A stretch of DNA of 64,000 nt, from the NCBI GenBank assembly GCA_009392295.1, contig VFGW01000006.1, forward strand, positions 1-64,000. The letters run 5' to 3'. The position numbers and the translations under genes are program-made. This document shows positions 1 to 64,000 of the stretch, piece by piece. The DNA is from SAR202 cluster bacterium. Lineage in GTDB: Bacteria > Chloroflexota > Dehalococcoidia > Lucifugimonadales > GCA-2719675. Every line of letters begins with the position of its first letter. The stretch's first letter is position 1. The notes beneath the pieces are model-generated. The model was not told the DNA's origin. It saw only the letters and a program-made list of their open reading frames with translations, and did not search any database.

Positions 1-1244
1 GCTGCACTCGTAGAATAATTTAACTCTAACTTATTACCTGTGAAATCTAATGTCTTAGTGATCATCTGACCTCCGTCATAACCTGCATTCAATGATGCAA
101 ATCCATCAAGCCTCAGCGTCATCCTCTCTAAATATGCAGATGTCTGAGCATAATTTCTCTGAACAAATATAGACATCTCTGTCTCTCCTGTCTGTATCAC
201 TCCACAAGCTGGATAATTATTTCGGGTAGTCCAGTTTTTATCCCCTATTCCAGGCCTTAAGAGGCTTTCTCTGAATGTGAAATCATATCGATTGCTTCCT
301 GCACGTGTTGTCATCAATACTCCGTCAGAACAATCTCCAAAATCCTCATCATCAATATCTCGTACAATCTTTGGATCCTTAATTTTTCCAAAAAATATCC
401 TTCCAGGTAGCGATATGTATATGTGGTTTGCTCTAAAATATGGAGTAGTCTGATTTGTATAAAGCTGAGCAGATGGTGTTATAGAATCAGTATCACTGTA
501 TTCCATTGGGACAAACTCTGACCAGTTTTCAAAATCTGATGATGTTGATCGAACTGTTGACCTAATCATCTCTCCTTTTTTAAGAGATCTTTGACGATAT
601 CTATCATGATCGATTAGCTTGCCATTAGATCCAACACCAAATCTTGCATACATCACATATTGTTTTTCAACTTCAGACCAAAAAATTACATTTTGTGCAT
701 CAAAATGGTTTGGCATCATCCAAGGAATTGCAGGATCTGCTCCAAAGTTTTTAAATTGTTTCCCATCAGATGAACTATAAAAATTAATTCCTTTAGTTTC
801 TGGAGTTCTAGAAGGGCAATCTCTTTCCATATTAGCTTTAAATTTTTGAGACTGTAAAGCTTCAGGGTTCATATCTAAAAATGGAGAAAAAGCTGATGAA
901 TCTGAAATATCTTTCAAAATTATGTTGTTGTTAGTAGTATTTTCAAACTCTTCTAAACTTAAATTTGGTTTATACCAATTAATTCCATCTTCACTTTCTG
1001 CATAACAAACATTGGTAGCATGACCTCTGTAATACATTCGAAATAAATCTCCATCTTTAAGTACAGTCGTATAAAAAGATGAAGAAACACCTCTTTTACC
1101 TATTTCCCAGGGTTGATCATATTTAATTGCAATATCAACAGGCGTAGGATGATGCAATTTCAATGTTGTAGCATCTAGCGAGTCAATTAAAAAATTATCG
1201 ACAAATAACTCTCTTTTATTTCCTAAAGAATTTACAGATTCCAT
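1..1244 (-). CDS. Glycosyl hydrolase family 32/43-like beta-propeller protein, 3' end outside window
   Basis: This open frame is missing from the ORF track because it runs off the left edge without a stop. From an ATG at 1244 it reads about 414 codons. The start of the protein carries ELFVDNFLID, a sequence typical of the beta-propeller proteins annotated as glycosyl hydrolase family 32/43-like in marine and planctomycete genomes. Further on come repeated blade-like signatures such as YAESEDGINW, FYSSSDGKQF and SSTSSDFENW (S-x-D-G/F-x-x-W). I see no signal peptide, so it is probably cytoplasmic. A role in recognising or cleaving a sugar is inferred from the fold only; I could not assign catalytic acids. 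It is divergent from the oxidoreductase pair that begins at 1392, so the two may share a promoter region. Confidence 0.6.
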   Translation of the reverse strand, partial: MESVNSLGNKRELFVDNFLIDSLDATTLKLHHPTPVDIAIKYDQPWEIGKRGVSSSFYTTVLKDGDLFRMYYRGHATNVCYAESEDGINWYKPNLSLEEFENTTNNNIILKDISDSSAFSPFLDMNPEALQSQKFKANMERDCPSRTPETKGINFYSSSDGKQFKNFGADPAIPWMMPNHFDAQNVIFWSEVEKQYVMYARFGVGSNGKLIDHDRYRQRSLKKGEMIRSTVRSTSSDFENWSEFVPMEYSDTDSITPSAQLYTNQTTPYFRANHIYISLPGRIFFGKIKDPKIVRDIDDEDFGDCSDGVLMTTRAGSNRYDFTFRESLLRPGIGDKNWTTRNNYPACGVIQTGETEMSIFVQRNYAQTSAYLERMTLRLDGFASLNAGYDGGQMITKTLDFTGNKLELNYSTSA

Positions 1245-1391
1245 TTCAGTCCTCATATTAATATTTTGAATAATTATCTGGATTATATATTTAATAAGAG
1301 ATAAATCAATTAATTTTCATCTAATTTGTTTGAAGATTGAATTTATCAAAGATAATATATACGAATTATAAAAATTTACTCGGAGGCAATA

Positions 1392-2534
1392 ATGGCTAAT
1401 AAAAAATTCAATATAGGTTTCATATCTTCTCACGGACATGATCTTGCTGGGCATATCATCGACCAAGCTGCTAACCCTGATTTAGAATCTATTCATTTAT
1501 GCTTAATGAACGATAAAGATGTAGCTCAAAGAGATTTAGATATAAATAAAATAGCTGAAGCTTCTGAAAAAGTAAAAACCAAAACAAAAAACATAGATGA
1601 CATCCTAAATACTAAAGACCTTGATGCTGTAGCAGTTTGCGCCAGACCTGATTTAGCACCAGATATATTCAATAAAATTCTAGATGCTAATTTACCAATT
1701 ATTACTGATAAACCAGCATCAAATGATTCAAAAAGATTAGATGATGTAGCTAAAAAAGCTGCTAAAAAAAATCTAGCGTTTGGAACTATGCTTCAATGGA
1801 GAAGAAACCCTGCTATCCTTGATATCAAGAGAGCTGTAGATAGTGGTGCACTTGGACAAATCATGACTGTAGAAGTACGTTTATTAACTAGTACTATTAA
1901 TTGGCGAGGGCCAGGTAAATCATATCTGCTTGAAAAATCAAGCATGGGTGGTGGAATTAGTTCTTGGTTAGCTTGCCATATGTTAGACATGCTTATCTTC
2001 ATTTTAGATGAAAGAATAACTGAAGTTTCAGCTTTTACAGGAAATAGACATCCTGTAAAAATTGACGTCGAAGATACAGCAATTTCAGCAATCAAAACCG
2101 AATCAGGAATCCTTGGTTCTGTGCACACAGGATATTCTTTATGCGGTCCCGGCAAATTTGGAAATGATATATATTTGGGTATCAGAGGTACTGAAGGATA
2201 TGTTAGTATACCGTTCTATATGCCAGGACAAGAAGATTTAGATAATACACTTTATTTATACAGTGAAAATGAAAATTGGGTCACAGGCGGACAAAGAGCA
2301 ATGACTTATAGCCCATACTATAAAACTCAATTTGGCAAATCAGGTGTAGACTTGGGTAGTGGAGGATATGGTGGATTTATGGCAGAAAAGCTTTTTGTTG
2401 ATTTCTTGAATTCAACAAGAAACCAAGGAAAAAACCCAACTCCTATTGAAGATTTAGTTCATGTGTTAGAAATAGGTGAAGCAATACGTGAATCTTCAGA
2501 CTCTGGAAAAGCAATTTCAATTAGTAAAACTTAA
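1392..2534 (+). CDS. Gfo/Idh/MocA family oxidoreductase, tandem copy A
   Basis: Probable NAD(P)-dependent dehydrogenase acting on a sugar or polyol. It has a Rossmann N-terminus, a DKP motif at residues 106-108 in place of the usual EKP, and a GGGISSWLACHMLDM segment near 187-201 whose His and Asp match the active-site helix of the family. The first strand (IGFISSHGH) lacks the classical GxGxxG loop, so cofactor binding may be unusual. Length (380 aa) is normal. The start has a strong GGAGG seven bases upstream. A second copy about 88% identical lies 56 bp downstream, so this is a recent tandem duplication. Substrate cannot be read from sequence. Confidence 0.85.
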   Translation: MANKKFNIGFISSHGHDLAGHIIDQAANPDLESIHLCLMNDKDVAQRDLDINKIAEASEKVKTKTKNIDDILNTKDLDAVAVCARPDLAPDIFNKILDANLPIITDKPASNDSKRLDDVAKKAAKKNLAFGTMLQWRRNPAILDIKRAVDSGALGQIMTVEVRLLTSTINWRGPGKSYLLEKSSMGGGISSWLACHMLDMLIFILDERITEVSAFTGNRHPVKIDVEDTAISAIKTESGILGSVHTGYSLCGPGKFGNDIYLGIRGTEGYVSIPFYMPGQEDLDNTLYLYSENENWVTGGQRAMTYSPYYKTQFGKSGVDLGSGGYGGFMAEKLFVDFLNSTRNQGKNPTPIEDLVHVLEIGEAIRESSDSGKAISISKT

Positions 2535-2590
2535 AAGTTCAGTATTGCTCAAATAATTTATTCAAAACACGTAACTTTTAGGAGGTTACA

Positions 2591-3736
2591 ATGGCTAATA
2601 AAAAATTCAATATAGGTTTCATATCTTCTCACGGACATGCTGTGGAAGGTCATATCGTAGATCTTGCTGCTAACCCTGATTTAGAATCTATTCATTTATG
2701 TGTAATGAACGATAAAGATGCAAATCAAAGAGATTTAGATATAAATAAGGTAGCTAAAGCTTCTGAAAAAGTAAAAACCAAAACAAAAAAAATAGATGAC
2801 ATCCTAAACACTGAAGGACTGGATGCTGTAGCAGTTTGCGTTAGACCTGATTTAGCACCAGATATATTCGATAAAATTCTAGATGCTAATTTACCAATTC
2901 TAACTGACAAACCAGCATCAAATGATTCAAAAAGATTGGCTTCTGTAGCTAAAAAAGCTGCTGAAAAAAATCTAGCTTTTGCAACTATGTTTCAATGGAG
3001 AAGAAACCCTGCTGTGCTTGATATCAAGAGAGCTGTAGATAGTGGTGCACTTGGCCAAATCATGACTGTAGAAGTGCGTTTATTAGCTAGTTCTATTAAT
3101 TGGCGCGATCCAGGTAAATCATATCTGCTTGAAAAATCAAGCATGGGTGGTGGAATTACTTCTTGGTTAGCTTGCCATATGTTAGACATGCTTATCTTTA
3201 TATTAGATGAAAGAGTAACTGAAGTTTCAGCTTTTACAGGAAATAGATATCCTATAAAAATTGACGTCGAAGATACAGCAATTTCAGCAATCAAAACCGA
3301 ATCAGGAATCCTTGGTTCTGTGCACACAGGATATTCTTTATGTGGTCCTAGCAAATTAGGAGTAAGTGACTTGTACCTAGGAATTAGAGGTACTGAAGGA
3401 TATGTTAGTATACCTTTTCATTTGCCAGGGCAAGACGATTTAGATAATACTCTTTATTTGTACAGTGAGAATGAAAACTGGGTCACAGGTGGGCAAAGAG
3501 CAATGACTTATAGCCCATTTTACAAGACTCAATTTGGTAAGTCAGGTGTAGATATGGGTAGTGGAGGATATGGTGGATTTGGTGCAGAAAAGCTTTTTAT
3601 TGATTTCCTAAATTCAACAAGAAACCAAGCAAAAATTCCAACTCCTATTAAAGATTTAGTTCATATATTAGAAATAGGGGAAGCAATGCGTGAATCTTCA
3701 AACTCTGGAAAAGCAATTTCAATTAGTAAAACTTAA
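2591..3736 (+). CDS. Gfo/Idh/MocA family oxidoreductase, tandem copy B
   Basis: This is the second member of the tandem pair. By hand count about 47 of 381 residues differ from copy A. The first 48 or so bases of the two genes are identical, and long stretches in the middle are nearly so. Differences cluster at residues 17-22 (HAVEGH against HDLAGH), near 73-76, near 116-117, and in a one-residue insertion near 260 (KLGVSDLYLG). The DKP motif and the GGGITSWLACHMLDM helix are kept, so both copies look functional. The start has AGGAGG close upstream. The differences that exist are mostly conservative, which points to purifying selection after duplication, perhaps with a change in substrate range. 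Confidence 0.85.
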   Translation: MANKKFNIGFISSHGHAVEGHIVDLAANPDLESIHLCVMNDKDANQRDLDINKVAKASEKVKTKTKKIDDILNTEGLDAVAVCVRPDLAPDIFDKILDANLPILTDKPASNDSKRLASVAKKAAEKNLAFATMFQWRRNPAVLDIKRAVDSGALGQIMTVEVRLLASSINWRDPGKSYLLEKSSMGGGITSWLACHMLDMLIFILDERVTEVSAFTGNRYPIKIDVEDTAISAIKTESGILGSVHTGYSLCGPSKLGVSDLYLGIRGTEGYVSIPFHLPGQDDLDNTLYLYSENENWVTGGQRAMTYSPFYKTQFGKSGVDMGSGGYGGFGAEKLFIDFLNSTRNQAKIPTPIKDLVHILEIGEAMRESSNSGKAISISKT

Positions 3737-3738
3737 AT

Positions 3739-4761
3739 TTATTTCAAATATTTGTCAAACCAACTGACCATTCTGTCAAAATAATCTATTAAAAACACAT
3801 GCCTTCCAGGAGGTTTGTGACAGAAAAATTTAGATGAATCACCTGTTGATTCATATTTGGGTTCAACAATTTTTAATAAATCATTCACACCCTCTTTCGG
3901 CATATCTTCATCTTCTAAAGGTGCAATCATCATGAATGGTCTAGGAGCTATACAATTTGCAACTATTTCTCCATGATCAAAATACTTTAATAATCCTGGT
4001 ACATACATAGAAGAACTATGTCTCTCTGCCATACCTTCATAAATATGCCTATAAGCACTCCCAATGTTTCCACAAATTGTGACACCTACAGCGATTGATG
4101 GGTCACAAGCCATGCTCCACCATGTACCAACTCCTCCTAAAGACATACCTGTAAGGCCAATACGTTTATGATCAATTGAATATAAACTACCTAAGACTCT
4201 GGCAGCTAATAAAGTTTCTTCTACTTTATATCCTATCTGTGTTCTACCCAATGTAGATAAAAGCTTCGTTTCTTGTTCCCAATGCGCAGTAGTACCTCTC
4301 CTATCAGCACTCCCTCTTAAAGTAATAGAAATTGTTCCATAACCCAATCTAGCAAGTTGTCTAGCCCAACCATATAACTGGCCTTCAGTTGGATTAGGTC
4401 TATGAAATTTCGATTCAGTAATTCCTTCTTTTGTCGCTGCAGTTCCACCCATACATACTATCCCTGGAGTTAAAGCATTTTTCTTAGGTTTTGGAATTAT
4501 AATAATTCCTTCTACCAATTCACCAAAAGAATTATTGTATTCAACTTTATATTCAATTAATCCTTCATTTTCAATAATTTTTCCAGATTCATAAACTACA
4601 TTAGTAGGAATATTTTCAACACCCAAAATTTCCAAAAGCTTAGCCCTAGTTTCAATAGGTGGAACTGAAACTTTATATGGAGGTTTCAAACCTTTTGGTA
4701 AATCATTTTTAGCACTAGGCAAAATCCCAGAATCATAATTTTTAGCATTTTTATCAAGCAT
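3739..4761 (-). CDS. Alpha/beta hydrolase (acetyl-xylan-esterase/dienelactone-hydrolase-like)
   Basis: Probable serine esterase or acyl hydrolase. The nucleophile elbow is G-M-S-L-G-G (about residue 207). The acid is likely in PLEDEDMP and the base in GRHVFL near the C-terminus, which gives the usual Ser-Asp-His order. An oxyanion-type CMGGTAAT stretch sits about 105 residues in. No signal peptide is visible, so it is cytoplasmic. The track starts at 4779, but the ATG at 4761 has GGTGG seven bases upstream and is preferred; the longer form would add six residues. It lies just downstream of gmk, 34 bp away, and ends 2 bp from copy B on the opposite strand. The substrate is unknown; a sugar ester or lactone is an inference from nearby genes. 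Confidence 0.75.
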   Translation of the reverse strand: MLDKNAKNYDSGILPSAKNDLPKGLKPPYKVSVPPIETRAKLLEILGVENIPTNVVYESGKIIENEGLIEYKVEYNNSFGELVEGIIIIPKPKKNALTPGIVCMGGTAATKEGITESKFHRPNPTEGQLYGWARQLARLGYGTISITLRGSADRRGTTAHWEQETKLLSTLGRTQIGYKVEETLLAARVLGSLYSIDHKRIGLTGMSLGGVGTWWSMACDPSIAVGVTICGNIGSAYRHIYEGMAERHSSSMYVPGLLKYFDHGEIVANCIAPRPFMMIAPLEDEDMPKEGVNDLLKIVEPKYESTGDSSKFFCHKPPGRHVFLIDYFDRMVSWFDKYLK

Positions 4762-4795
4762 CAAATTACCACCTAACATTAATATATTTCATATA

Positions 4796-5410
4796 TTAAA
4801 TAATCAAAATGTCTGGCTTAGGAATTTTTTTTTCTATAGCAACAATTTCAGTAAATTTATTCAATGTGTCTATCAGTTCATTTTCTTTATTAATAATTAT
4901 GTGATCAAAATTTTTTGATTTTTCAATTTCATTCTTTGCTTCAGAAATTCTTAAATCAAAATCACCACTAAGTACTCCCTTGTTAGATCTTTTTTTCAGC
5001 CTTGACTTTAAATCAGTATAACTTTCTGGTGCAATAAAAATTAATACACTTTGAGGAAACTCCTTCTTAATTGTCTCGGCTCCTTGAACATCAGTTTTAA
5101 CAATAATATCTTTTCCTGCAGAAATACCTTGTCTAATCTGATCCTTAGGTACTCCATAATAATTTTCGTATACTATTGCCCATTCTAATAATTGATTAGA
5201 ATTGATCATAGTTTTAAATTGAGTATTTGACAAAAACAAATAGTCAACTCCATCTTGTTCTTCAGTTCTCAATTGTCTCGTAGTTGCAGTAATAGCAAAG
5301 TGAAAATCATCCATAGATTTCCTGATTTCAGAAACAAGTGAATCCTTTCCAACACCTGAAGGGCCAGAAATAACAAATAATACTGATTTATTTTTAAAAG
5401 AATTACTCAT
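4796..5410 (-). CDS. gmk: Guanylate kinase
   Basis: Phosphorylates GMP to GDP with ATP. The P-loop GPSGVGKD is at residues 16-23, followed by the GMP-binding segment TATTRQLRTEEQDGVDYLFL and the YGVP element, then DVQGA and the lid arginines in RLKKR. Length (204 aa) is normal. The P-loop ends in Asp where many bacteria have Ser or Thr. This variant also occurs in plant organellar and Chloroflexota enzymes, as far as I recall. Its first codons overlap the last eight bases of aroA (AATGAGTAA), so translation is probably coupled. Many bacteria have cmk after aroA; here the downstream partner is clearly gmk. Confidence 0.95.
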   Translation of the reverse strand: MSNSFKNKSVLFVISGPSGVGKDSLVSEIRKSMDDFHFAITATTRQLRTEEQDGVDYLFLSNTQFKTMINSNQLLEWAIVYENYYGVPKDQIRQGISAGKDIIVKTDVQGAETIKKEFPQSVLIFIAPESYTDLKSRLKKRSNKGVLSGDFDLRISEAKNEIEKSKNFDHIIINKENELIDTLNKFTEIVAIEKKIPKPDILII

Positions 5411-6731
5411 TTTTTCGTAAATCTAAAGAATCACAAATGATTTTTAAAGTATGCCAAAACATAGGGTAAGAAACATCTACTGCTTCTGCATCTATAATTG
5501 TTGTAGTACCTTCAGCCATTATCCCAGCAATAGCCATAGTCATAGCTATTCGATGATCTCCATAACTAAAACAATTTCCTCCTCTCAATTTTTTACCACC
5601 ATTAATTATAAATCCATCTTCAGTAGCAATTATATCAGCACCTAAATTTGATAGGCCTTCAACTGTAGCAGATATTCTATCTGATTCCTTAAATTTTAAC
5701 TCTTCAGCATCTTTAACTACAGTTTGTCCTTTAGCAAAACATGCTGCTAATGCTAAAACAGGTAATTCATCGATAATACGTGGCACTAAATCACCCGAAA
5801 TCTCAATATTTTCTAAATCACTAGATTTTACAATTACATCTGCAATGGGTTCATTATTAATTTCACGTTCGTTTTCTAATATCAAATTTGCATTCATCGA
5901 TTTTAAAACATCAATTATTCCTAACCTTGTTGAATTAATACCTATGTTAGCAATTTTGATTTCAGAACTAGGATGAATACAACCCAAAACCATCCAAAAT
6001 GCGGCTGAACTAATATCTCCTGGCACAGTAATATTTTTTGAAGTCAAATCAGATGGATTAACTATAATTTTTAACCCATCTTGAACTATATCTGCTCCCA
6101 TAGATAACATCATTCTTTCAGTATGATCTCGTGAAAATGAAGGTTGTGTGATTTCAGATTTACCTTCAGAATGTAAAGCTGCAATCATCAAGGAAGATTT
6201 CACTTGTGCACTAGAAATTGGCATTTTATATTCTATTCCTTGTAAAGACTTTCCATTTATTAATAACGGAGGTAAATCATTTCCATTTTGACTTAAAATC
6301 TCAGCCCCCATTAAAGATAATGGTTTCATTATTCTACCCATAGGTCTTTTAACCAATGAATCATCACCAGTTATTTCACTATAAAATGGAGAACCTGCTA
6401 ATAATCCAACAATTAATCTCATTGCCGTTCCACTATTCCCTGCAAAAATCATATCTACAGGTTTAGACATCCCAAACCTTCCCTTACCAAAAACTTCAAA
6501 ACATTCTTGCGAATTTGTGATTCTACAATTTGAATGTTCAACAATCCTTACACCAAGAGATCTTAAACATCTCAATACCGATGCCTTATCATCACCTACA
6601 CAAATATTTCCAACATGAGCTCTTCCATTTGCAATAGAATTAAGTATAAAAGCTCTCTGAGAAATAGATTTATCTCCCGGAACCGAAATTTCTCCAGAAA
6701 CATTCTTACAACTACTAAGTATATATCTCAT
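5403..6731 (-). CDS. aroA: 3-phosphoshikimate 1-carboxyvinyltransferase (EPSP synthase)
   Basis: Transfers enolpyruvyl from PEP to shikimate-3-phosphate, the sixth step of chorismate synthesis. Motifs include SVPGDKSISQRAF near the N-terminus, the GNSGTAMRL motif, LKFKESDRI and YGDHRIAM near the C-terminus. The track begins at 6842, but those 37 extra residues overlap tyrA and do not resemble the family. The ATG at 6731 gives a 442-residue protein of normal length, with AAGG six bases upstream and 19 bp after the tyrA stop. It overlaps gmk by eight bases. Gene order tyrA-aroA-gmk suggests a single transcript. Confidence 0.95.
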   Translation of the reverse strand: MRYILSSCKNVSGEISVPGDKSISQRAFILNSIANGRAHVGNICVGDDKASVLRCLRSLGVRIVEHSNCRITNSQECFEVFGKGRFGMSKPVDMIFAGNSGTAMRLIVGLLAGSPFYSEITGDDSLVKRPMGRIMKPLSLMGAEILSQNGNDLPPLLINGKSLQGIEYKMPISSAQVKSSLMIAALHSEGKSEITQPSFSRDHTERMMLSMGADIVQDGLKIIVNPSDLTSKNITVPGDISSAAFWMVLGCIHPSSEIKIANIGINSTRLGIIDVLKSMNANLILENEREINNEPIADVIVKSSDLENIEISGDLVPRIIDELPVLALAACFAKGQTVVKDAEELKFKESDRISATVEGLSNLGADIIATEDGFIINGGKKLRGGNCFSYGDHRIAMTMAIAGIMAEGTTTIIDAEAVDVSYPMFWHTLKIICDSLDLRKNE

Positions 6732-6750
6732 AAAAGCCTTATCTAATATA

Positions 6751-7758
6751 TTAATTTTTTGATCGTTTGAAATATTTCCATTTAGGTTTATCTTGCGCAG
6801 ACTCCATTTTAGACATTTTCTCCGCAATTCTACCCCCAACAAACATACTCGTCATAGTAGTTTTTAGAACAGGGGTAGGCTTATTGTTTGGTATTACTTC
6901 TACACCTTGTTCCAATTTAGCTTTATCTTCCCAGGCTTTAATCAAATCATCGAACAATTTTTCAAAATTACTTTTATGAATATTTTCTTTATATTCAGAT
7001 AAAACATCTATTAATTTTTGCAACCAAATTTCGGCCATTTTGGGATTTTGCTTAATTAAATCCATCAGATTTTCAGGATCATTTGAAGCTAGCATAGACA
7101 TTTGTTTAAAATACTCCCCAGCAAATTTAGATATATCATTCCAACCTGGACTATTCGAAGCACTAGCAACTGAAGCAAAAGATGTTAATTGCGGTAACAA
7201 AGTTACTCCTAACGAATAAGAATCATGTTCGAATGAATCCATAAAAAGCGGTTTACCCCCTAATGACTCAACCATTTTAACAACAGTATTCACTGCTGTT
7301 TCACTTGAATTTATAGAAGGAACCAAAACATAATCAACATCATCGAAACTAATTAAATTTAATTCATCATAAATTTGTTTATTATGGTCTACTAAAGGAT
7401 GCCCCCCAACAAATGTAACATTTTCAGGTAAATAATTTTTAGCCCATTCTTCAATTTTTGATTTCACAGGTAATAAATCAGTTACAACTGCACCTCCAGA
7501 AATTGTCTCACCAATAGATTCCAAAAAATCCTGAGTTTGAGATAAGGGTAAATCTAAAATTATTAAACCTGAGTCTTTAATCGCAGAAGATTCATCAGTA
7601 TTAGCTACATCTATAGCACCAATATCTTTTGCATGACGTAAAACTTTTCTACTAGCAGCCGTACCCACAATTTCAGTATTTTTTATTCCAGATTTTCGTA
7701 AATAGAAACCTATTGAAGCGCTAATATCTGACATCCCAACAATTGTAATTTTTTTCAT
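6751..7758 (-). CDS. tyrA: Divergent prephenate/arogenate dehydrogenase (TyrA-like)
   Basis: Probably the oxidative decarboxylation step to tyrosine, judged by layout and position before aroA. An N-terminal Rossmann region (ITIVGMSDISASIGF) is followed by a TDLLPVKS segment, GGHPLVDHN near 118-126, and an all-helical half with EHDSYSLGVTLLPQL near 177-191. In typical TyrA these segments read GxGLIGxS, DxxSxK, GxHPMxG and HDxxxxxxSHLPH. Here the Ser of the second and the SH-H of the last are replaced, so the catalytic set is not standard. It could be an arogenate-specific or otherwise altered enzyme, or a relative with another substrate. Length is 335 aa, slightly long for the two-domain form. 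Confidence 0.65.
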   Translation of the reverse strand: MKKITIVGMSDISASIGFYLRKSGIKNTEIVGTAASRKVLRHAKDIGAIDVANTDESSAIKDSGLIILDLPLSQTQDFLESIGETISGGAVVTDLLPVKSKIEEWAKNYLPENVTFVGGHPLVDHNKQIYDELNLISFDDVDYVLVPSINSSETAVNTVVKMVESLGGKPLFMDSFEHDSYSLGVTLLPQLTSFASVASASNSPGWNDISKFAGEYFKQMSMLASNDPENLMDLIKQNPKMAEIWLQKLIDVLSEYKENIHKSNFEKLFDDLIKAWEDKAKLEQGVEVIPNNKPTPVLKTTMTSMFVGGRIAEKMSKMESAQDKPKWKYFKRSKN

Positions 7759-7797
7759 AAATCACTACCTTTACTCAATTCAAATTTAATATCTGAA

Positions 7798-9036
7798 CTA
7801 CGAATTATTTTTATTAATTTTTTGAACAAATTCTTTTTCATCATCTAGAGAAAAAATCATTTCATTAAGTTTTGCCACATGTAATTCATGTAATATTTGA
7901 CCTATCTTAGGGCCTTCAGTAATACCTAATTTAATTAAATCTTTTCCGGATAGTTGAACAGATAGATTTTTTAATTTGTTTAAATAAAGAAAAATAAACT
8001 CTTTTAAATCTGAAAATTCCTCAATTATCAAACAAGCTCTTAATACATTTTCATTGATTTTATTCATCAAAGCAAATAAATCACTATTGTTCATGTTTGT
8101 TTTTAATAAATCTCCACGAATATTATTAATTTCAAAAACACCATCTAAAATTTGCAAGAAATCTGAATTAAAGTTGAATTTTTTCACCCAAGTATCTAAC
8201 ATTTCAATTGGTATAGATAGTGCTAGTATTGAAAACTTTAATTCCTGAGAAAATTTGGAAGATTGAACTTCTTGATGATCCATTTTCAAAAAATTTGAAA
8301 GCTCAATTTTAGCACCATCAAAAAGATGCATCTTGTCATCATGATTTGCATATTGTATAAATGCTCTAGATGCAGATTCCTCATTTAATATTAAGTACAA
8401 TTCATTTGTAAGCCTATCTGAACTTATTACATCTAACATATGTAAATCTCGGATCAAGATATTTCTGGTAGAGTTTTCAATGTCAAAGCACAACCTTCCA
8501 GAATATCTAAAAAGTCTAAGAATTCTTGTAGGATCATCCTGAAAACTTTTGTCATGTAAAACTTTTATCCTTTTTTCAAGAACATCATTTTGCCCACCAA
8601 AAGGATCAATTATTTTAGAAAATTCTCCATCTTCTCCAATAGCAATTGCAATAGAATTTATTGTGAAATCTCGTCTATATAAATCCTCTTTAAAAGTACC
8701 TTTTTTAACAACAGGTAATTGCCCTGGAGAAGGATAAATTTCTTGCCTAGAAAAGGCAAAATCAACTATTTCTCCATTAAAATCAATTTTAAATGTTCCA
8801 AATCGAGATTCTTGTAATAAAGTACCTCCAATTAGGTTAGCAAAATATTGTAAATCAATATTTCCTTCTATCAAAAAATCCAAATCTGATGGAGAGCGAT
8901 CTAACAAAATATCTCGTACCGTACCACCTACTAAATAAACTGAGATGTCTGAAATTTTTACAGCAGACTCAACAGAAACAATTATATTAAGATGACTCCC
9001 ACTAAGCTTTTTCTTAAACAAATTCAGTTGAGACAA
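7798..9036 (-). CDS. cca: CCA tRNA nucleotidyltransferase / poly(A) polymerase family protein
   Basis: A class II nucleotidyltransferase that builds or repairs the CCA end of tRNAs. The head domain has YLVGGTVRDILL (residues 34-45), the metal-binding DLD at 51-53, the RRDFTINSIAI element and the RILRLFRYSGRL ribose/base-binding helices. The C-terminal half is helical and less conserved, as usual. Length (412 aa) fits. The start is TTG, supported by GGAGGG eight bases upstream. It is separated from the tyrA start by 39 bp. A pure poly(A) polymerase cannot be ruled out from motifs alone, although CCA addition is likelier for a single copy. Confidence 0.88.
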   Translation of the reverse strand: MSQLNLFKKKLSGSHLNIIVSVESAVKISDISVYLVGGTVRDILLDRSPSDLDFLIEGNIDLQYFANLIGGTLLQESRFGTFKIDFNGEIVDFAFSRQEIYPSPGQLPVVKKGTFKEDLYRRDFTINSIAIAIGEDGEFSKIIDPFGGQNDVLEKRIKVLHDKSFQDDPTRILRLFRYSGRLCFDIENSTRNILIRDLHMLDVISSDRLTNELYLILNEESASRAFIQYANHDDKMHLFDGAKIELSNFLKMDHQEVQSSKFSQELKFSILALSIPIEMLDTWVKKFNFNSDFLQILDGVFEINNIRGDLLKTNMNNSDLFALMNKINENVLRACLIIEEFSDLKEFIFLYLNKLKNLSVQLSGKDLIKLGITEGPKIGQILHELHVAKLNEMIFSLDDEKEFVQKINKNNS

Positions 9037-9125
9037 TATATCAGCCCTCCAAACTAATCATATAATAATATGGTTTAAATCAATTGTCAGTCTTTTTTAT
9101 CACATCATAAAACAGAGTTCAAAAA

Positions 9126-10250
9126 TCAACCAACCTTACACATCAAATATTCTCTGTAACCAACTGTTACTCTATAAAATCCATGTAAATATTGATCTAA
9201 ACTTTCCTCTCCTGTATCTACAAGCAAACAAGTATTCGGAACTGACATAACCTTTGTTTTTGTACTCAAAATAATTATGTTTTCCTTACCAACCATTTTA
9301 ATAATCTTTGGACTAATTTGTTGATTCCCTCTTCCAAAAATATATCCCTGTTCAGCTATTGGTGATACTAATATTTTGACCTTAAAATTTTCAAATTTCT
9401 TAATATATTCAATTATTTCATTTTCGCTAACATCCAAAGCCAATAATTTCTTATTAAGTATTAAATCAACACCCAATAAAGTACCCTCCAATTTCAAATT
9501 TTCCATTAAATTACGCAAAGTTGAGCCGGCACCTACTATATATACACAATCATCTTCCATTTTCTCGATAACATCTATTGAAATGGCATCTAAATCATCA
9601 GATTCTGAGATAAGATTTGGAGATTTTCCACCCTGTAAATAATTGCCATTATCTGGAACTTTTAGATAGCCATATAACCTTGTAGAAATCCTATCCGAAC
9701 GAAATTCTTCTTCATCAAGATCTATTACTTCTGACAATTTAATATTTTGAAATTTTTCAGTTAAAAACATTCTAGCTAAATAGCCAGATGATCTAGGATT
9801 AATTCCAAAAACACTTGAATGCATCTTAACTCCAGTTGGGATACCTATGACAGGACGGGATTCTCTTACTACATCTTGTATATCTCGCGCTGTGCCATCA
9901 CCTCCAGAAAATAGAATCAAATCAACTTCTAACTTCATCATAATTTTGCAAGCATCTTGAGTATCTTTTTTTGTAGTTTTTCCAGAAGTAATTTTGCCAA
10001 TTATTCGAGGACAAAAACCACTCTTCTCTGCAGCATCTTGCCCCATTTCTAAAGGAAATGTAATTACTTCAATCTCATTTTTAATAGATTCTAACTCATT
10101 TAACGCTAGTAATGTACGAAAATTAGATTCAAAGACACCACCTTTTTTTAAAGCATTTTCAAGTGTAAATGAACCATCACTACCCTTTAAACCAACTTTA
10201 CCACCCACTCCAGCAATTGGATTAATAATCAAACCAAGTTTTTTTACCAT
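9126..10250 (-). CDS. ATP-NAD kinase (AcoX/COG3199 type)
   Basis: Makes NADP from NAD. The protein has the NPIAG start, the GGDGT motif at 116-120 that defines NAD kinases and diacylglycerol-kinase relatives, and VIGIPTGVKMHSSVF a little further on, a signature of the AcoX-like branch. At 374 aa it is longer than NadK (about 290) because of the insert between the kinase core and the C-terminal domain, which is normal for this branch. It starts at ATG with AAGGT upstream. It follows the HpaI aldolase by 21 bp and is probably cotranscribed with it. Supplying NADPH fits the many reductases nearby, but that link is inference. Confidence 0.85.
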   Translation of the reverse strand: MVKKLGLIINPIAGVGGKVGLKGSDGSFTLENALKKGGVFESNFRTLLALNELESIKNEIEVITFPLEMGQDAAEKSGFCPRIIGKITSGKTTKKDTQDACKIMMKLEVDLILFSGGDGTARDIQDVVRESRPVIGIPTGVKMHSSVFGINPRSSGYLARMFLTEKFQNIKLSEVIDLDEEEFRSDRISTRLYGYLKVPDNGNYLQGGKSPNLISESDDLDAISIDVIEKMEDDCVYIVGAGSTLRNLMENLKLEGTLLGVDLILNKKLLALDVSENEIIEYIKKFENFKVKILVSPIAEQGYIFGRGNQQISPKIIKMVGKENIIILSTKTKVMSVPNTCLLVDTGEESLDQYLHGFYRVTVGYREYLMCKVG

Positions 10251-10271
10251 GATTTACCTTAAAAGAAAATA

Positions 10272-11027
10272 CTACCCTAAATTTAATTTGTTTAGAAAAT
10301 CCTTTGACTTATCTACTATCCAAGAAGGTGACCACATATGAACTACGAAATTAACACCTAAATCTAAATAATTCTTCACATTTTCAAGAGTTACTAAAGT
10401 ACCAGGGTTCCTTCCTGAAGCTCTGATTTTTTTTAAAGTATCCGAAACTACAGCTTGAACTTCTGAATGATTCGGTTCACCCAAATATCCCATAGTTTGT
10501 GCTAAATCACCGGGTGCTACAAAAAAAACATCTATCTCATCAACCTTTAAAATTTCATCAAGATTTTCTATAGCAATAATATCTTCGATCAAAACAATTA
10601 CCATAGTTTCATTATTAGCATTATCAAAATAGTTTTTTACACCTAAGCCTTGCCTACTTGTATATATTCCCCTATTTCCTTTTGGATGAAATTTTGCTGC
10701 CTGTACAACTTGATTAGCTTGTTCAAACGTATTGACATGAGGTACTACAACACCTTGAGCACCCAAATCTAGAACGCGATAAATAAGTCCTGGTTCATTA
10801 TGATTTATTCTGATAATAGAATTTTTATTCCATAGATCACAAGCTCTAGTGATATCAGGAATATCTCCAAAATCAATTAATCCATGCTCAGCTTCCATCC
10901 AAATGCAATCAAAATCAGTAGTGCCAAAGAGTTCAGCAAGATCTGAATTCATATAGCCCCCTACACAAGAAACAACTCCCCCATTTTCCAATTTTCTTTT
11001 TGCATGATTTACTCTTAAATTAATCAC
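10272..11027 (-). CDS. HpcH/HpaI family aldolase
   Basis: Metal-dependent class II pyruvate aldolase that splits 2-keto-3-deoxy-acid or 4-hydroxy-2-keto-acid substrates. Visible motifs are DCIWMEAEHG near 40-49 (the family has a conserved Glu-His here), GVVVPHVNTFEQA, the RG-x-x-T-x-R-x-G loop, and VAPGDLAQTMG, which binds metal and substrate. Length (251 aa) is typical. Starts with GTG, with AAGGAG six bases upstream; the first eight bases overlap the end of the MFS gene, so the two are translationally coupled. The MFS-aldolase pair suggests uptake or efflux of the same acid. In an oxidative sugar pathway this enzyme would act last, giving pyruvate plus an aldehyde. Confidence 0.85.
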   Translation of the reverse strand: MINLRVNHAKRKLENGGVVSCVGGYMNSDLAELFGTTDFDCIWMEAEHGLIDFGDIPDITRACDLWNKNSIIRINHNEPGLIYRVLDLGAQGVVVPHVNTFEQANQVVQAAKFHPKGNRGIYTSRQGLGVKNYFDNANNETMVIVLIEDIIAIENLDEILKVDEIDVFFVAPGDLAQTMGYLGEPNHSEVQAVVSDTLKKIRASGRNPGTLVTLENVKNYLDLGVNFVVHMWSPSWIVDKSKDFLNKLNLG

Positions 11028-12270
11028 TAGAACTCCTTAACTCGCGTTTTTGAAAAGATTTTACTTGTAACATTAACACAAAAACTATAATAGACAAAAT
11101 TGCTATAAATGAGAATGAAATTGACCATCCAAATTCAGATTTAAAATTATCAAAAAACATACCTAAAATTATTGGTCCTAATAAACCACCTAATAGACCT
11201 ATCGATGCCTGTGCAGCAATTGCATCACCCAAACGATGTTTCCCTGTAGTTTCATTAATTACTGTTGAATAAATAGGTGAACCTCCTGAAAAACACAATG
11301 AAAATATCAACAAAACAAAAAATTTAACAACAATTGGAATACCTTCAAACCATCCTAAAATTAAGCAACATAATACTGATACACATGATATCGCCATAAT
11401 TGTATTTGGCCTACCTAAAAAATCAGAAACTACTCCCCCTAAAATTGGGCCAAATCCACCAAAAATCAATATCAACCCAGCAGCGATTGAGGAAAAGTCA
11501 TTCGCAAAACCATCACCGGTTCCATGAAATAGAAACATTCCAAAAATAAAATATGGCAACCAAGTCCTAAGGCCATATAAAATCAATGCATGTAAAGAAT
11601 AACTTAATGAAATATTCCTAATAATTAAGTTTTTCAAGGCGATTATAATTGAACTTTTACCCAAAGTTTCTGAAGAATAGTTATCCTTCGAATTAATTTT
11701 TTTTGTTAAAATCAATAAAAGTGGAAAACTGAAGATTGCTAAAAATGACAAAAAATAATACATATCTGTCCAAGAAACAAAACTCATTAAAACTCCTGAA
11801 AAAGCTAATGAAAAGCTATGCCCCATATATTGAGAAGTTACAAACACACCTACAGCAAAGCCTCGATGTTTTTTTTCAACAGACTGTGCAATCAACCTTA
11901 ATCCACACATATAACTACCAACCATTCCAACTCCACCAAAGGCCCTAACTAAAGTAGCTAATAAAAGATTCGAATATATTCCAGGAAAAATTAAGTTAGA
12001 AATTATATAAATAAATACTGAAAACAACATGATAGATTTTGTTCCAAGTTTATCAGATAAAGGTACTATGAATAACGCAGCCAATATATATCCCAATAAA
12101 TAAGAGGAATAAATTGAACCCGCTTGTGTTTTATTTAATGCTAATTCAATCTCTATAATTGGTAATGCTGCTACTATTGACTCAGAAGGTAATAACATAA
12201 AAAAAAGAACTAAACCAATTCCTAAAACCTGAATTATTGAAAAAGATTTTCTTGAATTAACCTGAATCAA
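11020..12270 (-). CDS. MFS transporter, 12 TM
   Basis: Major facilitator in the inner membrane. About twelve hydrophobic segments can be traced, with the cytoplasmic loop after TM2 reading PLSDKLGTKSIM (a D-x-x-G-x-K/R signature) and a second version in TM8-9 (GVVSDFLGRPNTIM). The start is TTG with AAGG seven bases upstream. It overlaps the aldolase by eight bases and is 18 bp from the MBL-fold gene. These context clues suggest a small organic-acid or sugar-acid carrier, but no substrate motif is recognisable and direction (import or export) is unknown. It is not close to the three paralogous MFS proteins found later in the window. Confidence 0.85.
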   Translation of the reverse strand: MIQVNSRKSFSIIQVLGIGLVLFFMLLPSESIVAALPIIEIELALNKTQAGSIYSSYLLGYILAALFIVPLSDKLGTKSIMLFSVFIYIISNLIFPGIYSNLLLATLVRAFGGVGMVGSYMCGLRLIAQSVEKKHRGFAVGVFVTSQYMGHSFSLAFSGVLMSFVSWTDMYYFLSFLAIFSFPLLLILTKKINSKDNYSSETLGKSSIIIALKNLIIRNISLSYSLHALILYGLRTWLPYFIFGMFLFHGTGDGFANDFSSIAAGLILIFGGFGPILGGVVSDFLGRPNTIMAISCVSVLCCLILGWFEGIPIVVKFFVLLIFSLCFSGGSPIYSTVINETTGKHRLGDAIAAQASIGLLGGLLGPIILGMFFDNFKSEFGWSISFSFIAILSIIVFVLMLQVKSFQKRELRSSSD

Positions 12271-12288
12271 AATTAAACCTTTACAACA

Positions 12289-13080
12289 TCAAACTTGTTG
12301 CCAATATCGATTTTTTGCTTCCCGTTTAAAAAAACCCAAACCTGGTTCAGGAAAATGACCAGCCGAGACAAGATGGCCTTCTTTTTCTAATTTATTCAAT
12401 ATTTCATGTCTAGTTATTCGTGCTAAATCGGGATCAACATCAAAACTAGGACTCCAATCAGTATAAGAAGCTTGAATTGGACTATGTGCTACATCACCTA
12501 AAACAAACCCTTTTTTGCCTTTAGAATTTAGTTCTAAAGAAATATGTCCTGGTGTATGACCAGGTGTACTTAAAACTGTTAATTCAGATGTGATTCTATG
12601 TTTATCTTCAATCACTTCTATTACACCTGAATAAATTAACGGATCAACTTGTTTCAAAATATGAGGCAAATTAGAACTATTATTTTCTTGCTTCCAATAT
12701 TTTAAATCCGTACTAGAAACAATGTATTTTGCTGACTGAAAAGTAGGTTTATCATATAAAACATTCCACCCTACATGATCTGGATGTAAATGCGTTAAAA
12801 CAACTAAATCAATTTCATCTTGATTAATTCCTAAATCTTCTAAATTTTTTAGCAACTTTCCTGCAGGTGGACCCCCACCTGTATCAACTAAAATATTTTT
12901 CCCTTGAGAATGTAAAAATGTAGCTCCAAACCTAGGTTTAATATGATTTTCATTATCCAAAAGATCAGGGAATTTCGATCTCCAAATATTTAAATCACTA
13001 TCCGGGAAAATATCTAATACATGACCTGAACCATAATTATCAGTCAAAGGAAATAATTTTATCTCTCCAATATTAACCAT
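12289..13080 (-). CDS. Metallo-beta-lactamase-fold hydrolase
   Basis: Two-zinc hydrolase. The metal motif THLHPDH is at residues 96-102, with TPGHTPGH (third His) and LGDVAHSP (bridging Asp) further on, and a closing AGHFPEPG. Overall architecture (263 aa) matches the N-acyl-homoserine-lactonase/quorum-quenching-type and related lactonases, without any residue I could use to choose among them. Cytoplasmic, as no signal is seen. Starts with ATG, preceded by AAGGA, and is the first gene of the leftward run that continues into the MFS and aldolase genes. A lactonase in a sugar-acid pathway is a reasonable inference. Confidence 0.8.
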   Translation of the reverse strand: MVNIGEIKLFPLTDNYGSGHVLDIFPDSDLNIWRSKFPDLLDNENHIKPRFGATFLHSQGKNILVDTGGGPPAGKLLKNLEDLGINQDEIDLVVLTHLHPDHVGWNVLYDKPTFQSAKYIVSSTDLKYWKQENNSSNLPHILKQVDPLIYSGVIEVIEDKHRITSELTVLSTPGHTPGHISLELNSKGKKGFVLGDVAHSPIQASYTDWSPSFDVDPDLARITRHEILNKLEKEGHLVSAGHFPEPGLGFFKREAKNRYWQQV

Positions 13081-13135
13081 CTTTATCCTTCAAAGTTATA
13101 ATAGATTGACTATATAAATTAGTTACAAATAGTAA

Positions 13136-13144
13136 TGCTATAAT
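13136..13144 (+). promoter_or_regulatory. Extended -10 promoter for selD-argS
   Basis: The sequence TGCTATAAT is a consensus extended -10 element (TGn plus TATAAT) lying about 52 bases before the selD start. No good -35 box sits at the right distance; a TTGACT at 13106-13111 is 27 bases away. The same TAATGCTATAAT string appears before the SDR gene at 42873, which supports it as the local promoter form. Confidence 0.5.
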
Positions 13145-13196
13145 GATTCAAATGCAAATAAAATTTCAAAACAGCAAAGAAAGGAGGGAAAGCAAC

Positions 13197-14249
13197 ATGA
13201 AAGATAATAATAAATTCAATTTGACTTCACTTACAAATTGTGGTGGTTGAGCCTCTAAATTTAGTCAATTAGACTTAGCTCAAGTTTTGAGCCAAATTAC
13301 AGAATTTTCAAATCAAGATCCAAATATCATTGTAGGCATCTCTGATGGAGATGATGCTGGTGTTTATAAAATTAATAATGAACTATCACTAATCATGACA
13401 GTTGATTTTTTTCCTCCTATAGTTGACGACCCATTCACTTTTGGAGAAATTGCTGCTTGCAATGCAGTTAGTGATATTTATGCAATGGGAGGTATTCCTA
13501 TAATTGGAGTAAATATCGTTAATTTCCCTAAAGATGTTGATAAAAAATTCTTAGTTGAAATTATTAAAGGAGCTACAAGTAAAGCTAAAGAAGCAGGCTT
13601 TTCAATTATTGGAGGTCATAGTATCGTTGACCAAGAGCCTAAATTTGGAATGGCAATCACTGGATTGATTAAAACTGGTGAACAAATCACTATAAATAAT
13701 GGAAAACCTGGAGATTATTTAATCCTTACAAAACCAATTGGTTCAGGAATAATAACTACCGCTTCAAAGGAAAAGAATATTTCAGAATCAATATTAAAAA
13801 ATACCATTAAATACATGACTCAATTAAACCACGATGCTTCTCATATAATGACATCTTTAAAAGCAAATGCTTGTGTGGATATTTCTGGATTTGGCTTAAC
13901 TGGTCATATATTAGAAATACTTAATGCTAGCAATTTATCTGCTATTATTGATTCATCAAAAATACCTACAATAAAAGGAGTATTTGATTTAGCAAAAAAA
14001 GACCTTGTACCACAAGGTTCAAAACAAAATCTTGAATATTCCTCTCAACATATTAAATGGGGAAAAAATATTCAACACCATGAGAAATTGGTTTATTCAG
14101 ATGCACAAACATCTGGAGGCTTACTAATTTCAATTCCCAAAGAAAAAGCAAATATGCTAATTAATCAACTTCATTCAGCAGGAATAAAAGATTCAGCTGT
14201 AATTGGTGAATTAACCAAAAACAAAAATAGTAAGTTGATAATAAATTAG
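13197..14249 (+). CDS. selD: Selenide, water dikinase, selenocysteine-containing
   Basis: Makes selenophosphate from selenide and ATP, the selenium donor for selenocysteine and selenouridine. The ORF track gives only the part from a TTG at 13287. The frame actually opens at ATG 13197, behind a strong GGAGG, and reads through TGA at 13248-13250 to give NCGG-Sec-ASK, where SelD has its catalytic Cys/Sec followed three residues later by the essential Lys. The full length is 350 residues including Sec18, normal for the family. Later motifs include the Asp-rich DGDDAGV, TVDFFPPIVDDP, CNAVSDIYAMGG, GGHSI and a DAQTSGGLL C-terminal motif. A SECIS-like hairpin follows the UGA. argS starts 18 bases downstream. 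The host must also carry SelA, SelB and tRNA-Sec, none of which is in this window. Confidence 0.92.
13278..13292 (+). promoter_or_regulatory. Bacterial SECIS-like hairpin in selD
   Basis: A perfect six-base-pair stem (GCTCAA against TTGAGC) closes a three-base GTT loop, inside the coding sequence. The loop begins with G and lies 33 bases after the UGA, within the 16-37-base range used in bacterial SECIS models. A flanking AATT/AATT pair could extend the stem through an internal loop. The position and shape fit SelB recruitment; base-pairing was checked by eye only. Confidence 0.7.
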
Positions 14250-14266
14250 TAAGAATAGAGCGTCCA

Positions 14267-15949
14267 GTGTCAAAAAAACAAACTGTAAATCAAATTTTAA
14301 AAAATGCAATTTGGAGTGGCATACAGAGTACAAATTTTGCTGTGTCGTTAAAAAATCTCCCTCCACTTAAAATTCAAATTGAAAAAACTAAATCAAAAAA
14401 TAATGGTGATTATGCTACAAATATTGCGTTAAAACTTTCAAAACTACTCAAAAAGAATCCTATGCAAGTAGCCACGGAAATTTCTACTTCAATTCAATCA
14501 AAAAATATCATTAGAAAAATTGAGGTAGCTAAACCAGGATTTATTAATTTTTTCTTAAATGAAAAATGGCTTCTTAAAAACATATATACTATATTAAAAG
14601 AAAAAAATAAATTTGGAAATTCTGATCTAGGAGAAAACTCCAAAATCCAAATTGAATTCGTAAGTGTTAACCCAACAGGGCCAATTCATATTGGACACGC
14701 ACGAGGAGCAGTATTAGGAAGCGTGTTAGCAAACATACTTGAAGTAAGCGGATATGATGTATCTAAAGAATACTATATCAACGATGCTGGTAACCAAATA
14801 GAAAAATTCTATCAGAGTGTATTCGTTAGATACCTGCAAAACAAAAACATATCAGCTAACATGCCAGAAGATGGATATGAAGGCAAATATATTTTAGAAA
14901 TTGCACAACAAATTTCAAAAATATTAGATGAAAAAGAAATTCCAGTAAACGAAAAATCTGCTCAATCCCTAATAGGTGAAACTGCATTAAAGTTAATGAT
15001 AACAAACATTAAAAACGATCTGGAATCATTGAAAGTGTTTTATGATAATTGGTTTAGTGAAAAATCTCTTATAAATGATGGAATATTCTCAGAAACTTTA
15101 AGTTTATTAGACTATAAAAAACTTACAAAAACAAAAGATGGGGCAAAATGGTTCACTTCTACTAAGCTTGGAGATACTAAGGATAAAGTCTTAATACGAA
15201 GTAATGGAACTCCTACATATTTTGGAACAGATGTAGCTTACCACTATAGCAAAATTGTCAAACGAAATTTCGATCAAATAATTGATATTTGGGGTGCAGA
15301 TCATCAAGGACATGTACCGTTTATGAAATCAATGATGTCAGCGTTAGATATAGAACAAAAACGTTTGAAAATTCTTCTTTATCAATTGGTCACCATTAAA
15401 AAAGGATCTACTGCAATAAGATTATCCAAAAGAAAAGGAGAAATTGTAACTTTAAAAGACTTAATTGATGAAGTTGGTGTCGACGCATGTAGATATTTTT
15501 TTATTTCTAAATCACCAGAAAGCCAAATGGAATTTGATCTTGATTACGCAAAAAATGAATCCAAAGAAAATCCTGTTTATTACATTCAATATGCTCACGC
15601 AAGAATTTGTAGTATTTTAGAAATTGCTAAGCAAAATAATATTAACTTCGAAGATTGTGATATTTCATTACTGTCGCACGAATCTGAAATTGATTTAATT
15701 CAAAAAATGATCCAATTACCCGATCTAATAGAGAATATGGCTTCAAATCTAACTCCTCATCATTTACCTCACTATACATTAGATTTAGCAAATAATTTCC
15801 ATGTTTTTTATCAAAATTGCAAAGTTATTTCAGAAAACAAGTCAGAACTAGAGATATCAAAAGCAAGATTAAAACTAATTAGTGCTACAAAAATTGTCTT
15901 ATCAAAATGCCTTCAAATCATGGGAATGAATGCACCTAAATACATGTGA
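14267..15949 (+). CDS. argS: Arginyl-tRNA synthetase
   Basis: Charges tRNA-Arg. Class I signature HIGH is at 141-144 (PTGPIHIGHARGAV), and the second signature appears as RLSKRKGEIV, where KMSKS is usually degenerate in this enzyme. The N-terminal Add-1 type domain has the GDYATNIA element, and the C-terminal DALR anticodon-binding domain contains YIQYAHARICSIL. 560 aa is the expected size. Translation starts at GTG 14267, 18 bases after selD, so the two genes are likely cotranscribed from the extended -10 promoter. There is no biochemical link known between them; the pairing is probably chance or lineage-specific. It converges with the gamma-carbonic-anhydrase gene, one base apart. Confidence 0.95.
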   Translation: MSKKQTVNQILKNAIWSGIQSTNFAVSLKNLPPLKIQIEKTKSKNNGDYATNIALKLSKLLKKNPMQVATEISTSIQSKNIIRKIEVAKPGFINFFLNEKWLLKNIYTILKEKNKFGNSDLGENSKIQIEFVSVNPTGPIHIGHARGAVLGSVLANILEVSGYDVSKEYYINDAGNQIEKFYQSVFVRYLQNKNISANMPEDGYEGKYILEIAQQISKILDEKEIPVNEKSAQSLIGETALKLMITNIKNDLESLKVFYDNWFSEKSLINDGIFSETLSLLDYKKLTKTKDGAKWFTSTKLGDTKDKVLIRSNGTPTYFGTDVAYHYSKIVKRNFDQIIDIWGADHQGHVPFMKSMMSALDIEQKRLKILLYQLVTIKKGSTAIRLSKRKGEIVTLKDLIDEVGVDACRYFFISKSPESQMEFDLDYAKNESKENPVYYIQYAHARICSILEIAKQNNINFEDCDISLLSHESEIDLIQKMIQLPDLIENMASNLTPHHLPHYTLDLANNFHVFYQNCKVISENKSELEISKARLKLISATKIVLSKCLQIMGMNAPKYM

Positions 15950-15950
15950 T

Positions 15951-16457
15951 TTAAAGACCATTCTCTAAGTATTTTCTAGCTTTTACAACGTAACTTTCTG
16001 CTGTGCTATCAATTAAATCCAAATGTCTTTCTTGAATATTTCCTCTTACTCTGCCAGGTGATCCAACTACCAAAGAACCAGCCGGAATTTCTGAATTTTC
16101 CAACAACATGGATGAAGATCCAATTAAACTTTCTGTACCAATTTTAACTCCATCATTTAAAACAGCACCATTCCCAATCAAACAACGAGACTCAATAATT
16201 GCTGCATGACAAAGTACCCTATGGCCTAAAACAACATTATCACCAATAAACACATCAGAATCACCATGAACTACAGAATTATCTTGAATACAAGTGAATT
16301 TACCAATTTTTATAGTTCCCATATCTGCCCTTATAACAGTACCAGGCCAAATACTACTGCCAGGTCCAATTTCAACATCACCGATCACGTATGCAAACTC
16401 ACTCACAAAAGCTGTATCATGAACTTTAGGCATCTTGCCATCTAAAGATCTAAGCAT
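15951..16457 (-). CDS. Gamma carbonic anhydrase-like hexapeptide-repeat protein
   Basis: Left-handed beta-helix protein of the YrdA/PaaY/CaiE group. Hexapeptide repeats run from about residue 25 to 125, for example IGPGSSIWPGTVI and IGKFTCIQDNSVV. The three zinc-type histidines are at 64 (VVHGD), 79 and 84 (GHRVLCHA), with the same spacing of five seen in gamma carbonic anhydrases. It is 168 aa, trimeric in known relatives. Whether it hydrates CO2 or serves as an accessory thioesterase-type protein cannot be told. Starts at ATG with AGGAG upstream. The upstream unknown gene at 16493 ends 35 bases away and may be cotranscribed. Confidence 0.88.
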   Translation of the reverse strand: MLRSLDGKMPKVHDTAFVSEFAYVIGDVEIGPGSSIWPGTVIRADMGTIKIGKFTCIQDNSVVHGDSDVFIGDNVVLGHRVLCHAAIIESRCLIGNGAVLNDGVKIGTESLIGSSSMLLENSEIPAGSLVVGSPGRVRGNIQERHLDLIDSTAESYVVKARKYLENGL

Positions 16458-16492
16458 TTAATACTCCTATAATTTCTAAATAATTCAAATAT

Positions 16493-17428
16493 TTAATCAT
16501 ATATAATAGGCTCTATATCTGGTGACTGATCACCGTATTCGTCTAAATCAATCATATACACAGGTGATCCTTTCACATTACCCAAAGACCTTTGACGATC
16601 TCTAATATCTAGCTTGGTACAATCTTGCAATTGTTGACTAGGTAATAGATAAGTATAAACTTTCAAATTTTTCAGAGGAGAATCTAAAAAAGGTTCAAAT
16701 AATTCACCTACATTAAATAATCTTTGACTTAATTCATCTCCTCCCGCAATTGCCCAAATATCTAGTTCATGAAAATTTATTGAAGTATCTTGGAAATCAT
16801 TTCCAATTAAATGGTCAGCTGTCAATTCTGAAATTAAACCAATTTCTCCCCAAGAAATATCTAGAGGTTTGATTATTTCATTTCTAATAGCTGCAATATA
16901 TCTCTTTGCATTATCTGTGTAAATCACTTGTTCATTTCTGATGGAATGTTCTTGAAAAGGCATAAAAGTAAGCCATGATTCTAATGGTTCCATATCATTG
17001 CCACTTCTTTCAAAAATTTCAAAAACCTTAGATAATACCCACAGATCCATATCTTCTATAATTGCAAAATTTGTAGCATTAAGAATATATCTTGCCCATT
17101 TAGCAAATCTATAAGTCTCATTAAGAGAATATGGAGGTTTAATCAGTATAAAACTTTGATGCCACGCAATTGCATTTCTTATCCTAGATTCCATAGTAGA
17201 ATCAATATTTAATTGTGAAATTCTATATATATCTTTCCAATCAATAAAATCATCTTCTGAAGATTTTATTTTTTCATTAAAATCATTAATATATTCATAG
17301 CACCTTTTCAACGTTCGTGGATGACCTTTATTTTCTAGCCAATCCTGAATAACATTTACATCAGCACCCAATAATACCATTGAATTAATCTGATTTCGGA
17401 TTCGATACGGAAGTCGTTTAATAGTCAT
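16493..17428 (-). CDS. Unknown protein with possible helical DNA-binding N-terminus
   Basis: I do not recognise this 311-residue protein. It is cytoplasmic with no signal or membrane segment. The first 50 residues, including LGADVNVIQDWLENKGHPR, have the look of a small helix-turn-helix or terminase-small-subunit-like helical unit, but this is only suggestive. The middle is rich in Trp and acidic residues (WARYILNATNFAIIEDMDLW, WGEIGLISELTADHL) and the C-terminus ends in acidic residues. It starts with ATG at 17428. Nothing in the neighbours (carbonic-anhydrase-like gene downstream, divergent TPR lipoprotein upstream) suggests a role. Coding composition matches adjacent genes. Confidence 0.6.
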   Translation of the reverse strand: MTIKRLPYRIRNQINSMVLLGADVNVIQDWLENKGHPRTLKRCYEYINDFNEKIKSSEDDFIDWKDIYRISQLNIDSTMESRIRNAIAWHQSFILIKPPYSLNETYRFAKWARYILNATNFAIIEDMDLWVLSKVFEIFERSGNDMEPLESWLTFMPFQEHSIRNEQVIYTDNAKRYIAAIRNEIIKPLDISWGEIGLISELTADHLIGNDFQDTSINFHELDIWAIAGGDELSQRLFNVGELFEPFLDSPLKNLKVYTYLLPSQQLQDCTKLDIRDRQRSLGNVKGSPVYMIDLDEYGDQSPDIEPIIYD

Positions 17429-17559
17429 TTGGGTTTTTATATAATAGTTAATGAATAAAAAATATTATTCAAAATATAATTTTTTAAAGTTAAATAATTA
17501 TATTTGCTATTCAATTATATACTCCTATTTACTATCCTTCAATAATTTTAGTAGAATAC

Positions 17560-17565
17560 TATAAT
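17560..17565 (+). promoter_or_regulatory. -10 box TATAAT before TPR lipoprotein
   Basis: A perfect TATAAT lies five bases before a GTG at 17571 and 38 bases before the ATG at 17604. Transcription would start at about 17572, which leaves a short leader for the ATG. No clear -35 element was found. There is no Shine-Dalgarno before either start. Confidence 0.45.
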
Positions 17566-17603
17566 AAATTGTGAAATATATTTTAATTAAACATCAGAAA
17601 CAT

Positions 17604-18149
17604 ATGAATACACCTAAGATTTTTTTAAATTTTTCATTAAAAATTATGTATCTCCTTATCTGCATTTTCATATTATCTTGCAATTCAAATACACCTGAAA
17701 ATACCCAAACAAAATCAAAGATAGATGATTCAAATAAGCAAGTAGTGTCATCTAAAGAATCTGCAGAACCCACTTCAACACCTCCAGATCCTTTGTTTGA
17801 CTATATGAATGGAGTCAGGTATTTAAACGCTCGAGAATACGATGATGCAATTGCCAAAATGTCTATTGTAATCAGATTAATTCCTGATTTCGAACTCCCA
17901 TATAATTACAGAGGCGTTGCTTATTATCATAATGAACAAAAGCAACTAGCTTTAGAAGATTTCAACAAAGCAATTGAACTAAATCCTGAATTAGCAATAG
18001 CATATAGAAATCGTGGGGTTTTATATATTAATTTTGGAGAAAATCAAAAAGCTATCAGCGACTTAAATAATGCGAAATTAATTTACGAAAAAGAAAACGA
18101 CAAAAATTCTGCTGAAAAAATGTCTCAACTAATTAATACTTTGAACTAA
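17604..18149 (+). CDS. TPR-repeat lipoprotein
   Basis: A short secreted or membrane-anchored protein. From ATG 17604 the first 25 residues form a signal peptide with the lipobox ILSC, so Cys26 should be lipidated. Then come a low-complexity acidic/Ser-Thr linker and about two and a half tetratricopeptide repeats (RGVAYYHNEQKQLALEDFNKAIELNP and so on). TPRs mediate protein contacts. The track starts at GTG 17571, adding 11 residues before the signal peptide; I prefer 17604 because the signal then has normal length. A much longer TPR lipoprotein is found at 48110. Function is unknown; a periplasmic/cell-surface scaffold is inferred. Confidence 0.7.
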   Translation: MNTPKIFLNFSLKIMYLLICIFILSCNSNTPENTQTKSKIDDSNKQVVSSKESAEPTSTPPDPLFDYMNGVRYLNAREYDDAIAKMSIVIRLIPDFELPYNYRGVAYYHNEQKQLALEDFNKAIELNPELAIAYRNRGVLYINFGENQKAISDLNNAKLIYEKENDKNSAEKMSQLINTLN

Positions 18150-18374
18150 TTTATTGTCATACTCAGCTAAGAAATCGCCCTCTTTTATAGTTTATTAAAC
18201 TAACATACAATAAAAAACAACTTATCTAGAAACAGATCGTTAAATATTATAATAAAAAACGACAATAAAGAAAAAGCCTAGAGATTCTCTATTACAGAAA
18301 CACAAATTAACCTTTACCACAATATATTTATTAAACAGTCTGTTTTTTTAAAATTAATTTGAAGGAATATACAA
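18150..18374. other. Intergenic stretch, 225 bp
   Basis: This is a very A+T-rich gap without a convincing gene. It holds a perfect TATAAT at 18248-18253 and a small TAGAG/CTCTA hairpin at 18279-18291, which lacks the following U-run of a terminator. I see nothing else in it. Confidence 0.4.
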
Positions 18375-19214
18375 TTGCTGCAATTATCAAAAATGTTAAA
18401 TTTAATAAAAGCTATGGGTATAATTGCATTACCAGTAATATTATTTATTTCCCAAACAAATGAAACCTACGCACATCAACCATTTGAAATAATTAAATCT
18501 CCCTCCAAAAAAACAACTATTGACCTAAGTGATGCTTCTGTTTCACATGCATTTTATGGCAAATTTGAATCAGTCAATGAAGAAATAATCTTTAATCTAA
18601 ATAATTTCTCTGACAACATTCTAAAATTTAGCATTCTAATTCCAGATCGAAATCCTGAAAAACTATTAGATAAAAAATACCTGCCTGAACTAACTTTAAC
18701 AAAAATATCAACTTCTAAAAATCAAAATTCTCCAAATGTTCAAAATACATTCAAACCAAATATCACGCCTGCCACATACTATGAGCCTTATAGCCAAATG
18801 CATCTAATAAGAGTAACTGCTCATCAAGAAATATTGAAAAATAATATTCAAGTTAAAGTTACAATCAAATCTAATGGTCCGTTAAGATATATATTTTCTG
18901 TAGGATCTAAAGAAATATTTTCATCAGTATACGCTTCAGGAGATACCGAATATTTTAACTCATCTTCTCAAAGAGAATGGTATTGGTATATTGAAAATGA
19001 AAATGAAGATAAAGATCAAAAAAATCTCCCCAAAAAAATAACAAAACCATCTGTTCAAATACAGAATTCCAACTCAAAACAATTAGAAAATACAAGAGCT
19101 ACAGCCAACACATTGAATTCAACAATTGTAATATTTTCAAGTCTAATATTATTGGTTGTAATAATTCTAATAATTTATTATTTAAAATATTCTAAAAAAA
19201 AGTATGAAGACTAA
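18375..19214 (+). CDS. Unknown membrane-anchored extracytoplasmic protein
   Basis: Not recognised. The 279-residue protein has a signal peptide (hydrophobic IIALPVILFI, probable cleavage after TYA), an exported beta-rich domain of about 190 residues, and a C-terminal transmembrane helix (STIVIFSSLILLVVIILIIYY at about 250-270) followed by a basic KYSKKKYED tail, so it is a type I membrane protein facing outwards. The domain has repeated beta-strand patterns (VNEEIIFNLNNFSDNILKFSILIP) that could be Ig-like. TTG at 18375 is used as start because GAAGGA lies eight bases upstream; an ATG at 18393 is the alternative. It stands alone between two gaps. Confidence 0.6.
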   Translation: MLQLSKMLNLIKAMGIIALPVILFISQTNETYAHQPFEIIKSPSKKTTIDLSDASVSHAFYGKFESVNEEIIFNLNNFSDNILKFSILIPDRNPEKLLDKKYLPELTLTKISTSKNQNSPNVQNTFKPNITPATYYEPYSQMHLIRVTAHQEILKNNIQVKVTIKSNGPLRYIFSVGSKEIFSSVYASGDTEYFNSSSQREWYWYIENENEDKDQKNLPKKITKPSVQIQNSNSKQLENTRATANTLNSTIVIFSSLILLVVIILIIYYLKYSKKKYED

Positions 19215-19225
19215 GTATTAATATG

Positions 19226-19404
19226 ATTCACACATATCGTCTCAACTGCCATTAACTATAGTAGCTTGACCTATCTGAGATCATTTTCGGGCTGATAGTT
19301 TATGCTTGAATACGATTGTTGTTGTCATTTTCGGGAAGTGTGTCATTAAGTGTGTCAATTGTCGTTGTTTGTTGTTAATCATGTTGGTTTACGAATTCAC
19401 ACAT
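19226..19404. repeat. Repeat-bearing segment resembling mobile-element debris
   Basis: This non-coding stretch contains a 10-bp direct repeat ATTCACACAT at both ends (19226-19235 and 19395-19404), an 11-bp direct repeat TCATTTTCGGG inside (19281-19291 and 19325-19335), and a 12-bp tandem AAGTGTGTCATT / AAGTGTGTCAAT (19336-19359). The G+T-rich lower half looks unlike its surroundings. Multiple internal repeats near an end recall IS21-family termini, but there is no transposase, and no clear terminal inverted repeats were seen. The alternative is a regulatory array or a small MITE. Confidence 0.4.
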
Positions 19405-19411
19405 GAACATA

Positions 19412-20572
19412 CTAGTCTTTCAATCTCTGTGAATTTAACCATTTTTGCTTTTGCTCAAGTCTAACTTTTTGATTAGAAGGAACATATTTAGAACGAAAAT
19501 CTGACAAAAAATCAAAAAAATCACCAGAAATTATATGGTTGCGAATATCGTCAATTAATTTCAAAATATAGTTTAAATTATGAATTGTAGCAAGTCTATA
19601 ATAAAGTATCTCTTTAGACCTATATAGGTGATGCAAATAACCTATAGAAAAATTCTTGCAAGTATAGCATTTGCATTTAATTTGAATTGGACCATCTAGA
19701 TCACGAAATTGTGCGTTATAAATATTAATTCTTCCATAATCTACAAATAAAACACCATTTCTAGCTACTCGAGTTGGCAAAACACAATCAAACATATCAA
19801 TTCCTATTGCAATACATTCAATTAAATCTTCAGGACTTCCAACTCCCATTAAATATCTTGGCTTATTTTTTGGCAATAAAGCTGATGTAAATTTTGCAAT
19901 TTGATACATCTCCGGCTTAGATTCACCCACACTCAAACCCCCAATAGCATAACCGGGAAAACCTATGTTAATTAAATCGTTGGTTGATTCAACTCGTAAA
20001 TTCTCATCTAATCCACCTTGCACTATACCAAATAATAATTGATTATTTCTTGAATGAATATCTTTTGATTTTTTTGCCCATTCGGTCGTTAATTTAACTG
20101 CTTCTTGAACTTCAGAATCTTTACTCCCTTGTTGTAAACATACATCTAAAGGCATGATGATATCCGCGCCAATTTTTTCCTGACATTTTACAGTCGATTC
20201 AGGGCTAAAAAAATGGCTAGAACCATCGATGTGAGATTTAAATTCTATTCCATCATATTTTATAGACCTCAAATGCTGCAAACTAAATCCTTGAAATCCT
20301 CCACTATCAGTCAAAACAGGTTTTTTCCAATTAATATATTTGTGAATCCCGCCAAAATTTTGAATCAAATCAACCCCTGGCCTTAAATATAAATGATATG
20401 TATTACCAAGAATGATTTGAGCACCAATTTCATATAAATCATCTGGAGAAACTGACTTCACACTTCCTTGAGTTGCAACAGGCATAAAAATAGGAGTTTT
20501 AACATCTCCATGTGCTGTGCGCAAGATACCAGCCCTAGCTAATCCTTCAGATTTAATTAGATCAAATGACAT
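19412..20572 (-). CDS. tgt: Queuine tRNA-ribosyltransferase
   Basis: Exchanges the wobble guanine of Asp, Asn, His and Tyr tRNAs for the queuosine precursor. Motifs include PIFMPVATQG-VKSV, the catalytic LTDSGGFQGFSL, FGIVQGG, the YLMGVGSPEDLIECIAIGIDMFDCVLPTR stretch with the nucleophilic Asp, and the zinc site CKCYTCK with the later His. Size is about 386 aa, close to the usual 370-390. TTG 20578 is the track start; ATG 20572 is two codons later and equally plausible. It follows the aroK-aroB fusion by about 20 bases. Few other queuosine genes are visible, so the organism may salvage queuine or hold them elsewhere. Confidence 0.95.
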   Translation of the reverse strand: MSFDLIKSEGLARAGILRTAHGDVKTPIFMPVATQGSVKSVSPDDLYEIGAQIILGNTYHLYLRPGVDLIQNFGGIHKYINWKKPVLTDSGGFQGFSLQHLRSIKYDGIEFKSHIDGSSHFFSPESTVKCQEKIGADIIMPLDVCLQQGSKDSEVQEAVKLTTEWAKKSKDIHSRNNQLLFGIVQGGLDENLRVESTNDLINIGFPGYAIGGLSVGESKPEMYQIAKFTSALLPKNKPRYLMGVGSPEDLIECIAIGIDMFDCVLPTRVARNGVLFVDYGRINIYNAQFRDLDGPIQIKCKCYTCKNFSIGYLHHLYRSKEILYYRLATIHNLNYILKLIDDIRNHIISGDFFDFLSDFRSKYVPSNQKVRLEQKQKWLNSQRLKD

Positions 20573-20591
20573 ATTCAAAAATTCCAGAACA

Positions 20592-22247
20592 TTATTTTTT
20601 CAATTCTTTGAGAATATTTTTTACAGAATCAATAGAAACATTTTTAGTCGTATTTGCATTTCCAATTGCTTCAAGAATCACCCATCTAATATTTCCAGCA
20701 GATCTCTTTTTATCAACACTCATAAAATGAATTACAGAATCTATATCTAAGTCGTTATAAGATGTTGGCAAATCAAATAATTTAAAAACTGATTTTTGCA
20801 AATCTACTTCTTCATTTGTTATAAAACCTAGATGACTAGATAACATTGCTGCGCCAACTACACCAATGCTGACAGCTTCACCATGTAAATACAAACCATA
20901 TTTTGTAGAAGCTTCAATCGCATGACCAATTGTATGACCATAATTCAATATGATCCTTAAGCCCAATTGCTCTTTTTCATCTTTAGAAACGACGTCAGCT
21001 TTGATTTTCATACTCCTTTTTAGAACATCTAAGGTGACAGTTTTTTCTAAAGATAATAATTTTGAACTATTATTTTGCATGTCATAAAATAAATTTTTAT
21101 CTAAAATCAATCCATGTTTAATAGATTCAGCCCAACCAGAATTTAATTCACGTTGACTCAAAGTTTTAAGAGTTTCTAGATCAGCTAATATAAATTCAGG
21201 CTGATGAAATGCCCCCACTAAGTTCTTTCCTTCAGGTAAGTCTACTCCGGTTTTTCCACCTATCGAAGAATCAGTCATAGCAAGTAAAGTGGTAGGGATT
21301 TGAGCAAATTTAATACCTCTAAGATAAGTTGCTGCAACAAAACCCGAAATATCACCAACAACACCACCACCAACAGCTAAAATCATATCTGATCTCTCTG
21401 CATTTAATTCAGCTAACCATCCATATATTGATTTAACTAAATCCAAATTTTTACTACTTTCACCTGAAGGAATCCTAAATGTATGAAATTTAAAACCATT
21501 TGATTCCAATAAAATTTGAATTTTTCTAGTATGCATCAATACAGATTCATCAGCAATTATAAAAATGGTTGCTAACATTTTTCTATCTTTTAATATATCT
21601 GATAATTTAGTCAGAATTCCCCAACCAACATAAATCGGGTACCCCTCCCCACCAATTGATACAATTGAAGATAAATCTTCATTCAATGAAACAGGGATTT
21701 TTATTTGACTAGCAGGTAAAATATTACAAAACCTAATTATTTCAATTGCAATTTGATCAGGTGTTAATTTATCAGTATGAATAGTCCAATCACACATTGA
21801 ATAAAATTTCTGCCTAGATTGCTTCAGAGATGACAAAGTCCTAAATTTATCATCAGAATCTAACTTAGGCCTTACTTCTTTATCAAAAGAACCATCTAAA
21901 TCAGATTCAAATAGCCTTTTATTTAATGTCTTATCGTGGGCTTCTAAACAAATTATAACTCCATTTTCTTTCATCAAATTTCTATTTCTAGCGTACACAG
22001 GTAATCCACCGCCAGTAGATACAACTTGATTAGTTTTTTGACAAATGTTTTTTAATGAATTATATTCAATTTTCCGAAATTTTCTTTCACCATCAGATGC
22101 AAAAATATCTTTAATAGTTCTGTCTTGAGAATCAACAATATATTTATCAATATCTACAAAATCCATCCCCAACATTAAGGCTAATTTTTTCCCAACAGTA
22201 GATTTACCAACACCTGAAAATCCAATTAAAAATATATTTTCAGCCAT
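20592..22247 (-). CDS. aroKB: Bifunctional shikimate kinase / 3-dehydroquinate synthase (AroK-AroB fusion)
   Basis: One 551-residue chain with two pathway enzymes. Residues 1-170 are shikimate kinase: P-loop GFSGVGKST at 9-17, VDIDKYI, the STGGGLPV glycine triplet and VRPKL in the lid. From about 185 to the end is 3-dehydroquinate synthase: NAD site LAVGGGVVGDISGFVA, PTTLLAMTDSSIGGKT, and zinc ligands in GWAESIKHG, NYGHTIGHAIE and LHGEAVSIG. Both sets of key residues are intact. Kinase-first fusions of this kind have been reported in a few bacterial groups such as Thermotogota, as far as I recall. The ATG has AAGGAAGGA upstream. aroE lies 21 bases before and tgt after. Confidence 0.93.
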   Translation of the reverse strand: MAENIFLIGFSGVGKSTVGKKLALMLGMDFVDIDKYIVDSQDRTIKDIFASDGERKFRKIEYNSLKNICQKTNQVVSTGGGLPVYARNRNLMKENGVIICLEAHDKTLNKRLFESDLDGSFDKEVRPKLDSDDKFRTLSSLKQSRQKFYSMCDWTIHTDKLTPDQIAIEIIRFCNILPASQIKIPVSLNEDLSSIVSIGGEGYPIYVGWGILTKLSDILKDRKMLATIFIIADESVLMHTRKIQILLESNGFKFHTFRIPSGESSKNLDLVKSIYGWLAELNAERSDMILAVGGGVVGDISGFVAATYLRGIKFAQIPTTLLAMTDSSIGGKTGVDLPEGKNLVGAFHQPEFILADLETLKTLSQRELNSGWAESIKHGLILDKNLFYDMQNNSSKLLSLEKTVTLDVLKRSMKIKADVVSKDEKEQLGLRIILNYGHTIGHAIEASTKYGLYLHGEAVSIGVVGAAMLSSHLGFITNEEVDLQKSVFKLFDLPTSYNDLDIDSVIHFMSVDKKRSAGNIRWVILEAIGNANTTKNVSIDSVKNILKELKK

Positions 22248-22268
22248 AAATTCCTTCCTTAAAAAATA

Positions 22269-23096
22269 TTAAATAGCTTTAATTGCAGCATCATACATCA
22301 AATCTACAGGAGCTTCCTTATTTGTCCATATCTTGAATGATTTAGCTCCTTGATAAACCAACATCCATAATCCTCCAGCTACTTTAATTTTTCGTTTTTC
22401 ACATTCTTTGATCAGCTTTGTACGAATGGGATTGTAAACCATATCAAAAACCATAGATCCTTCAGAAATAAATTCCACATTAATTGGAGAAGCATCTTCT
22501 GTATCTGTATGAGCCATTCCAACTGATGTACAATTAACAATCAACTCTGAATTTGCACAAGCCTTTTGTAAATCATTAATATTTTTTGCAATACACAGAT
22601 CAGGAAATTGAGTTAACAAAATCTTTGATCTTTCCAAAGTTCTATTATAAACAGTTACACTGCCAACATTTTCTCTACATAAACCAAAAATAGCTGCTTT
22701 GGCTGCTCCACCTGCTCCAATAACAACAATATTTTTATTAATCAAATCTAATTTCAATTTTAATTTCAAACTATCAATAAAACCATCCACATCAGTATTA
22801 AATCCAAACAATTTTCCTGAAGAATTCAAAATAGTATTTACAGCCCCAACACTTAATACTAGATCTGAAGGTTCGTCAATCAAAGGAATAATATTTTCTT
22901 TATGGGGTATAGTTACATTTGCACCTAAAAAATTTTCTTGACGTAACTTTGCAACAACATCAGGTAATCTTAATGGATCAACACTCAAATTAACATATCT
23001 TGTCGATAAAGAAAAATGATCAAATGCAACTTGTTGAAAAACAGAAGAAACAGAATGTTTAAGTGGATAGCCTAATAAACCAACCTGAGATTCCAC
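22269..23096 (-). CDS. aroE: Shikimate dehydrogenase
   Basis: Reduces 3-dehydroshikimate with NADPH. The substrate-binding region reads GYPLKHSVSS where most homologues have HSxSP, then NVTIPHKE with the catalytic Lys, VGAVNTI and FNTDVDGF. The cofactor loop is GAGGAAKA. Length is 275 aa, normal. GTG is used as the start, with AAAGGA ten bases upstream. It is part of the leftward run alaS-ruvX-aroE-aroKB-tgt, directly followed by the aroK-aroB fusion that works on the adjacent steps. The Pro-to-Ser change in the substrate loop is minor. Confidence 0.93.
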   Translation of the reverse strand: MESQVGLLGYPLKHSVSSVFQQVAFDHFSLSTRYVNLSVDPLRLPDVVAKLRQENFLGANVTIPHKENIIPLIDEPSDLVLSVGAVNTILNSSGKLFGFNTDVDGFIDSLKLKLKLDLINKNIVVIGAGGAAKAAIFGLCRENVGSVTVYNRTLERSKILLTQFPDLCIAKNINDLQKACANSELIVNCTSVGMAHTDTEDASPINVEFISEGSMVFDMVYNPIRTKLIKECEKRKIKVAGGLWMLVYQGAKSFKIWTNKEAPVDLMYDAAIKAI

Positions 23097-23167
23097 AGAT
23101 AATAATCCTTTAAAGTATCAAATGAATATTTAGAGGATCATAACAAATAAATCCAACAACTTCTACG

Positions 23168-23587
23168 TTATATTTTATTGCTGAAATCCAAATATGATTG
23201 CAACATCACTGCAGCAGCAGGGGAATCTAAATTTTTCATCCTAGTTTGCGATTTTTTAGAAGTGTTTTCAAATATCCTTCGTCTCGCTTCTACTGTAGAA
23301 AATCTTTCATCCAAAATTTCTATTTTTATAGAAATTTTTTTTCTTAGTTCTTTAATAAATTCTTTAACTTTATTCGCTTGTTCACCATGAGATCCTGAAA
23401 GTAACAAGGGCATTCCAACTAAAATATGATCAACTTCAAGTTCCTGGGAAATATTAGATAAATAATCTACAGAATATGATAAATTTTTAAAATGAAATGC
23501 AGGTTTAGGTGTAGCTACAATTCCTGAAACATCAGAAACAGCTAATCCTACACGCTTGTCACCTAAATCAACAGCGAGTATCCTCAC
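23168..23587 (-). CDS. ruvX: Putative pre-16S rRNA nuclease / Holliday junction resolvase-like RuvX (YqgF)
   Basis: An RNase H-fold protein, thought to process the 5' end of 16S rRNA. The opening MRILAVDLGDKRVGLAVSD has the first catalytic Asp and signature glycine, and LDERFSTVEARR and LDSPAAAVMLQSYLD carry the remaining acidic residues. Length (139 aa) is normal. Starts with GTG 5 bases after the alaS stop. alaS-ruvX adjacency is common in many bacteria, which supports both calls. Confidence 0.93.
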   Translation of the reverse strand: MRILAVDLGDKRVGLAVSDVSGIVATPKPAFHFKNLSYSVDYLSNISQELEVDHILVGMPLLLSGSHGEQANKVKEFIKELRKKISIKIEILDERFSTVEARRRIFENTSKKSQTRMKNLDSPAAAVMLQSYLDFSNKI

Positions 23588-23592
23588 AATTA

Positions 23593-26229
23593 TTATCTTT
23601 CAGCTATACTGGTAGCAACGATTGAAATCGCATCAGCTAATTTACCAGGTTCTCTGCCTCCAGCTTGTGCTGAATCAGGTTTTCCGCCACCACCACCACC
23701 CATTTGTGAACCTATAGATTTAGCTAAATCTACTGCATCATAACCTGAATCTACCAAATCATCAGAAATCATTACAACACATACTGGTTTCTTATCTATA
23801 ACTGAACCTAGTACCACTACTCCACTTCGGATTTTTTGCCTAAGCCAATCAGATATACGACGCAACATATCAATTGAAGAAACTTCAATTACAGAAGATA
23901 GTATATTTATGTCATTAATTATTTGAACATTCTCCAAAAGAGCTGAGGCTTCTTGCAAAGAATTTTTTGTTTCCAAATCACTAATTTGTTTCCTCTTATC
24001 TTCGATTTCCTCTAATAAATTTTGCACTCTATCGAGTAATAAACCATCTGTTGTTTTTAATATACCTGTCAAAGAGTTGATTGTCTGATAATTTTGTGAA
24101 AAAACTTTTTCAGCAGCCCTACCGGTAACAGCTTCAATTCTTCTTAATCCTGAGCCAATACTAGATTCATCTAAGATATAAAAAGATCCAACTTCACCAG
24201 TACCATGAACATGGGTACCACCGCAAACTTCAAAACTGAAACGATTCCCATTAGATATTTCTACTAATCTAACATCCGAATCATATTTGTCTCCAAAAAA
24301 AGCAATAGCACCTTTTTCTATAGCAGAAGTATATGAATCTTCTGTTTTTTGAATAATAATATTTTGCCTAATCTTTTCATTAATTAAATTTTGGGTTTTA
24401 ATAATTTCATCTTTTGTTAAGGCACTAATATGAGAAAAATCAAACCTAAGTCTATCAGGAGCAACTAAAGAACCTGCTTGACGTACATGAGTTCCTAAAA
24501 TTTCCCTTAAAGCTGCATGTAACATATGTGTGGCAGTATGATTTCTTGCTGTATCTTGGCGAATCAATGAATCTACATTGCACAAAACCTGATCACCAAT
24601 CTGAATTTCACCTTCAAAAACTTCTCCGAAATGAACAATTAAACCAGGAATTGTCATCTGAGTATCTGAAATATTGATTTTACCTGATGGCAAAATCAAT
24701 TCACCAGAATCTCCAACTTGCCCTCCGCCTTCTGGATAAAATGGCGTATGTTGCAATACAATTTCTACTTTTTCTCCTTTTTTAGCCGAATCAACTTGTT
24801 CCCCATTTACAATAACGCCTACTAAAACTGACTCTGAACTAATAGAATCATATCCTAAGAATTTAGTAGCACCAACACCCATATTTTCATAAACTCTGAA
24901 CTTAGGTTTATCATCATCAAATTTACTGGCAGATTTGCCCCTTTTTCTTTGTTCTTCCATTTTTAAATTGAAATCATCTAGATTAACTTCAACTCCTTTT
25001 TCTCCAGCAATTTCACTAGTAATCTCAACAGGAAATCCATAAGTGTCCCATAAATTAAAAACAAAATCTGAAGTTAATTTTCCTTTTGATTGTAAAGCTT
25101 CGTCTAACAAATTAGTTCCTTGCTGAAAAGTCTTAGCAAAACGTTCTTGCTCTAATAAAACGGCTGTTTTTATAAATTCTTCATTAGATTTTAATTCAGG
25201 GTATACGGAGCCCATTTGTTCAATCACAACATCAACTAATTCACCAAGAAAAACTTCTTTTAATCCCAATGTCATACCATTACGTATTGCTCTTCTCATC
25301 ACTCTACGTAAGACATAACCTCTACCTTCATTAGAAGGCACAACACCATCAGCAATTAAAAAAGTTGCACTTCTAGAATGTTCAGCAATTACTCTGATAG
25401 ATTTTGTCACTTCTTCATTTTCTTGATAATTCATCCCTGTCATTTTTTCGATTTGATTAATTAAAGGAGAAAACAAATCAGTCTCATATAAATTTTCACA
25501 ATCTGATAAAACAACTGCCAATCTTTCTAAACCCATTCCTGTATCTACACTAGGTGCTGGTAATTTTTTCCTAACCCCATCGCTCTCTTGATAATATTGC
25601 ATAAAAACCAAATTCCATAATTCAACATATCGATTACAAATCATTCCATCAGAGCAAACATTTTCACAATTTGGAGAACAGCTAGGTAGACCACAGCCTT
25701 GAGATTTTCCAAAATCAAAATGTAGTTCACCACATGGCCCACATGGCCCTTCTGTACCAGCGGGGCCCCACCAATTATCTGAATCACCAAATTTAAAAAC
25801 TTTTGAATTAGGAATTCCAGCAGCTATCCATAATTTTCCAGCTTCTTCATCATCTTTATGAATAGTTGCAACAAATTGATCTTTTGGTAACCCCATAGTA
25901 TTAACAAGACAATCCAATGCAAAATTTATTGCCTCTTCCTTGAAATAATCACCGAAACTAAAATTTCCAAGCATTTCAAATAAAGTTAAATGAGTAGAGT
26001 CACCAACCTCATCTATATCTGGAGTGCGAAAAGATTTTTGGCAAGTTGTAGCTCTTTTATTAGGGGGCGTAGAAGAACCCTCAAAGTAAGGCTTAAATTG
26101 TACCATACCTGCCGTTGTAAGTAATAAAGTAGGATCTCCAACTGGTATCAAAGATGAACTAGGTAAGATAAGATGATTTTGACTTTCAAAGTATTTTAAA
26201 AATTTATTTCTTATTTCCGAAGATTTCAT
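23593..26229 (-). CDS. alaS: Alanyl-tRNA synthetase
   Basis: Charges tRNA-Ala and edits Ser/Gly errors. Class II motifs appear at the N-terminus (SSSLIPVGDPTLLLTTAGM, TCQKSFRTPDIDEVG, THLTLFEMLGNFSFGDYFK). The editing domain has HTATHMLHAALRE and CGGTHVHGTGEVG with the four-residue metal set, and the C-terminal DHHA1 domain ends with GGGGGGKPDSAQAGG. At 878 aa the protein is full length. ATG start, an AGGAG lies further upstream. First gene in the leftward run that ends with tgt. Confidence 0.97.
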   Translation of the reverse strand: MKSSEIRNKFLKYFESQNHLILPSSSLIPVGDPTLLLTTAGMVQFKPYFEGSSTPPNKRATTCQKSFRTPDIDEVGDSTHLTLFEMLGNFSFGDYFKEEAINFALDCLVNTMGLPKDQFVATIHKDDEEAGKLWIAAGIPNSKVFKFGDSDNWWGPAGTEGPCGPCGELHFDFGKSQGCGLPSCSPNCENVCSDGMICNRYVELWNLVFMQYYQESDGVRKKLPAPSVDTGMGLERLAVVLSDCENLYETDLFSPLINQIEKMTGMNYQENEEVTKSIRVIAEHSRSATFLIADGVVPSNEGRGYVLRRVMRRAIRNGMTLGLKEVFLGELVDVVIEQMGSVYPELKSNEEFIKTAVLLEQERFAKTFQQGTNLLDEALQSKGKLTSDFVFNLWDTYGFPVEITSEIAGEKGVEVNLDDFNLKMEEQRKRGKSASKFDDDKPKFRVYENMGVGATKFLGYDSISSESVLVGVIVNGEQVDSAKKGEKVEIVLQHTPFYPEGGGQVGDSGELILPSGKINISDTQMTIPGLIVHFGEVFEGEIQIGDQVLCNVDSLIRQDTARNHTATHMLHAALREILGTHVRQAGSLVAPDRLRFDFSHISALTKDEIIKTQNLINEKIRQNIIIQKTEDSYTSAIEKGAIAFFGDKYDSDVRLVEISNGNRFSFEVCGGTHVHGTGEVGSFYILDESSIGSGLRRIEAVTGRAAEKVFSQNYQTINSLTGILKTTDGLLLDRVQNLLEEIEDKRKQISDLETKNSLQEASALLENVQIINDINILSSVIEVSSIDMLRRISDWLRQKIRSGVVVLGSVIDKKPVCVVMISDDLVDSGYDAVDLAKSIGSQMGGGGGGKPDSAQAGGREPGKLADAISIVATSIAER

Positions 26230-26259
26230 TACTTTAATTAAAACTCCTAAAGTTTCTTA

Positions 26260-27255
26260 TTACCATTTAACTAAAACACCAGCAATATCTTGCTCTTCTT
26301 TATCTAACCTATCATATATGTCAGGTATCTTATCCCATGATATTGTATCAGTTATCATTGGTTTTATATCCATCTTATTCTTTCGTAATAGATCAAAAGT
26401 AAATTCTCTTGATGCTTCCTTATCCCACCTAGAGCCCTCTAACTCAGGACCATATGATGTCTTGAGTGTTAACTTCTTAGAAAGATAAGGATGTCCTACA
26501 GGATCAAAATCAGGCTTATCTGTATGTCTAGCAACTACAATCACTGTACCATCAGGTCTAACTAAATCTAAACCTGTCTTTATAGCCCTCCATGATGATG
26601 CAGCTTCTATAACAAGATCAGGATCTTGTCCATTAAAAAATTCTTTGATTTTTTTTGCGTATCCAGGCGTTGACGGACTAATTGATAAACCAGCTCCCAT
26701 ATCTCTAGCTATCTCTACCCTCTTATCATTTAAGTCCATAGCTACTGTATTAAATCCAAATGCGTTTGAAAACGCTACCGCTGAAAGACCAACTACTCCC
26801 AATCCAAGTATCAATACATTCTCACCAGGTTTTGGATTTCCATCCCTAATAGCACCTTGAGCTACATGTAAAACATTCATGAATGCAGCTACTTCATAGG
26901 AAACACCTGCAGGAATTTTAAATATATTATCAACAACAGAAGAACCATATTCCTGATGTGGTTCTCCCATATACACAACATCTCCTATAGAATAATCTGT
27001 AACCTCTGATCCAATTTCAATAACCTCACCAACCATACAATATCCATTCTCAACTGGACCATCTGGAAATTTTTGACCTCCATGCAAATATTCACCTTCA
27101 GGATCAACTGGCAACCAGCGATATACTCTTACTTCAGTACCAGTACTGATCGCAGTAAATAATGCCTTTGCAACAATTCCATTTTCAGGACAAGATGGAA
27201 TATCAATATCTTGAAAATATGCATTCTTTGGTCCTTCAACAACAAGCCTTTTCAT
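26260..27255 (-). CDS. MDR-family (alcohol-dehydrogenase-like) oxidoreductase, no catalytic zinc
   Basis: Medium-chain dehydrogenase/reductase. GroES-like N-terminus is followed by a Rossmann domain with LGLGVVGLSAVA near 147-158 and VEIARDMGAG as the cofactor-specificity loop. The catalytic Zn ligand Cys near residue 40 is absent (ISTGTEV) as is the four-Cys structural lobe, so it belongs to the zinc-free subset that includes the BchC-like and quinone-reductase-like members. 331 aa. Probable sugar-alcohol or polyol substrate, by context. It is divergent from the AKR pair at 27395. Confidence 0.8.
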   Translation of the reverse strand: MKRLVVEGPKNAYFQDIDIPSCPENGIVAKALFTAISTGTEVRVYRWLPVDPEGEYLHGGQKFPDGPVENGYCMVGEVIEIGSEVTDYSIGDVVYMGEPHQEYGSSVVDNIFKIPAGVSYEVAAFMNVLHVAQGAIRDGNPKPGENVLILGLGVVGLSAVAFSNAFGFNTVAMDLNDKRVEIARDMGAGLSISPSTPGYAKKIKEFFNGQDPDLVIEAASSWRAIKTGLDLVRPDGTVIVVARHTDKPDFDPVGHPYLSKKLTLKTSYGPELEGSRWDKEASREFTFDLLRKNKMDIKPMITDTISWDKIPDIYDRLDKEEQDIAGVLVKW

Positions 27256-27347
27256 ATAAACCTCAAAAAAAATAATATATCGTTAATAATTGACAAAAGA
27301 AATATCATCAATTGTATTCATTGTATCAGTAAAATGTTTTATTTTTG

Positions 27348-27353
27348 TATAAT
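27348..27353 (+). promoter_or_regulatory. -10 box TATAAT for AKR pair
   Basis: A perfect TATAAT lies 41 bases upstream of the ATG at 27395, in the divergent gap with the MDR gene. A TTGTAT at 27321-27326 could be a poor -35, but its 21-base spacing is longer than usual. A TTGACA at 27290-27295 is too far upstream for this -10. Confidence 0.35.
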
Positions 27354-27394
27354 TACTTTTAAAAATTGTCAAACAAAAAATATTGGTGATTAAT

Positions 27395-28300
27395 ATGGAA
27401 AAATCTTTGCTTGGAAAAACAAATATGGAAATAACAAGGATCGGGCTGGGTCTAGCAGAAGTATTTAGACAACAAACAAAGATTTCAGATCAAGAATCAT
27501 CTAATTTTCTTAATTCAGTTCTAGATCAAGGAATAAACTTTTTAGATACAGCACCATGTTATGGGATTACTGAAAAAATTATCGGTAGAACTGTTGCAAA
27601 TAGAAGAAATGAATATTATCTAGCCACAAAAGCTGGACACGTCACCGGAGGATATTCTGGAACAGAATGGACAGGAAAAACAATTACCGACTCTATAGAT
27701 AGAAGCCTTAAAGACCTCTCTACTGATTATCTAGATTTGGTACAACTACACTCTTGCGAAATTGACATCCTTGAAAACAGCGATTGTATTGAAAGTCTAA
27801 TTAAAGCACAAGAAGCAGGAAAAACTAGATTTATTGGTTATAGTGGTGATAATGATGCTGCAGCTTGGGCTATAAATAGTGGCATTTTTGCAACCTTACA
27901 AACTAGCTTCAATATTGTAGATCAAAATGCTAGGTTAAATTTGTTTGAGAAAGCACAATCTCAAAATATGGGAATAATTATCAAAAGACCAGTAGCAAAT
28001 GGTGCATGGCAAGCAAAATCTCTTCCATCTCAATATGCTACACAATATTTTGAAAGAGCAAAAATAATGGATTCAATTGGTCCTATAGACTCAGCATATG
28101 AAAATCCAATAGATTTAAGTTTAGCATTTGTTTTATCTCATAAAGCAGTTACAACTGCTATAGTGGGAACACATAACCTTGATCACTTAAAATCAAATAT
28201 TGAATTATCCAACAGTGATTTTGATCTAAATCAAGAAACTTTACAAGAAATATATTCCAGATTTAAAGAATATAAAAATGATTGGGCTCAATTAATGTAG
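27395..28300 (+). CDS. Aldo/keto reductase 1
   Basis: NADPH-type reductase or dehydrogenase of a sugar or aldehyde. TIM barrel with catalytic Asp and Tyr in LDTAPCYG, Lys in LATKAG and His in VQLHS, the complete tetrad. Near the C-terminus, AIVGTHNLDHL is the cofactor-binding stretch. The track TTG at 27383 adds four residues; ATG 27395 has GGTGA five bases upstream and is preferred, giving 301 aa. Followed by a second AKR 17 bases downstream, so they form an operon. Confidence 0.88.
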   Translation: MEKSLLGKTNMEITRIGLGLAEVFRQQTKISDQESSNFLNSVLDQGINFLDTAPCYGITEKIIGRTVANRRNEYYLATKAGHVTGGYSGTEWTGKTITDSIDRSLKDLSTDYLDLVQLHSCEIDILENSDCIESLIKAQEAGKTRFIGYSGDNDAAAWAINSGIFATLQTSFNIVDQNARLNLFEKAQSQNMGIIIKRPVANGAWQAKSLPSQYATQYFERAKIMDSIGPIDSAYENPIDLSLAFVLSHKAVTTAIVGTHNLDHLKSNIELSNSDFDLNQETLQEIYSRFKEYKNDWAQLM

Positions 28301-28317
28301 TTACTAAAGGATTCAAG

Positions 28318-29307
28318 ATGCAAACTATTGGGATAAATAAAACTAACGTTTCAGTAAGCCAAATTGGCCTTGGGTGTGGAAATTGGGGAAGAGAAGTGGA
28401 TGAAAAAACTGCATTTTACTTGATGGATTATGCTATAGATAATGGAATCACATTTTTCGACACAAGTGAACTATACGGTGGACTCGAATCTTACCAAACT
28501 CGCAAAAAATTATATAACACAGATGATGTTAGAGAAACTACTTTAGAATCATTCTCATCTGAAAAAATCATCGGTAGATGGTTAAAATCTAGAGGAAAAA
28601 AAATTAGAGACAAAGTAACTTTATGTACCAAAGTTGGTACCGGTGGTAGCAAAGAAAATATTAATAGAGCCCTTTCAGATAGCCTCAAAAGACTCCAAGT
28701 CGATAATGTAGATATCTTCAAACTTCACTTGCCAGATGCTACAACTGAAATCCTTGAAACATTATTAGCTTTTAACGTTGAAATCCAAAAAGGAACTACT
28801 AACGCAATCGGGTGCGCTAATCATAATAAAGAACAACTTCTAAAATCCATTGAAATCTCAGAAAAAAACAAAATCCCTGGGTTTCAGGTAATACAAACTC
28901 CATTCAGTTTAGTTCAATCTGAATCAAAAGAACTATTCCCAATTTGTGAGCAAAAAAAATTATCTATTACAGCTCATAGTCCCCTCGGAGCTGGATTCCT
29001 AACAGGTAAATATTCGCCTGATAAATCAAAATTACCTCAAGGATCTCGATATCACATTATGCCAGGACATGCGGATTTATATTTTAGTGATAAAAACTTT
29101 GAAATCTTAAAAAAGCTCAATAAAAAATCTGAAGATCTACAGATTCCTCCAATTCAACTAGCTATTTCTTGGGCAATCAACCATTCTGAAATAAGTTCAG
29201 TTTTAATTGGAGCTAGAACAACAGAGCATATAGATAATTCAATCAAAGCTACTCAAATTAATTTGGGTGTTTCTGACAAATCAGAAATGGATTCATGGAT
29301 AATATAA
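28318..29307 (+). CDS. Aldo/keto reductase 2
   Basis: Second AKR of the pair, with only distant similarity to the first. Catalytic residues: Asp and Tyr in FDTSELYGG, Lys in LCTKVG, His in FKLHLPD. An insertion after the Tyr helix (RKKLYNTDDVRETTLESF) makes it longer. The track starts at 28282, but ATG 28318 has AAAGG seven bases upstream and does not overlap the first gene. That gives 329 aa. A 17-bp gap after AKR 1 suggests cotranscription; two AKRs with different insertions may act on successive or epimeric sugars. Confidence 0.87.
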   Translation: MQTIGINKTNVSVSQIGLGCGNWGREVDEKTAFYLMDYAIDNGITFFDTSELYGGLESYQTRKKLYNTDDVRETTLESFSSEKIIGRWLKSRGKKIRDKVTLCTKVGTGGSKENINRALSDSLKRLQVDNVDIFKLHLPDATTEILETLLAFNVEIQKGTTNAIGCANHNKEQLLKSIEISEKNKIPGFQVIQTPFSLVQSESKELFPICEQKKLSITAHSPLGAGFLTGKYSPDKSKLPQGSRYHIMPGHADLYFSDKNFEILKKLNKKSEDLQIPPIQLAISWAINHSEISSVLIGARTTEHIDNSIKATQINLGVSDKSEMDSWII

Positions 29308-29318
29308 AAAAATTCTAA

Positions 29319-30596
29319 CTAAATAAAACGTGCTCTATACTCATCCATCTCAATCATTGATCCATTATTTTCCCTAGACTCTTCAGCAGCCAATGCCATC
29401 AAATGACTCTCAAAGGCATCATGTACAGAATTTTGAGTAGCAGTTAAATCGTTTTTCAAATTTTGCACAATATCTTTTAACATATTTTCATCACCTCCTC
29501 CATGATTTTTATCATCATAAGTTGAACCAAAATTTACTGATTCTTCTTCAGATGAAAGATGGTCAGTGATTTTAATTTCCGATCCAAAACTAGAAAACTC
29601 ACCTATAAGAGTCCCTTTAGTTCCATCAAATCGCACAAATCTACCCCCTTTGTTTGTATGTGCAGTAGTAATAAAACTAGCTAAAACTCCATTCTCGAAC
29701 TCCAAGTTTACTGTCTGATTATCAACAACGTTATTATCAGATTTATATACACATCTACCATAATTACTTACACTTAAAATTTCATTAAGAGATTTTCCTG
29801 AAGTAACTTCATCTAACTCAAATATTCTTTGGTAACCTTTAGCAAATCCAGAATACAATCTAGGGGCATAGTAAATACATGAATCTTCCACAGGGCAACC
29901 ATCAGTACATCGATCAGGAACATTAGAATTAGGTGCTTGATCCAACTTGAAATGCTTCAAACTGCCAAACGAAGACAACTTCTTAACTTTTTTACCAATT
30001 ATCCAAAACAATAAATCTAAATCATGACAACATTTAGCTAAAATAAATGGAGCAGAATCTCTTGTATTTCTCCATGTACCTCTTACAAAACTATGGGCAT
30101 AATGCCAATAAACAACATTTTCTCTGTGCTCCACAGTAATTATATCTCCAAGCTTACCCGAGTTAACAATCTCATAAACTTTCTGAAAAAAACTTGTATA
30201 TCTCAATTCGTGAAAAATAATAAGTTTTTTCTTCAATTTATCTGATTTTTCCACAAGGGCAGAGCATTCTTCAGACGTAGAAGCCATTGGTTTTTCTAAA
30301 ACAACATCATACCCTTTATCCATAGCAGACATTGAAGACAAATAATGTATAGCATCTCCTGTTGAATTAAACAACACAGAAGCTAGCTTAGGTACTTTTA
30401 ACAAATCTTCCCAAGTATTAAATCTGTTTTCAGAAGAAATATTATGCGCATCACCAAAACGATTACGTCTGTATTCATCCGGTTCAGCAACAGCAATAAA
30501 TTTCAAATCTTCTGGATTTTTTGTCGCATAACCACCGAAAGCAAAAAAACCTCTCCCGCCAGCACCCATCAATACAGCTTTAATTGGTTCAGTCAT
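29319..30596 (-). CDS. Gfo/Idh/MocA family oxidoreductase with Cys-rich insert
   Basis: NAD(P)-dependent sugar dehydrogenase family. GAGGRGFFAFGGY is the cofactor loop and VVLEKPMAST has the EKP signature near 96-98. The active-site helix is CCHDLDLLFWII. At 425 aa it is long because of the insert CTDGCPVEDSCIYYAPRLY at about 230, where three or more cysteines could bind a metal or a disulfide. Such a Cys-rich insert is recurrent in this branch, so I do not treat it as novel. It ends 11 bases from the end of AKR 2 in convergent orientation. Confidence 0.88.
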   Translation of the reverse strand: MTEPIKAVLMGAGGRGFFAFGGYATKNPEDLKFIAVAEPDEYRRNRFGDAHNISSENRFNTWEDLLKVPKLASVLFNSTGDAIHYLSSMSAMDKGYDVVLEKPMASTSEECSALVEKSDKLKKKLIIFHELRYTSFFQKVYEIVNSGKLGDIITVEHRENVVYWHYAHSFVRGTWRNTRDSAPFILAKCCHDLDLLFWIIGKKVKKLSSFGSLKHFKLDQAPNSNVPDRCTDGCPVEDSCIYYAPRLYSGFAKGYQRIFELDEVTSGKSLNEILSVSNYGRCVYKSDNNVVDNQTVNLEFENGVLASFITTAHTNKGGRFVRFDGTKGTLIGEFSSFGSEIKITDHLSSEEESVNFGSTYDDKNHGGGDENMLKDIVQNLKNDLTATQNSVHDAFESHLMALAAEESRENNGSMIEMDEYRARFI

Positions 30597-30735
30597 ATTT
30601 TTTCTCCATAATTTACATCGAGCCAGCTTTAATTCAAATCACACTCGATCTATCAAAAGTACTACCTAACAAAGCAAATAGATTATTAATTGGATAAGCA
30701 CTATATTTACAAACATTCAAAATAATTTCTTATTC

Positions 30736-30757
30736 ATAGTACTATTGTTTAAAACAA
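30736..30757. promoter_or_regulatory. Adjacent palindromes in the divergent promoter gap
   Basis: Perfect 10-bp palindrome ATAGTACTAT (30736-30745) overlaps by one base an inverted repeat TTGTTT-A-AAACAA (30745-30757). They sit about 35 bases before the SDR start at 30792 and 140 bases from the divergent Gfo/Idh start, which suits an operator. A+T-rich DNA makes chance palindromes common, so confidence is low. Confidence 0.3.
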
Positions 30758-30791
30758 ATATGAAGATGTGAAGGTGATTTTAGGAAAATCG

Positions 30792-31712
30792 ATGAAAAAA
30801 TTTAGCAAAAGAACAGCTATAGTGACTGGTGGAGCTAGTGGAATTGGTGGTGGATGTGCAAAAAAACTAGCATCTGAAGGAACTACAGTACTAATAGTTG
30901 ATATTAACAAAGCTACTGCAAAAAAAACTGTTGAATACATTCTTGAACATGGTGGATCAGCTGAATATCTTATAGGAGATGTTTCAGAAGAAAATGTATC
31001 AAAACAAATGGTAGATAAAGCAATTGACATGACCGGAAGACTTGATTTCTTAATACAAAATGCTTATTCGCATACATCAGACTCTGGTAGTGCAATAGAA
31101 ACTACTAGTGATGAATGGGATACCGGAATTGGCTTATTAACTAAAGCATTATTTTTTGGTGCAAAATATTCTGTACCAGCAATGACTGAATCAGGAAACG
31201 TCACTGGAATAAACACAGAATGGTCAGGATTTGGATTAAGAAACGGTGAACCTCCAAAACAAAACATAGGAAGAATTATAAATATTTCATCTGTGCATGG
31301 AATAGTACAGGCTCCTAAATCTCTGGTATATGCATCAGGAAAAGCAGCAGTGATTGGTTTAACACGACAAATGGCAATCGATTTTGGAGAACTTGGAATT
31401 ACAGTAAATGCAATCGCTCCAGGTCATATAGTTACTGAAAGAGGTCAAAAAGCTTGGGAAAAATCTGGAGACAAAAAAGGATTTCATCTATTTGAATTAC
31501 AATATCCTGTAAGAAGAACAGGCACACCTGAAGATATAGCATCATCAGTATCATTTTTATGCTCAGATGAGGCTTCCTTTATAACTGGCACTACGTTAAC
31601 AGTTGATGGAGGGTTATCAATACAACTCCAAGAAAATATCGTCATGAGGCTTAAAGATTACATATCTGAAAATCCAGAAATCAAAACTCCCGGGAATAAA
31701 AAGAAAAATTAA
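30792..31712 (+). CDS. Short-chain dehydrogenase/reductase (SDR)
   Basis: Rossmann-fold dehydrogenase. The cofactor site is TGGASGIGGGCA, followed by VDI (the Asp suggests NAD). The active site is ISS with Ser, and YASGKAA as YxxxK. FITGTTLTVDGGLS closes the fold. The region MTESGNVTGINTEWSGFGLRNGEPP between 130 and 155 is an uncommon insertion before the catalytic Ser, probably a lid. ATG 30792 has AGGA six bases upstream; the track GTG at 30768 would add eight residues. Product 306 aa. Substrate likely a sugar or a polyol. It converges with the lipoprotein gene, one base apart. Confidence 0.88.
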   Translation: MKKFSKRTAIVTGGASGIGGGCAKKLASEGTTVLIVDINKATAKKTVEYILEHGGSAEYLIGDVSEENVSKQMVDKAIDMTGRLDFLIQNAYSHTSDSGSAIETTSDEWDTGIGLLTKALFFGAKYSVPAMTESGNVTGINTEWSGFGLRNGEPPKQNIGRIINISSVHGIVQAPKSLVYASGKAAVIGLTRQMAIDFGELGITVNAIAPGHIVTERGQKAWEKSGDKKGFHLFELQYPVRRTGTPEDIASSVSFLCSDEASFITGTTLTVDGGLSIQLQENIVMRLKDYISENPEIKTPGNKKKN

Positions 31713-31713
31713 C

Positions 31714-32193
31714 CTATTCAGTTATCCGAACAACTTTAGAAAAAGTCCAACCCTCTTGTCCTGTAGAAATTACTCTGACTTTTGTAAATCCCATAACGTG
31801 TCTAATTGGAGAAGAATCTGGGATCATATGATAGACATTCATACATCTAGCTTCTTCAATTACCTCAACTTTTTCACCAGGTGTGAAAGGTATACCTTGA
31901 GCTTCATCAATCACGCAAAATTCTGCTTTAACCTGAGCATGTCTAGGCCCTGCAGCTATCATACGGTATTCGAAAGTAGGCCATAATAATTCTGGCAACT
32001 GAAATTCTTTGTCCATATGAGAAAATTTGCTTGTAGCTTGAGCTTGGAATCCGACACCTCTTGTAGGATTCTGTATTATAGTAGTCGATTCTAAAGTAGC
32101 GTTCTGGATTTTACTTGAATCACCACCACAAGCAACTAAAAAAAATGCGAATAAAATACCTGTTAAAAACACTAAATTACTTCTGTGGAACAT
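31714..32193 (-). CDS. SH3-like two-cysteine lipoprotein, paralogue 1
   Basis: A secreted lipoprotein of 159 residues. The signal peptide ends in a lipobox VAC, so Cys22 is lipidated. The mature part has the conserved frame ELLWP-[ST][FY]..., FC-VIDE, EEARC, and the C-terminal KVRVISTGQEGWTFSKVVRI, which looks like the last strands of a bacterial SH3-type beta barrel. Two cysteines (FC and RC) are 30 residues apart and could form a disulfide. Two more family members occur at 39913 and 61407. It is the last gene of the leftward Gfo/ThuA/TIM-barrel run and is about 54 bases from its upstream neighbour. Function is unknown. Confidence 0.7.
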   Translation of the reverse strand: MFHRSNLVFLTGILFAFFLVACGGDSSKIQNATLESTTIIQNPTRGVGFQAQATSKFSHMDKEFQLPELLWPTFEYRMIAAGPRHAQVKAEFCVIDEAQGIPFTPGEKVEVIEEARCMNVYHMIPDSSPIRHVMGFTKVRVISTGQEGWTFSKVVRITE

Positions 32194-32247
32194 GAAAATC
32201 TCCTTTGAAATTAATTAAATAAATTCAGAAAAGGTTAAAATCATTTT

Positions 32248-33240
32248 TTATTCTCCAAAAGCTTCATCAAATATTCGATTTGAAGCAGGGAATTGAAGTT
32301 TCTTTAAAAATTTACACCCCTCTTGGGCACCAAATTCTCTGTCCATTGCAGCATCTTCCCACTCAACAGATAAGGGGCCTCTATAATCAATAAAATTCAA
32401 TGTCCTTATGATCTCTTCAAAATTAATTCCTCCTCGTCCCAATGTTCGAAAATCCCAACCTCTACCTTCTGAACCAAAATTCAAATGAGAAGATAAAATG
32501 CCTGATTCTCCATCAAGAGTTAAAACAGCATCTTTCATATGTGTATGATATATTCTATCTGAAAAAATCTTTAAAAATTTTGGTAAATCAATCATTTGCC
32601 AAAATAAATGACTTGGATCAAAGTTAAACCCAAAAGTTGAACGATTTTCTACAGCTTCAAGAGCTCTTTTTGCAGTTACTATATCAAAAGCAATTTCAGT
32701 AGGATGAACCTCTAATGCAAATTTAACACCACATCTATCAAATTCATCAAATATAGGGTTCCACATTTCCGCAAAATATTTAAATCCATCTTCAATAGTC
32801 TCTTCGCTTACAGGTGGAAAACTATATATCATGTGCCAAATTGAAGAACCAGTAAATCCATTGACAATATTAATGCCCAAATTTTTTGCAGCTCTAGCAG
32901 AATTAATCATAGAGTTTACTGCCCATTTTCTTTTGCCCTCAGGATTTCCAGAAAGATCTTTAGGAGCAAAAAAATCTGACCTGTAGTCATCATTTGGGTC
33001 GCAAACTAACTGTCCGGCTAAATGATTACTAATTGAAAACAACTTCAAGTCATTTTTTGCTAATAATTCAATTTTCCCATCAACATATTTCATGTCAGTA
33101 GCAGCACGATCAACATCTAAATGATCTCCCCAGCATGCCAACTCCAAACCATCATACCCCCAACTTTTTGCTTTTACAGCTAATTGATTAATGGGAATAT
33201 CTGCAAATTGTCCTGTAAATAAAGTAATTGGTCTATACAT
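32248..33240 (-). CDS. Sugar phosphate isomerase/epimerase (xylose-isomerase-like TIM barrel)
   Basis: TIM-barrel protein of the AP-endonuclease-2 superfamily, the family of inosose isomerases, hydroxypyruvate isomerases and D-tagatose epimerases. Key segments are WGYDGLELACWGDHL, ALEVHPTEIAFD, FGFNFDPSHLFWQ and VEWEDAAMD, which provide the Glu and His metal ligands. The track starts at 33279, which overlaps the upstream gene; ATG 33240 has GGAG six bases upstream and leaves 20 bp. Product about 330 aa. Position after the Gfo/Idh gene matches common sugar cassettes in which the dehydrogenase product is isomerised. Confidence 0.85.
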   Translation of the reverse strand: MYRPITLFTGQFADIPINQLAVKAKSWGYDGLELACWGDHLDVDRAATDMKYVDGKIELLAKNDLKLFSISNHLAGQLVCDPNDDYRSDFFAPKDLSGNPEGKRKWAVNSMINSARAAKNLGINIVNGFTGSSIWHMIYSFPPVSEETIEDGFKYFAEMWNPIFDEFDRCGVKFALEVHPTEIAFDIVTAKRALEAVENRSTFGFNFDPSHLFWQMIDLPKFLKIFSDRIYHTHMKDAVLTLDGESGILSSHLNFGSEGRGWDFRTLGRGGINFEEIIRTLNFIDYRGPLSVEWEDAAMDREFGAQEGCKFLKKLQFPASNRIFDEAFGE

Positions 33241-33260
33241 TTTAACTCCATTCAAATTTA

Positions 33261-34409
33261 TTATGAAATTTTTACCCACTGATTTCTATTGTCAGAACTT
33301 TTAACAACAGCTTCTAAAAATTTCATACCTCTAACACCATCTTGAACTTTTGGATAATCATACTCTTTATGCACTGGAAGTTTTTCACCAGATATCAAAT
33401 CTGATAATTCATTTGCAAAATTTTTATAAACATTTGCAAATGCTTCTAAAAATCCTTCAGGATGTCCAGCGGGAATTCTTGTACTATTCATTGATATTTC
33501 TCCAACAAAACTTGATGCTGCAGTCCTAATTTCACGAGGTTTATCTAAATAATCAATCTGCAAATAATTAGGGTTCTCTTGTCTCCAAGCAATTGAAGCA
33601 AATTCTCCAAAAATTCGTATATTCAAACCATTTTCTTGTCCAACAGCAATTTGACTTGCCCATAAAATTCCTTTAGCTCCATTGTTAAATCTAAGTAAAA
33701 CACTACCATCATCATCGAGTTCTCTATCTTCAACAAAACTTGATAAATCTGCACATAATTCTACTATTTGTAATCCTGTAATATATTCAACAAGATTCTC
33801 ACAATGAGTACCTATGTCACCTATACAAGAGGATATACCAGCAATTTTGGGGTTTGTTCTCCAAACTGGAGCGTTATTTTCAACTTTTGTAGCTAACCAA
33901 CCTTGTGGATATTCAACTACAATTTTTCTTATATTACCCAATTGGTTTTTAGCAATTATATCTTTTGCTTCTTTCACCATAGGGTACCCTGTATAGTTGT
34001 GTGTTAAACAAAACAGTTTCTTTGTTTCATTTACTTTTTTTTCCACTTCAATAGCTTGTTGAGAATTAAATGTCATAGGTTTATCACAAACAACATGAAA
34101 TCCAGAATCTAATGCTTTCATAATAATTTCATAATGCGAATTATTCGGAGTAACGATCGAAACAAAATCAATCCTATTATCAGAATGAATATGTTGTTCT
34201 TTACTAAACATTTCAATGTAATCAGAATAAATCCTATCTGGATTTAAATATAAATTCTTCCCACTTAGAAATGATTTCTCTTTACTGCTACTAAATGCAC
34301 CACTAACCAATTCAATCTTATTATCAATAGATGCTGCAATTCTATGGACTGGCCCAATAAAAGAACCTATACCGCCACCCACCATACCCATTCTCAATTT
34401 TCTTTCCAT
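33261..34409 (-). CDS. Gfo/Idh/MocA family oxidoreductase
   Basis: Cofactor motif GGGIGSFIGPVH is followed by HVVCDKPMTF (DKP form). Active-site helix is IGDIGTHCENLVEY with Asp and His in place. 382 aa. Third gene of the leftward run: Gfo/Idh, ThuA-like, this gene, TIM barrel. The GSFIGPVHR type of start is typical of members paired with sugar-phosphate-isomerase-like proteins. It is likely to oxidise a sugar at C3 or an inositol-type ring, an inference from the partner genes and not from any residue. Confidence 0.88.
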   Translation of the reverse strand: MERKLRMGMVGGGIGSFIGPVHRIAASIDNKIELVSGAFSSSKEKSFLSGKNLYLNPDRIYSDYIEMFSKEQHIHSDNRIDFVSIVTPNNSHYEIIMKALDSGFHVVCDKPMTFNSQQAIEVEKKVNETKKLFCLTHNYTGYPMVKEAKDIIAKNQLGNIRKIVVEYPQGWLATKVENNAPVWRTNPKIAGISSCIGDIGTHCENLVEYITGLQIVELCADLSSFVEDRELDDDGSVLLRFNNGAKGILWASQIAVGQENGLNIRIFGEFASIAWRQENPNYLQIDYLDKPREIRTAASSFVGEISMNSTRIPAGHPEGFLEAFANVYKNFANELSDLISGEKLPVHKEYDYPKVQDGVRGMKFLEAVVKSSDNRNQWVKIS

Positions 34410-34447
34410 AGCTCTATCTCCAATTCTTTATAAACAAAATTACTCGA

Positions 34448-35110
34448 TTATAAAGCTACCCATTTAATAGCATTTTTAATCACTTGTTGAACTTCTGGTT
34501 GAAAAAAAATAGGATAAGTTTCATGACCAGGCCTAAAATAAAAAATCTTACCTAAACCACGTTTATAACAACATCCACTTCTAAAAACTTCCCCCTCTTC
34601 AAAAGAACTAATAAAAACCAATTCATCTGGTGCAGGCACGTCAAATCTTTCTCCATACATTTCAGTTTTTGGAATATCAAAATATTTATCAATACCGTTA
34701 GATATAGGATGGGTAGGATCTATTACCCAAACACGTTCTCTTTTACCATCTTCTCTCCAAGAACCTAAAGCACAAGTAGTCCCCATCATTCTTTTAAATA
34801 TTTTTGAAAAATGTGCAGAATGTAATACAATCAACCCCATACCATTTAATATTCGACTTTGAATTTTATCCACGATTTTTTCATCCACATCTCCATGTGC
34901 TTTATGCCCCCACCAAATCAAAACATCTGTTTGTTCTAAAATTTGTTCTGATAATCCATGATCTTTTTCTTCTAAAACAGCAGTATCGACATCAAATCCA
35001 TCCGATTTTAAGAATTCTGATATCACAGTATGAATACCTTCAGGATAAACTGCAGCTACTGGGGGATCTGTTTTCTCTTGTATAAATTCATTCCAAACTG
35101 TAACTTTCAT
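34448..35110 (-). CDS. ThuA-like protein (trehalose-utilisation family)
   Basis: Glutamine-amidotransferase-like fold protein of the ThuA family. Segments that support this are VTVWNEFIQE, the TDVLIWWGHKAHG strand, LIVLHSAHFSKIF in the nucleophile position (His and Ser but no Cys, so not an amidase), and a GLGKIFYFRPGHETYPIFF C-terminus. 220 aa. In known pathways ThuA and its Gfo/Idh partner ThuB oxidise disaccharides to 3-keto forms. It sits between two Gfo/Idh genes with gaps of 38 and 31 bp. A second member of the family lies at 43729. Confidence 0.82.
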   Translation of the reverse strand: MKVTVWNEFIQEKTDPPVAAVYPEGIHTVISEFLKSDGFDVDTAVLEEKDHGLSEQILEQTDVLIWWGHKAHGDVDEKIVDKIQSRILNGMGLIVLHSAHFSKIFKRMMGTTCALGSWREDGKRERVWVIDPTHPISNGIDKYFDIPKTEMYGERFDVPAPDELVFISSFEEGEVFRSGCCYKRGLGKIFYFRPGHETYPIFFQPEVQQVIKNAIKWVAL

Positions 35111-35141
35111 GATTTTAATCCTCCATTACATTTAATTAATC

Positions 35142-36158
35142 TTAATCACTAATCTCTACTAACATTCCATTATTAGAAGCAGAAGATTTAATTGCGTCCC
35201 AAAGATTAGCCATACGCAATCCGAGTTCTGGAGGTGATGGATTATCAACATCTCCATTCCTAACTAATAAAAATTGTTCCCATACTCCTTTTGAAACAGG
35301 TACTTTTACGGATTTCCAACCTTCTGATTGTGTTTTTTGTAAATACAAAAACTTTCCCCAGGCATCAACTTTTAAAACACCTTTCGTGCAATACACTCTT
35401 AAATCGGAATCACAAGATTCGATAGTATCTCCACAACCGTTAAGAGAAACCAAAGCTCCAGATTTAAGTTTGCCTAAAATAGCAGCTGAAATTTCAACAG
35501 GTCGACCCAAATTATTAAAAAATGCTGAAATATGAGAAAATTCTTCACCAGCTAAATCAGAAATCGTATTTAACATATGAGCTCCTGAATCAAATAAAAA
35601 ACCACCTCCAGAAACAGTAGGATTTTCTCGCCATTTACCTTCTTGGCTAACCTTCCAATTTTGCCAGATCAATCCTGAAATATTTCTTATTTCACCTAAT
35701 TCTCCAGAATTCAACATATCCACAGCTGTTCTAACCTCAGGTGACAAACTTCCCTGAAAAGCTACTACTAATAACCTACCTGTGGAATCTCTAGTTGCAA
35801 TTAAATCTTTTGCCTCCTTAGCATTCATAACCATAGGTTTTTCTACAATCACATCAAGGCCAGCTTCCATACAATCTTTAACTTGTTGAAAATGCATTGC
35901 ATGGGGTGTTACAACAAAGGCCACATCTAATCTATCTTTATAGTCTAATAATATCTTATTTAAATCAGGCTCATTGTGAGGAATAGGACGACCATTTTCT
36001 TCAAATACTTTAGACATTTCAAGAAAAGATTCTTCAGAAGGATCACATACAAAAGAAATTTCAGTATTTTTAAACTCAGGCAATATCCTTCTAACATGAC
36101 TTCTTGCCATATTTCCACAACCAACAAATAATGCCCTGGTTGTAATATCTTTTACCAT
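35142..36158 (-). CDS. Gfo/Idh/MocA family oxidoreductase
   Basis: First gene of the leftward cassette. Cofactor loop VGCGNMARSHVRR, EKP motif in DVIVEKPMVMN, active-site helix FLFDSGAHMLNT with Asp and His. 338 aa, regular length. ATG is preceded by AAGGA. The intergenic gap upstream, toward the MFS gene, is about 150 bp and should hold divergent promoters. Sharing only general family features with the other members, it probably has its own substrate or regiospecificity. Confidence 0.87.
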   Translation of the reverse strand: MVKDITTRALFVGCGNMARSHVRRILPEFKNTEISFVCDPSEESFLEMSKVFEENGRPIPHNEPDLNKILLDYKDRLDVAFVVTPHAMHFQQVKDCMEAGLDVIVEKPMVMNAKEAKDLIATRDSTGRLLVVAFQGSLSPEVRTAVDMLNSGELGEIRNISGLIWQNWKVSQEGKWRENPTVSGGGFLFDSGAHMLNTISDLAGEEFSHISAFFNNLGRPVEISAAILGKLKSGALVSLNGCGDTIESCDSDLRVYCTKGVLKVDAWGKFLYLQKTQSEGWKSVKVPVSKGVWEQFLLVRNGDVDNPSPPELGLRMANLWDAIKSSASNNGMLVEISD

Positions 36159-36310
36159 TTACTATCCTTCCTAAACAAAATTGATTCAACTGATTAAATA
36201 AGATTAAAATTATGATACATTCAAGAATTTTTATATTCAACTACTTGATGAATTTATATAAGTTGTGTATTAAATCAAAAAAAATCACAAAAATTCTTTA
36301 AGGAATAATC

Positions 36311-37531
36311 ATCAACACAAAAAATCATTCTCCAAAACCTTTATCGTATATAGGTATAAGACTATTAACATTGTGCCAATTACTAGGTGGAACCAGTATT
36401 TTTATTCAAAATGTTGTAGTTGGATGGTTTACTTACGATCTAACCGGTTCAAGAATTTTAACTAGTATGTCCTGGGGAATAGACTCTTTATCAAATGTAA
36501 TTTCTGGACCTATAGGAGGATTGGCTGCCGATAAATGGGAAAGAAAAAAAATTCTGGCATACACACAATTTTTAAAAACAGCCATTGTTGTAATATTTTC
36601 ATTTCTAATTATTTATAATCAAGTCAATGCAATATGGATTTTGTTTTTCGTATTACTTTTAGGGTTTTGGAGCACAGTTTCAGCACCTTCTGAACACTCT
36701 ATAGTCCCAACTGTTCTGCCAGTGAATTCAAATATTTTAGTTAGTTCCTTCGCTACAATTATGGCTGCACAACATCTGTGTGGAACTATCATGCCTCCTA
36801 TAGCCGGAAAAATGATTTCCTGGTTTGGCCCCGGAGAAACATTAGTGTCAACATCTCTCCTGTTATTTTTGGGTGGATTGACATATCTTAAAATCAATCC
36901 TATTAATTCTCATAAAGAAAACAAACAAATAAAAAAAATTAACTATAAAGAATTGTTAATTTTTCTAAAAAAATCTCCACTAATACAAGCAATGGTAATA
37001 GCTAGAACTTGGATATATTTGTTTGTAACCCCTGCAGTACACGGTTTACTTCCTGTATTTGCAGCAGAGGAACTAAATACAAATTCTTTTGGATTAGGGT
37101 TACTTTTTGCATCTCTTGGAACAGGTGGAGTTATTGGAAATTTAGGGTTGTCATTATGGAATAAACGTTTCCAAAGAAATATATTATTTATTTCTTATTG
37201 GTCAATCGCTTGTATAGCAATGTTTATTTTCGCAAATTCTAAATCGTTATTAGTATCTTTACCTACAGCTTTTTTAGTTAATTTTGGAATCATAAGTACT
37301 CTAACAATAATTAGATCTAGTTTAGCTTCGGAAGTTCCTGACATATTGAGAGGAAGAGTTTCATCACTAAATTCAATTGCTATGATAGTAGTCCCTATTG
37401 GCAGCTTAATTGCAGGAAGTATAGCAGAAAAATACAATGCCCCAACAGCAACTATGTTATGTTGTTTATTTTTCTTCTCTTCATTAGTAATTACCTTTTT
37501 GATCTATCCTCAGATACGAAATGTCAAATGA
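36311..37531 (+). CDS. MFS transporter, apparent ATC start
   Basis: A 12-TM major facilitator, of the family with GWFTYDLT in TM1-2 and GPIGGLAADKWERKK in the first cytoplasmic loop. The track starts at TTG 36371, which has no ribosome site and deletes about 20 residues including the first part of TM1. The frame is open back to a TAA at 36299 and contains no ATG, GTG or TTG; an AAGGA at 36300-36304 lies six bases before ATC 36311. From there the protein is 406 residues, close to the 407 and 403 of its paralogues at 37528 and 61906. The stop overlaps the ATG of the next gene (ATGA). Substrate unknown. Confidence 0.75.
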   Translation: MNTKNHSPKPLSYIGIRLLTLCQLLGGTSIFIQNVVVGWFTYDLTGSRILTSMSWGIDSLSNVISGPIGGLAADKWERKKILAYTQFLKTAIVVIFSFLIIYNQVNAIWILFFVLLLGFWSTVSAPSEHSIVPTVLPVNSNILVSSFATIMAAQHLCGTIMPPIAGKMISWFGPGETLVSTSLLLFLGGLTYLKINPINSHKENKQIKKINYKELLIFLKKSPLIQAMVIARTWIYLFVTPAVHGLLPVFAAEELNTNSFGLGLLFASLGTGGVIGNLGLSLWNKRFQRNILFISYWSIACIAMFIFANSKSLLVSLPTAFLVNFGIISTLTIIRSSLASEVPDILRGRVSSLNSIAMIVVPIGSLIAGSIAEKYNAPTATMLCCLFFFSSLVITFLIYPQIRNVK

Positions 37532-38751
37532 AAAAAATTGCTAATTTACAATATTTAAAATACAAAGGAGTCAGGCAACTATTTATTACTTATTTGTTAG
37601 GTGGGTATAATCAATCAATACAACATGTAGTAATTGGGTGGTTTACTTACAATCTTACCAACTCACCTATCTTAACAAGTTTGACTCATGGCGTAGCAAC
37701 AATTCCAAATATTATTACTGGACCAATAGGTGGTTATTTAGCTGACAAGTTTGACAGAAAAAATATTTTAATATTTTCAAATATTGGCGCACTGATAATT
37801 ACTGCTATTTTCTCATATCTAATCTCAAAAAGTTTCTTCCAGGTATCATGGATTTTCATATTCCTATTTTTAAAAGGAGTTATATATAATTTATCTGGAT
37901 CAAGTGGCCGTGCAATTTTGGCAAATGTAATTCCGAAAAACCAAAAGATACTGACTGAAGCAACGGCTATAACAATTGCTTCTTACTTCATAGCAACAAC
38001 ATTAATACCACCATTTGCAGGAAAATTATTTCAATTAACAGGTCCTTCATTCACTCTAGGAACAATTAGTATCTCACTTTTTTTTGCAATATTAATCTTC
38101 TCTCAAGTAAAAATGATCAGCCCTGAAGAAAAAGCAAAATCGCCAGCTAATTTTAAAGAAATATTTTATTTCATCACAGAAAAACCTATACTTCAATTAA
38201 TGTTATTTTCTAAATCGACAATTTGGATGATTATCACCCCATTTACACATGGAATACTCCCTATTTTTGCAAAAGATATACTCAATACTGATTCAGTAGG
38301 TCTTGGAATACTTTTTACATCACTAGGTTTAGGAGGTTTAACAGGAAGCCTAATAGTTATTTTTCTCAGTAAATTTCACACCACTAAAGCAATAATAATA
38401 ATTTTTCTGTTTCTTTCATTTATCGCAATGCTATTATTATCTATCTCAAATTCAATGTTCTCAACAATCACATGTCTCTTTTTAATCAACGTTACGGTAA
38501 TGGGCAACCTGACCTATATTCAATCGAATATTCTATTTCAAAGTAAAGATGAATTCAGAGGAAGAATATCTTCAATAGACTCATTAAATATGGCTATGGC
38601 TCCTATAGGGAATTTTTCTGTAGGTTTCCTCATAAAATTTTATAATATTTCTAGGGCAATACAAATTGGAAGTTTCACTGGAATAATAATAACAATTTTA
38701 AGTATATTTCTTTTCCCCAATTTAATGGAGATTAAAGATAAAAAACAATAG
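37528..38751 (+). CDS. MFS transporter, paralogue in tandem
   Basis: Close paralogue of the preceding gene: VVIGWFTYNLTNSPILTSL, GPIGGYLADKFDRKN, HGILPIFAKDILNTDSVGLG correspond line by line to it. It begins with ATG 37528, overlapping the upstream TGA by four bases, the arrangement of tight translational coupling. The track ORF (37459) adds 23 spurious residues within the upstream gene. Twelve TM segments, 407 aa. Coupled paralogous MFS genes may assemble as a heteromer or serve alternative substrates. Probably an efflux or uptake carrier of the adjacent catabolic genes. Confidence 0.85.
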   Translation: MKKIANLQYLKYKGVRQLFITYLLGGYNQSIQHVVIGWFTYNLTNSPILTSLTHGVATIPNIITGPIGGYLADKFDRKNILIFSNIGALIITAIFSYLISKSFFQVSWIFIFLFLKGVIYNLSGSSGRAILANVIPKNQKILTEATAITIASYFIATTLIPPFAGKLFQLTGPSFTLGTISISLFFAILIFSQVKMISPEEKAKSPANFKEIFYFITEKPILQLMLFSKSTIWMIITPFTHGILPIFAKDILNTDSVGLGILFTSLGLGGLTGSLIVIFLSKFHTTKAIIIIFLFLSFIAMLLLSISNSMFSTITCLFLINVTVMGNLTYIQSNILFQSKDEFRGRISSIDSLNMAMAPIGNFSVGFLIKFYNISRAIQIGSFTGIIITILSIFLFPNLMEIKDKKQ

Positions 38752-38820
38752 ATTATATTTTTAAGCTATGATATTTTGATTGCATCAATCAAATCATTCA
38801 AAAATGGAGTTCTATTACAA

Positions 38821-39879
38821 ATGAATAATCATAAAGTTTACAGAGTTGGTTTAGTAGGATTTAGAGGTAGAGGTAGAGGGTTAGCAAGCTTTTGGAATAC
38901 AGTCCCTAACGCAAAACTAGTAGCTCTTGCGGACGACGTCAAAGAACATTGTGATGAAGCAAAAGTCCTTTATCCTGGACTTCAAACTTTTAACTCACAT
39001 AAAGAAATGCTTGATAATGCGGATATTGATATATTAACCGTTGGAACACGACCAAAATACAGACCTCCAATTGTTAAAGATGGAGCAGAAACTGAAAGTG
39101 TAAAAGCTATATATGTAGAAAAACCAATCGCAAACTCACTTGATCAAGCTACTAAGATGATTGAGCAATGTAAAAAAACTAACACTTTATTTACTATAGG
39201 AAATCAGAGACGTTGGTGCCCAGCTTGGACAAAAGTTCGAAACTCAATAAAAGAAGGTTTAATAGGTAGACCAACTAACGGATATGCTTTCTGGTCAACA
39301 GCTAGAGTAGGTTCAAATGGTACACATTTTTTTGATGCAATCAATTTTGTTTTAGACAGTACCCCAGTTGAAGCAATAGCAAAACTAGATAATAAAGTAG
39401 ATCTTACAAAAATGGATGACAGTCCACTTACTCAAGGAATTAAAGAAGATCCTGGAGGACTTGGCATTGTAACTTATGATAATGACGTGAGAATTTCTTA
39501 TGAATTTATGCCTGATACAACAAACGATTATACTTTCATTTTTTGCGGAACAAAGGGAAGAATTGAATTCAATAATGATTTCTCATATTTAGAATATAGG
39601 GCCCGTGATGAAGATTCTAGATCATTTAGAGGCAATTCCAAAATGACAACAAGGAACTTCGAAGTACCTGAAACAACTGATGAAATTATGGTCAGTAATG
39701 GATATAAAGAAATGATTAATTGTATAGAAACTGGTAAGGAATCTTCTTCTTCTGGTGAAATTGGTAGACAAGCACTTGAATTGATTGTAGCTTTCCACTT
39801 GTCATCAGAAGCCGGAACAAAGCCAATTAATCTACCTTTACCAAAATCTGCCAACAATAAAACGTTAAATATAACTTAA
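38821..39879 (+). CDS. Gfo/Idh/MocA family oxidoreductase
   Basis: Cofactor loop is LVGFRGRGRGLASFW, a G-x-x-G-x-G variant, and the EKP motif is in IYVEKPIANS. The active-site helix is THFFDAINFVLD: its second His is replaced by hydrophobic residues, so catalysis might use a different acid. 352 aa from ATG 38821; a GGAG lies 11 bases upstream, further than usual. The track ORF starting at 38776 adds 15 residues without support. It follows the tandem MFS genes by 69 bases and may be in the same transcript. Confidence 0.82.
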   Translation: MNNHKVYRVGLVGFRGRGRGLASFWNTVPNAKLVALADDVKEHCDEAKVLYPGLQTFNSHKEMLDNADIDILTVGTRPKYRPPIVKDGAETESVKAIYVEKPIANSLDQATKMIEQCKKTNTLFTIGNQRRWCPAWTKVRNSIKEGLIGRPTNGYAFWSTARVGSNGTHFFDAINFVLDSTPVEAIAKLDNKVDLTKMDDSPLTQGIKEDPGGLGIVTYDNDVRISYEFMPDTTNDYTFIFCGTKGRIEFNNDFSYLEYRARDEDSRSFRGNSKMTTRNFEVPETTDEIMVSNGYKEMINCIETGKESSSSGEIGRQALELIVAFHLSSEAGTKPINLPLPKSANNKTLNIT

Positions 39880-39912
39880 ATTCATTTGAACCAAATTTAA
39901 ACTATTTAAGTT

Positions 39913-40374
39913 TTATTCAACAAATTCTATAGCACTTGCCCAGATCCATCCTTCTTGTCCAGTACTAATGATTCTAATTTTAAGTAACCCAGTAAAATAC
40001 TTATCCCCTACTGGATTTTCTTCTGATTTTATAACTGAATAGAAACAAGATGCTTCTCCAATTACTTCAATATTAGACTCTAATGAAATTTCAGAAGCTT
40101 CTTCTTGATTAATTGAACAAAAATCTTCTTTACCACCTCCCCTCCAATCAGGCTTAACTCTTATCAAAGCTTCTGTATAAGAAGGAAAAAGTAATACAGG
40201 TAAATCATAGTAAGGTTGATCTGGTCCTTCTTTGGAAGACAAAGCTTGGTTTGCAGCTTGAGCCGTAGGTTGTTTTAATACTGCAGTCTTGAATGATGTT
40301 TCTGTTCCGCCACAATACAAAACAAAAACTAAAACAAACATTGAAAATAAACCTAGTAATCTATTTCTCATCAT
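39913..40374 (-). CDS. SH3-like two-cysteine lipoprotein, paralogue 2
   Basis: Second of three family members. The signal peptide ends in the lipobox-like VLYC, followed by GGTETS. The mature part is DLPVLLFPSY, DFCSIN, IGEASC, and KIRIISTGQEGWIWASAIEF, aligned over its whole length with the copy at 31714. The two Cys keep the same spacing. ATG 40374 or 40371 are equally likely starts with GAGAAG upstream. It sits alone between a Gfo/Idh gene (convergent, 33 bp) and an amidohydrolase. Unknown function; secreted or surface-anchored. Confidence 0.7.
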   Translation of the reverse strand: MMRNRLLGLFSMFVLVFVLYCGGTETSFKTAVLKQPTAQAANQALSSKEGPDQPYYDLPVLLFPSYTEALIRVKPDWRGGGKEDFCSINQEEASEISLESNIEVIGEASCFYSVIKSEENPVGDKYFTGLLKIRIISTGQEGWIWASAIEFVE

Positions 40375-40461
40375 CTTCTCACTTTCTCAAAATGATAGAT
40401 AAAATTTGTACTTGCGATGTTAACAAAATTCACATGCAAAAAACAATGTTTTATATAATTC

Positions 40462-41451
40462 CTATTGAAAAGCTTGAATATTTTTCGCATTATTAAAAAA
40501 TATATCTTCAATATCATTAACAGATAGATTCATTAATACTGCTGCCTCTTTTAAAGCCATAATTGATTCATATCCCACTAATGTAGGAACGACTCCATTA
40601 ATATTATTTTGTTTTGAAAAATCCTGTAAAGTTTTAGCAGTCAACCAAATAAATTCATCAGCAATTCTGATACACCTCCCTAGAATATGAGATACAGGAA
40701 AATCTGAACCATAAAGTAGTCTTTGATGTCCAAATGAATTAATGATAGCTTGAAAAGCACCACTCTCTGTAATAGCAGATGTATCAAAAAAAATATTTTC
40801 ATGTCTTTGCAAAGAATCGATTCCATTAATTGTATTCCACGAATTAAAACCTCTACCAGCATGAGCAAGTATGATTATCATATTGGGATACTCTTTGGCA
40901 AAACGATTAATTACTTCTAAATTTTCTGGATCTGCTAAAGATTTTGGTTTAACAATATGTAATGTGATAGTCATTTTTTCAGTGTTAGCAAATTCTACTT
41001 GTTCTTCAGTTAAATATTCTTGAATCAGAGAATTTTGTGTGATTTTACGTTTAGAAAACAAATGGTAACATTTCAACCCCCTGAAACCATATATATCTAC
41101 CATAGTTTGAATTTGACGAACTGATGTTTGAGGAGAAATCAACATTTGATGAAAAAAACCAGGTTTTCCTCTAACTTCTTCTGCAATATATTTATTTGCC
41201 AAATCAAGATCTAAGGTTTTTCTAGGAAAAGGGAAACAATTAGCTTGAATTTCTCTACCCGGCAAAAATTGATCCATTATTTGTTCAAAAAAATTTATAC
41301 CAACATTTTGAGGAGTATTGATATTAGGTAAATCATGATTGTTCATATGTTTAGTATTATATAAATGAACATGTGCATCAAAAATTTTTGATGGTACAAA
41401 ATCTCGAATATTATTTATATAAAAGTCACTGTCTTGCGGAAAATCTATCAA
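40462..41451 (-). CDS. Amidohydrolase-2 family metal-dependent hydrolase
   Basis: TIM-barrel hydrolase. FDAHVHLYN gives the HxH metal motif, ILAHAGRGF a second metal His, and LLYGSDFPVSH the final Asp. This arrangement is the amidohydrolase 2/ACMS-decarboxylase superfamily, whose members hydrolyse lactones or decarboxylate. Starts with TTG, with AGGTG nine bases upstream. 329 aa. It follows the MFS at 41481 by 29 bases. Lactonase or decarboxylase action on a sugar acid is inferred from its neighbours. Confidence 0.82.
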   Translation of the reverse strand: MIDFPQDSDFYINNIRDFVPSKIFDAHVHLYNTKHMNNHDLPNINTPQNVGINFFEQIMDQFLPGREIQANCFPFPRKTLDLDLANKYIAEEVRGKPGFFHQMLISPQTSVRQIQTMVDIYGFRGLKCYHLFSKRKITQNSLIQEYLTEEQVEFANTEKMTITLHIVKPKSLADPENLEVINRFAKEYPNMIIILAHAGRGFNSWNTINGIDSLQRHENIFFDTSAITESGAFQAIINSFGHQRLLYGSDFPVSHILGRCIRIADEFIWLTAKTLQDFSKQNNINGVVPTLVGYESIMALKEAAVLMNLSVNDIEDIFFNNAKNIQAFQ

Positions 41452-41480
41452 ATTATTACACCTGTTAAAATACTCATATT

Positions 41481-42710
41481 CTATTCTAAACTTGGAAGAA
41501 TTGGTTTAACTTTTTTATAAACATAAAAAGAAATAAGTCCACAAAAAATTATTGTTATAATCCCATTAAAGGCAAATGCATCCCTTACAGTTGTGTGTTC
41601 TGCAACAGAACCAATTAATAGTCCTCCAAATGATGTCCCTGCCCAAGTCAACTGATATAAACTCATTACTCTTCCTCTAAATTTCTCATCTACTAAACTT
41701 TGAGTCAATGTGTTGTTGACTACCCCAAAAGACATCCCAACAATTCCTAAAAACCCAATTAATACTAAAGAAAAATTGATATCAGGTGCGTATGACAAAG
41801 CTAGAATTCCAAAACCAATCAACAAGGCAGAATTTGTATGGATGATTCCAAATAATCTTACTTTGGAATAGAAAGATAAAAATACAGTTCCTAGCAAACC
41901 ACCTAAACCTGCAGAAAACAGCATATAACTATATCCGTAGACACCAGTTCCTAAAGTAAGATCTGAAAAAGTGGGTAATAAAGTGGAATATGAAGTTCCG
42001 AAAATTCCAACTAATAACCCGGAAAACATTACCCAACCAATTACTCGATGATTCAAAATATAAAAAATCCCATCAATTAAATCTGATAAAATACTAGATT
42101 TTTCTGAAGAAAAGTTTTGTTTAATATTAGGCATAACTAAAAACATTATTACAGTTAAAACATAAGATATACCTACTAATAAAAATAAAGTTTCAATACC
42201 AAAATATTTTACGACAGGAGCAAAATATGCAGGACCAATTAATCCTGCACCACTAAACATAAAAGAATAAACTAGTATCGCATTTGGAACCTCTGATTTA
42301 GGAACCAAATTGGGTACAATTGCGGCCCTAGATGGTATATCAAAAGCCATTAGTGTACCAGTACATAATGTTATAATAATTAACTGCAACGGATTAATAT
42401 AATCTTGAAAAATTAAAAATCCAGTTATAAATGCAAAAAAAGCAAAACATCCTCTAGTAAAAGTAACTAATTTAAGCCTATCAACTCTATCCGCAACCAC
42501 TCCACCAAATACAGAAAAAAATAATAGAGGAATAGAGCCTGAAAGAGCTAATAATCCTAACATAAATGGGGAATTCGTTAATTCCTGCATTAACCATGAC
42601 CTACCGGCTCCTAATGCCCAAATACCTAAGTTTGAAAATGCATTGCCAATCCAAAAAATTGTATAGGATTTATGTTTAAATATTGAAATTACTGAAATAA
42701 AATTTTTCAT
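41481..42710 (-). CDS. MFS transporter
   Basis: A 12-TM permease of the MFS_3/EntS type: NAFSNLGIWALGAGRSWLMQELTNSPFMLGLLAL and GGVVADRVDRLK at the first cytoplasmic loop. Its C-terminal half has GVVNNTLTQSLVDEKFRGRVMSLYQL, a common signature of this subfamily. 409 aa. Likely an exporter by family, though many are uncharacterised. First gene of a two-gene leftward unit with the amidohydrolase. It does not belong to the close three-member paralogue group in this window. Confidence 0.85.
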   Translation of the reverse strand: MKNFISVISIFKHKSYTIFWIGNAFSNLGIWALGAGRSWLMQELTNSPFMLGLLALSGSIPLLFFSVFGGVVADRVDRLKLVTFTRGCFAFFAFITGFLIFQDYINPLQLIIITLCTGTLMAFDIPSRAAIVPNLVPKSEVPNAILVYSFMFSGAGLIGPAYFAPVVKYFGIETLFLLVGISYVLTVIMFLVMPNIKQNFSSEKSSILSDLIDGIFYILNHRVIGWVMFSGLLVGIFGTSYSTLLPTFSDLTLGTGVYGYSYMLFSAGLGGLLGTVFLSFYSKVRLFGIIHTNSALLIGFGILALSYAPDINFSLVLIGFLGIVGMSFGVVNNTLTQSLVDEKFRGRVMSLYQLTWAGTSFGGLLIGSVAEHTTVRDAFAFNGIITIIFCGLISFYVYKKVKPILPSLE

Positions 42711-42825
42711 GAATTCGATTTTAATTCAATATTCAAATAATTTATACTTGTAAATTTAATAGAATTATTCATCAATAAAATTATACTCTTGAAGAATTTT
42801 ATTGTTAAATCAAATCAAGCTTTAA

Positions 42826-42834
42826 TGCTATAAT
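42826..42834 (+). promoter_or_regulatory. Extended -10 promoter for the SDR-ThuA-Gfo-lactonase operon
   Basis: TGCTATAAT, the same 9 bases as in the selD promoter, preceded by TAA as there. Transcription would begin near 42841, about 30 bases before the start codon. A TTGTTA at 42802-42807 is a weak -35 candidate with 21-base spacing. Confidence 0.5.
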
Positions 42835-42872
42835 TTGATCAAAATTTAAGTAGTCTAATTAAGGAAGATGAA

Positions 42873-43688
42873 ATTATCAAAGATCTTAACGGAAAAGTAG
42901 CAATGATCACAGGGGCTGGCCGATTACGTGGAATTGGCAGGTCTACTGCTTTAGCTTTAGCAAAATCAGGTGCATCTGTTGCAGTATTAGATCTCTACAA
43001 AAATTTACCCTTCAAAGCAAATGATGAAATCAAAATTGGATGGACTGGAATTACCAGTTTAGAAAAAGAAATCACTCAATTAGGTAAATCAGCTATCGCA
43101 ATTAAATGTGATGTCACGAATAAAAAATCAGTTGCTCAGGCTGTTAGCCAAATAATCCGAAAATATGGAAAAATAGATATTCTAGTAAATAATGCTGCAT
43201 ATCCTAATGGGGCTGATAGAGTTAAAATGTCTGAATTAGAATTAGAAATTTTCCAAAAAGTAATGGCTGTAAAAGTCACTGGCAGTTTTTTGTGTACTCA
43301 AGCTGTTGCAGAATCTATGATTAAAAATAAAAATGGTGGGAAAATAATTACAATTGCTTCTGGTTCAGGTAAAAAAGGATTTGCAAAAAATCATCCATAC
43401 ACTGCAGCTTGCTTCGCACAAGTTGGAATGACACAATCCTTGGCAAAAGAGTTGGGCCCTCATGGTATTAACGTCAATTGTATTTGTCCAGGACCATTGC
43501 ATACAGCTAGAGTAGATCATAGTCTTAGTGAAATAGAATGGAAACAAGTGTGGGAAAATCTACCCTTAAAAAGCCCTGGAGATGAATCTTTTATAGCATC
43601 TTTTATTTCCTTTCTGTGTTCTGAATCAGCTTCTTGGATAACTGGTCAGGCAATAAATATAGATGGTGGGTCAATTTCAGAACACTAA
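42873..43688 (+). CDS. SDR dehydrogenase, apparent ATT/ATC start
   Basis: Short-chain dehydrogenase. The track ORF begins at ATG 42903 and cuts the first beta strand. The open frame upstream encodes IIKDLNGKVAM, and GKVAMITGAG is the standard SDR beginning. Between the in-frame stop at 42831 and the ATG there is no ATG, GTG, TTG or CTG. An AAGGA (42861-42865) is seven bases from ATT 42873 and ten from ATC 42876. Either would give about 271 aa, the usual size. Cofactor loop GAGRLRGIGRS, NNAAYPNGAD, and YTAACFAQVG as an active-site region where the Tyr is present but the Lys of YxxxK is replaced. The track ATG has only a weak GGA nine bases upstream. Confidence 0.75.
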   Translation: MIKDLNGKVAMITGAGRLRGIGRSTALALAKSGASVAVLDLYKNLPFKANDEIKIGWTGITSLEKEITQLGKSAIAIKCDVTNKKSVAQAVSQIIRKYGKIDILVNNAAYPNGADRVKMSELELEIFQKVMAVKVTGSFLCTQAVAESMIKNKNGGKIITIASGSGKKGFAKNHPYTAACFAQVGMTQSLAKELGPHGINVNCICPGPLHTARVDHSLSEIEWKQVWENLPLKSPGDESFIASFISFLCSESASWITGQAINIDGGSISEH

Positions 43689-43728
43689 TCATAGGAAAAA
43701 GTTGTAAAATATTATTTTGGAGAACATA

Positions 43729-44400
43729 ATGAAAAAAGCTTTAATAGTGACTGGTGGCTGGGAGGGACACGAACCATACAAATCTGCCCAAATATTTAAT
43801 GAATTCTTAATCTCGTGTGGATATGAAACAAAAATATCAACTAACTTAGATGTTTATTTAAATATTGCAGAACTCAAATTAATGAACCTAATAGTACCAG
43901 TTTGGACTATGGGAGAAATCACCAGAAATCAAGAAAAAAATCTCCTTCAAGCTGTAGCTAGTGGTGTAGGTATTGCTGGATGGCACGGATGCATGGGAGA
44001 TTCATTTCGCCAAAGTACTGATTACCAATTCATGGTTGGTGGACAATGGGTAGCTCATCCTGGTGGAATCATAAATTATGATGTCCAAATAACCAACACA
44101 ACTGATCAAATCACAAAAGGCATATCCAATTTTAGTATTTGTACAGAGCAATATTACATGCATGTTGATCCATCCAATGAAGTTCTGGCTACAACTCAAT
44201 TCAAAGGTGATCAAATTATTAGTGATATAGCTCCTTATAAGTGTGAATGGATTACTGATAATATAATGCCTGTGGTGTGGAAAAGAAAATGGGGACAAGG
44301 AAAAGTTTTTTATAATTCTATAGGACATAAACTTTCAGATTTTGATGTGCCTGAAGTATTAGAAATTATCAAAAGAGGAATTCTCTGGGCCTCTAGATGA
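43729..44400 (+). CDS. ThuA-like protein, second copy
   Basis: ThuA/trehalose-utilisation family member, 223 aa. The ALIVTGGWEGHEPYKSA start, VGIAGWHGCMGDSFR in the nucleophile-elbow position and WGQGKVFYNSIGHKL at the C-terminus are characteristic. ATG 43729 with GGAG six bases upstream is the start; the TTG in the track (43717) is not. Second gene of the rightward cassette, 40 bp after the SDR and 18 bp before the Gfo/Idh gene. Together with a Gfo/Idh partner it is expected to handle a 3-keto sugar step. Confidence 0.82.
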   Translation: MKKALIVTGGWEGHEPYKSAQIFNEFLISCGYETKISTNLDVYLNIAELKLMNLIVPVWTMGEITRNQEKNLLQAVASGVGIAGWHGCMGDSFRQSTDYQFMVGGQWVAHPGGIINYDVQITNTTDQITKGISNFSICTEQYYMHVDPSNEVLATTQFKGDQIISDIAPYKCEWITDNIMPVVWKRKWGQGKVFYNSIGHKLSDFDVPEVLEIIKRGILWASR

Positions 44401-44418
44401 CTAAGAAGGATTTTGATT

Positions 44419-45447
44419 ATGAAGATAGGTGTCGTTGGATGTGGGAAAATTAGTGATCAGTATTTCCAATTTGCTCAAACTAGCAAAAAAATAAAAATTA
44501 TTTCATGTACTGATCAAATACTAGAAAAAGCCATACACCAAAGCACTAAATATTCAATTTCTTACTCAAAATCGATTGAAGAAATGTTACTTAATCCTGA
44601 AATAGACACCATTTTAAATTTAACGCCTCCAAAAGAACATAAAAAAATTACAATTAAGTCAATTAAATCATCAAAGCATGTCTATTCTGAAAAACCTTTG
44701 GGTATTAATTCAAAAGAATGCTATGAAATTTTAGAAGTCGCAAAAAAATTCAATAAACAAGTTTGCTCTGCTCCAGATACCTTTCTAGGAGCAGGAATTC
44801 AAAAATCTAAAAAAATAATAAAAAAAAATTCAATTGGCCAAATTGTACATGCTTCAGCATTTATGGTTTCACCAGGACATGAATATTGGCATCCAAATCC
44901 TGATTTATATTATGACATAGGGGGAGGACCAGACTTAGATATGGCGCCCTATTATCTCACTACATTGGTTTATCTGCTTGGAAAAGTAAAAAGAGTTACA
45001 GGATCACATAAAAAAACTTTTTCTACCCGAAAAATCCTAAGTGAACCCCGTAAAGGCGAAATCATTCAAGTTCAAGCACCAACTCATATTTCAAGTATTC
45101 TTGATTTTTATAATGGAGTAATATGTACAATGATTATGAGTTTTGATACACACGGTTCAACTTTGCCAAGAATAGAATTATATGGAACTAAAGGTACTTT
45201 ACACCTGCCTGACCCAAATTCTTTTGGTGGTCCATTAAAAATTATTAAACCCCAAGAAGAAAGCTGGGAAAACATTCCAATTTCAGAAAATACAGGCCAA
45301 AGAGGTATGGGATTAGAAGATATGGCTGATTCAATCAAAAACAACATAGTAGCCCAAACTCATTGCCAAAATGCAGCCCATGTTGTAAATATAATAGAAT
45401 CTGTAAGAATTTCTTCAGAAAAAAATCAACATATTTATTTAAATTAA
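44419..45447 (+). CDS. Gfo/Idh/MocA family oxidoreductase
   Basis: Cofactor motif GVVGCGKISDQYF, EKP motif in HVYSEKPLGIN, active-site helix YDIGGGPDLDMAPYYLT, where Asp is present but the His usual two or three residues later is not clear. 342 aa from ATG 44419, which has AAGGA eight bases upstream; the track TTG is two bases from the ribosome site and is rejected. Third gene of the rightward cassette. It is 12 bases from the lactonase-like gene, so they are certainly cotranscribed. Confidence 0.85.
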   Translation: MKIGVVGCGKISDQYFQFAQTSKKIKIISCTDQILEKAIHQSTKYSISYSKSIEEMLLNPEIDTILNLTPPKEHKKITIKSIKSSKHVYSEKPLGINSKECYEILEVAKKFNKQVCSAPDTFLGAGIQKSKKIIKKNSIGQIVHASAFMVSPGHEYWHPNPDLYYDIGGGPDLDMAPYYLTTLVYLLGKVKRVTGSHKKTFSTRKILSEPRKGEIIQVQAPTHISSILDFYNGVICTMIMSFDTHGSTLPRIELYGTKGTLHLPDPNSFGGPLKIIKPQEESWENIPISENTGQRGMGLEDMADSIKNNIVAQTHCQNAAHVVNIIESVRISSEKNQHIYLN

Positions 45448-45459
45448 TAGGTGAAAAAC

Positions 45460-46308
45460 ATGTCACAATTTCCAATCGTTGACTCACATGTACATCTTCT
45501 AGACACAAGTAATTTAACTTATCCATTTTTCAGTTCAAATCCAAATTTCAGCAACAAATATTTACCATCAGATTATTCAGAGCATATTGAAGATATCAAT
45601 GTTGAAAAAATTGTATTTTTAGAATGTAACGTACTAGCACATCAATCAGTTGATGAAGCAAAATGGATAGCATCATTATCAAATAAAGATCCTCGAATCC
45701 AATCGATAGTTGCTTACGCATCATTAGAAAATGGATCAAACTCTATTTCAGAATTAGAAAAACTTTCTGATATAAAAATAGTAAAAGGTATCAGAAGAAA
45801 TATTTTCCCTGAAAATAATGAATTCCATATCAGTAACGATTTTATTAAAGGCGTAAATTTACTTCCAAAATATAACTTTTCATTTGACATTTGCATATCT
45901 AGTTCTCATCTTCCAGGCACAATAGAACTTGTCAAATCTTGCCCAAATGTTTCATTTGTTTTAGATCATATTGGCAACCCCAAAATACTTGATAATGAAT
46001 TTGAAGATTGGTCTAAAAACATCACTAATCTATCAAAATTACCTAATATAGCTTGTAAATTATCTGGTGTTGTAACAAATGCTGATCACAAAAATTGGAA
46101 TGTTGAAAATATTAAACCTTATATATTCCATATAGTGGAAAGTTTTGGATTCGATAGAATTTTATTTGGTAGTGATTGGCCAGTAGTAACTCTAGCATCC
46201 AGTTATAAAAAATGGTTTAATTCACTTAATCAAATTCTAAGAGATATCTCTCCACATGAAAAAGAAAAACTATTTAAAAAAAATGCAGAAAAATTTTATA
46301 AAATGTGA
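45460..46308 (+). CDS. COG3618-type amidohydrolase (sugar lactonase-like)
   Basis: Metal-dependent TIM-barrel hydrolase resembling L-fucono- and L-rhamnono-lactonases and the 2-pyrone-4,6-dicarboxylate lactonase. IVDSHVHLLDTSNLTYPFF is the typical start with HxH, VKGIRRN is the phosphate- or sugar-binding stretch, FVLDHIGNPKI has the metal-binding His, and RILFGSDWPV gives the final Asp. 282 aa from ATG 45460, which has AGGTGA five bases upstream. Last gene of the rightward cassette. Dehydrogenase plus lactonase is the first half of an oxidative sugar pathway; the missing dehydratase is elsewhere. Confidence 0.85.
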   Translation: MSQFPIVDSHVHLLDTSNLTYPFFSSNPNFSNKYLPSDYSEHIEDINVEKIVFLECNVLAHQSVDEAKWIASLSNKDPRIQSIVAYASLENGSNSISELEKLSDIKIVKGIRRNIFPENNEFHISNDFIKGVNLLPKYNFSFDICISSSHLPGTIELVKSCPNVSFVLDHIGNPKILDNEFEDWSKNITNLSKLPNIACKLSGVVTNADHKNWNVENIKPYIFHIVESFGFDRILFGSDWPVVTLASSYKKWFNSLNQILRDISPHEKEKLFKKNAEKFYKM

Positions 46309-46381
46309 TTTTTCACAAATCATTTTATGAATTGAATACAAATAAAATCAATTAAATATGTAAATGTAGATTTATATCCAT

Positions 46382-47239
46382 TTAACTAATTTTCGGGTAA
46401 TTTAATGGCAAACCTACCTCGGGGAAATCATACTTGGAAATATGCCATCTACCTAAATTTGCACTTAAAAAAATGTCAAGATTTTCACCACAAAATGCAA
46501 CATTTGTAGGGGCAGCCATCATAGTTCCAAAATAATCAATGGCTAGTACATTTAAATCACCTGAAACATCAAATTTGTAAATTATATCTGGCCTATAACA
46601 CGAAATATATAAATTACCTTTAATATCGAATGTTAGACCATCTGGCACTGTTCCTGGCAATTTGACAACAGTTTCAATATCTCCAGCTGAACCATCTGAA
46701 TTAATCTTAATTCTACAAACTCTAGGATTAATACTCATAGCAACATATAAATAATCTCCAATAGGACTAAGGCATATCCCATTTGGAAACTCATTCAATA
46801 TATCAGAAAAAATTTCACCATTCCCGCCTGGTAAAATTTTAAAAATCCTACCATTATTTTCCCTCCAAACACCAGAATCAGAAACAAATAAATTTCCAAA
46901 TTTATCAAAAGCAGGATAATTTGGAGAAGCAATCTTGTCAATTTCATTTCCATCTGAATAAACACTCAGTTCTCCACTCTGAGTCACCTTCATAACTGAA
47001 CCACTACATACATACAAATCTCCATCTCCACTCTGTGCTATACCTCCAACAAAATTTTTTGTATTCGCAATTTCTAAAAAAGTTCTATCATTGGTATCTA
47101 TTTTGTAAATTTGACCAGACTCACCACCTGCATAAGCATTTCCTTCGAGCCCACTAGTAATACATTCAGGATGATCTAAACCACTACCAAAACCTCCAAC
47201 AAAATAAGAAACATCTCGATCTACATTTAAAATACTCAT
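46382..47239 (-). CDS. SMP-30/gluconolactonase-like beta-propeller
   Basis: A six-bladed beta-propeller, judged from regular repeats such as GGIAQSGDGDLYVCSG, PAFDKFGNLFVSDSG, PNGICLSPIGDYLYVAM and VPDGLTFDIKGNLYISCY. The set PEC near the start, NGI in the middle and PDGL later is the calcium- or zinc-coordination pattern of SMP-30 family sugar lactonases. 285 aa from ATG 47239, with AGGAG upstream. No signal. It is probably a lactonase of the same sugar acid route, upstream of a MazG-like gene. The lysine and aspartate catalytic residues were not assigned with certainty. Confidence 0.78.
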   Translation of the reverse strand: MSILNVDRDVSYFVGGFGSGLDHPECITSGLEGNAYAGGESGQIYKIDTNDRTFLEIANTKNFVGGIAQSGDGDLYVCSGSVMKVTQSGELSVYSDGNEIDKIASPNYPAFDKFGNLFVSDSGVWRENNGRIFKILPGGNGEIFSDILNEFPNGICLSPIGDYLYVAMSINPRVCRIKINSDGSAGDIETVVKLPGTVPDGLTFDIKGNLYISCYRPDIIYKFDVSGDLNVLAIDYFGTMMAAPTNVAFCGENLDIFLSANLGRWHISKYDFPEVGLPLNYPKIS

Positions 47240-47259
47240 TATCAAAACTCCTGAGAAAA

Positions 47260-47625
47260 TTAATTACTCACGACTTTTCCAGTCGAATTTCTTTTCGAAT
47301 AACCCAAATTAGATTTCTTATCATTTTTATTGATCACAGTTTTGCAAGCATCCAAACCTCGATCTCCAATACACAAAATAGTACCTAAAGCTATATAAGC
47401 AACATCAACAGCTTCATGTATAGCATGTTCCAAATTTCCTTTATTCAACTCTCTAGCAAATTCCCCTGACTCTTCTGATAACAACGATAATCTTTTACGT
47501 AAAAGATCTAAAGCCACAGAATCACTAGAAAAATCAACTGTATCTACTTGGAATCTCTCATGAAAAGACTCAACACTCTTAGCCAGCATAGAAATTGATT
47601 CAGAAAAATCTTCTTGATCACTCAT
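47260..47625 (-). CDS. MazG-like nucleotide pyrophosphohydrolase
   Basis: Small all-alpha NTP pyrophosphatase that cleans up aberrant nucleotides. The metal motif is split as SEESGEFARE (E-E-x-x-E) and EAVDVAYIAL (E-x-x-D), the standard MazG pattern. 121 aa, one MazG domain. Starts with ATG, GAGGAG upstream. Between the cupin (15 bases before) and the SMP-30-like gene (20 bases after). What nucleotide it degrades is unknown. No link to the sugar genes is obvious. Confidence 0.85.
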   Translation of the reverse strand: MSDQEDFSESISMLAKSVESFHERFQVDTVDFSSDSVALDLLRKRLSLLSEESGEFARELNKGNLEHAIHEAVDVAYIALGTILCIGDRGLDACKTVINKNDKKSNLGYSKRNSTGKVVSN

Positions 47626-47640
47626 ATTTAACTCCTCAAT

Positions 47641-47985
47641 TTAATCAACTAAAGTTCGTTCTACTTTACCTGTAGGGAAAATAGCTAATATACTTGCTTT
47701 AGCTCCAGATATATTTCTAAAACCATGTTTAATACCTGCAGGTGCATAAACAGTCTGTCCGGCTGAAACACTGACTATCTCATCTCCAATAACAGCTTCT
47801 AATTGACCTTCAGTAATAAACATAGCTTCCTCGGTTGGATGTAAATGTGTTGGCACTGTTGAATCAGTCTCAACATTTACCTCTGCAACTGATAATGAGT
47901 CAGATCCTGTTTCAGATGACACAATTCCATGCCTTTTTACTCCGGGACTTAATATTTCTGCATCACTTTTGTTTAAAATTGTCAT
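47641..47985 (-). CDS. Cupin-domain protein
   Basis: Single small beta barrel, 114 aa. The first cupin motif is VPTHLHPTEEAMFITEGQLE and the second is GQTVYAPAGIKHGFRNIS; the histidines and glutamate of a metal site are in place. The cupin class includes isomerases and dioxygenases, and also regulatory or sugar-binding proteins. Starts with ATG and GGAG. First gene of a three-gene leftward unit with MazG-like and SMP-30-like genes. Sugar-phosphate isomerase action is possible but unproven. Confidence 0.87.
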   Translation of the reverse strand: MTILNKSDAEILSPGVKRHGIVSSETGSDSLSVAEVNVETDSTVPTHLHPTEEAMFITEGQLEAVIGDEIVSVSAGQTVYAPAGIKHGFRNISGAKASILAIFPTGKVERTLVD

Positions 47986-48109
47986 TTTCTTTCTCCTAAT
48001 AAATCATTTTCAATGATTGATATAACATAAGGCGTCACTGTAGAATACTACATGAAAGCAGTTGTATTGCAATATTAAATTTAATGAATAGCAATAATTG
48101 ATTCCTATA

Positions 48110-50206
48110 ATGACAATAATTAAAAAACAAATCATACACCCACGAATTTTAATCTTCATAATCTTCATAAGTTTATTTTTTTTAACAGGTTGCTTTGGTC
48201 CACCTTCATCTATTAAATATGAACAAAATGGAAGAAATCATCTAAAAAACAACGATTATTCAAAAGCCATCGAAGAATTTACTAAAGCTATTGAAAAAAA
48301 TCCAAATAATTCATTCGCTTACAACAATAGAGGGATTGCATATGCATCTATTGAAAAATATGAACTTGCAATTAATGATTTTTCAAAAGCAATAGAATTA
48401 AAACCTGAATTGTTAGAACCATACAACAACAGAGGATTTGTATTAGAGCTACAAGGTAAAACCCGAGAAGCAATCCAAGATTTTGGTCAATCTACCAGAA
48501 TCAATGAAAATAATGAAATTGCAAAAAACAACCTAGCTGAAGCTAGAAGAAAAATCGGAGATTTACAACAAATTATTGATGATTTATCAGATAAAATCGA
48601 TAAAACAAATCCTATATTACCATCAACTCCAGAAAATGAAAAACAAATACTTTCAAATTTATATCTTGAAAGAGCACTTGCAAAATATGATCTTTTTACA
48701 GAGCCTAAAGGACAAAAACCTTCAAGAATTTGTAAAACTTCTCAATATTGCAATCTGGTAATTAATGACTTAGCTAATTCCATTAAAATAGATCCAAATA
48801 ATCCTAAGAGCCACAGAATATTAGGTCTAACATATCGAGCATTAGAAAATTTCGATAAGGCTTTACTCTCATTTGATACTGCAGTGAATTTAGATATGTC
48901 TAGCGAAATATCTTTGTCTGAGCGCGGCTGGACCTATATGGAAATGATGCAACCATATCAAGCACTCGAAGATATCGAAAAATCTATCATATTAAATCCC
49001 GAAAACAACCGATTATATCGATTAAGGTCATGGGTATTAATATCATTGGGGGAATGGGAACAAGCAAACAATGATATACAATTATTACTCGATTCAAATC
49101 CTCAAGACCCACAACTTCATTACTTTTCGGGGTTAATTAAGATTAACTCAGGAGCAATTGAAGAAGGGATTAAAAATATATCTCTAGCTCAAAACCTACT
49201 AGGTGAAATAAATGAACCTTCGTATTCATTAGCAATCTCTCAAGCAAGATTAAAACAAAAAGACTATCCTAAAGCATTGGAAAACATCAACATAGCACTC
49301 CAATCAAACGATAAATACACATACGCATATTTACTTAAGGCAAGAATTAATATGCTTCTGCAAAATTTTGATGAAGCAAAATACTCTTATGAAGCTGCAT
49401 TAAGATTATCAATAGATCCTGAGAAATCAAACTCAAATCTAAGCCCAATTCCTGACATTCCCAATCTTTTTAAATCTATAGGACAAATAGGAGTTTCTGC
49501 CACAGTAAAAAAACCATGTCCATTAGACTCTCCTTGCTTAAATTCACTATCAACATTCAGTAAAACATTAGACAATAACCCAAATGACATACCTACTTTA
49601 ATGAAAAGGGCAGAACTATTAGTTTCTATTGGTGAATTAAAAAACGCAATCAATGATTACACAAAAATATTACAATTAACTCCTTCAAACATAGAAGCTA
49701 TATTACTAATGTCTTCCACTCTAAAATCCTACTTGCGGTATGAATCCCAAGGAACTGTTTTTACAAAATGTAAGCCCGGATGGTTTTCTCAATGTAACCA
49801 AGCAATTAAGTCTCTAGATTTTGTAATAAACACAAATCCAAATAAAGCTCAAGCTTATTTTTCTAGGGCTGAATTAAATAGACTAGTTAACAGACCAGAT
49901 CTAGCAATTCAAGACCTTAACAAAGCAATAAATTTGGAACCATATTTTACCGAAGCATTCATAAAAAGAGGATTAAGTTACATTGAAATCGGGAATATAC
50001 AATTTGCTATAGATGATTTCAACCAGGCAATTTCACTTGACTCTAATAATAAAGAAGCAATTTCAAACAGAGGAATAGCTAATTTATTAATTGGCAATAT
50101 ATCAAGCTCAGAAAAAGATTTCAAAGAATCTATTAATTTAGGAATTCAAAATGAAATTATTTCGACAGCAAAAAATAAGCTCTCAAATTTCTCTGAAATA
50201 CAATAA
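48110..50206 (+). CDS. Large TPR-repeat lipoprotein
   Basis: A 698-residue secreted protein. The signal peptide (ILIFIIFISLFFLTGC) has lipobox LTGC, so it is anchored through its Cys. The rest is an array of many tetratricopeptide repeats, for example YSKAIEEFTKAIEKNPNNSFAYNNRGIAYA, interrupted by two short Cys- and Pro-containing segments (RICKTSQYCN and KKPCPLDSPCLNS) whose cysteines could pair. ATG 48110 is preferred over TTG 48098. No Shine-Dalgarno is clear. The repeats are like those of the short lipoprotein at 17604, which may be a truncated or sister form. Scaffold of an envelope complex is a guess. Confidence 0.8.
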   Translation: MTIIKKQIIHPRILIFIIFISLFFLTGCFGPPSSIKYEQNGRNHLKNNDYSKAIEEFTKAIEKNPNNSFAYNNRGIAYASIEKYELAINDFSKAIELKPELLEPYNNRGFVLELQGKTREAIQDFGQSTRINENNEIAKNNLAEARRKIGDLQQIIDDLSDKIDKTNPILPSTPENEKQILSNLYLERALAKYDLFTEPKGQKPSRICKTSQYCNLVINDLANSIKIDPNNPKSHRILGLTYRALENFDKALLSFDTAVNLDMSSEISLSERGWTYMEMMQPYQALEDIEKSIILNPENNRLYRLRSWVLISLGEWEQANNDIQLLLDSNPQDPQLHYFSGLIKINSGAIEEGIKNISLAQNLLGEINEPSYSLAISQARLKQKDYPKALENINIALQSNDKYTYAYLLKARINMLLQNFDEAKYSYEAALRLSIDPEKSNSNLSPIPDIPNLFKSIGQIGVSATVKKPCPLDSPCLNSLSTFSKTLDNNPNDIPTLMKRAELLVSIGELKNAINDYTKILQLTPSNIEAILLMSSTLKSYLRYESQGTVFTKCKPGWFSQCNQAIKSLDFVINTNPNKAQAYFSRAELNRLVNRPDLAIQDLNKAINLEPYFTEAFIKRGLSYIEIGNIQFAIDDFNQAISLDSNNKEAISNRGIANLLIGNISSSEKDFKESINLGIQNEIISTAKNKLSNFSEIQ

Positions 50207-50236
50207 TTACTATCTCGAATCAACAGGAAACACATT

Positions 50237-51340
50237 ATGAAAATTTTAAATTCAGGAATAATTTCTAAAAACAAAAACATCGGCGCCTATAAGCCAATGA
50301 TCATTCCATTGGAAAATAATACATGGCTCGCTTGTCAAAATTCTAGCAAAACTATTAGTTCTCCAGATAGTTTTATAGAAACATTAATATCATATGACGC
50401 AGGGATTAATTGGCAAAATAACGGTAGCATACATAAAAACCATTCAGAAAAATTAGATTGGGCATATAGAGGTCCCCAAATCTCAAAAATGTCAAACAAC
50501 AAATTGTTTATGCGAGCAACAAGATTTGAAACCAGTAAAATCAATGAAACTTTCGATTCCAATACTAAATCTACCCAAACAGGAGAACTTATTTCGTATT
50601 GGTCTTCAGACCTTGGTAAAACATGGACAGAACCTTCAATCGTAGATATTAAAGAACTTCCTACAGATAAATTCACATATAATACAGCAGGAAAAGTTTT
50701 GCATATTAATAACAATTTACTAATTTACCCCATAGAAACTGGAAAACCTGTAGGTTCAAAAGGTGATTTAGATCAAAAAGCTGGCATAATATTCTCTTAC
50801 GATAATGGAAAATCTTGGCAAGACTTTACGGTAGTTGCTGACGACCCTACAGGAGAATTTCTATACTGGGACCAAACTGGAACAATTCTTAACAATGGTG
50901 ATATTTATATAATGTTCTGGGTGCATAACTTAAATAAATTTGAAGACCTAACAAACCATTATGTATTATCAAAAGACATGGGGAAAACTTGGTCTAAACC
51001 AAAACCCACAAATTTACAAGGTCAAGCATGTGCCCCTATAGCATTAAATAACGGAAATATTGCAACTTTATATACTAAGCGCCACGGAAAACAAGGCATT
51101 TATTTAGCTATAACTGATGACTTAAGTCATTATGACATTAAAAATGAATTGCAAATATTCGATGCAGGTCATGAAGGAATATTAGGTACCCCTATTGAAA
51201 GAGATGTATTCTCAATCAATCTTGCACAAGGATTTGGAAAACCAGGAGGTAGCCTACTTGAAAATGGACAAATCCTATTACATTATTGGGGAACAAAAAA
51301 TTCCATTAGCCAAACGATGTGGGCCACAGTAAATCCTTAA
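50237..51340 (+). CDS. BNR-repeat (sialidase-like) beta-propeller protein
   Basis: A beta-propeller of the exo-alpha-sialidase/glycosidase superfamily. Four Asp-box motifs (S-x-D-x-G-x-x-W) are visible: SYDAGINW, SSDLGKTW, SYDNGKSW and SKDMGKTW. 367 aa, without a signal peptide. An Arg triad could not be assigned. It starts with ATG behind AGGAAAC and its stop overlaps the 3' end of the convergent amidohydrolase by four bases. Likely a glycosidase for a sugar acid or a non-catalytic binding propeller. Confidence 0.72.
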   Translation: MKILNSGIISKNKNIGAYKPMIIPLENNTWLACQNSSKTISSPDSFIETLISYDAGINWQNNGSIHKNHSEKLDWAYRGPQISKMSNNKLFMRATRFETSKINETFDSNTKSTQTGELISYWSSDLGKTWTEPSIVDIKELPTDKFTYNTAGKVLHINNNLLIYPIETGKPVGSKGDLDQKAGIIFSYDNGKSWQDFTVVADDPTGEFLYWDQTGTILNNGDIYIMFWVHNLNKFEDLTNHYVLSKDMGKTWSKPKPTNLQGQACAPIALNNGNIATLYTKRHGKQGIYLAITDDLSHYDIKNELQIFDAGHEGILGTPIERDVFSINLAQGFGKPGGSLLENGQILLHYWGTKNSISQTMWATVNP

Positions 51341-52524
51341 ATATGTGGGCTAGATATAGAAGCTGTTTGATGCCAATCTGATTTTGTTCTTCCGTTCCTA
51401 TCCCAAAAAACCATTCCATCTTTAATTGTAATTTCTGGCTCTAATCTAAGATTTCCATTTCTCACACGACTACCGCTTTTACCATTATCAGTAAAACCAA
51501 AATTACCTTCACTAAGTTTGAAAACTGCAACATCAGCAATACTAGAAATTGTCAATGATCCAAGTGCGGGTAAGCCAATATGTTTTGCTGGATCAATAGT
51601 AGACATTTTAAAAACATCTTGAATTGGAATACCACAAAGCAACAATTTACTCATAGTTTCAGGCATTGTTGCCTGATTATTTAAATAGCTTAAAGAGTGT
51701 AAGTCTGTACTTATTGTATCTGGAAAAAATCCTTGATCAATAGATGATTGTGCTACTCGCCATGAAAAACTCCCAGCCCCATGACCAACATCAAATTTTA
51801 TACCTCGATCACGAGCAGCAAAAAAGTATGGATATACATCATCTGCAAAATCAATCATATTTTTCCCTGAACCATAACAATGTGTAACAACATCACCAGG
51901 ATCCATATGCTCTAATAGCATTTGCTCCATCGGACGTGATTCAACTGGATTTTGGTCGACCATAACAAATGTTTTTGAATTCCTAGCAACCTCAACGGCT
52001 CTATCTAAAGGCTCCCAACCAGGGCCTAAATAATGGGCAACTTTTACACCAATTAACAAATCAGGTCGTTGTAGAATTTTTTGTAAAGAAAACTCGACCG
52101 ACATACCCTCTAAATCTTGCTCAGGTTCACCAGTCATTCCAAGCGCAGCAATGTTTAAAAGAGCAAAAATACGAACTTTGCTTTTTGAAATAACTTTCTC
52201 ATTAAATTCATCAAAAGTAAGATACCCAGAACCGCCTGCATCTACTGCGGTAGTTACACCTGAAGCTAAACATAATTCATCAGGTTTAATTGACCACTCA
52301 TATCCCCAAAAATGAGCATGTAAATCAATAAGCCCAGGAGAAACAATTAACCCCGTCACATCAACCGTTCTTAATGATCTTGAAGAAGCAATATCTTTTT
52401 CAACTGCACCAATTACCATTCCTGAAATTCCGACATCTAAATTATCGTCAATTCCATTAGCTGGGTCTAAAACTCTACCACCTTTAAGTAACAAATCAAA
52501 ATTTGGAATAAAATTATCTGACAT
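51337..52524 (-). CDS. Amidohydrolase/deacetylase-like metallohydrolase (COG3964 type)
   Basis: Dihydroorotase-superfamily enzyme. DLHAHFWG supplies HxH, IGVKVAHYLG the likely bridging lysine, VTHCYG and DVGHGAGSF two metal histidines and STDLHS the catalytic Asp. The C-terminal IADVAVFKL strand is typical. 395 aa. Members hydrolyse N-acyl amino acids, N-acetyl sugars or related amides. Its upstream neighbour is an MDR alcohol dehydrogenase with a gap of 33 bp, so the two probably form one transcript. Substrate cannot be stated. Confidence 0.83.
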   Translation of the reverse strand: MSDNFIPNFDLLLKGGRVLDPANGIDDNLDVGISGMVIGAVEKDIASSRSLRTVDVTGLIVSPGLIDLHAHFWGYEWSIKPDELCLASGVTTAVDAGGSGYLTFDEFNEKVISKSKVRIFALLNIAALGMTGEPEQDLEGMSVEFSLQKILQRPDLLIGVKVAHYLGPGWEPLDRAVEVARNSKTFVMVDQNPVESRPMEQMLLEHMDPGDVVTHCYGSGKNMIDFADDVYPYFFAARDRGIKFDVGHGAGSFSWRVAQSSIDQGFFPDTISTDLHSLSYLNNQATMPETMSKLLLCGIPIQDVFKMSTIDPAKHIGLPALGSLTISSIADVAVFKLSEGNFGFTDNGKSGSRVRNGNLRLEPEITIKDGMVFWDRNGRTKSDWHQTASISSPHI

Positions 52525-52557
52525 TATAATTTATCCTTAATTTACTGAAAAAATTAA

Positions 52558-53604
52558 CTAAAACTCAATAATTGAACGTCCAAAAATTTTGTGATTTCTA
52601 AGATCTTCACATGCTTGAAAAAAATCTTCAAATTTATATTTTTTTGTTACAAGTTGATCTAATGGGAATTTGCCTTCTTTATACAATTGTAAAAACATAC
52701 CAAAGTCTTTATCGGGATATGTCGCACCTAAACTTCCTCTATAAATACGTTGATGGTACATAAAATGCCCAGGGTCAATTGTCATTTCATCTCCTGGCAT
52801 ACCAATTAATATTGCCATGCCTCCATGGTTATCAGCTCCAGGCCCTCCACCAACAGTAGCAGATAAAATTTGTTCAGTTGTAGTTTTAATACCAATAGCA
52901 TCAAAAGCAAAATCTACACCGCCATTTGTTAGCTCAATAATTTTTTTTACAGGATCAAGTTCATTCGCATTAATTACATCTGTAGCTCCAAATTTTTTGG
53001 AGAAATCCAATTTTTTTTGATCTATGTCTACAGCAATCACTCTACTTGCGTCTAATATAGACGCCATTTTAATTGCAGATAAACCAACTCCTCCTGCACC
53101 AAAAACTGCAACAGTATGTCCTGATTTCACCCTAGCAGTATTCATAACAGCTCCAGCTCCAGTTAATACAGCACAACCAACAATACAGCCCAAGTCTTTA
53201 GGGGAATCATCAGGTATTTTAACTACATAATCATCTAATACTAAAACATCTTCAGCCCAAGTAAAAACTTGTCCATGAACTAATTCTTTTTTATATTTTG
53301 CTCCACAAGGAACAACTTTTATACGTCCTTTTATTGGATTCCTAGGTACCCAAGTAACAATCACCAAATCACCTTCTTTAACATGCGTAACCTTGGAACC
53401 TAAATAGGTAACCACTCCTAATCCTTCATGCCCAAAGACTTGAGGTCTATCTCCAGGTTTATCAATTTGATGTAATTGAGAATGACAAACTCCTGATGAA
53501 AATAATTTTACTATCACTTGGTTAGAAGTGGGATTTGGGAGACTTAATTCGTCAATAAAAGGTTGCTGATTGAATTCTGTTTGAATAACAGCTCTAGTTA
53601 ACAT
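52558..53604 (-). CDS. Zinc-type alcohol dehydrogenase (MDR)
   Basis: GroES-like N-terminus with the catalytic zinc set Cys in SGVCHSQLHQ and the GHEGLGVV loop, then NAD site FGAGGVGLSAIKMA with VAVDID (Asp implying NAD). The four-Cys structural lobe of horse-type ADH is largely missing (VVPCGAKYKKELVHG has only one Cys). 348 aa from ATG 53604, preceded by AGGT. ATG is preferred over the TTG one codon earlier. Closest general relatives are class III/aryl-alcohol-type enzymes. First gene before the amidohydrolase. Confidence 0.85.
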   Translation of the reverse strand: MLTRAVIQTEFNQQPFIDELSLPNPTSNQVIVKLFSSGVCHSQLHQIDKPGDRPQVFGHEGLGVVTYLGSKVTHVKEGDLVIVTWVPRNPIKGRIKVVPCGAKYKKELVHGQVFTWAEDVLVLDDYVVKIPDDSPKDLGCIVGCAVLTGAGAVMNTARVKSGHTVAVFGAGGVGLSAIKMASILDASRVIAVDIDQKKLDFSKKFGATDVINANELDPVKKIIELTNGGVDFAFDAIGIKTTTEQILSATVGGGPGADNHGGMAILIGMPGDEMTIDPGHFMYHQRIYRGSLGATYPDKDFGMFLQLYKEGKFPLDQLVTKKYKFEDFFQACEDLRNHKIFGRSIIEF

Positions 53605-53735
53605 CAATTTTACCTGTAAAATTTGTAATTTCTAACAATTCTTAAACATCATACCCATGAGTTTTAATTTAGTCAAAAAAGATTAAATTGATAAATTAAG
53701 CAATTATTAATCAGTTAACCAAAACGCACTCATTA

Positions 53736-54626
53736 TCAAATATTTTTATAAGCCCCCATAGCAATAGCTAATGCCCCAAGTACACCAGCTTTATCTCCTA
53801 ATTTGGGAGGAACGATATAATTTTCTATATCATATTTAATTAAGTCAAATTCAACATATAAATTTAATAACTTGGTAATATCATTACGAATCAATCCAAT
53901 TAGTTCTTGATTTTTCATCACACCACCACCTAAAATTATTTTTTCTGGTGCAGTAGTAAAAATCAAATTATTTATAGCCAAACTTAAATATTTTGCAATC
54001 AAACCCCAAACATGATGATTTTCTGGAACAATCTGTCCTTCTGGAAAACCACATCTTGTATTGATAGCAGGTCCTGAAGCCAAACCTTCTAAACAATTCC
54101 CATGATAAATACATATTCCAGAAAATGGATCAACTTTTAAATCATGAGGAATACGAATATGTCCAAATTCAGTATGAGAAAATCCTTTAACAACTTTTTG
54201 ATTGCTAATTATTCCAGCACCTATTCCAGTACCAACTGTTATATAAGCTAAATTTCTTAAACCAATAGCAGATCCCCACAAATATTCAGCTATAGCTGCT
54301 GAATTAACATCTGTATCTATATAAGCAGGAATTCCAAGACTCTCATTGATTTCGCGTCTTAAATCAATTCCTTGCCACAAAGTTTTAGGTGTTGTAGTTA
54401 AGACACCATACCTTGAAGAATTTTCCTTTAAATCTAAAGGACCAAATGACGCAATTCCAACAGATTCCAGATTATTAAATTGTCTAAAAAAATCTATTAA
54501 TTCTGAAATTGTAGATTTAGGATCTCGGGTTAAAAAAATTTTTTCCGCAATAATAGTCTTTTGATCCTTTGCTATTAAACATACAAATTTATGCCCTCCA
54601 CTCTCAATAGCTCCAAAAATCCCCAA
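53736..54626 (-). CDS. ROK-family sugar kinase (fructokinase-like)
   Basis: Phosphorylates a hexose. ATP/sugar core GIASFGPLDL, TDVNSAAIAEYLWGS, GTGIGAGII and the EFGHIRIPHDL segment with Glu-Gly-His of ROK enzymes. The zinc-binding CIYHGNCLEGLASGPA fits the fructokinase/mannokinase branch (C-x-x-H-G-x-C-L-E). 296 aa. Starts at TTG with GGAG eight bases upstream. The only sugar kinase in the window; its preference (fructose or mannose-like) is taken from family resemblance. Divergent to the NadX-like gene with a gap of about 104 bp. Confidence 0.87.
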   Translation of the reverse strand: MGIFGAIESGGHKFVCLIAKDQKTIIAEKIFLTRDPKSTISELIDFFRQFNNLESVGIASFGPLDLKENSSRYGVLTTTPKTLWQGIDLRREINESLGIPAYIDTDVNSAAIAEYLWGSAIGLRNLAYITVGTGIGAGIISNQKVVKGFSHTEFGHIRIPHDLKVDPFSGICIYHGNCLEGLASGPAINTRCGFPEGQIVPENHHVWGLIAKYLSLAINNLIFTTAPEKIILGGGVMKNQELIGLIRNDITKLLNLYVEFDLIKYDIENYIVPPKLGDKAGVLGALAIAMGAYKNI

Positions 54627-54730
54627 AACTGACTCCCATATAAATTACTAAAAATAAGTACTTGTCTATATTGACAATAATTAGTCCATAAAGCAACAAT
54701 AATTTCAAAATATAAAAATATGAGGTAATA

Positions 54731-55561
54731 ATGACACTGACTGATATAGAAATAGGTGTTTTGGGTGGCGGATCAATGGGACAAGAAATCATTTCATTTC
54801 TAACAAATAGGAAAATTAAAAATGCAAATTTAGTCTCAATATTTGATAAAGATCAAAATAGACTCGATAATTTATCAAAAATACTTCCGGCAAATATTTT
54901 TATCACGAATTCGATAGACAAATTTTTATCTGTTGGAAAAATTAGACTTGTTGTAGAATCAGCTTCCGCTGAAGCTGTTAAACAATATGGGTCGTTAATT
55001 TTAAATTCTAATAAAAATCTTGTAGTAATGAGTTCTGGCGTGTTCAATGATATTAATTTTCTAAACTCCCTTGAAAATATTGCTGAAAAAAAATCGTTAC
55101 AACTCTTAATTCCATCAGGTGCTGTTGGAGGAATTGATTCTATTAAAGCAATTAAAGATCAAATAAAAAAAATTTCAATTACAACAACAAAATCTCCTAA
55201 ATCACTAATGGGCGCACTAGGATTTAAAGAATATGAAAATGTAGTTTTTAAAAAAGAACAAATAATTTTCAAAGGAAATTCACAACAGGCAATAAAATTA
55301 TTTCCTGCAAACGTAAACGTATCTACTACTCTTAGTTTAGTAGGTATAGGCCCACAAAAAACTGATGTAACAATAATTTGCGACCCAAATATAAATGAAA
55401 ATAAACATGAAATTTGTGTTGAAGGGGCCTTTGGCCAATTAAACTTTTCAATGAATTTACACCCAAGTAAAAAAAATCCTAAAACTAGTTCTTTAGCAAT
55501 TTTTTCTGTAATTGAAAAAATTCGAACCTTTTGTAATCCTCACATCTCAATAGGAACATAA
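54731..55561 (+). CDS. nadX: Aspartate dehydrogenase-like (NadX family)
   Basis: NAD(P)-dependent L-aspartate dehydrogenase, or a relative, making iminoaspartate/oxaloacetate. The cofactor loop is GVLGGGSMGQEI, then LIPSGAVGGIDSIKA, ANVNVSTTLSLVGIGP and a C-terminal NPKTSSLAI, all diagnostic of this family. 276 aa. ATG has GAGG upstream. The stop TAA is immediately followed by the ATG of an aminotransferase (TAAATG), so coupling is complete. It could support NAD synthesis or aspartate degradation; the partner gene makes amino-group transfer more likely. Confidence 0.85.
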   Translation: MTLTDIEIGVLGGGSMGQEIISFLTNRKIKNANLVSIFDKDQNRLDNLSKILPANIFITNSIDKFLSVGKIRLVVESASAEAVKQYGSLILNSNKNLVVMSSGVFNDINFLNSLENIAEKKSLQLLIPSGAVGGIDSIKAIKDQIKKISITTTKSPKSLMGALGFKEYENVVFKKEQIIFKGNSQQAIKLFPANVNVSTTLSLVGIGPQKTDVTIICDPNINENKHEICVEGAFGQLNFSMNLHPSKKNPKTSSLAIFSVIEKIRTFCNPHISIGT

Positions 55562-56776
55562 ATGTTAAACAAAAATAATCCCCAATTTTTGTTCGAAGAT
55601 ATTTATTCAAATTTTTCACCAAAGCATATGCTTGAAGAAAATTCAAAAAGTTCAAAAGATTTTAAATACGATTTCAGAAATTCTTATCCTGCACCTGACT
55701 TACTGCCAGTATCAAATGTATTAAAATCATTGGAAAAAGAATTAAAAATTGTAGGTGTGTCAAAAAATTTATACCCAGACCCCCAAGGTTATTTACCATT
55801 TAGGGAACTAATATCAGCAACTTTAAAAACAAAAAGGAAAATGAATATTTCTCCTGACAACATCTTATTAACAGATGGTTCCGGCCAAGGAATTCATTTA
55901 GTTGTAGAAGCGTTGGTCAACCCTGGAGATGCAGTAATTGTTGACGACTTTGTATACGGAGGAACATTATGGTCCCTTAGAAGATTCCACTCAAATATTT
56001 ATGGAGTTCCCTCGGACCAATACGGAATGCTTCCTGAAAAATTAACAGAAACAATTGAAAATATTATTTCTAAAAAACAAATCTGCAAACTGATGTATCT
56101 AATCCCTACTTTTCAAAACCCTAAAGGGACGACTATGGATATTCAAAGAAGACAAGAAATTTTATCAATAGCACAAAAGTATGAAATTCCAATTATTGAA
56201 GATGACGGAGTAGCAAATATGAGGTTTGAAGGGGAACATTTACCTTCAATTCAATCATTTGATGATTCTGGAATTTCTATGTTTGTAGGTTCATATAGTA
56301 AAATGGTTATCCCTGGTTTTAGATTAGGATATATCGTAGCTCCTGATAATATTCTAAAAATGATTAAAATCATTAAAGGATCTCGCGGAATAAATAAATT
56401 ATCTGCATTTGGGGTTTACAGATTCGCTATAGATTTCTTAAAAGATCACCTGGAAACACTAAATCTACAACTAAAAAGCCGCAGAAATACTATTTTAGAT
56501 ACACTAAAAAGTAATTTTGAAGATAACACATTAGCAAAGTGGTCAACTCCGGCAGGTGGCCTGTATATTTGGCTACAAGTCAATCCCGAAATAAATCTAA
56601 AAGAAATTCGTGATAAATTAAATGAATTTGAAGTTTCATATGATTTAGGAACAGATTTCTCAGCAGATGGTAGTGAAAAAAATTCTTATGCACGATTATG
56701 TTTTAGTGGCAATAGCAATCAAGAAATTAAAACTGGAATTTCTATTTTATCTAATGCCATAAAAACAAATAAGTAA
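55562..56776 (+). CDS. PLP-dependent aminotransferase (class I/II, LysN/MocR-like)
   Basis: Fold type I aminotransferase. DGSGQGIHLVVEALVNPGD is the cofactor-binding start, VYGGTLWSLRRF the substrate loop, IPTFQNPKG the NPxG motif, IIEDDGV the Asp holding the pyridine nitrogen, and GSYSKMVIPGFRLGY the PLP lysine with the PGxRxG arginine. 404 aa and no helix-turn-helix domain, so it is the free-standing form related to 2-aminoadipate and MocR-type enzymes. Begins directly after nadX. Together they might convert an amino acid through aspartate or alanine, but the substrates are not known. Confidence 0.88.
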   Translation: MLNKNNPQFLFEDIYSNFSPKHMLEENSKSSKDFKYDFRNSYPAPDLLPVSNVLKSLEKELKIVGVSKNLYPDPQGYLPFRELISATLKTKRKMNISPDNILLTDGSGQGIHLVVEALVNPGDAVIVDDFVYGGTLWSLRRFHSNIYGVPSDQYGMLPEKLTETIENIISKKQICKLMYLIPTFQNPKGTTMDIQRRQEILSIAQKYEIPIIEDDGVANMRFEGEHLPSIQSFDDSGISMFVGSYSKMVIPGFRLGYIVAPDNILKMIKIIKGSRGINKLSAFGVYRFAIDFLKDHLETLNLQLKSRRNTILDTLKSNFEDNTLAKWSTPAGGLYIWLQVNPEINLKEIRDKLNEFEVSYDLGTDFSADGSEKNSYARLCFSGNSNQEIKTGISILSNAIKTNK

Positions 56777-56898
56777 TACATGTACTTCATTAGCTAGTGG
56801 TATCAAAGAATATGTGTTAATATACCTTAATTATAATCATATTTTATACAACCTAAATAAAAATCTCACTTCAACTAATATAAATTCAGGAGTCTTAG

Positions 56899-57186
56899 AT
56901 GAAAAAAATATTTACAGCCAGCATCAGAACTATTTATTATTGGGCAGTATTTATTGGAACTTTTGCTACAGGAATGTGGTACAACTATACTTTTGGTGAT
57001 CCGCTTGACGGAATTCGATGGGCTGGGGTTGATATCTTTGTTTCTGGAGTAGTTGGATTTGGATTTAGTATAGCTGGTGTTGTTATTGCTGTAATATTGG
57101 ACTTCATTTACGTGAAAATTTCAAATATCATTTCGCCACCAGAAGAACAAGAAAAAAGACGGTTACCTGATCTAACTAAAAAATAA
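56899..57186 (+). CDS. Small two-TM membrane protein
   Basis: Not recognised. The 95-residue protein has two hydrophobic segments, IYYWAVFIGTFATGMWYN and ISGVVGFGFSIAGVVIAVILDF (near 15-32 and 48-68), and a charged tail ending SPPEEQEKRRLPDLTKK. Start ATG has GGAG about seven bases upstream. The track also lists an out-of-frame ORF at 56814, which I take as a shadow. It stands between the aminotransferase and a convergent mini-ORF. Function unknown. Confidence 0.6.
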   Translation: MKKIFTASIRTIYYWAVFIGTFATGMWYNYTFGDPLDGIRWAGVDIFVSGVVGFGFSIAGVVIAVILDFIYVKISNIISPPEEQEKRRLPDLTKK

Positions 57187-57193
57187 ATCAAGC

Positions 57194-57212
57194 TACCTAA
57201 AACTTTAAGGTA
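57194..57212. terminator. Weak hairpin between convergent genes
   Basis: TACCTAAA-ACT-TTAAGGTA can pair eight bases with one mismatch. Read on the minus strand it is followed by a T-rich run (TTGATTTATTTTTTAG), so it could terminate the small minus-strand ORF. The stem is short, A+T-rich and not compelling. Confidence 0.3.
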
Positions 57213-57235
57213 TCTGAAGCTAGCAATTTGATTTT

Positions 57236-57358
57236 CTATCTCAAAAAGTTCATACAAGTTGCAAATACAATTAATGTCATTAATCCAACAAGCAATACTG
57301 CAGGAATCATCCATAAAAAAACACCAATTCCTATAATATATTTTAATAGCTTATTCAA
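57236..57358 (-). CDS. Predicted 40-residue membrane mini-protein
   Basis: Too short for the ORF track. From TTG 57358 the product is about 40 residues and mostly hydrophobic (IIGIGVFLWMIPAVLLVGLM), with basic residues at the N-terminus and the stop TAG at 57236. An AAGGA lies about eight bases upstream. It converges with the 95-residue gene. Chance hydrophobic ORFs are common in A+T-rich DNA, so conservation is needed to accept this. Confidence 0.35.
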   Translation of the reverse strand: MNKLLKYIIGIGVFLWMIPAVLLVGLMTLIVFATCMNFLR

Positions 57359-57467
57359 ATTATTTTCCTTTTTAACATAGTAATTATTGCCTAACATATT
57401 TGATTAGATTATCATGAATATGAAAAATTTTCCTATTCAACAATTTACATGTTTACAATAATACAAA
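57359..57467. other. Gap before the MMPL gene
   Basis: About 109 bases between the mini-ORF start and the MMPL start. It must contain divergent promoters but no strong boxes were seen; TTAGATTATCATGAATAT near 57400-57420 is a possible weak -10 region. Nothing else is noted. Confidence 0.3.
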
Positions 57468-60260
57468 ATGTCTCTTCCTGAAAAATCAGCCCCAAAAAAT
57501 GTTCCAAATTGGTTATATAAAAATTCAAAATTTTTATCTATATTATTTATATTAATTACTGGGGTTTTTATATTTCCATTTGCAAATAACCAAACTAACG
57601 AAATCGCAAATCAAAATCCTAAAGCAGCAGTTTTTGATCTGCAAGAAACAATAAACCAAACTTTTTCTTCCCCATTACATGGTCAATGGGCAATTGCAGA
57701 ATCTAGAAACGGAGATATTTTAACCGCTAAATCTCTTAATGAAATTTTAAAAAACCAAAATTTTCTAATCGATGCTGATATAAAGGGACTTTTGACACCA
57801 AAAGGTCTTGAAGAACAGTCTTACTTAGCAAAATATTTTAATCCAGCAACTCAAACTCATACTACCGCAGTAATTTCTGTAGCCAATGTAGTAGAAAAAA
57901 TTCTTAATGATGATCCTAGATTAAATACAAATTTAAGTGAAGCAACTGATCCACAGGTTAAATTTGCAATTCATTTAATGATGTCAGATAAGTCCAAAAA
58001 ATTCCAACAAGAAATTGATACTATTTCTATCAAAGCTTCAAAAGAAAAAAGAATTGTACTAGGTGAAGAAATAGATTGGTGGATTTCACCAGCTATCATA
58101 ATAATTACTTTATCTGACAACCAAAAACTTGGTGGAGGATCCTATGAAGTAGCAGTTACAGGAGACCCTATTTCTATTAACAAAGAAAAATTTGACAGAA
58201 AGATTCAAAAATATTTACGTGGAGAAGAAATAAATTATCAATTATGGAGCGTAGCAATAGATATTAACCTTGAATCTGAGAAGCAAGGTAAACAAGCTTC
58301 TATATTTATCACATTGACTGTAATTTCTGCATTATTAATTACTGGATTAGTCTTAAATTCTTATTGGGCATTTGTGCTAACAAGTTTTGGAATTGGCAGT
58401 TTAATTATCTGGTTAAAAGGAATATCAACAATTGTAGGAATAAAAACTGGTCTAATAAATGATTTAATTGTTCCTATAGCCATGATTGCACTTGGAGTAG
58501 ACTTCGCAATTCATGCTATTAGAAGGTACCAAGAAGAATTTATAATATTTAAAAATCCGAAAAAAGCATATATTTTTGGACTGTCAGGACTAATAACTGC
58601 ATTAACACTAGCATTTATTTCTGACAGTATCGCCTTTTTAGCCAATATTACTTCGCAAATTGAAGCAGTTGTACATTTTGGACTATCGGCTGCGATTGCA
58701 GTAATGTCATCTTTCATTGTTCTGGGATTAATTATCCCGTTATTATTCTCAAAAATTTCTGAATTTCAATTCAATAACTGGGGGAATTCCAAAAAATCAA
58801 AATTTCTTAAATTGACACTATGCATTTTTACCGCTAGTGTAACTGGTATTTCAGTAATTATCATGATAGCAGTTAATCCTTTCTATGGATCTATTTTGTT
58901 AATCGCTTCAGGATTAATTTCTATAATTTTTCCATTAATAATTCTTAAAAAGATTAATAAAGGCACACTAAATAATCACAATAAAGAATTTGCAAATAAC
59001 GTTTCTCACAAGTACGGAATAAATACTAAAATTTTCGAGAAATTGATACTTTTTTTTCCAAAAAATATATTTTTCACTATAACTATTTTCAGCTTAATAA
59101 CAATTATTTCTATACTTAATGCAATAAGGTTAGAACCTACTTTTAACATAGAAGATTTCTTTGATTCAAAATCTGATTTTGTAGTTGGTCTGGACAAACT
59201 AGAAATTCACAACGGAGATAGAGGTGGCGAACCAGCAATTGCATATTTTGAAGGAGATTTAACTGATCCAACATCTATAAAAAACATATCGATTTTCTTT
59301 GATAATCTTAAAAACAATCCAAACATCGGGCATTTATCTAACGGAGATCCTTACATCAGTCAACCCAACTTGATTTCTATACTCCAATACAACACAAATT
59401 CCAAATACACCTTAGATCTTATTGAAAAAAACTTGAATACTTCAATTAAAGACTCTAATTTTGATGGAATTCCAGATTCAAAAAAAGATATAGAAATCAT
59501 TTTAAATTTCGCAATACAAGAAGGAGTTTATAATGAAAATGGCGAACTAATTTTCACTCCAGAATCAATATATAATATTCTGAGAAAATCAGAAAATTCA
59601 TATGCTACCCAAATAATTATTGGTATCCCTGGGACAAGAGATTTAAAACAAATATCTAAAGCCTGGAACAGTTTAAATTCAGACTTCAAACATTTTGAGT
59701 ATCAATCTACAATCAGAAAATTTGGTTTAACTGGATCACCATTTACTCGAAAAGAACAACTGGAAGCAACTACAAAATCTCTACAAAGGTCAATTCCAAT
59801 TGCTGCTATATCAGCATTAATAGTTTTAACAATCGCAATGAGATCATTCAAATACGCATTAATTACTGTAATCCCTATTGGATTAGTAGTAGCCTGGTTA
59901 TATTCTACAATGCAACTTTTAGGATTTGGACTAAATTTAGTTACATCAACAATCGGAGCAATTTCAATAGGAATTGGAATTGATTATTCAATTCATTTAA
60001 CTCAAAGATTTCGTGAAGAAATTTCAAAAAATACTAATAAATTTCAAGCGCTTAAAACTACAATTAATGGTACAGGAATAGCGCTTTTAGGATCTTCCGC
60101 ATCATCAATAATTGGTTTCTTGATTTTAGGATTTGCACCTATGCCTATGTTTTCATCATTTGGTATACTTACCGCAATAATGATCCTAATGTCACTACTC
60201 GCTGCATTACTAGTTTTGCCTACATTACTAATTATCACAACAAAAACAAAATCAAATTGA
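57468..60260 (+). CDS. MMPL/RND-family transporter
   Basis: A 930-residue two-module membrane exporter. Each half has one N-terminal TM, a large outside domain, and five TMs; the proton-relay helices contain ALGVDFAIHAIRR near 344 and SIGIGIDYSIHLTQR near 826. First TM is at about 28-42, and the second-module first TM near 526-546. In the outside domain of the second half (about residue 662) is DSNFDGIPDSKKD, an EF-hand- or thrombospondin-3-like calcium loop. The substrate may be lipid or hopanoid, as for MMPL relatives. ATG, with no clear ribosome site. A 69-residue protein follows 12 bases later. Confidence 0.85.
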   Translation: MSLPEKSAPKNVPNWLYKNSKFLSILFILITGVFIFPFANNQTNEIANQNPKAAVFDLQETINQTFSSPLHGQWAIAESRNGDILTAKSLNEILKNQNFLIDADIKGLLTPKGLEEQSYLAKYFNPATQTHTTAVISVANVVEKILNDDPRLNTNLSEATDPQVKFAIHLMMSDKSKKFQQEIDTISIKASKEKRIVLGEEIDWWISPAIIIITLSDNQKLGGGSYEVAVTGDPISINKEKFDRKIQKYLRGEEINYQLWSVAIDINLESEKQGKQASIFITLTVISALLITGLVLNSYWAFVLTSFGIGSLIIWLKGISTIVGIKTGLINDLIVPIAMIALGVDFAIHAIRRYQEEFIIFKNPKKAYIFGLSGLITALTLAFISDSIAFLANITSQIEAVVHFGLSAAIAVMSSFIVLGLIIPLLFSKISEFQFNNWGNSKKSKFLKLTLCIFTASVTGISVIIMIAVNPFYGSILLIASGLISIIFPLIILKKINKGTLNNHNKEFANNVSHKYGINTKIFEKLILFFPKNIFFTITIFSLITIISILNAIRLEPTFNIEDFFDSKSDFVVGLDKLEIHNGDRGGEPAIAYFEGDLTDPTSIKNISIFFDNLKNNPNIGHLSNGDPYISQPNLISILQYNTNSKYTLDLIEKNLNTSIKDSNFDGIPDSKKDIEIILNFAIQEGVYNENGELIFTPESIYNILRKSENSYATQIIIGIPGTRDLKQISKAWNSLNSDFKHFEYQSTIRKFGLTGSPFTRKEQLEATTKSLQRSIPIAAISALIVLTIAMRSFKYALITVIPIGLVVAWLYSTMQLLGFGLNLVTSTIGAISIGIGIDYSIHLTQRFREEISKNTNKFQALKTTINGTGIALLGSSASSIIGFLILGFAPMPMFSSFGILTAIMILMSLLAALLVLPTLLIITTKTKSN

Positions 60261-60272
60261 ATGGAAATAATC

Positions 60273-60482
60273 ATGTCTGAACAAAGAAATTGGATTAAAA
60301 TTTGGGCAAGAACGGTAGGAATGCCTATTGGCGAAACTGATCAAGATGCACCTACAAACCCTGCTATATCAAAAAAAGATGTCAAAAAAGCACTAGCATT
60401 TAGAACATTTTGGATTGCATTACATGTTTTTACATGTGGAATGATTATTGCCGGTAATGGGAAAACATTAGGTTTATGGTAA
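60273..60482 (+). CDS. Small one-TM protein downstream of MMPL
   Basis: A 69-residue protein with a soluble N-terminus (MSEQRNWIKIWARTVGMPIGETDQDAP) and one TM (FRTFWIALHVFTCGMIIAG). The track begins at ATG 60261; the later ATG 60273 is preferred because GGAAA precedes it. It begins 12 bases after the MMPL stop and so is probably translated with it, perhaps as an accessory subunit. Its last bases overlap the end of the convergent hydrolase. Unrecognised family. Confidence 0.6.
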   Translation: MSEQRNWIKIWARTVGMPIGETDQDAPTNPAISKKDVKKALAFRTFWIALHVFTCGMIIAGNGKTLGLW

Positions 60483-61346
60483 ATTAGTTTCTTTAAACCA
60501 TGTATAAATTGATTCTGGTAATTTTTCTCCCATAGAATGCAAACCATGTTCACCTCCAGGAATCAAAAGCAAGTCTACTTTTTTCTTAGATTCCAGCCTT
60601 TTTTCATATGCATCTAATGCAACATCCTTAAGCCTAGGATGTGTTTCATTAGTACCAGCTAATATAAGCAAATCTGATGAAATTTTATCTACATATTGGA
60701 CAATATCATATCTTTCACTTCCATATTTATCTAAATATGCCTTTGCAGAAAACAATCCAGCGCCAGGAACAATATCTTCTTTAATTGTAATCAATTGATC
60801 TCCCAGACCTGAATCTACAAAATTATTTGCAAGTTTAATATATTTTTTATAATAGTGTGAAGCTTCAGAATTCAAATAGTATTTTTTGGACAGTCTGACA
60901 GGAGAAATAGCTACTATTGAATTTACAAAAGAATTATTTCTAACTGATTGATAATATGTAACTTTTACAGCACCCATACTAGACCCTACCAAACAAACAT
61001 TATTAAATTTTTTGTCTTTCAACCAATTAATCATAGCATCTAAATCAAATAAACAATCGTATAATATTTCAAAAGCTGTCCCAGCAAAATCTGTATTTAT
61101 ATTAGGTCGTCCTTGAGAAATAACATCGTGCCCTCTAGTATTAAATGAAACTACAGGAAATCCATTTTTTGAAAAATATTTCCCCAGAATTGAAATCATT
61201 GATCCTGAATAAAAATTCCCTGTTGTACCATGAACTAATAATATTGCATCCACAGCACTACTATTCGATGATTTTGGTTCTATATAACAACCATCTAATT
61301 TAAATCCATCTGAAGTTTCTGTTTGTATAAGCTTAATATCAGTCAT
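60474..61346 (-). CDS. Alpha/beta hydrolase
   Basis: Hydrolase of 290 residues. The oxyanion-hole strand is LLVHGTTGNFYSG, nucleophile elbow VGSSMGAVK (G-S-S-M-G), the acid is in the AGTNETHPR segment, and the catalytic His is in PGGEHGLHSMG. It resembles the UPF0227/acylglycerol-lipase and prolyl-oligopeptidase-like group. Cytoplasmic. It is convergent with the mini-protein and shares nine bases with its end. Substrate unknown; acyl or sugar ester. Confidence 0.82.
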   Translation of the reverse strand: MTDIKLIQTETSDGFKLDGCYIEPKSSNSSAVDAILLVHGTTGNFYSGSMISILGKYFSKNGFPVVSFNTRGHDVISQGRPNINTDFAGTAFEILYDCLFDLDAMINWLKDKKFNNVCLVGSSMGAVKVTYYQSVRNNSFVNSIVAISPVRLSKKYYLNSEASHYYKKYIKLANNFVDSGLGDQLITIKEDIVPGAGLFSAKAYLDKYGSERYDIVQYVDKISSDLLILAGTNETHPRLKDVALDAYEKRLESKKKVDLLLIPGGEHGLHSMGEKLPESIYTWFKETNLP

Positions 61347-61406
61347 TATGAATAATTTATTTTGAAAAATTCCACATATCTAAATCAACAATTAAACAAA
61401 TAAAAA

Positions 61407-61862
61407 TTATTTGTTTAATTGAACCGCCTTGCTCCATGTATATACTTCTTGACCAGTTTCAACTATTAAAATTTTCATCAACCCAGCATTATAAATATGT
61501 GGCAAACCATCTGAAGTTGTTAAACGTGAAAAAATACAAGGTGCATCCTCTAAAAATTTTATCTCTGTATCAATTTGAATAGGACGACCTTCATTTTCGA
61601 TAACCACGCAACCTTTTTCTTTCCCACCTAAATATGAATGTACTATAATATCTTTATACTCATAAGAATCCCAAACTACAAAAGGCAAAGCTACTTTGGG
61701 ATTATTGCCAGAATCACCATGAACTTTTACTTCAAGAAAAGGTTCTATCAATTTTGCCGGCTGGCCTTGATTATCAATTTGACCCGAACAAGCCAAAAAT
61801 ATTAATGGCATAAGAATCAACAACTTACTAATTTTTCTAAAATTGTTCATCATAAACACCAT
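61407..61862 (-). CDS. SH3-like two-cysteine lipoprotein, paralogue 3
   Basis: Third family member. The signal peptide ends in lipobox LAC. The mature domain aligns with the copies at 31714 and 39913: ALPFVVWDSY, GCVVIE, EDAPC, then LMKILIVETGQEVYTWSKAVQL. The TGQE motif and both Cys are kept, although the following Gly-Trp is replaced by Val-Tyr. Start ATG 61862 or one of the ATGs at 61853 and 61850. It follows the MFS gene by 43 bases and might be in the same transcript. Confidence 0.7.
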   Translation of the reverse strand: MVFMMNNFRKISKLLILMPLIFLACSGQIDNQGQPAKLIEPFLEVKVHGDSGNNPKVALPFVVWDSYEYKDIIVHSYLGGKEKGCVVIENEGRPIQIDTEIKFLEDAPCIFSRLTTSDGLPHIYNAGLMKILIVETGQEVYTWSKAVQLNK

Positions 61863-61905
61863 ATTATGAGTTAATTTATATAATAATACATTAATTTCTT
61901 ATACA

Positions 61906-63117
61906 TTATTGAAGCCTACGTAGTGTTGGAAAAGAAATAAATACTATTACTACAAATATTAATAAAATAACACAACAAACTTGAGTTGCTATTGTCACAC
62001 TATAATTTTCAGCCAAAATTCCTGCTAACAAAGTTCCTAAAATACTTAATACATTTGTAAAATTAAATATCCCACCAAAACGTCCCCTAAGTTTATCAGG
62101 AACCTCTGAACCTAAAAGAGATCTACCAATTGTAAGTATACTTATTAAGCCGAAATTAAGAAAAAACACACATATCAAGCCAATAGAAAGTGATTGCGCC
62201 AAAGAAAAGGAATACATAGAAAAAAATACAAACATTAAATAGAAAAGTAACAAAGTCCCTTTTTTTACATAATTAACTAAAATTGAAAGGCTAAAATCAG
62301 AAAAAAACCCACCCACTCCTAAAATTGCGAAAAGTAGTCCATATCCATCTGGCCCTGTTGAAAAGATATCAGCAGTATAAATTGGTAATAATCCATGCAC
62401 AGCTGGTACTACTAAAACATTCACACTGGTTCTAAGTAATAAAGCACCTTGAAGTAATCGATTAGTTTTTAAAAAATTAATTAATTCTATAAAATTTTCT
62501 TTAAAATTATTCTTAATCAATTTTTCTTGAGGACGTATAGTTTGAATCCTAGAATAAGCCAGCACAGAAATTAAAATCATTATCAACTGTCCTATTAATG
62601 TGAAGCCAGGCCCAATTCTTTTTAATAATAATCCAGCAAAATAAGGAATTGAAAAATGTCCTACAAAATATGCAGAACCAGTAATTGCATACGCTGCAAA
62701 TATAAGATTTCTTCTTGTTGGTACTAGCAATGGGATCAATGAAAAATCTGATGGACCTCCTAATGATTGAATAAATCCTACTGATAACAAAAAAATAAAT
62801 AAATAATATGTATTAAAATTCCCAGAAATCACCAAATACGCAAACAAAAATATGAATATACTTTTAAGTAAAAAAACATTCACAATTACTTTTTGTCTAT
62901 TCCATTTATCGGCAGCAAAACCACCAATAGGTGCAGATATCAGCCCAGATAACGCTCCAAATCCCCATGAAAGACTTGTTAAAAATGGTGACTGAGTGTA
63001 TTCATAAGTTAACCAACCTATCACAACAAATTGAAAAAAAGATGATGCTGAAGAGAAAAATCTTCCAAACCAAAGTAATCTAACATTCGAATAATAAAGA
63101 GGAGCTGGAAATATCAT
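61906..63117 (-). CDS. MFS transporter, third paralogue
   Basis: Homologous to the tandem genes at 36311 and 37528: VVIGWLTYEYTQSPFLTSLSWG, APIGGFAADKWNRQK and HGLLPIYTADIFSTGPDGYGLLFA. Twelve TM segments and 403 aa, starting with ATG 63117. Its N-terminus (MIFPAPLYYSNVRLLWFGRFF) starts at about the same place as the reconstructed start of the 36311 gene, which supports that choice. First of a leftward unit that continues with a two-cysteine lipoprotein. Substrate unknown. Confidence 0.85.
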   Translation of the reverse strand: MIFPAPLYYSNVRLLWFGRFFSSASSFFQFVVIGWLTYEYTQSPFLTSLSWGFGALSGLISAPIGGFAADKWNRQKVIVNVFLLKSIFIFLFAYLVISGNFNTYYLFIFLLSVGFIQSLGGPSDFSLIPLLVPTRRNLIFAAYAITGSAYFVGHFSIPYFAGLLLKRIGPGFTLIGQLIMILISVLAYSRIQTIRPQEKLIKNNFKENFIELINFLKTNRLLQGALLLRTSVNVLVVPAVHGLLPIYTADIFSTGPDGYGLLFAILGVGGFFSDFSLSILVNYVKKGTLLLFYLMFVFFSMYSFSLAQSLSIGLICVFFLNFGLISILTIGRSLLGSEVPDKLRGRFGGIFNFTNVLSILGTLLAGILAENYSVTIATQVCCVILLIFVVIVFISFPTLRRLQ

Positions 63118-63212
63118 ATTTCAATTCATTAATTTATTTTATAAGCAATCAATATACTTACAAAAAATTAAAAATTCATCCGTTATTTCTCAAATATGCT
63201 TCAAAAGATTAA

Positions 63213-64000
63213 TTATTCTAAATAAGTCGCTGAAAAATTTATATTTAACTCAATCTTATCCTCTACATAAACAACATATATTTTTGGAATTTCTATGTCA
63301 AAATCTCCAAAAGAAAATTCCGTATTAGCTTTCCCTGTAATATTTCCACCTTCTAAAATCGCTTCCACATTCCATTCAGAAGGTCTTAAAACTCCATGAA
63401 TTTCTAAATCGCCAAATATTTTAAACTCCTTCATAACACCTTCTTCAAAAGGCCAATTTAGTCCTTCAACATTTGTTATATTCAATTTTAATTCTGGATA
63501 TTTATTTATTTCCAAAGAATTATTTTTTAAATAATTGTCTCTTAAGCTAGAATCACTTTTAAGTGCAGCTAAATTAACTACAATTTCAGAAGGATATTGT
63601 GGATGAATTTTTCCTGATGAATTGAAAATTATTGTACCTTCCAAATCATTAGTCACGCCTATAGCATATTGTGTAATTGGGTCAGACTTTCCTGGAATCT
63701 TAATCTGTTCTTTAATTTTATAATTTGCAGATGTTAAATATTGATTACAACAAAGAATCATATTAATAGATTCGTTTTTTTTGCTACCAACGATTTCTAC
63801 AGTTTGATTCAACCTTAACCAATCAGAATATTTACCATACCCTGATAAATATGAAACACACAGATGAATAAAACCTTGTTCATTAGGGAAAGAATCTTGA
63901 GGAACACTTACAGAGTTTTGCATAGAGTCTATAATTTTATACCATGATTTTGGAGAATCACAAAAATCATTAATTGATTCTGGTTTTTCATTATTTTTAG
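63213..64000 (-). CDS. YceI-family lipocalin-like protein, 5' end outside window
   Basis: The track starts at ATG 63923, but the frame is open to the window edge, so the N-terminus is missing. 262 residues are seen. The C-terminal half is a YceI-type fold: DLEIHGVLRPSEWNVEAILEGG followed by GKANTEFSFGDFDIEIPKIYVVYVEDKIELN, which correspond to the last strands of this lipid- or isoprenoid-binding barrel. The first 90 residues are outside the family and include two Cys (DFCDS, LCC). It may be an exported protein with a distinct N-terminal domain. 95 bases from the MFS start. Confidence 0.72.
   Translation of the reverse strand, partial: KNNEKPESINDFCDSPKSWYKIIDSMQNSVSVPQDSFPNEQGFIHLCVSYLSGYGKYSDWLRLNQTVEIVGSKKNESINMILCCNQYLTSANYKIKEQIKIPGKSDPITQYAIGVTNDLEGTIIFNSSGKIHPQYPSEIVVNLAALKSDSSLRDNYLKNNSLEINKYPELKLNITNVEGLNWPFEEGVMKEFKIFGDLEIHGVLRPSEWNVEAILEGGNITGKANTEFSFGDFDIEIPKIYVVYVEDKIELNINFSATYLE

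Follow-up and report, generated by a model that had tools for sequence, protein, structure and literature searches.

A probable ATC start codon in a transporter gene of a SAR202 cluster bacterium, and the apparent recurrence of AUU and AUC starts in its lineage

Where does translation begin in a bacterial gene whose family-like N-terminus is encoded in a stretch holding no ATG, GTG or TTG? The question is raised by an MFS transporter gene of a SAR202 cluster bacterium, located in the 64,000 nucleotides of contig VFGW01000006.1 analysed here (the window; Table 1). The original prediction had noted that the frame lacks these starts between a TAA at 36299 and a TTG at 36371, and the window sequence agrees: the TAA (36299-36301) is followed by GGA, ATA and two ATC codons, at 36308 and 36311, the next canonical start is TTG 36371, and the frame, open directly 3' of the TAA, spans 36302-37528. 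An AAGGA occupies 36300-36304 and leaves a gap of 6 nt to ATC 36311, from which 406 codons run to AAG 37528; both this spacing and the product length, 406 aa against 407 and 403 aa in two paralogues, were obtained as originally given. Bacterial genes accepted as starting at AUU or AUC are few, namely infC and pcnB in E. coli and a handful elsewhere. Here, I argue from sequence comparison that translation of the MFS gene probably starts at ATC 36311.

Table 1. Features of the MFS locus in the window, and genes from the start survey (codons given as window genome/G001, the latter being the related genome described in the text)
Feature	Position	Strand	Remarks
MFS transporter gene	36311-37531	+	406 codons plus stop; PF05977/PF07690; dN 0.011, dS 0.159 against G001
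Proposed start codon ATC (ATT in G001)	36311-36313	+	G001 alignment, Shine-Dalgarno spacing
In-frame TAA, missing from G001	36299-36301	+	
Shine-Dalgarno-like AAGGA (AAGAG in G001)	36300-36304	+	Spacing class common ahead of canonical starts
TTG, first in-frame canonical start	36371-36373	+	Use would delete conserved N-terminal residues
90-nt block shared without change by window and G001	36194-36283	.	Between divergent oxidoreductase and MFS genes
Diverged leader end	36284-36310	+	13 same, 5 different, 9 gapped against G001
Adjoining MFS paralogue	37528-38751	+	407 aa; ATG (ATG AAA AAA at 37528) overlaps stop of first gene
Second MFS paralogue	61906-63117	-	ATG start, 403 aa, N-terminus MIFPAPLYYSNVRLL
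infC	L042 (about 1727), L043 (about 1722)	-	ATT/ATC
Aldo/keto reductase	L070:5218-6066	-	ATT/ATT, behind AAGG(A)
GPH-type transporter	L098:11820-13064	-	ATC/ATC, behind AAGG(A)
HflX	L055:885-2012	-	ATT/ATT, behind AAGG(A)
TruA	L052:8554-9360	-	ATT/ATT at homologous Met
GHL10-like protein			ATC/ATT; weaker case
Xanthine-dehydrogenase-like gene	L170:337-2613	+	ATG/ATT
Unnamed gene	L140:16092-16688	+	TTG/ATT
pheA	L062:11425-12267	+	CTG/TTG

The MFS protein passes the Pfam gathering cut-offs of both PF07690 (79.8 against 33.4 bits) and PF05977 (92.1 against 27 bits). TIGR00900 and EntS-like MFS transporters are its best NCBIfam matches; at 139.7 bits against a curated cut-off of 319.6 for TIGR00900, an H+ antiporter subfamily, it is a relative of that subfamily and not a member, and a search by sequence for relatives of solved structure returned none. 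The two MFS paralogues in the window are 37% and 35% identical to the product of the ATC-start gene. The paralogue at 61906-63117 begins MIFPAPLYYSNVRLL, which is resembled by the NHSPKPLSYIGIRLL of the frame under study, indicating that coding extends upstream of TTG 36371; the motif PxPLxYxxxRLL, in codons 36332-36370, is common to the two, so that the family-like N-terminus announced by the original prediction is indeed encoded there.

The genome contigs and the genus were searched for close orthologues, and only one was found, in a Chloroflexi MAG of the same genus ('Chloroflexi bacterium SP301', contig PBID01000002.1; hereafter G001), while viral contigs held no orthologue. The G001 protein is 97% identical, and the gene is under purifying selection (dN/dS 0.07, window against G001). 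Conservation of the ATC in orthologues had been proposed as a check: the sole orthologue has ATT at the codon aligned to ATC 36311, likewise non-canonical, behind a purine-rich AAGAG at equal spacing, and the comparison does not bear out a canonical start downstream of TM1, which would have spoken against the original prediction. Between the window and G001, 37 positions of 36332-36370 are the same and 2 differ, both synonymously, and in 36311-36331 the figures are 17 and 4; I read the former segment as conserved protein and the latter as a loosely constrained tail. It is along these lines that translation from TTG 36371 appears very improbable, even though no earlier canonical start is available in the open frame: the protein would be deprived of the first half of TM1, the conserved PxPLxY..RLL residues and their synonymous-only changes lie upstream of the TTG, the Pfam MFS_3 match begins ahead of it (at residue 13 of the frame counted from GGA 36302), and no Shine-Dalgarno (SD) motif stands at the usual distance.

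A start-less stretch of 20 codons is by itself not rare, and what takes the missing start beyond chance is the combination of the conserved codons 36332-36370 with an SD core at the usual spacing. Such a core at such spacing precedes 49% of aligned canonical starts against 8.5% of control positions, the modal aligned SD spacing being 4-6.

An ordinary start might also be hidden by a sequencing or assembly error, since the window belongs to a fragmented genome (25 contigs) and A-runs occur in the region, and an indel of this sort had been named from the outset as a possible undoing of the prediction. Yet G001, an independent genome from the same genus, is likewise devoid of a canonical start here and has ATT at the aligned codon, which makes an error in a single assembly unlikely; besides, shifting the junction by 1 or 2 bases yields no start codon, given that indels of this size near 36299 open start-less frames bounded by stops at positions 36271 and 36249, and only the loss of the TAA by substitution would join the upstream starts. 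I regard such an error as a highly unlikely source of the missing start.

A more serious contender is an ancestral start lying upstream in frame, at ATG 36212, TTG 36245, ATG 36248 or TTG 36263, and still used in G001, in which case an indel in the window lineage would have made TAA 36299, and the gene would be either freshly interrupted or translated only by re-initiation at ATC 36311 after termination at the TAA. G001 is without the TAA, its frame runs open to upstream ATGs and gives an ORF of 436 aa from an upstream ATG, and the window frame is also open upstream as far as TAA 36299; the G001 SD is merely AAGAG, and the TAA of the window overlaps the SD, a layout permitting re-initiation. 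N-terminal tails are often longer in distant homologues, to which a start further upstream would also conform, but they are short in both window paralogues. The upstream codons, moreover, have no SD core ahead of them by eye, and starting there would leave the two divergent promoters just 53-89 nt. The leader itself falls into two parts. Block 36194-36283 is identical at 90 of 90 positions in the window and G001, despite a dS of 0.16-0.21 in the flanking genes; it is probably control DNA (promoters or operator), though in G001 it may encode an upstream extension of the N-terminus, its identity being compatible with coding as well as with control DNA, for 24 unchanged codons at the rate of codon change of the MFS gene have an estimated chance of about 6%, which is not very unlikely. 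Matches to the sigma-70 consensus in this block were no better than in shuffles. In the second part, 36284-36310, the difference between the genomes is best read, from the alignment, as two indels, of 10 nt and 1 nt; such frame-breaking indels, and a degree of change exceeding dS, argue against an upstream start, and I read this segment as the drifting end of a leader. On balance, an upstream start is unlikely, though it carries far more weight than either TTG 36371 or an error, and initiation at ATC 36311 remains the preferred reading.

As to the mechanism, AAGGA 36300-36304 would pair with the anti-SD of 16S rRNA, and the ordinary initiator tRNA(CAU) would decode AUC through a third-position mismatch within a weakly structured start region, which is indeed A-rich with little structure; no RNA family was found in the MFS leader. 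An alternative initiator tRNA with a GAU anticodon was considered and rejected, as the only initiator anticodon found is CAU. Initiation would be weak and, by analogy with infC, restrained by IF3, resulting in low transporter output. I infer, in other words, initiation at ATC, IF3 control and a low output of the MFS transporter; the start is presumably of the infC type, weak and IF3-sensitive, and on the same analogy one would expect weak translation of the gene and a response to the level of IF3.

E. coli starts infC with ATT and Streptomyces with ATC, and in both organisms IF3 represses non-canonical starts (PMC5472188). SD-directed initiation at AUU or AUC is the feature presumably shared with the MFS gene, which, unlike infC, has no known reason for autocontrol by IF3, so that its link to IF3 is one of analogy. 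Streptomyces sigR, which starts at GTC and is repressed by IF3 (PMC5472188), has a conserved non-canonical start outside infC, although the codon is different and its regulatory role has been demonstrated. Likewise, E. coli pcnB is a non-infC gene limited by its AUU start, as cited in PMC13009471; that start was demonstrated experimentally, whereas the one proposed here is inferred by comparison. In S. aureus, cvfC1 (AUU), ccpN (AUA) and infC have conserved AUU and AUA starts with strong SD motifs and reduced output, those of cvfC1 and ccpN having been located by ribosome profiling and examined in reporter assays (PMC13009471); in contrast, the SD of the MFS gene is merely AAGGA and its start is read from sequence.

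How isolated the ATC start might be was addressed by a survey covering some 1.43 Mb from the window genome and 1.18 Mb from G001, in which 733 pairs of orthologous ORFs were compared, 691 of them after filtering. The aligned canonical starts comprise 506 ATG, 163 TTG and 29 GTG. About ten of the 691 genes, picked by inspection, appear to start at ATT, ATC or CTG (Table 1). Most of these lack a canonical start and have ATT or ATC at a homologous position or one matched to an SD, and in three a canonical codon of one genome is aligned to ATT or CTG of the other. A case in point concerns infC, whose opening codons are ATT CCG AAA in the window genome against ATC CCG AAA in G001, both behind AGGAG at equal spacing and with no canonical start available. 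HflX has a TTG 16 codons downstream as a possible alternative start. In TruA, an upstream TTG is present in the window genome and not in G001; among 30 genomes read, 15 encode the homologous Met by ATG or GTG, the others differing in residue and having longer N-termini, and in G027 (L196), from another family of the order, in-frame stops just upstream are followed by ATT ACT AGA, from which TruA appears to start at ATT there. uvrC and RnhB are ambiguous. Some candidates were rejected: prfB (L109, around 10330-10440) carries its usual programmed frameshift, at CTT TGA C, which a mechanical survey can mistake for a missing start, and RseP, carB and some further genes were dropped because a nearby downstream ATG explains them.

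Over all genes, an automated test found ATT/ATC after SD motifs indistinguishable from background, and a second enrichment test was not significant (8/61, p 0.13); the claim for the lineage thus rests on genes chosen by eye from lists, a choice that invites selection bias. With this proviso, AUU and AUC starts appear, from the aligned sequences, to recur in the lineage; the ATC reading of the original prediction is supported, and the case seems less isolated than its remark on the rarity of AUC initiation in bacteria would suggest. I tentatively propose, with rather more doubt than confidence, that AUU, AUC and occasionally CUG are ordinary minor starts of about 1-2% of genes in this marine Chloroflexi lineage, that they interchange with AUG and UUG between species, that standard annotation misses or truncates such genes, and that IF3 acts jointly on their expression.

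If the comparison holds, a marine lineage of small genomes uses AUU or AUC in some ten of the 691 genes compared, and this apparent recurrence within one uncultured lineage is of more interest than a single ATC start. Were it true, gene finders limited to ATG, GTG and TTG would mis-start or lose genes, and the stringency of start-codon selection may differ between phyla. As a separate observation on the tRNA complement, a selenocysteine tRNA gene was predicted in both genomes (G000:C20:22087-22184, L118).

Follow-up and report, generated by a model that had tools for sequence, protein, structure and literature searches.

Where does translation begin in a gene whose reading frame offers no canonical start codon ahead of its conserved coding region? 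The question is raised by a gene for a protein of the SDR fold in the window (the whole stretch of 64,000 nucleotides that we analysed). A sequence-only reading of this DNA had claimed that the frame lacks ATG, GTG, TTG and CTG from the in-frame stop at 42831 to the ATG at 42903, and reading of the codons from 42834 bears this out (TTT GAT CAA AAT TTA AGT AGT CTA ATT AAG GAA GAT GAA ATT ATC AAA GAT CTT AAC GGA AAA GTA GCA, then ATG at 42903). The features concerned are listed here; the congener is the related genome described below.

42829..42834, + strand: putative -10 element TATAAT with a TG extension (TGC TATAAT from 42826); TTAATGCTATAATTTGATC is identical in the congener
42831..42833, + strand: in-frame stop TAA, which closes the SDR frame upstream and overlaps the putative -10 element
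42861..42865, + strand: Shine-Dalgarno (SD) sequence AAGGA (TAAGGA from 42860), kept in the congener; the anti-SD of the genome is the canonical CCTCC
42868..42900, + strand: out-of-frame ATG mini-ORF MKLSKILTEK*, 11 codons including the stop; the congener has GATTCA
42873..42875, + strand: ATT, the proposed start codon of the SDR gene, 7 nt after AAGGA and 6 codons ahead of GKVA; kept in the congener
42873..43688, + strand: SDR-fold protein of 271 codons (Pfam PF13561/PF00106, NCBIfam SDR models, PDB homologues)
42903..42905, + strand: ATG, the first canonical in-frame start codon, read here as internal; GTG in the congener; its use would drop GKVA of strand beta-1

The start region of the SDR gene

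Two genomes of the genus, which belongs to the marine Chloroflexota, were compared in all, namely the one that holds the window (G000; 1.45 Mb, 32% GC) and G001, its sole relative within the genus among the genomes searched. G001 is a Chloroflexi MAG, and its contig C2 apparently corresponds to PBID01000002.1 of Chloroflexi bacterium isolate SP301. The 204 nt spanning the SDR start region can be aligned gap-free between the two, with 80% identity (AAAGGAAGATTCAATTAACAAAGAACTTAACGGAAAAGTTGCAGTG in G001 versus TAAGGAAGATGAAATTATCAAAGATCTTAACGGAAAAGTAGCAATG in G000), and G001 has the same open frame, likewise devoid of a canonical start ahead of the GTG that matches ATG 42903. The SD sequence AAGGA, the 7-nt spacing, the ATT and the frame are common to both genomes, and both species encode the same L-N-G-K-V-A segment, with a single synonymous difference in the DNA. 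Since two independent assemblies show the same configuration, we take sequencing error and an indel to be excluded and the frame to be real. Identity between the two genomes is patchy, with a median of 81.5% and with some genes and their leaders at 98-99% (window 1356-2534 and several other places), which suggests recent exchange.

The spacing given in the sequence-only reading, with AAGGA 7 nt from ATT 42873 and 10 nt from ATC 42876, is correct, and of the two start codons that it had left open the comparison retains ATT 42873 and discards ATC 42876, which is AAC in the congener and stands 10 nt from the SD. The ATG at 42868, on which the sequence-only reading is silent, is likewise changed, to ATT, and the mini-ORF that it opens in G000 is probably accidental. 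By itself the coding signal between ATT 42873 and ATG 42903 is modest (LLR 4.5 in an extension score based on synonymous and nonsynonymous changes). The TATAAT at 42829..42834 is a probable -10 element, though a simple promoter scan did not flag it; transcription from it would begin near 42841 and leave a leader of roughly 30 nt. No Rfam elements were found in the window. Folding of the SDR leader is weak, at -3.7 kcal/mol, where the leaders of canonical starts average -7.1.

The N-terminus of the protein family agrees with ATT 42873. Among about 55 homologues, nearly all of which contain the GKVA segment, the nearest start lies 5 residues before GKVA in most (M-G/K/P-E-L-D/E-GKVA), 6 in several and 7-9 in others; ATT 42873 sits 6 before, and within the order the distance is mostly 5 or 6. 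PDB homologues align from L-N-G-K-V-A over the full SDR length, and the Pfam adh_short match already covers frame residue 21, its first position, three residues ahead of Met-42903 (residue 24). The earlier claim that a start at ATG 42903 would delete the first beta strand thus holds for part of that strand, GKVA.

Membership of the SDR fold is clear from matches to PF13561 (184 bits) and PF00106 (166 bits) and from a glycine-rich TGxxxxxG loop, here TGAGRLRGIG. The YxxxK motif of classical active SDRs is replaced by YTAAC in both G000 and the congener (window 43395-43411), and the lysine position is occupied by N or C in most homologues of the same order (loci L003-L030) and by K in distant ones. 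Within this order the subfamily has thus lost the catalytic lysine of YxxxK and may have an altered chemistry or a non-catalytic role, a separate lead with no bearing on the start codon. The gene is the first of a run that continues with a ThuA-like protein (a label read from the sequence, without an NCBIfam match), a Gfo/Idh oxidoreductase and an amidohydrolase similar to L-fucono-1,5-lactonase; a conserved TGCTATAAT element stands ahead of the run, which probably forms an operon for the catabolism of a sugar or sugar acid.

We consider it highly probable that translation of the SDR gene begins at AUU 42873. This would be a weak, SD-dependent start, kept because it holds initiation at a low level open to modulation by IF3, and about 1% of the genus genes examined appear to use starts of this kind. 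UAAGGA at a distance of 7 nt, on a short and weakly structured leader, would place the initiator tRNA over AUU, and fMet would be inserted despite the third-position mismatch to give (f)MIKDLNGKVAMITGAG... The AUU would have been retained because it sets a low, IF3-modulable rate, as in infC and pcnB. Limiting the first gene alone may adjust the dose of SDR relative to the rest of the run.

Probable near-cognate starts elsewhere in the genus

The sequence-only reading had counted two such starts in 64 kb. Its first gene was not named, and a scan of the window gave as the best match a gene for an MFS transporter.

36300..36304, + strand: SD sequence AAGGA of the MFS gene
36311..37531, + strand: MFS transporter, probable ATC start at 36311 (open frame 36302-37531); ATT in the congener

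The ATC lies 6 nt after AAGGA, and the first canonical codon, a TTG, comes 20 codons further in. The alignment to Pfam PF05977 starts at frame residue 13, ahead of that TTG (residue 24). G001 has ATT at the same column, 6 nt after an imperfect SD, AAAGAG, so that this gene too appears to have a conserved non-AUG start.

To examine how general such starts are, we used 1.43 Mb of sequence from G000 and 1.16 Mb from G001, which gave 998 pairs of orthologous ORFs, 988 of them with complete upstream ends. The first aligned canonical codons were ATG (686), TTG (206) and GTG (50), and 464 of 942 pairs had an SD in both genomes, with a spacing mode of 6. A change-point model for starts was dropped, as leaders are conserved too, and was replaced by the extension score. 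A gene was selected when its conserved coding region, judged by synonymous and nonsynonymous changes, reached 8 or more codons beyond the first canonical codon of one genome in the upstream direction; neither SD nor codon identity entered the scoring. Twenty-five genes passed. By hand, 10 of these were recognised as antisense or non-coding ORFs or conserved leaders, prfB was set aside as a case of programmed frameshifting and a RidA-like ORF as frameshifted in G001, and after curation 13 genes remained that lack a canonical start in one or both genomes (about 1.3% of the 988 pairs). Seven are common to both species and six are non-canonical in one species only. Codons are given below for G000/G001.

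infC: ATT/ATC, as AGGAG-7-ATT/ATC
recF (G000 C17:142420, G001 C3:264729, + strand): ATA/ATA, AAGGAG 6 nt upstream
hflX: ATT/ATT
rnhB: ATT/ATT, with an additional upstream TTG in G000
MFS gene at C12:71820: ATC/ATC, after TAAGG
MFS gene of the window (frame from 36302): ATC/ATT
SDR gene of the window: ATT/ATT
lipoprotein gene at C17:206298: ATC/ATG
C12:107591: ATT/ATG
pheA: CTG/TTG
uvrC: GTC or ATT/GTG
C20:97384, taken as xanthine-dehydrogenase-like: ATG/ATT
C8:69186: TTG/ATT

The names recF, hflX, pheA and uvrC were assigned from sequence motifs and partial Pfam matches, those of rnhB and C20:97384 from a reading of the sequence only. ATH codons 4-10 nt after an SD were found in 10 of the 13 genes versus 14% of ordinary genes (21-codon window; binomial p ~7e-7). 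All seven shared genes have ATH and SD at a shared column, an arrangement seen in 8% of genes in a control (in-frame ATH with an SD 4-10 nt upstream, at the same column in both genomes and within 21 codons of the canonical start). Because the list was curated by hand and the SD of the MFS gene is imperfect in G001, such p-values are nominal and indicative only. The proposal that this lineage uses AUU and AUC starts is supported by this small survey, with AUA added: about 13 of 988 ortholog pairs, 7 of them common to both genomes. Beyond AUU, AUC and AUA, the weak starts of the genus would rarely include CUG or GUC.

Some of the surveyed loci have features of their own. In prfB (G000 C17:70367, G001 C3:188719, + strand) the second frame is N-terminally open, as RF2 programmed frameshifting predicts. 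The RidA-like gene at G001 C16:94574-94912 (- strand) is frameshifted relative to G000, through assembly error or decay. An overlapping mini-ORF, MVKLKL* in G000 and MKLKL* in G001, lies upstream of uvrC (G000 C9:14885, G001 C7:16661, + strand), and its TAG overlaps the GTC (G000) or GTG (G001) column, making termination-reinitiation possible there.

Published rates are well below this one. Across 36 groups of genomes, 61,358 ancestral AUG starts included 2 that had become CUG and 1 that had become AUU; changes from GUG and UUG were similarly rare, and switches to AUU or CUG numbered 6 among about 69,000 ancestral starts (PMC5622118). Ribosome profiling of S. aureus revealed four such starts (PMC13009471), and the E. 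coli genes with such starts cited in the same paper are infC and pcnB. The rate of about 1% in this genus appears well above these figures, with the qualification that methods differ and that the published counts rest on annotation that rarely allows such starts. A check of our method on parts of phages T4 and RB69 gave 0 false positives among 94 pairs, a phage-only control too small to differ from 1.3%.

The initiation machinery and alternative explanations

A variant of IF3 or of tRNA-fMet had been put forward as the cause of these starts. The 16S 3' end carries the usual anti-SD (CCTCC). The infC gene is complete, encodes a full-length IF3 and starts with ATT/ATC as in other bacteria. Compared with the E. 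coli, Thermus and Geobacillus chains, this IF3 keeps K110, R112, R116, R131, R133 and R168 (E. coli numbering, counted by hand on the alignment), and in both species its C-domain has R in place of Y107 and S in place of R147; a literature search on these two residues found nothing.

Four other explanations were weighed against initiation at AUU 42873 or as its cause. Translation might begin at ATG 42903 (GTG in the congener), yielding a protein without the GKVA of beta-1. This codon is the first canonical one in frame, its column holds a canonical codon in both genomes, and a weak GGA lies 9 nt upstream; yet nearly all homologues have GKVA and most begin 5-6 residues earlier, L-N-G-K-V-A is preserved between the species, and the good SD precedes ATT rather than ATG. 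We regard this start as improbable. The possibility that a one-base deletion in an A run (TCAAAG), real or arising in assembly, masks a start at ATG 42868 (MKLSKDLNGKVA...) draws on the existence of that ATG and on the tidy N-terminus that one more A would create. Against it, the independent congener is gap-free there, has no such ATG and still has ATT in frame, and the SD would stand just 2 nt from the ATG, which makes this explanation very improbable. Least credible is a variant initiator tRNA that reads AUU, for which nothing speaks save the starts themselves: both genomes, as assembled, contain a single, canonical initiator tRNA (CAU anticodon, GGG/CCC anticodon stem, C1 x A72), and this part of the earlier proposal is not supported.

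The remaining explanation concerns the cause and is compatible with an AUU start. An altered IF3 might have relaxed start-codon discrimination, such that AUU, AUC and AUA starts arise and persist freely. In its stronger form, the genus would use AUU, AUC or AUA (occasionally CUG or GUC) in at least 1% of genes, these would interchange with AUG and UUG between sister species, and the altered IF3 C-domain would contribute. The 1.3% share of pairs lacking a canonical start, the six among these that are non-canonical in one species only, the few switches published, and the R and S at Y107 and R147 in both species all favour it. On the other side, the published baseline derives from annotations that rarely allow such starts and the sole control pair here is from phages; IF3 is full-length with the six residues kept; the initiator tRNA is canonical; and the retention of AUU/AUC by infC suggests intact autoregulation, and hence intact discrimination. 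Nor is a change in IF3 needed, because a few such starts are also in use in E. coli, Streptomyces and S. aureus, whose IF3 is normal (PMC13009471, PMC5472188). We therefore hold an altered IF3 to be doubtful as the cause, and a genus-wide relaxation of discrimination to be equally so.

Comparison with known non-canonical starts

Initiation of the SDR gene at AUU has several parallels. The textbook AUU-start gene is infC, which in E. coli, Streptomyces and S. aureus (AUU, AUC or AUA) resembles the SDR gene in having an SD before AUH and in being conserved between species, and which in G000 itself has the same architecture (AGGAG-7-ATT). The SDR protein, by contrast, has no part in translation initiation as a factor of its own, which leaves no place for autoregulation. 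E. coli pcnB, with an AUU start, does not encode a translation factor either; its expression is translationally limited, and for the SDR, a different protein, such limitation is our proposal. S. aureus cvfC1 (AUU), ccpN (AUA) and citZ (AUA) also combine a near-cognate start with a good SD, giving about 10-30% of AUG activity; the cvfC1 start is conserved among staphylococci, that of ccpN is common to B. subtilis and that of citZ is found within one strain lineage only (PMC13009471). The staphylococcal SDs are extended and the starts are backed by ribosome profiling; the SDR gene has TAAGGA only, and its start is predicted from sequence. Streptomyces sigR, starting with GTC, is another conserved non-canonical start outside infC, and G000 uvrC may use the same codon; repression by IF3 was shown for sigR (PMC5472188), and expression of the SDR gene may be sensitive to IF3.

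Taken singly, the SDR gene adds one more case to a rare phenomenon that is already known. A lineage with about 1% near-cognate starts, common to its species, would, if true, offer a direct test of whether start-codon stringency, and with it IF3, varies between bacterial phyla, and also a test of weak starts as fixed translational dimmers. Gene callers allow only AUG, GUG and UUG, and because of this the N-termini of near-cognate-start genes are silently truncated.

An in-frame TGA, and possibly a second one, was also encountered. In selD (window 13197-14249, + strand), ATG 13197 reads MKDNNKFNLTSLTNCGG-TGA-ASKFSQ..., and the frame with TGA as selenocysteine matches the SelD model TIGR00476 with 350 bits. 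As a tRNA-Sec gene is present (G000 C20:22087), selD is probably a selenoprotein gene; the ORF from TTG 13287 is a truncation. A redoxin-like ORF (G000 C23:8268-8840, + strand), in which the conserved frame begins with GCRAQLPVW near the upstream stop, possibly contains another in-frame TGA for selenocysteine.
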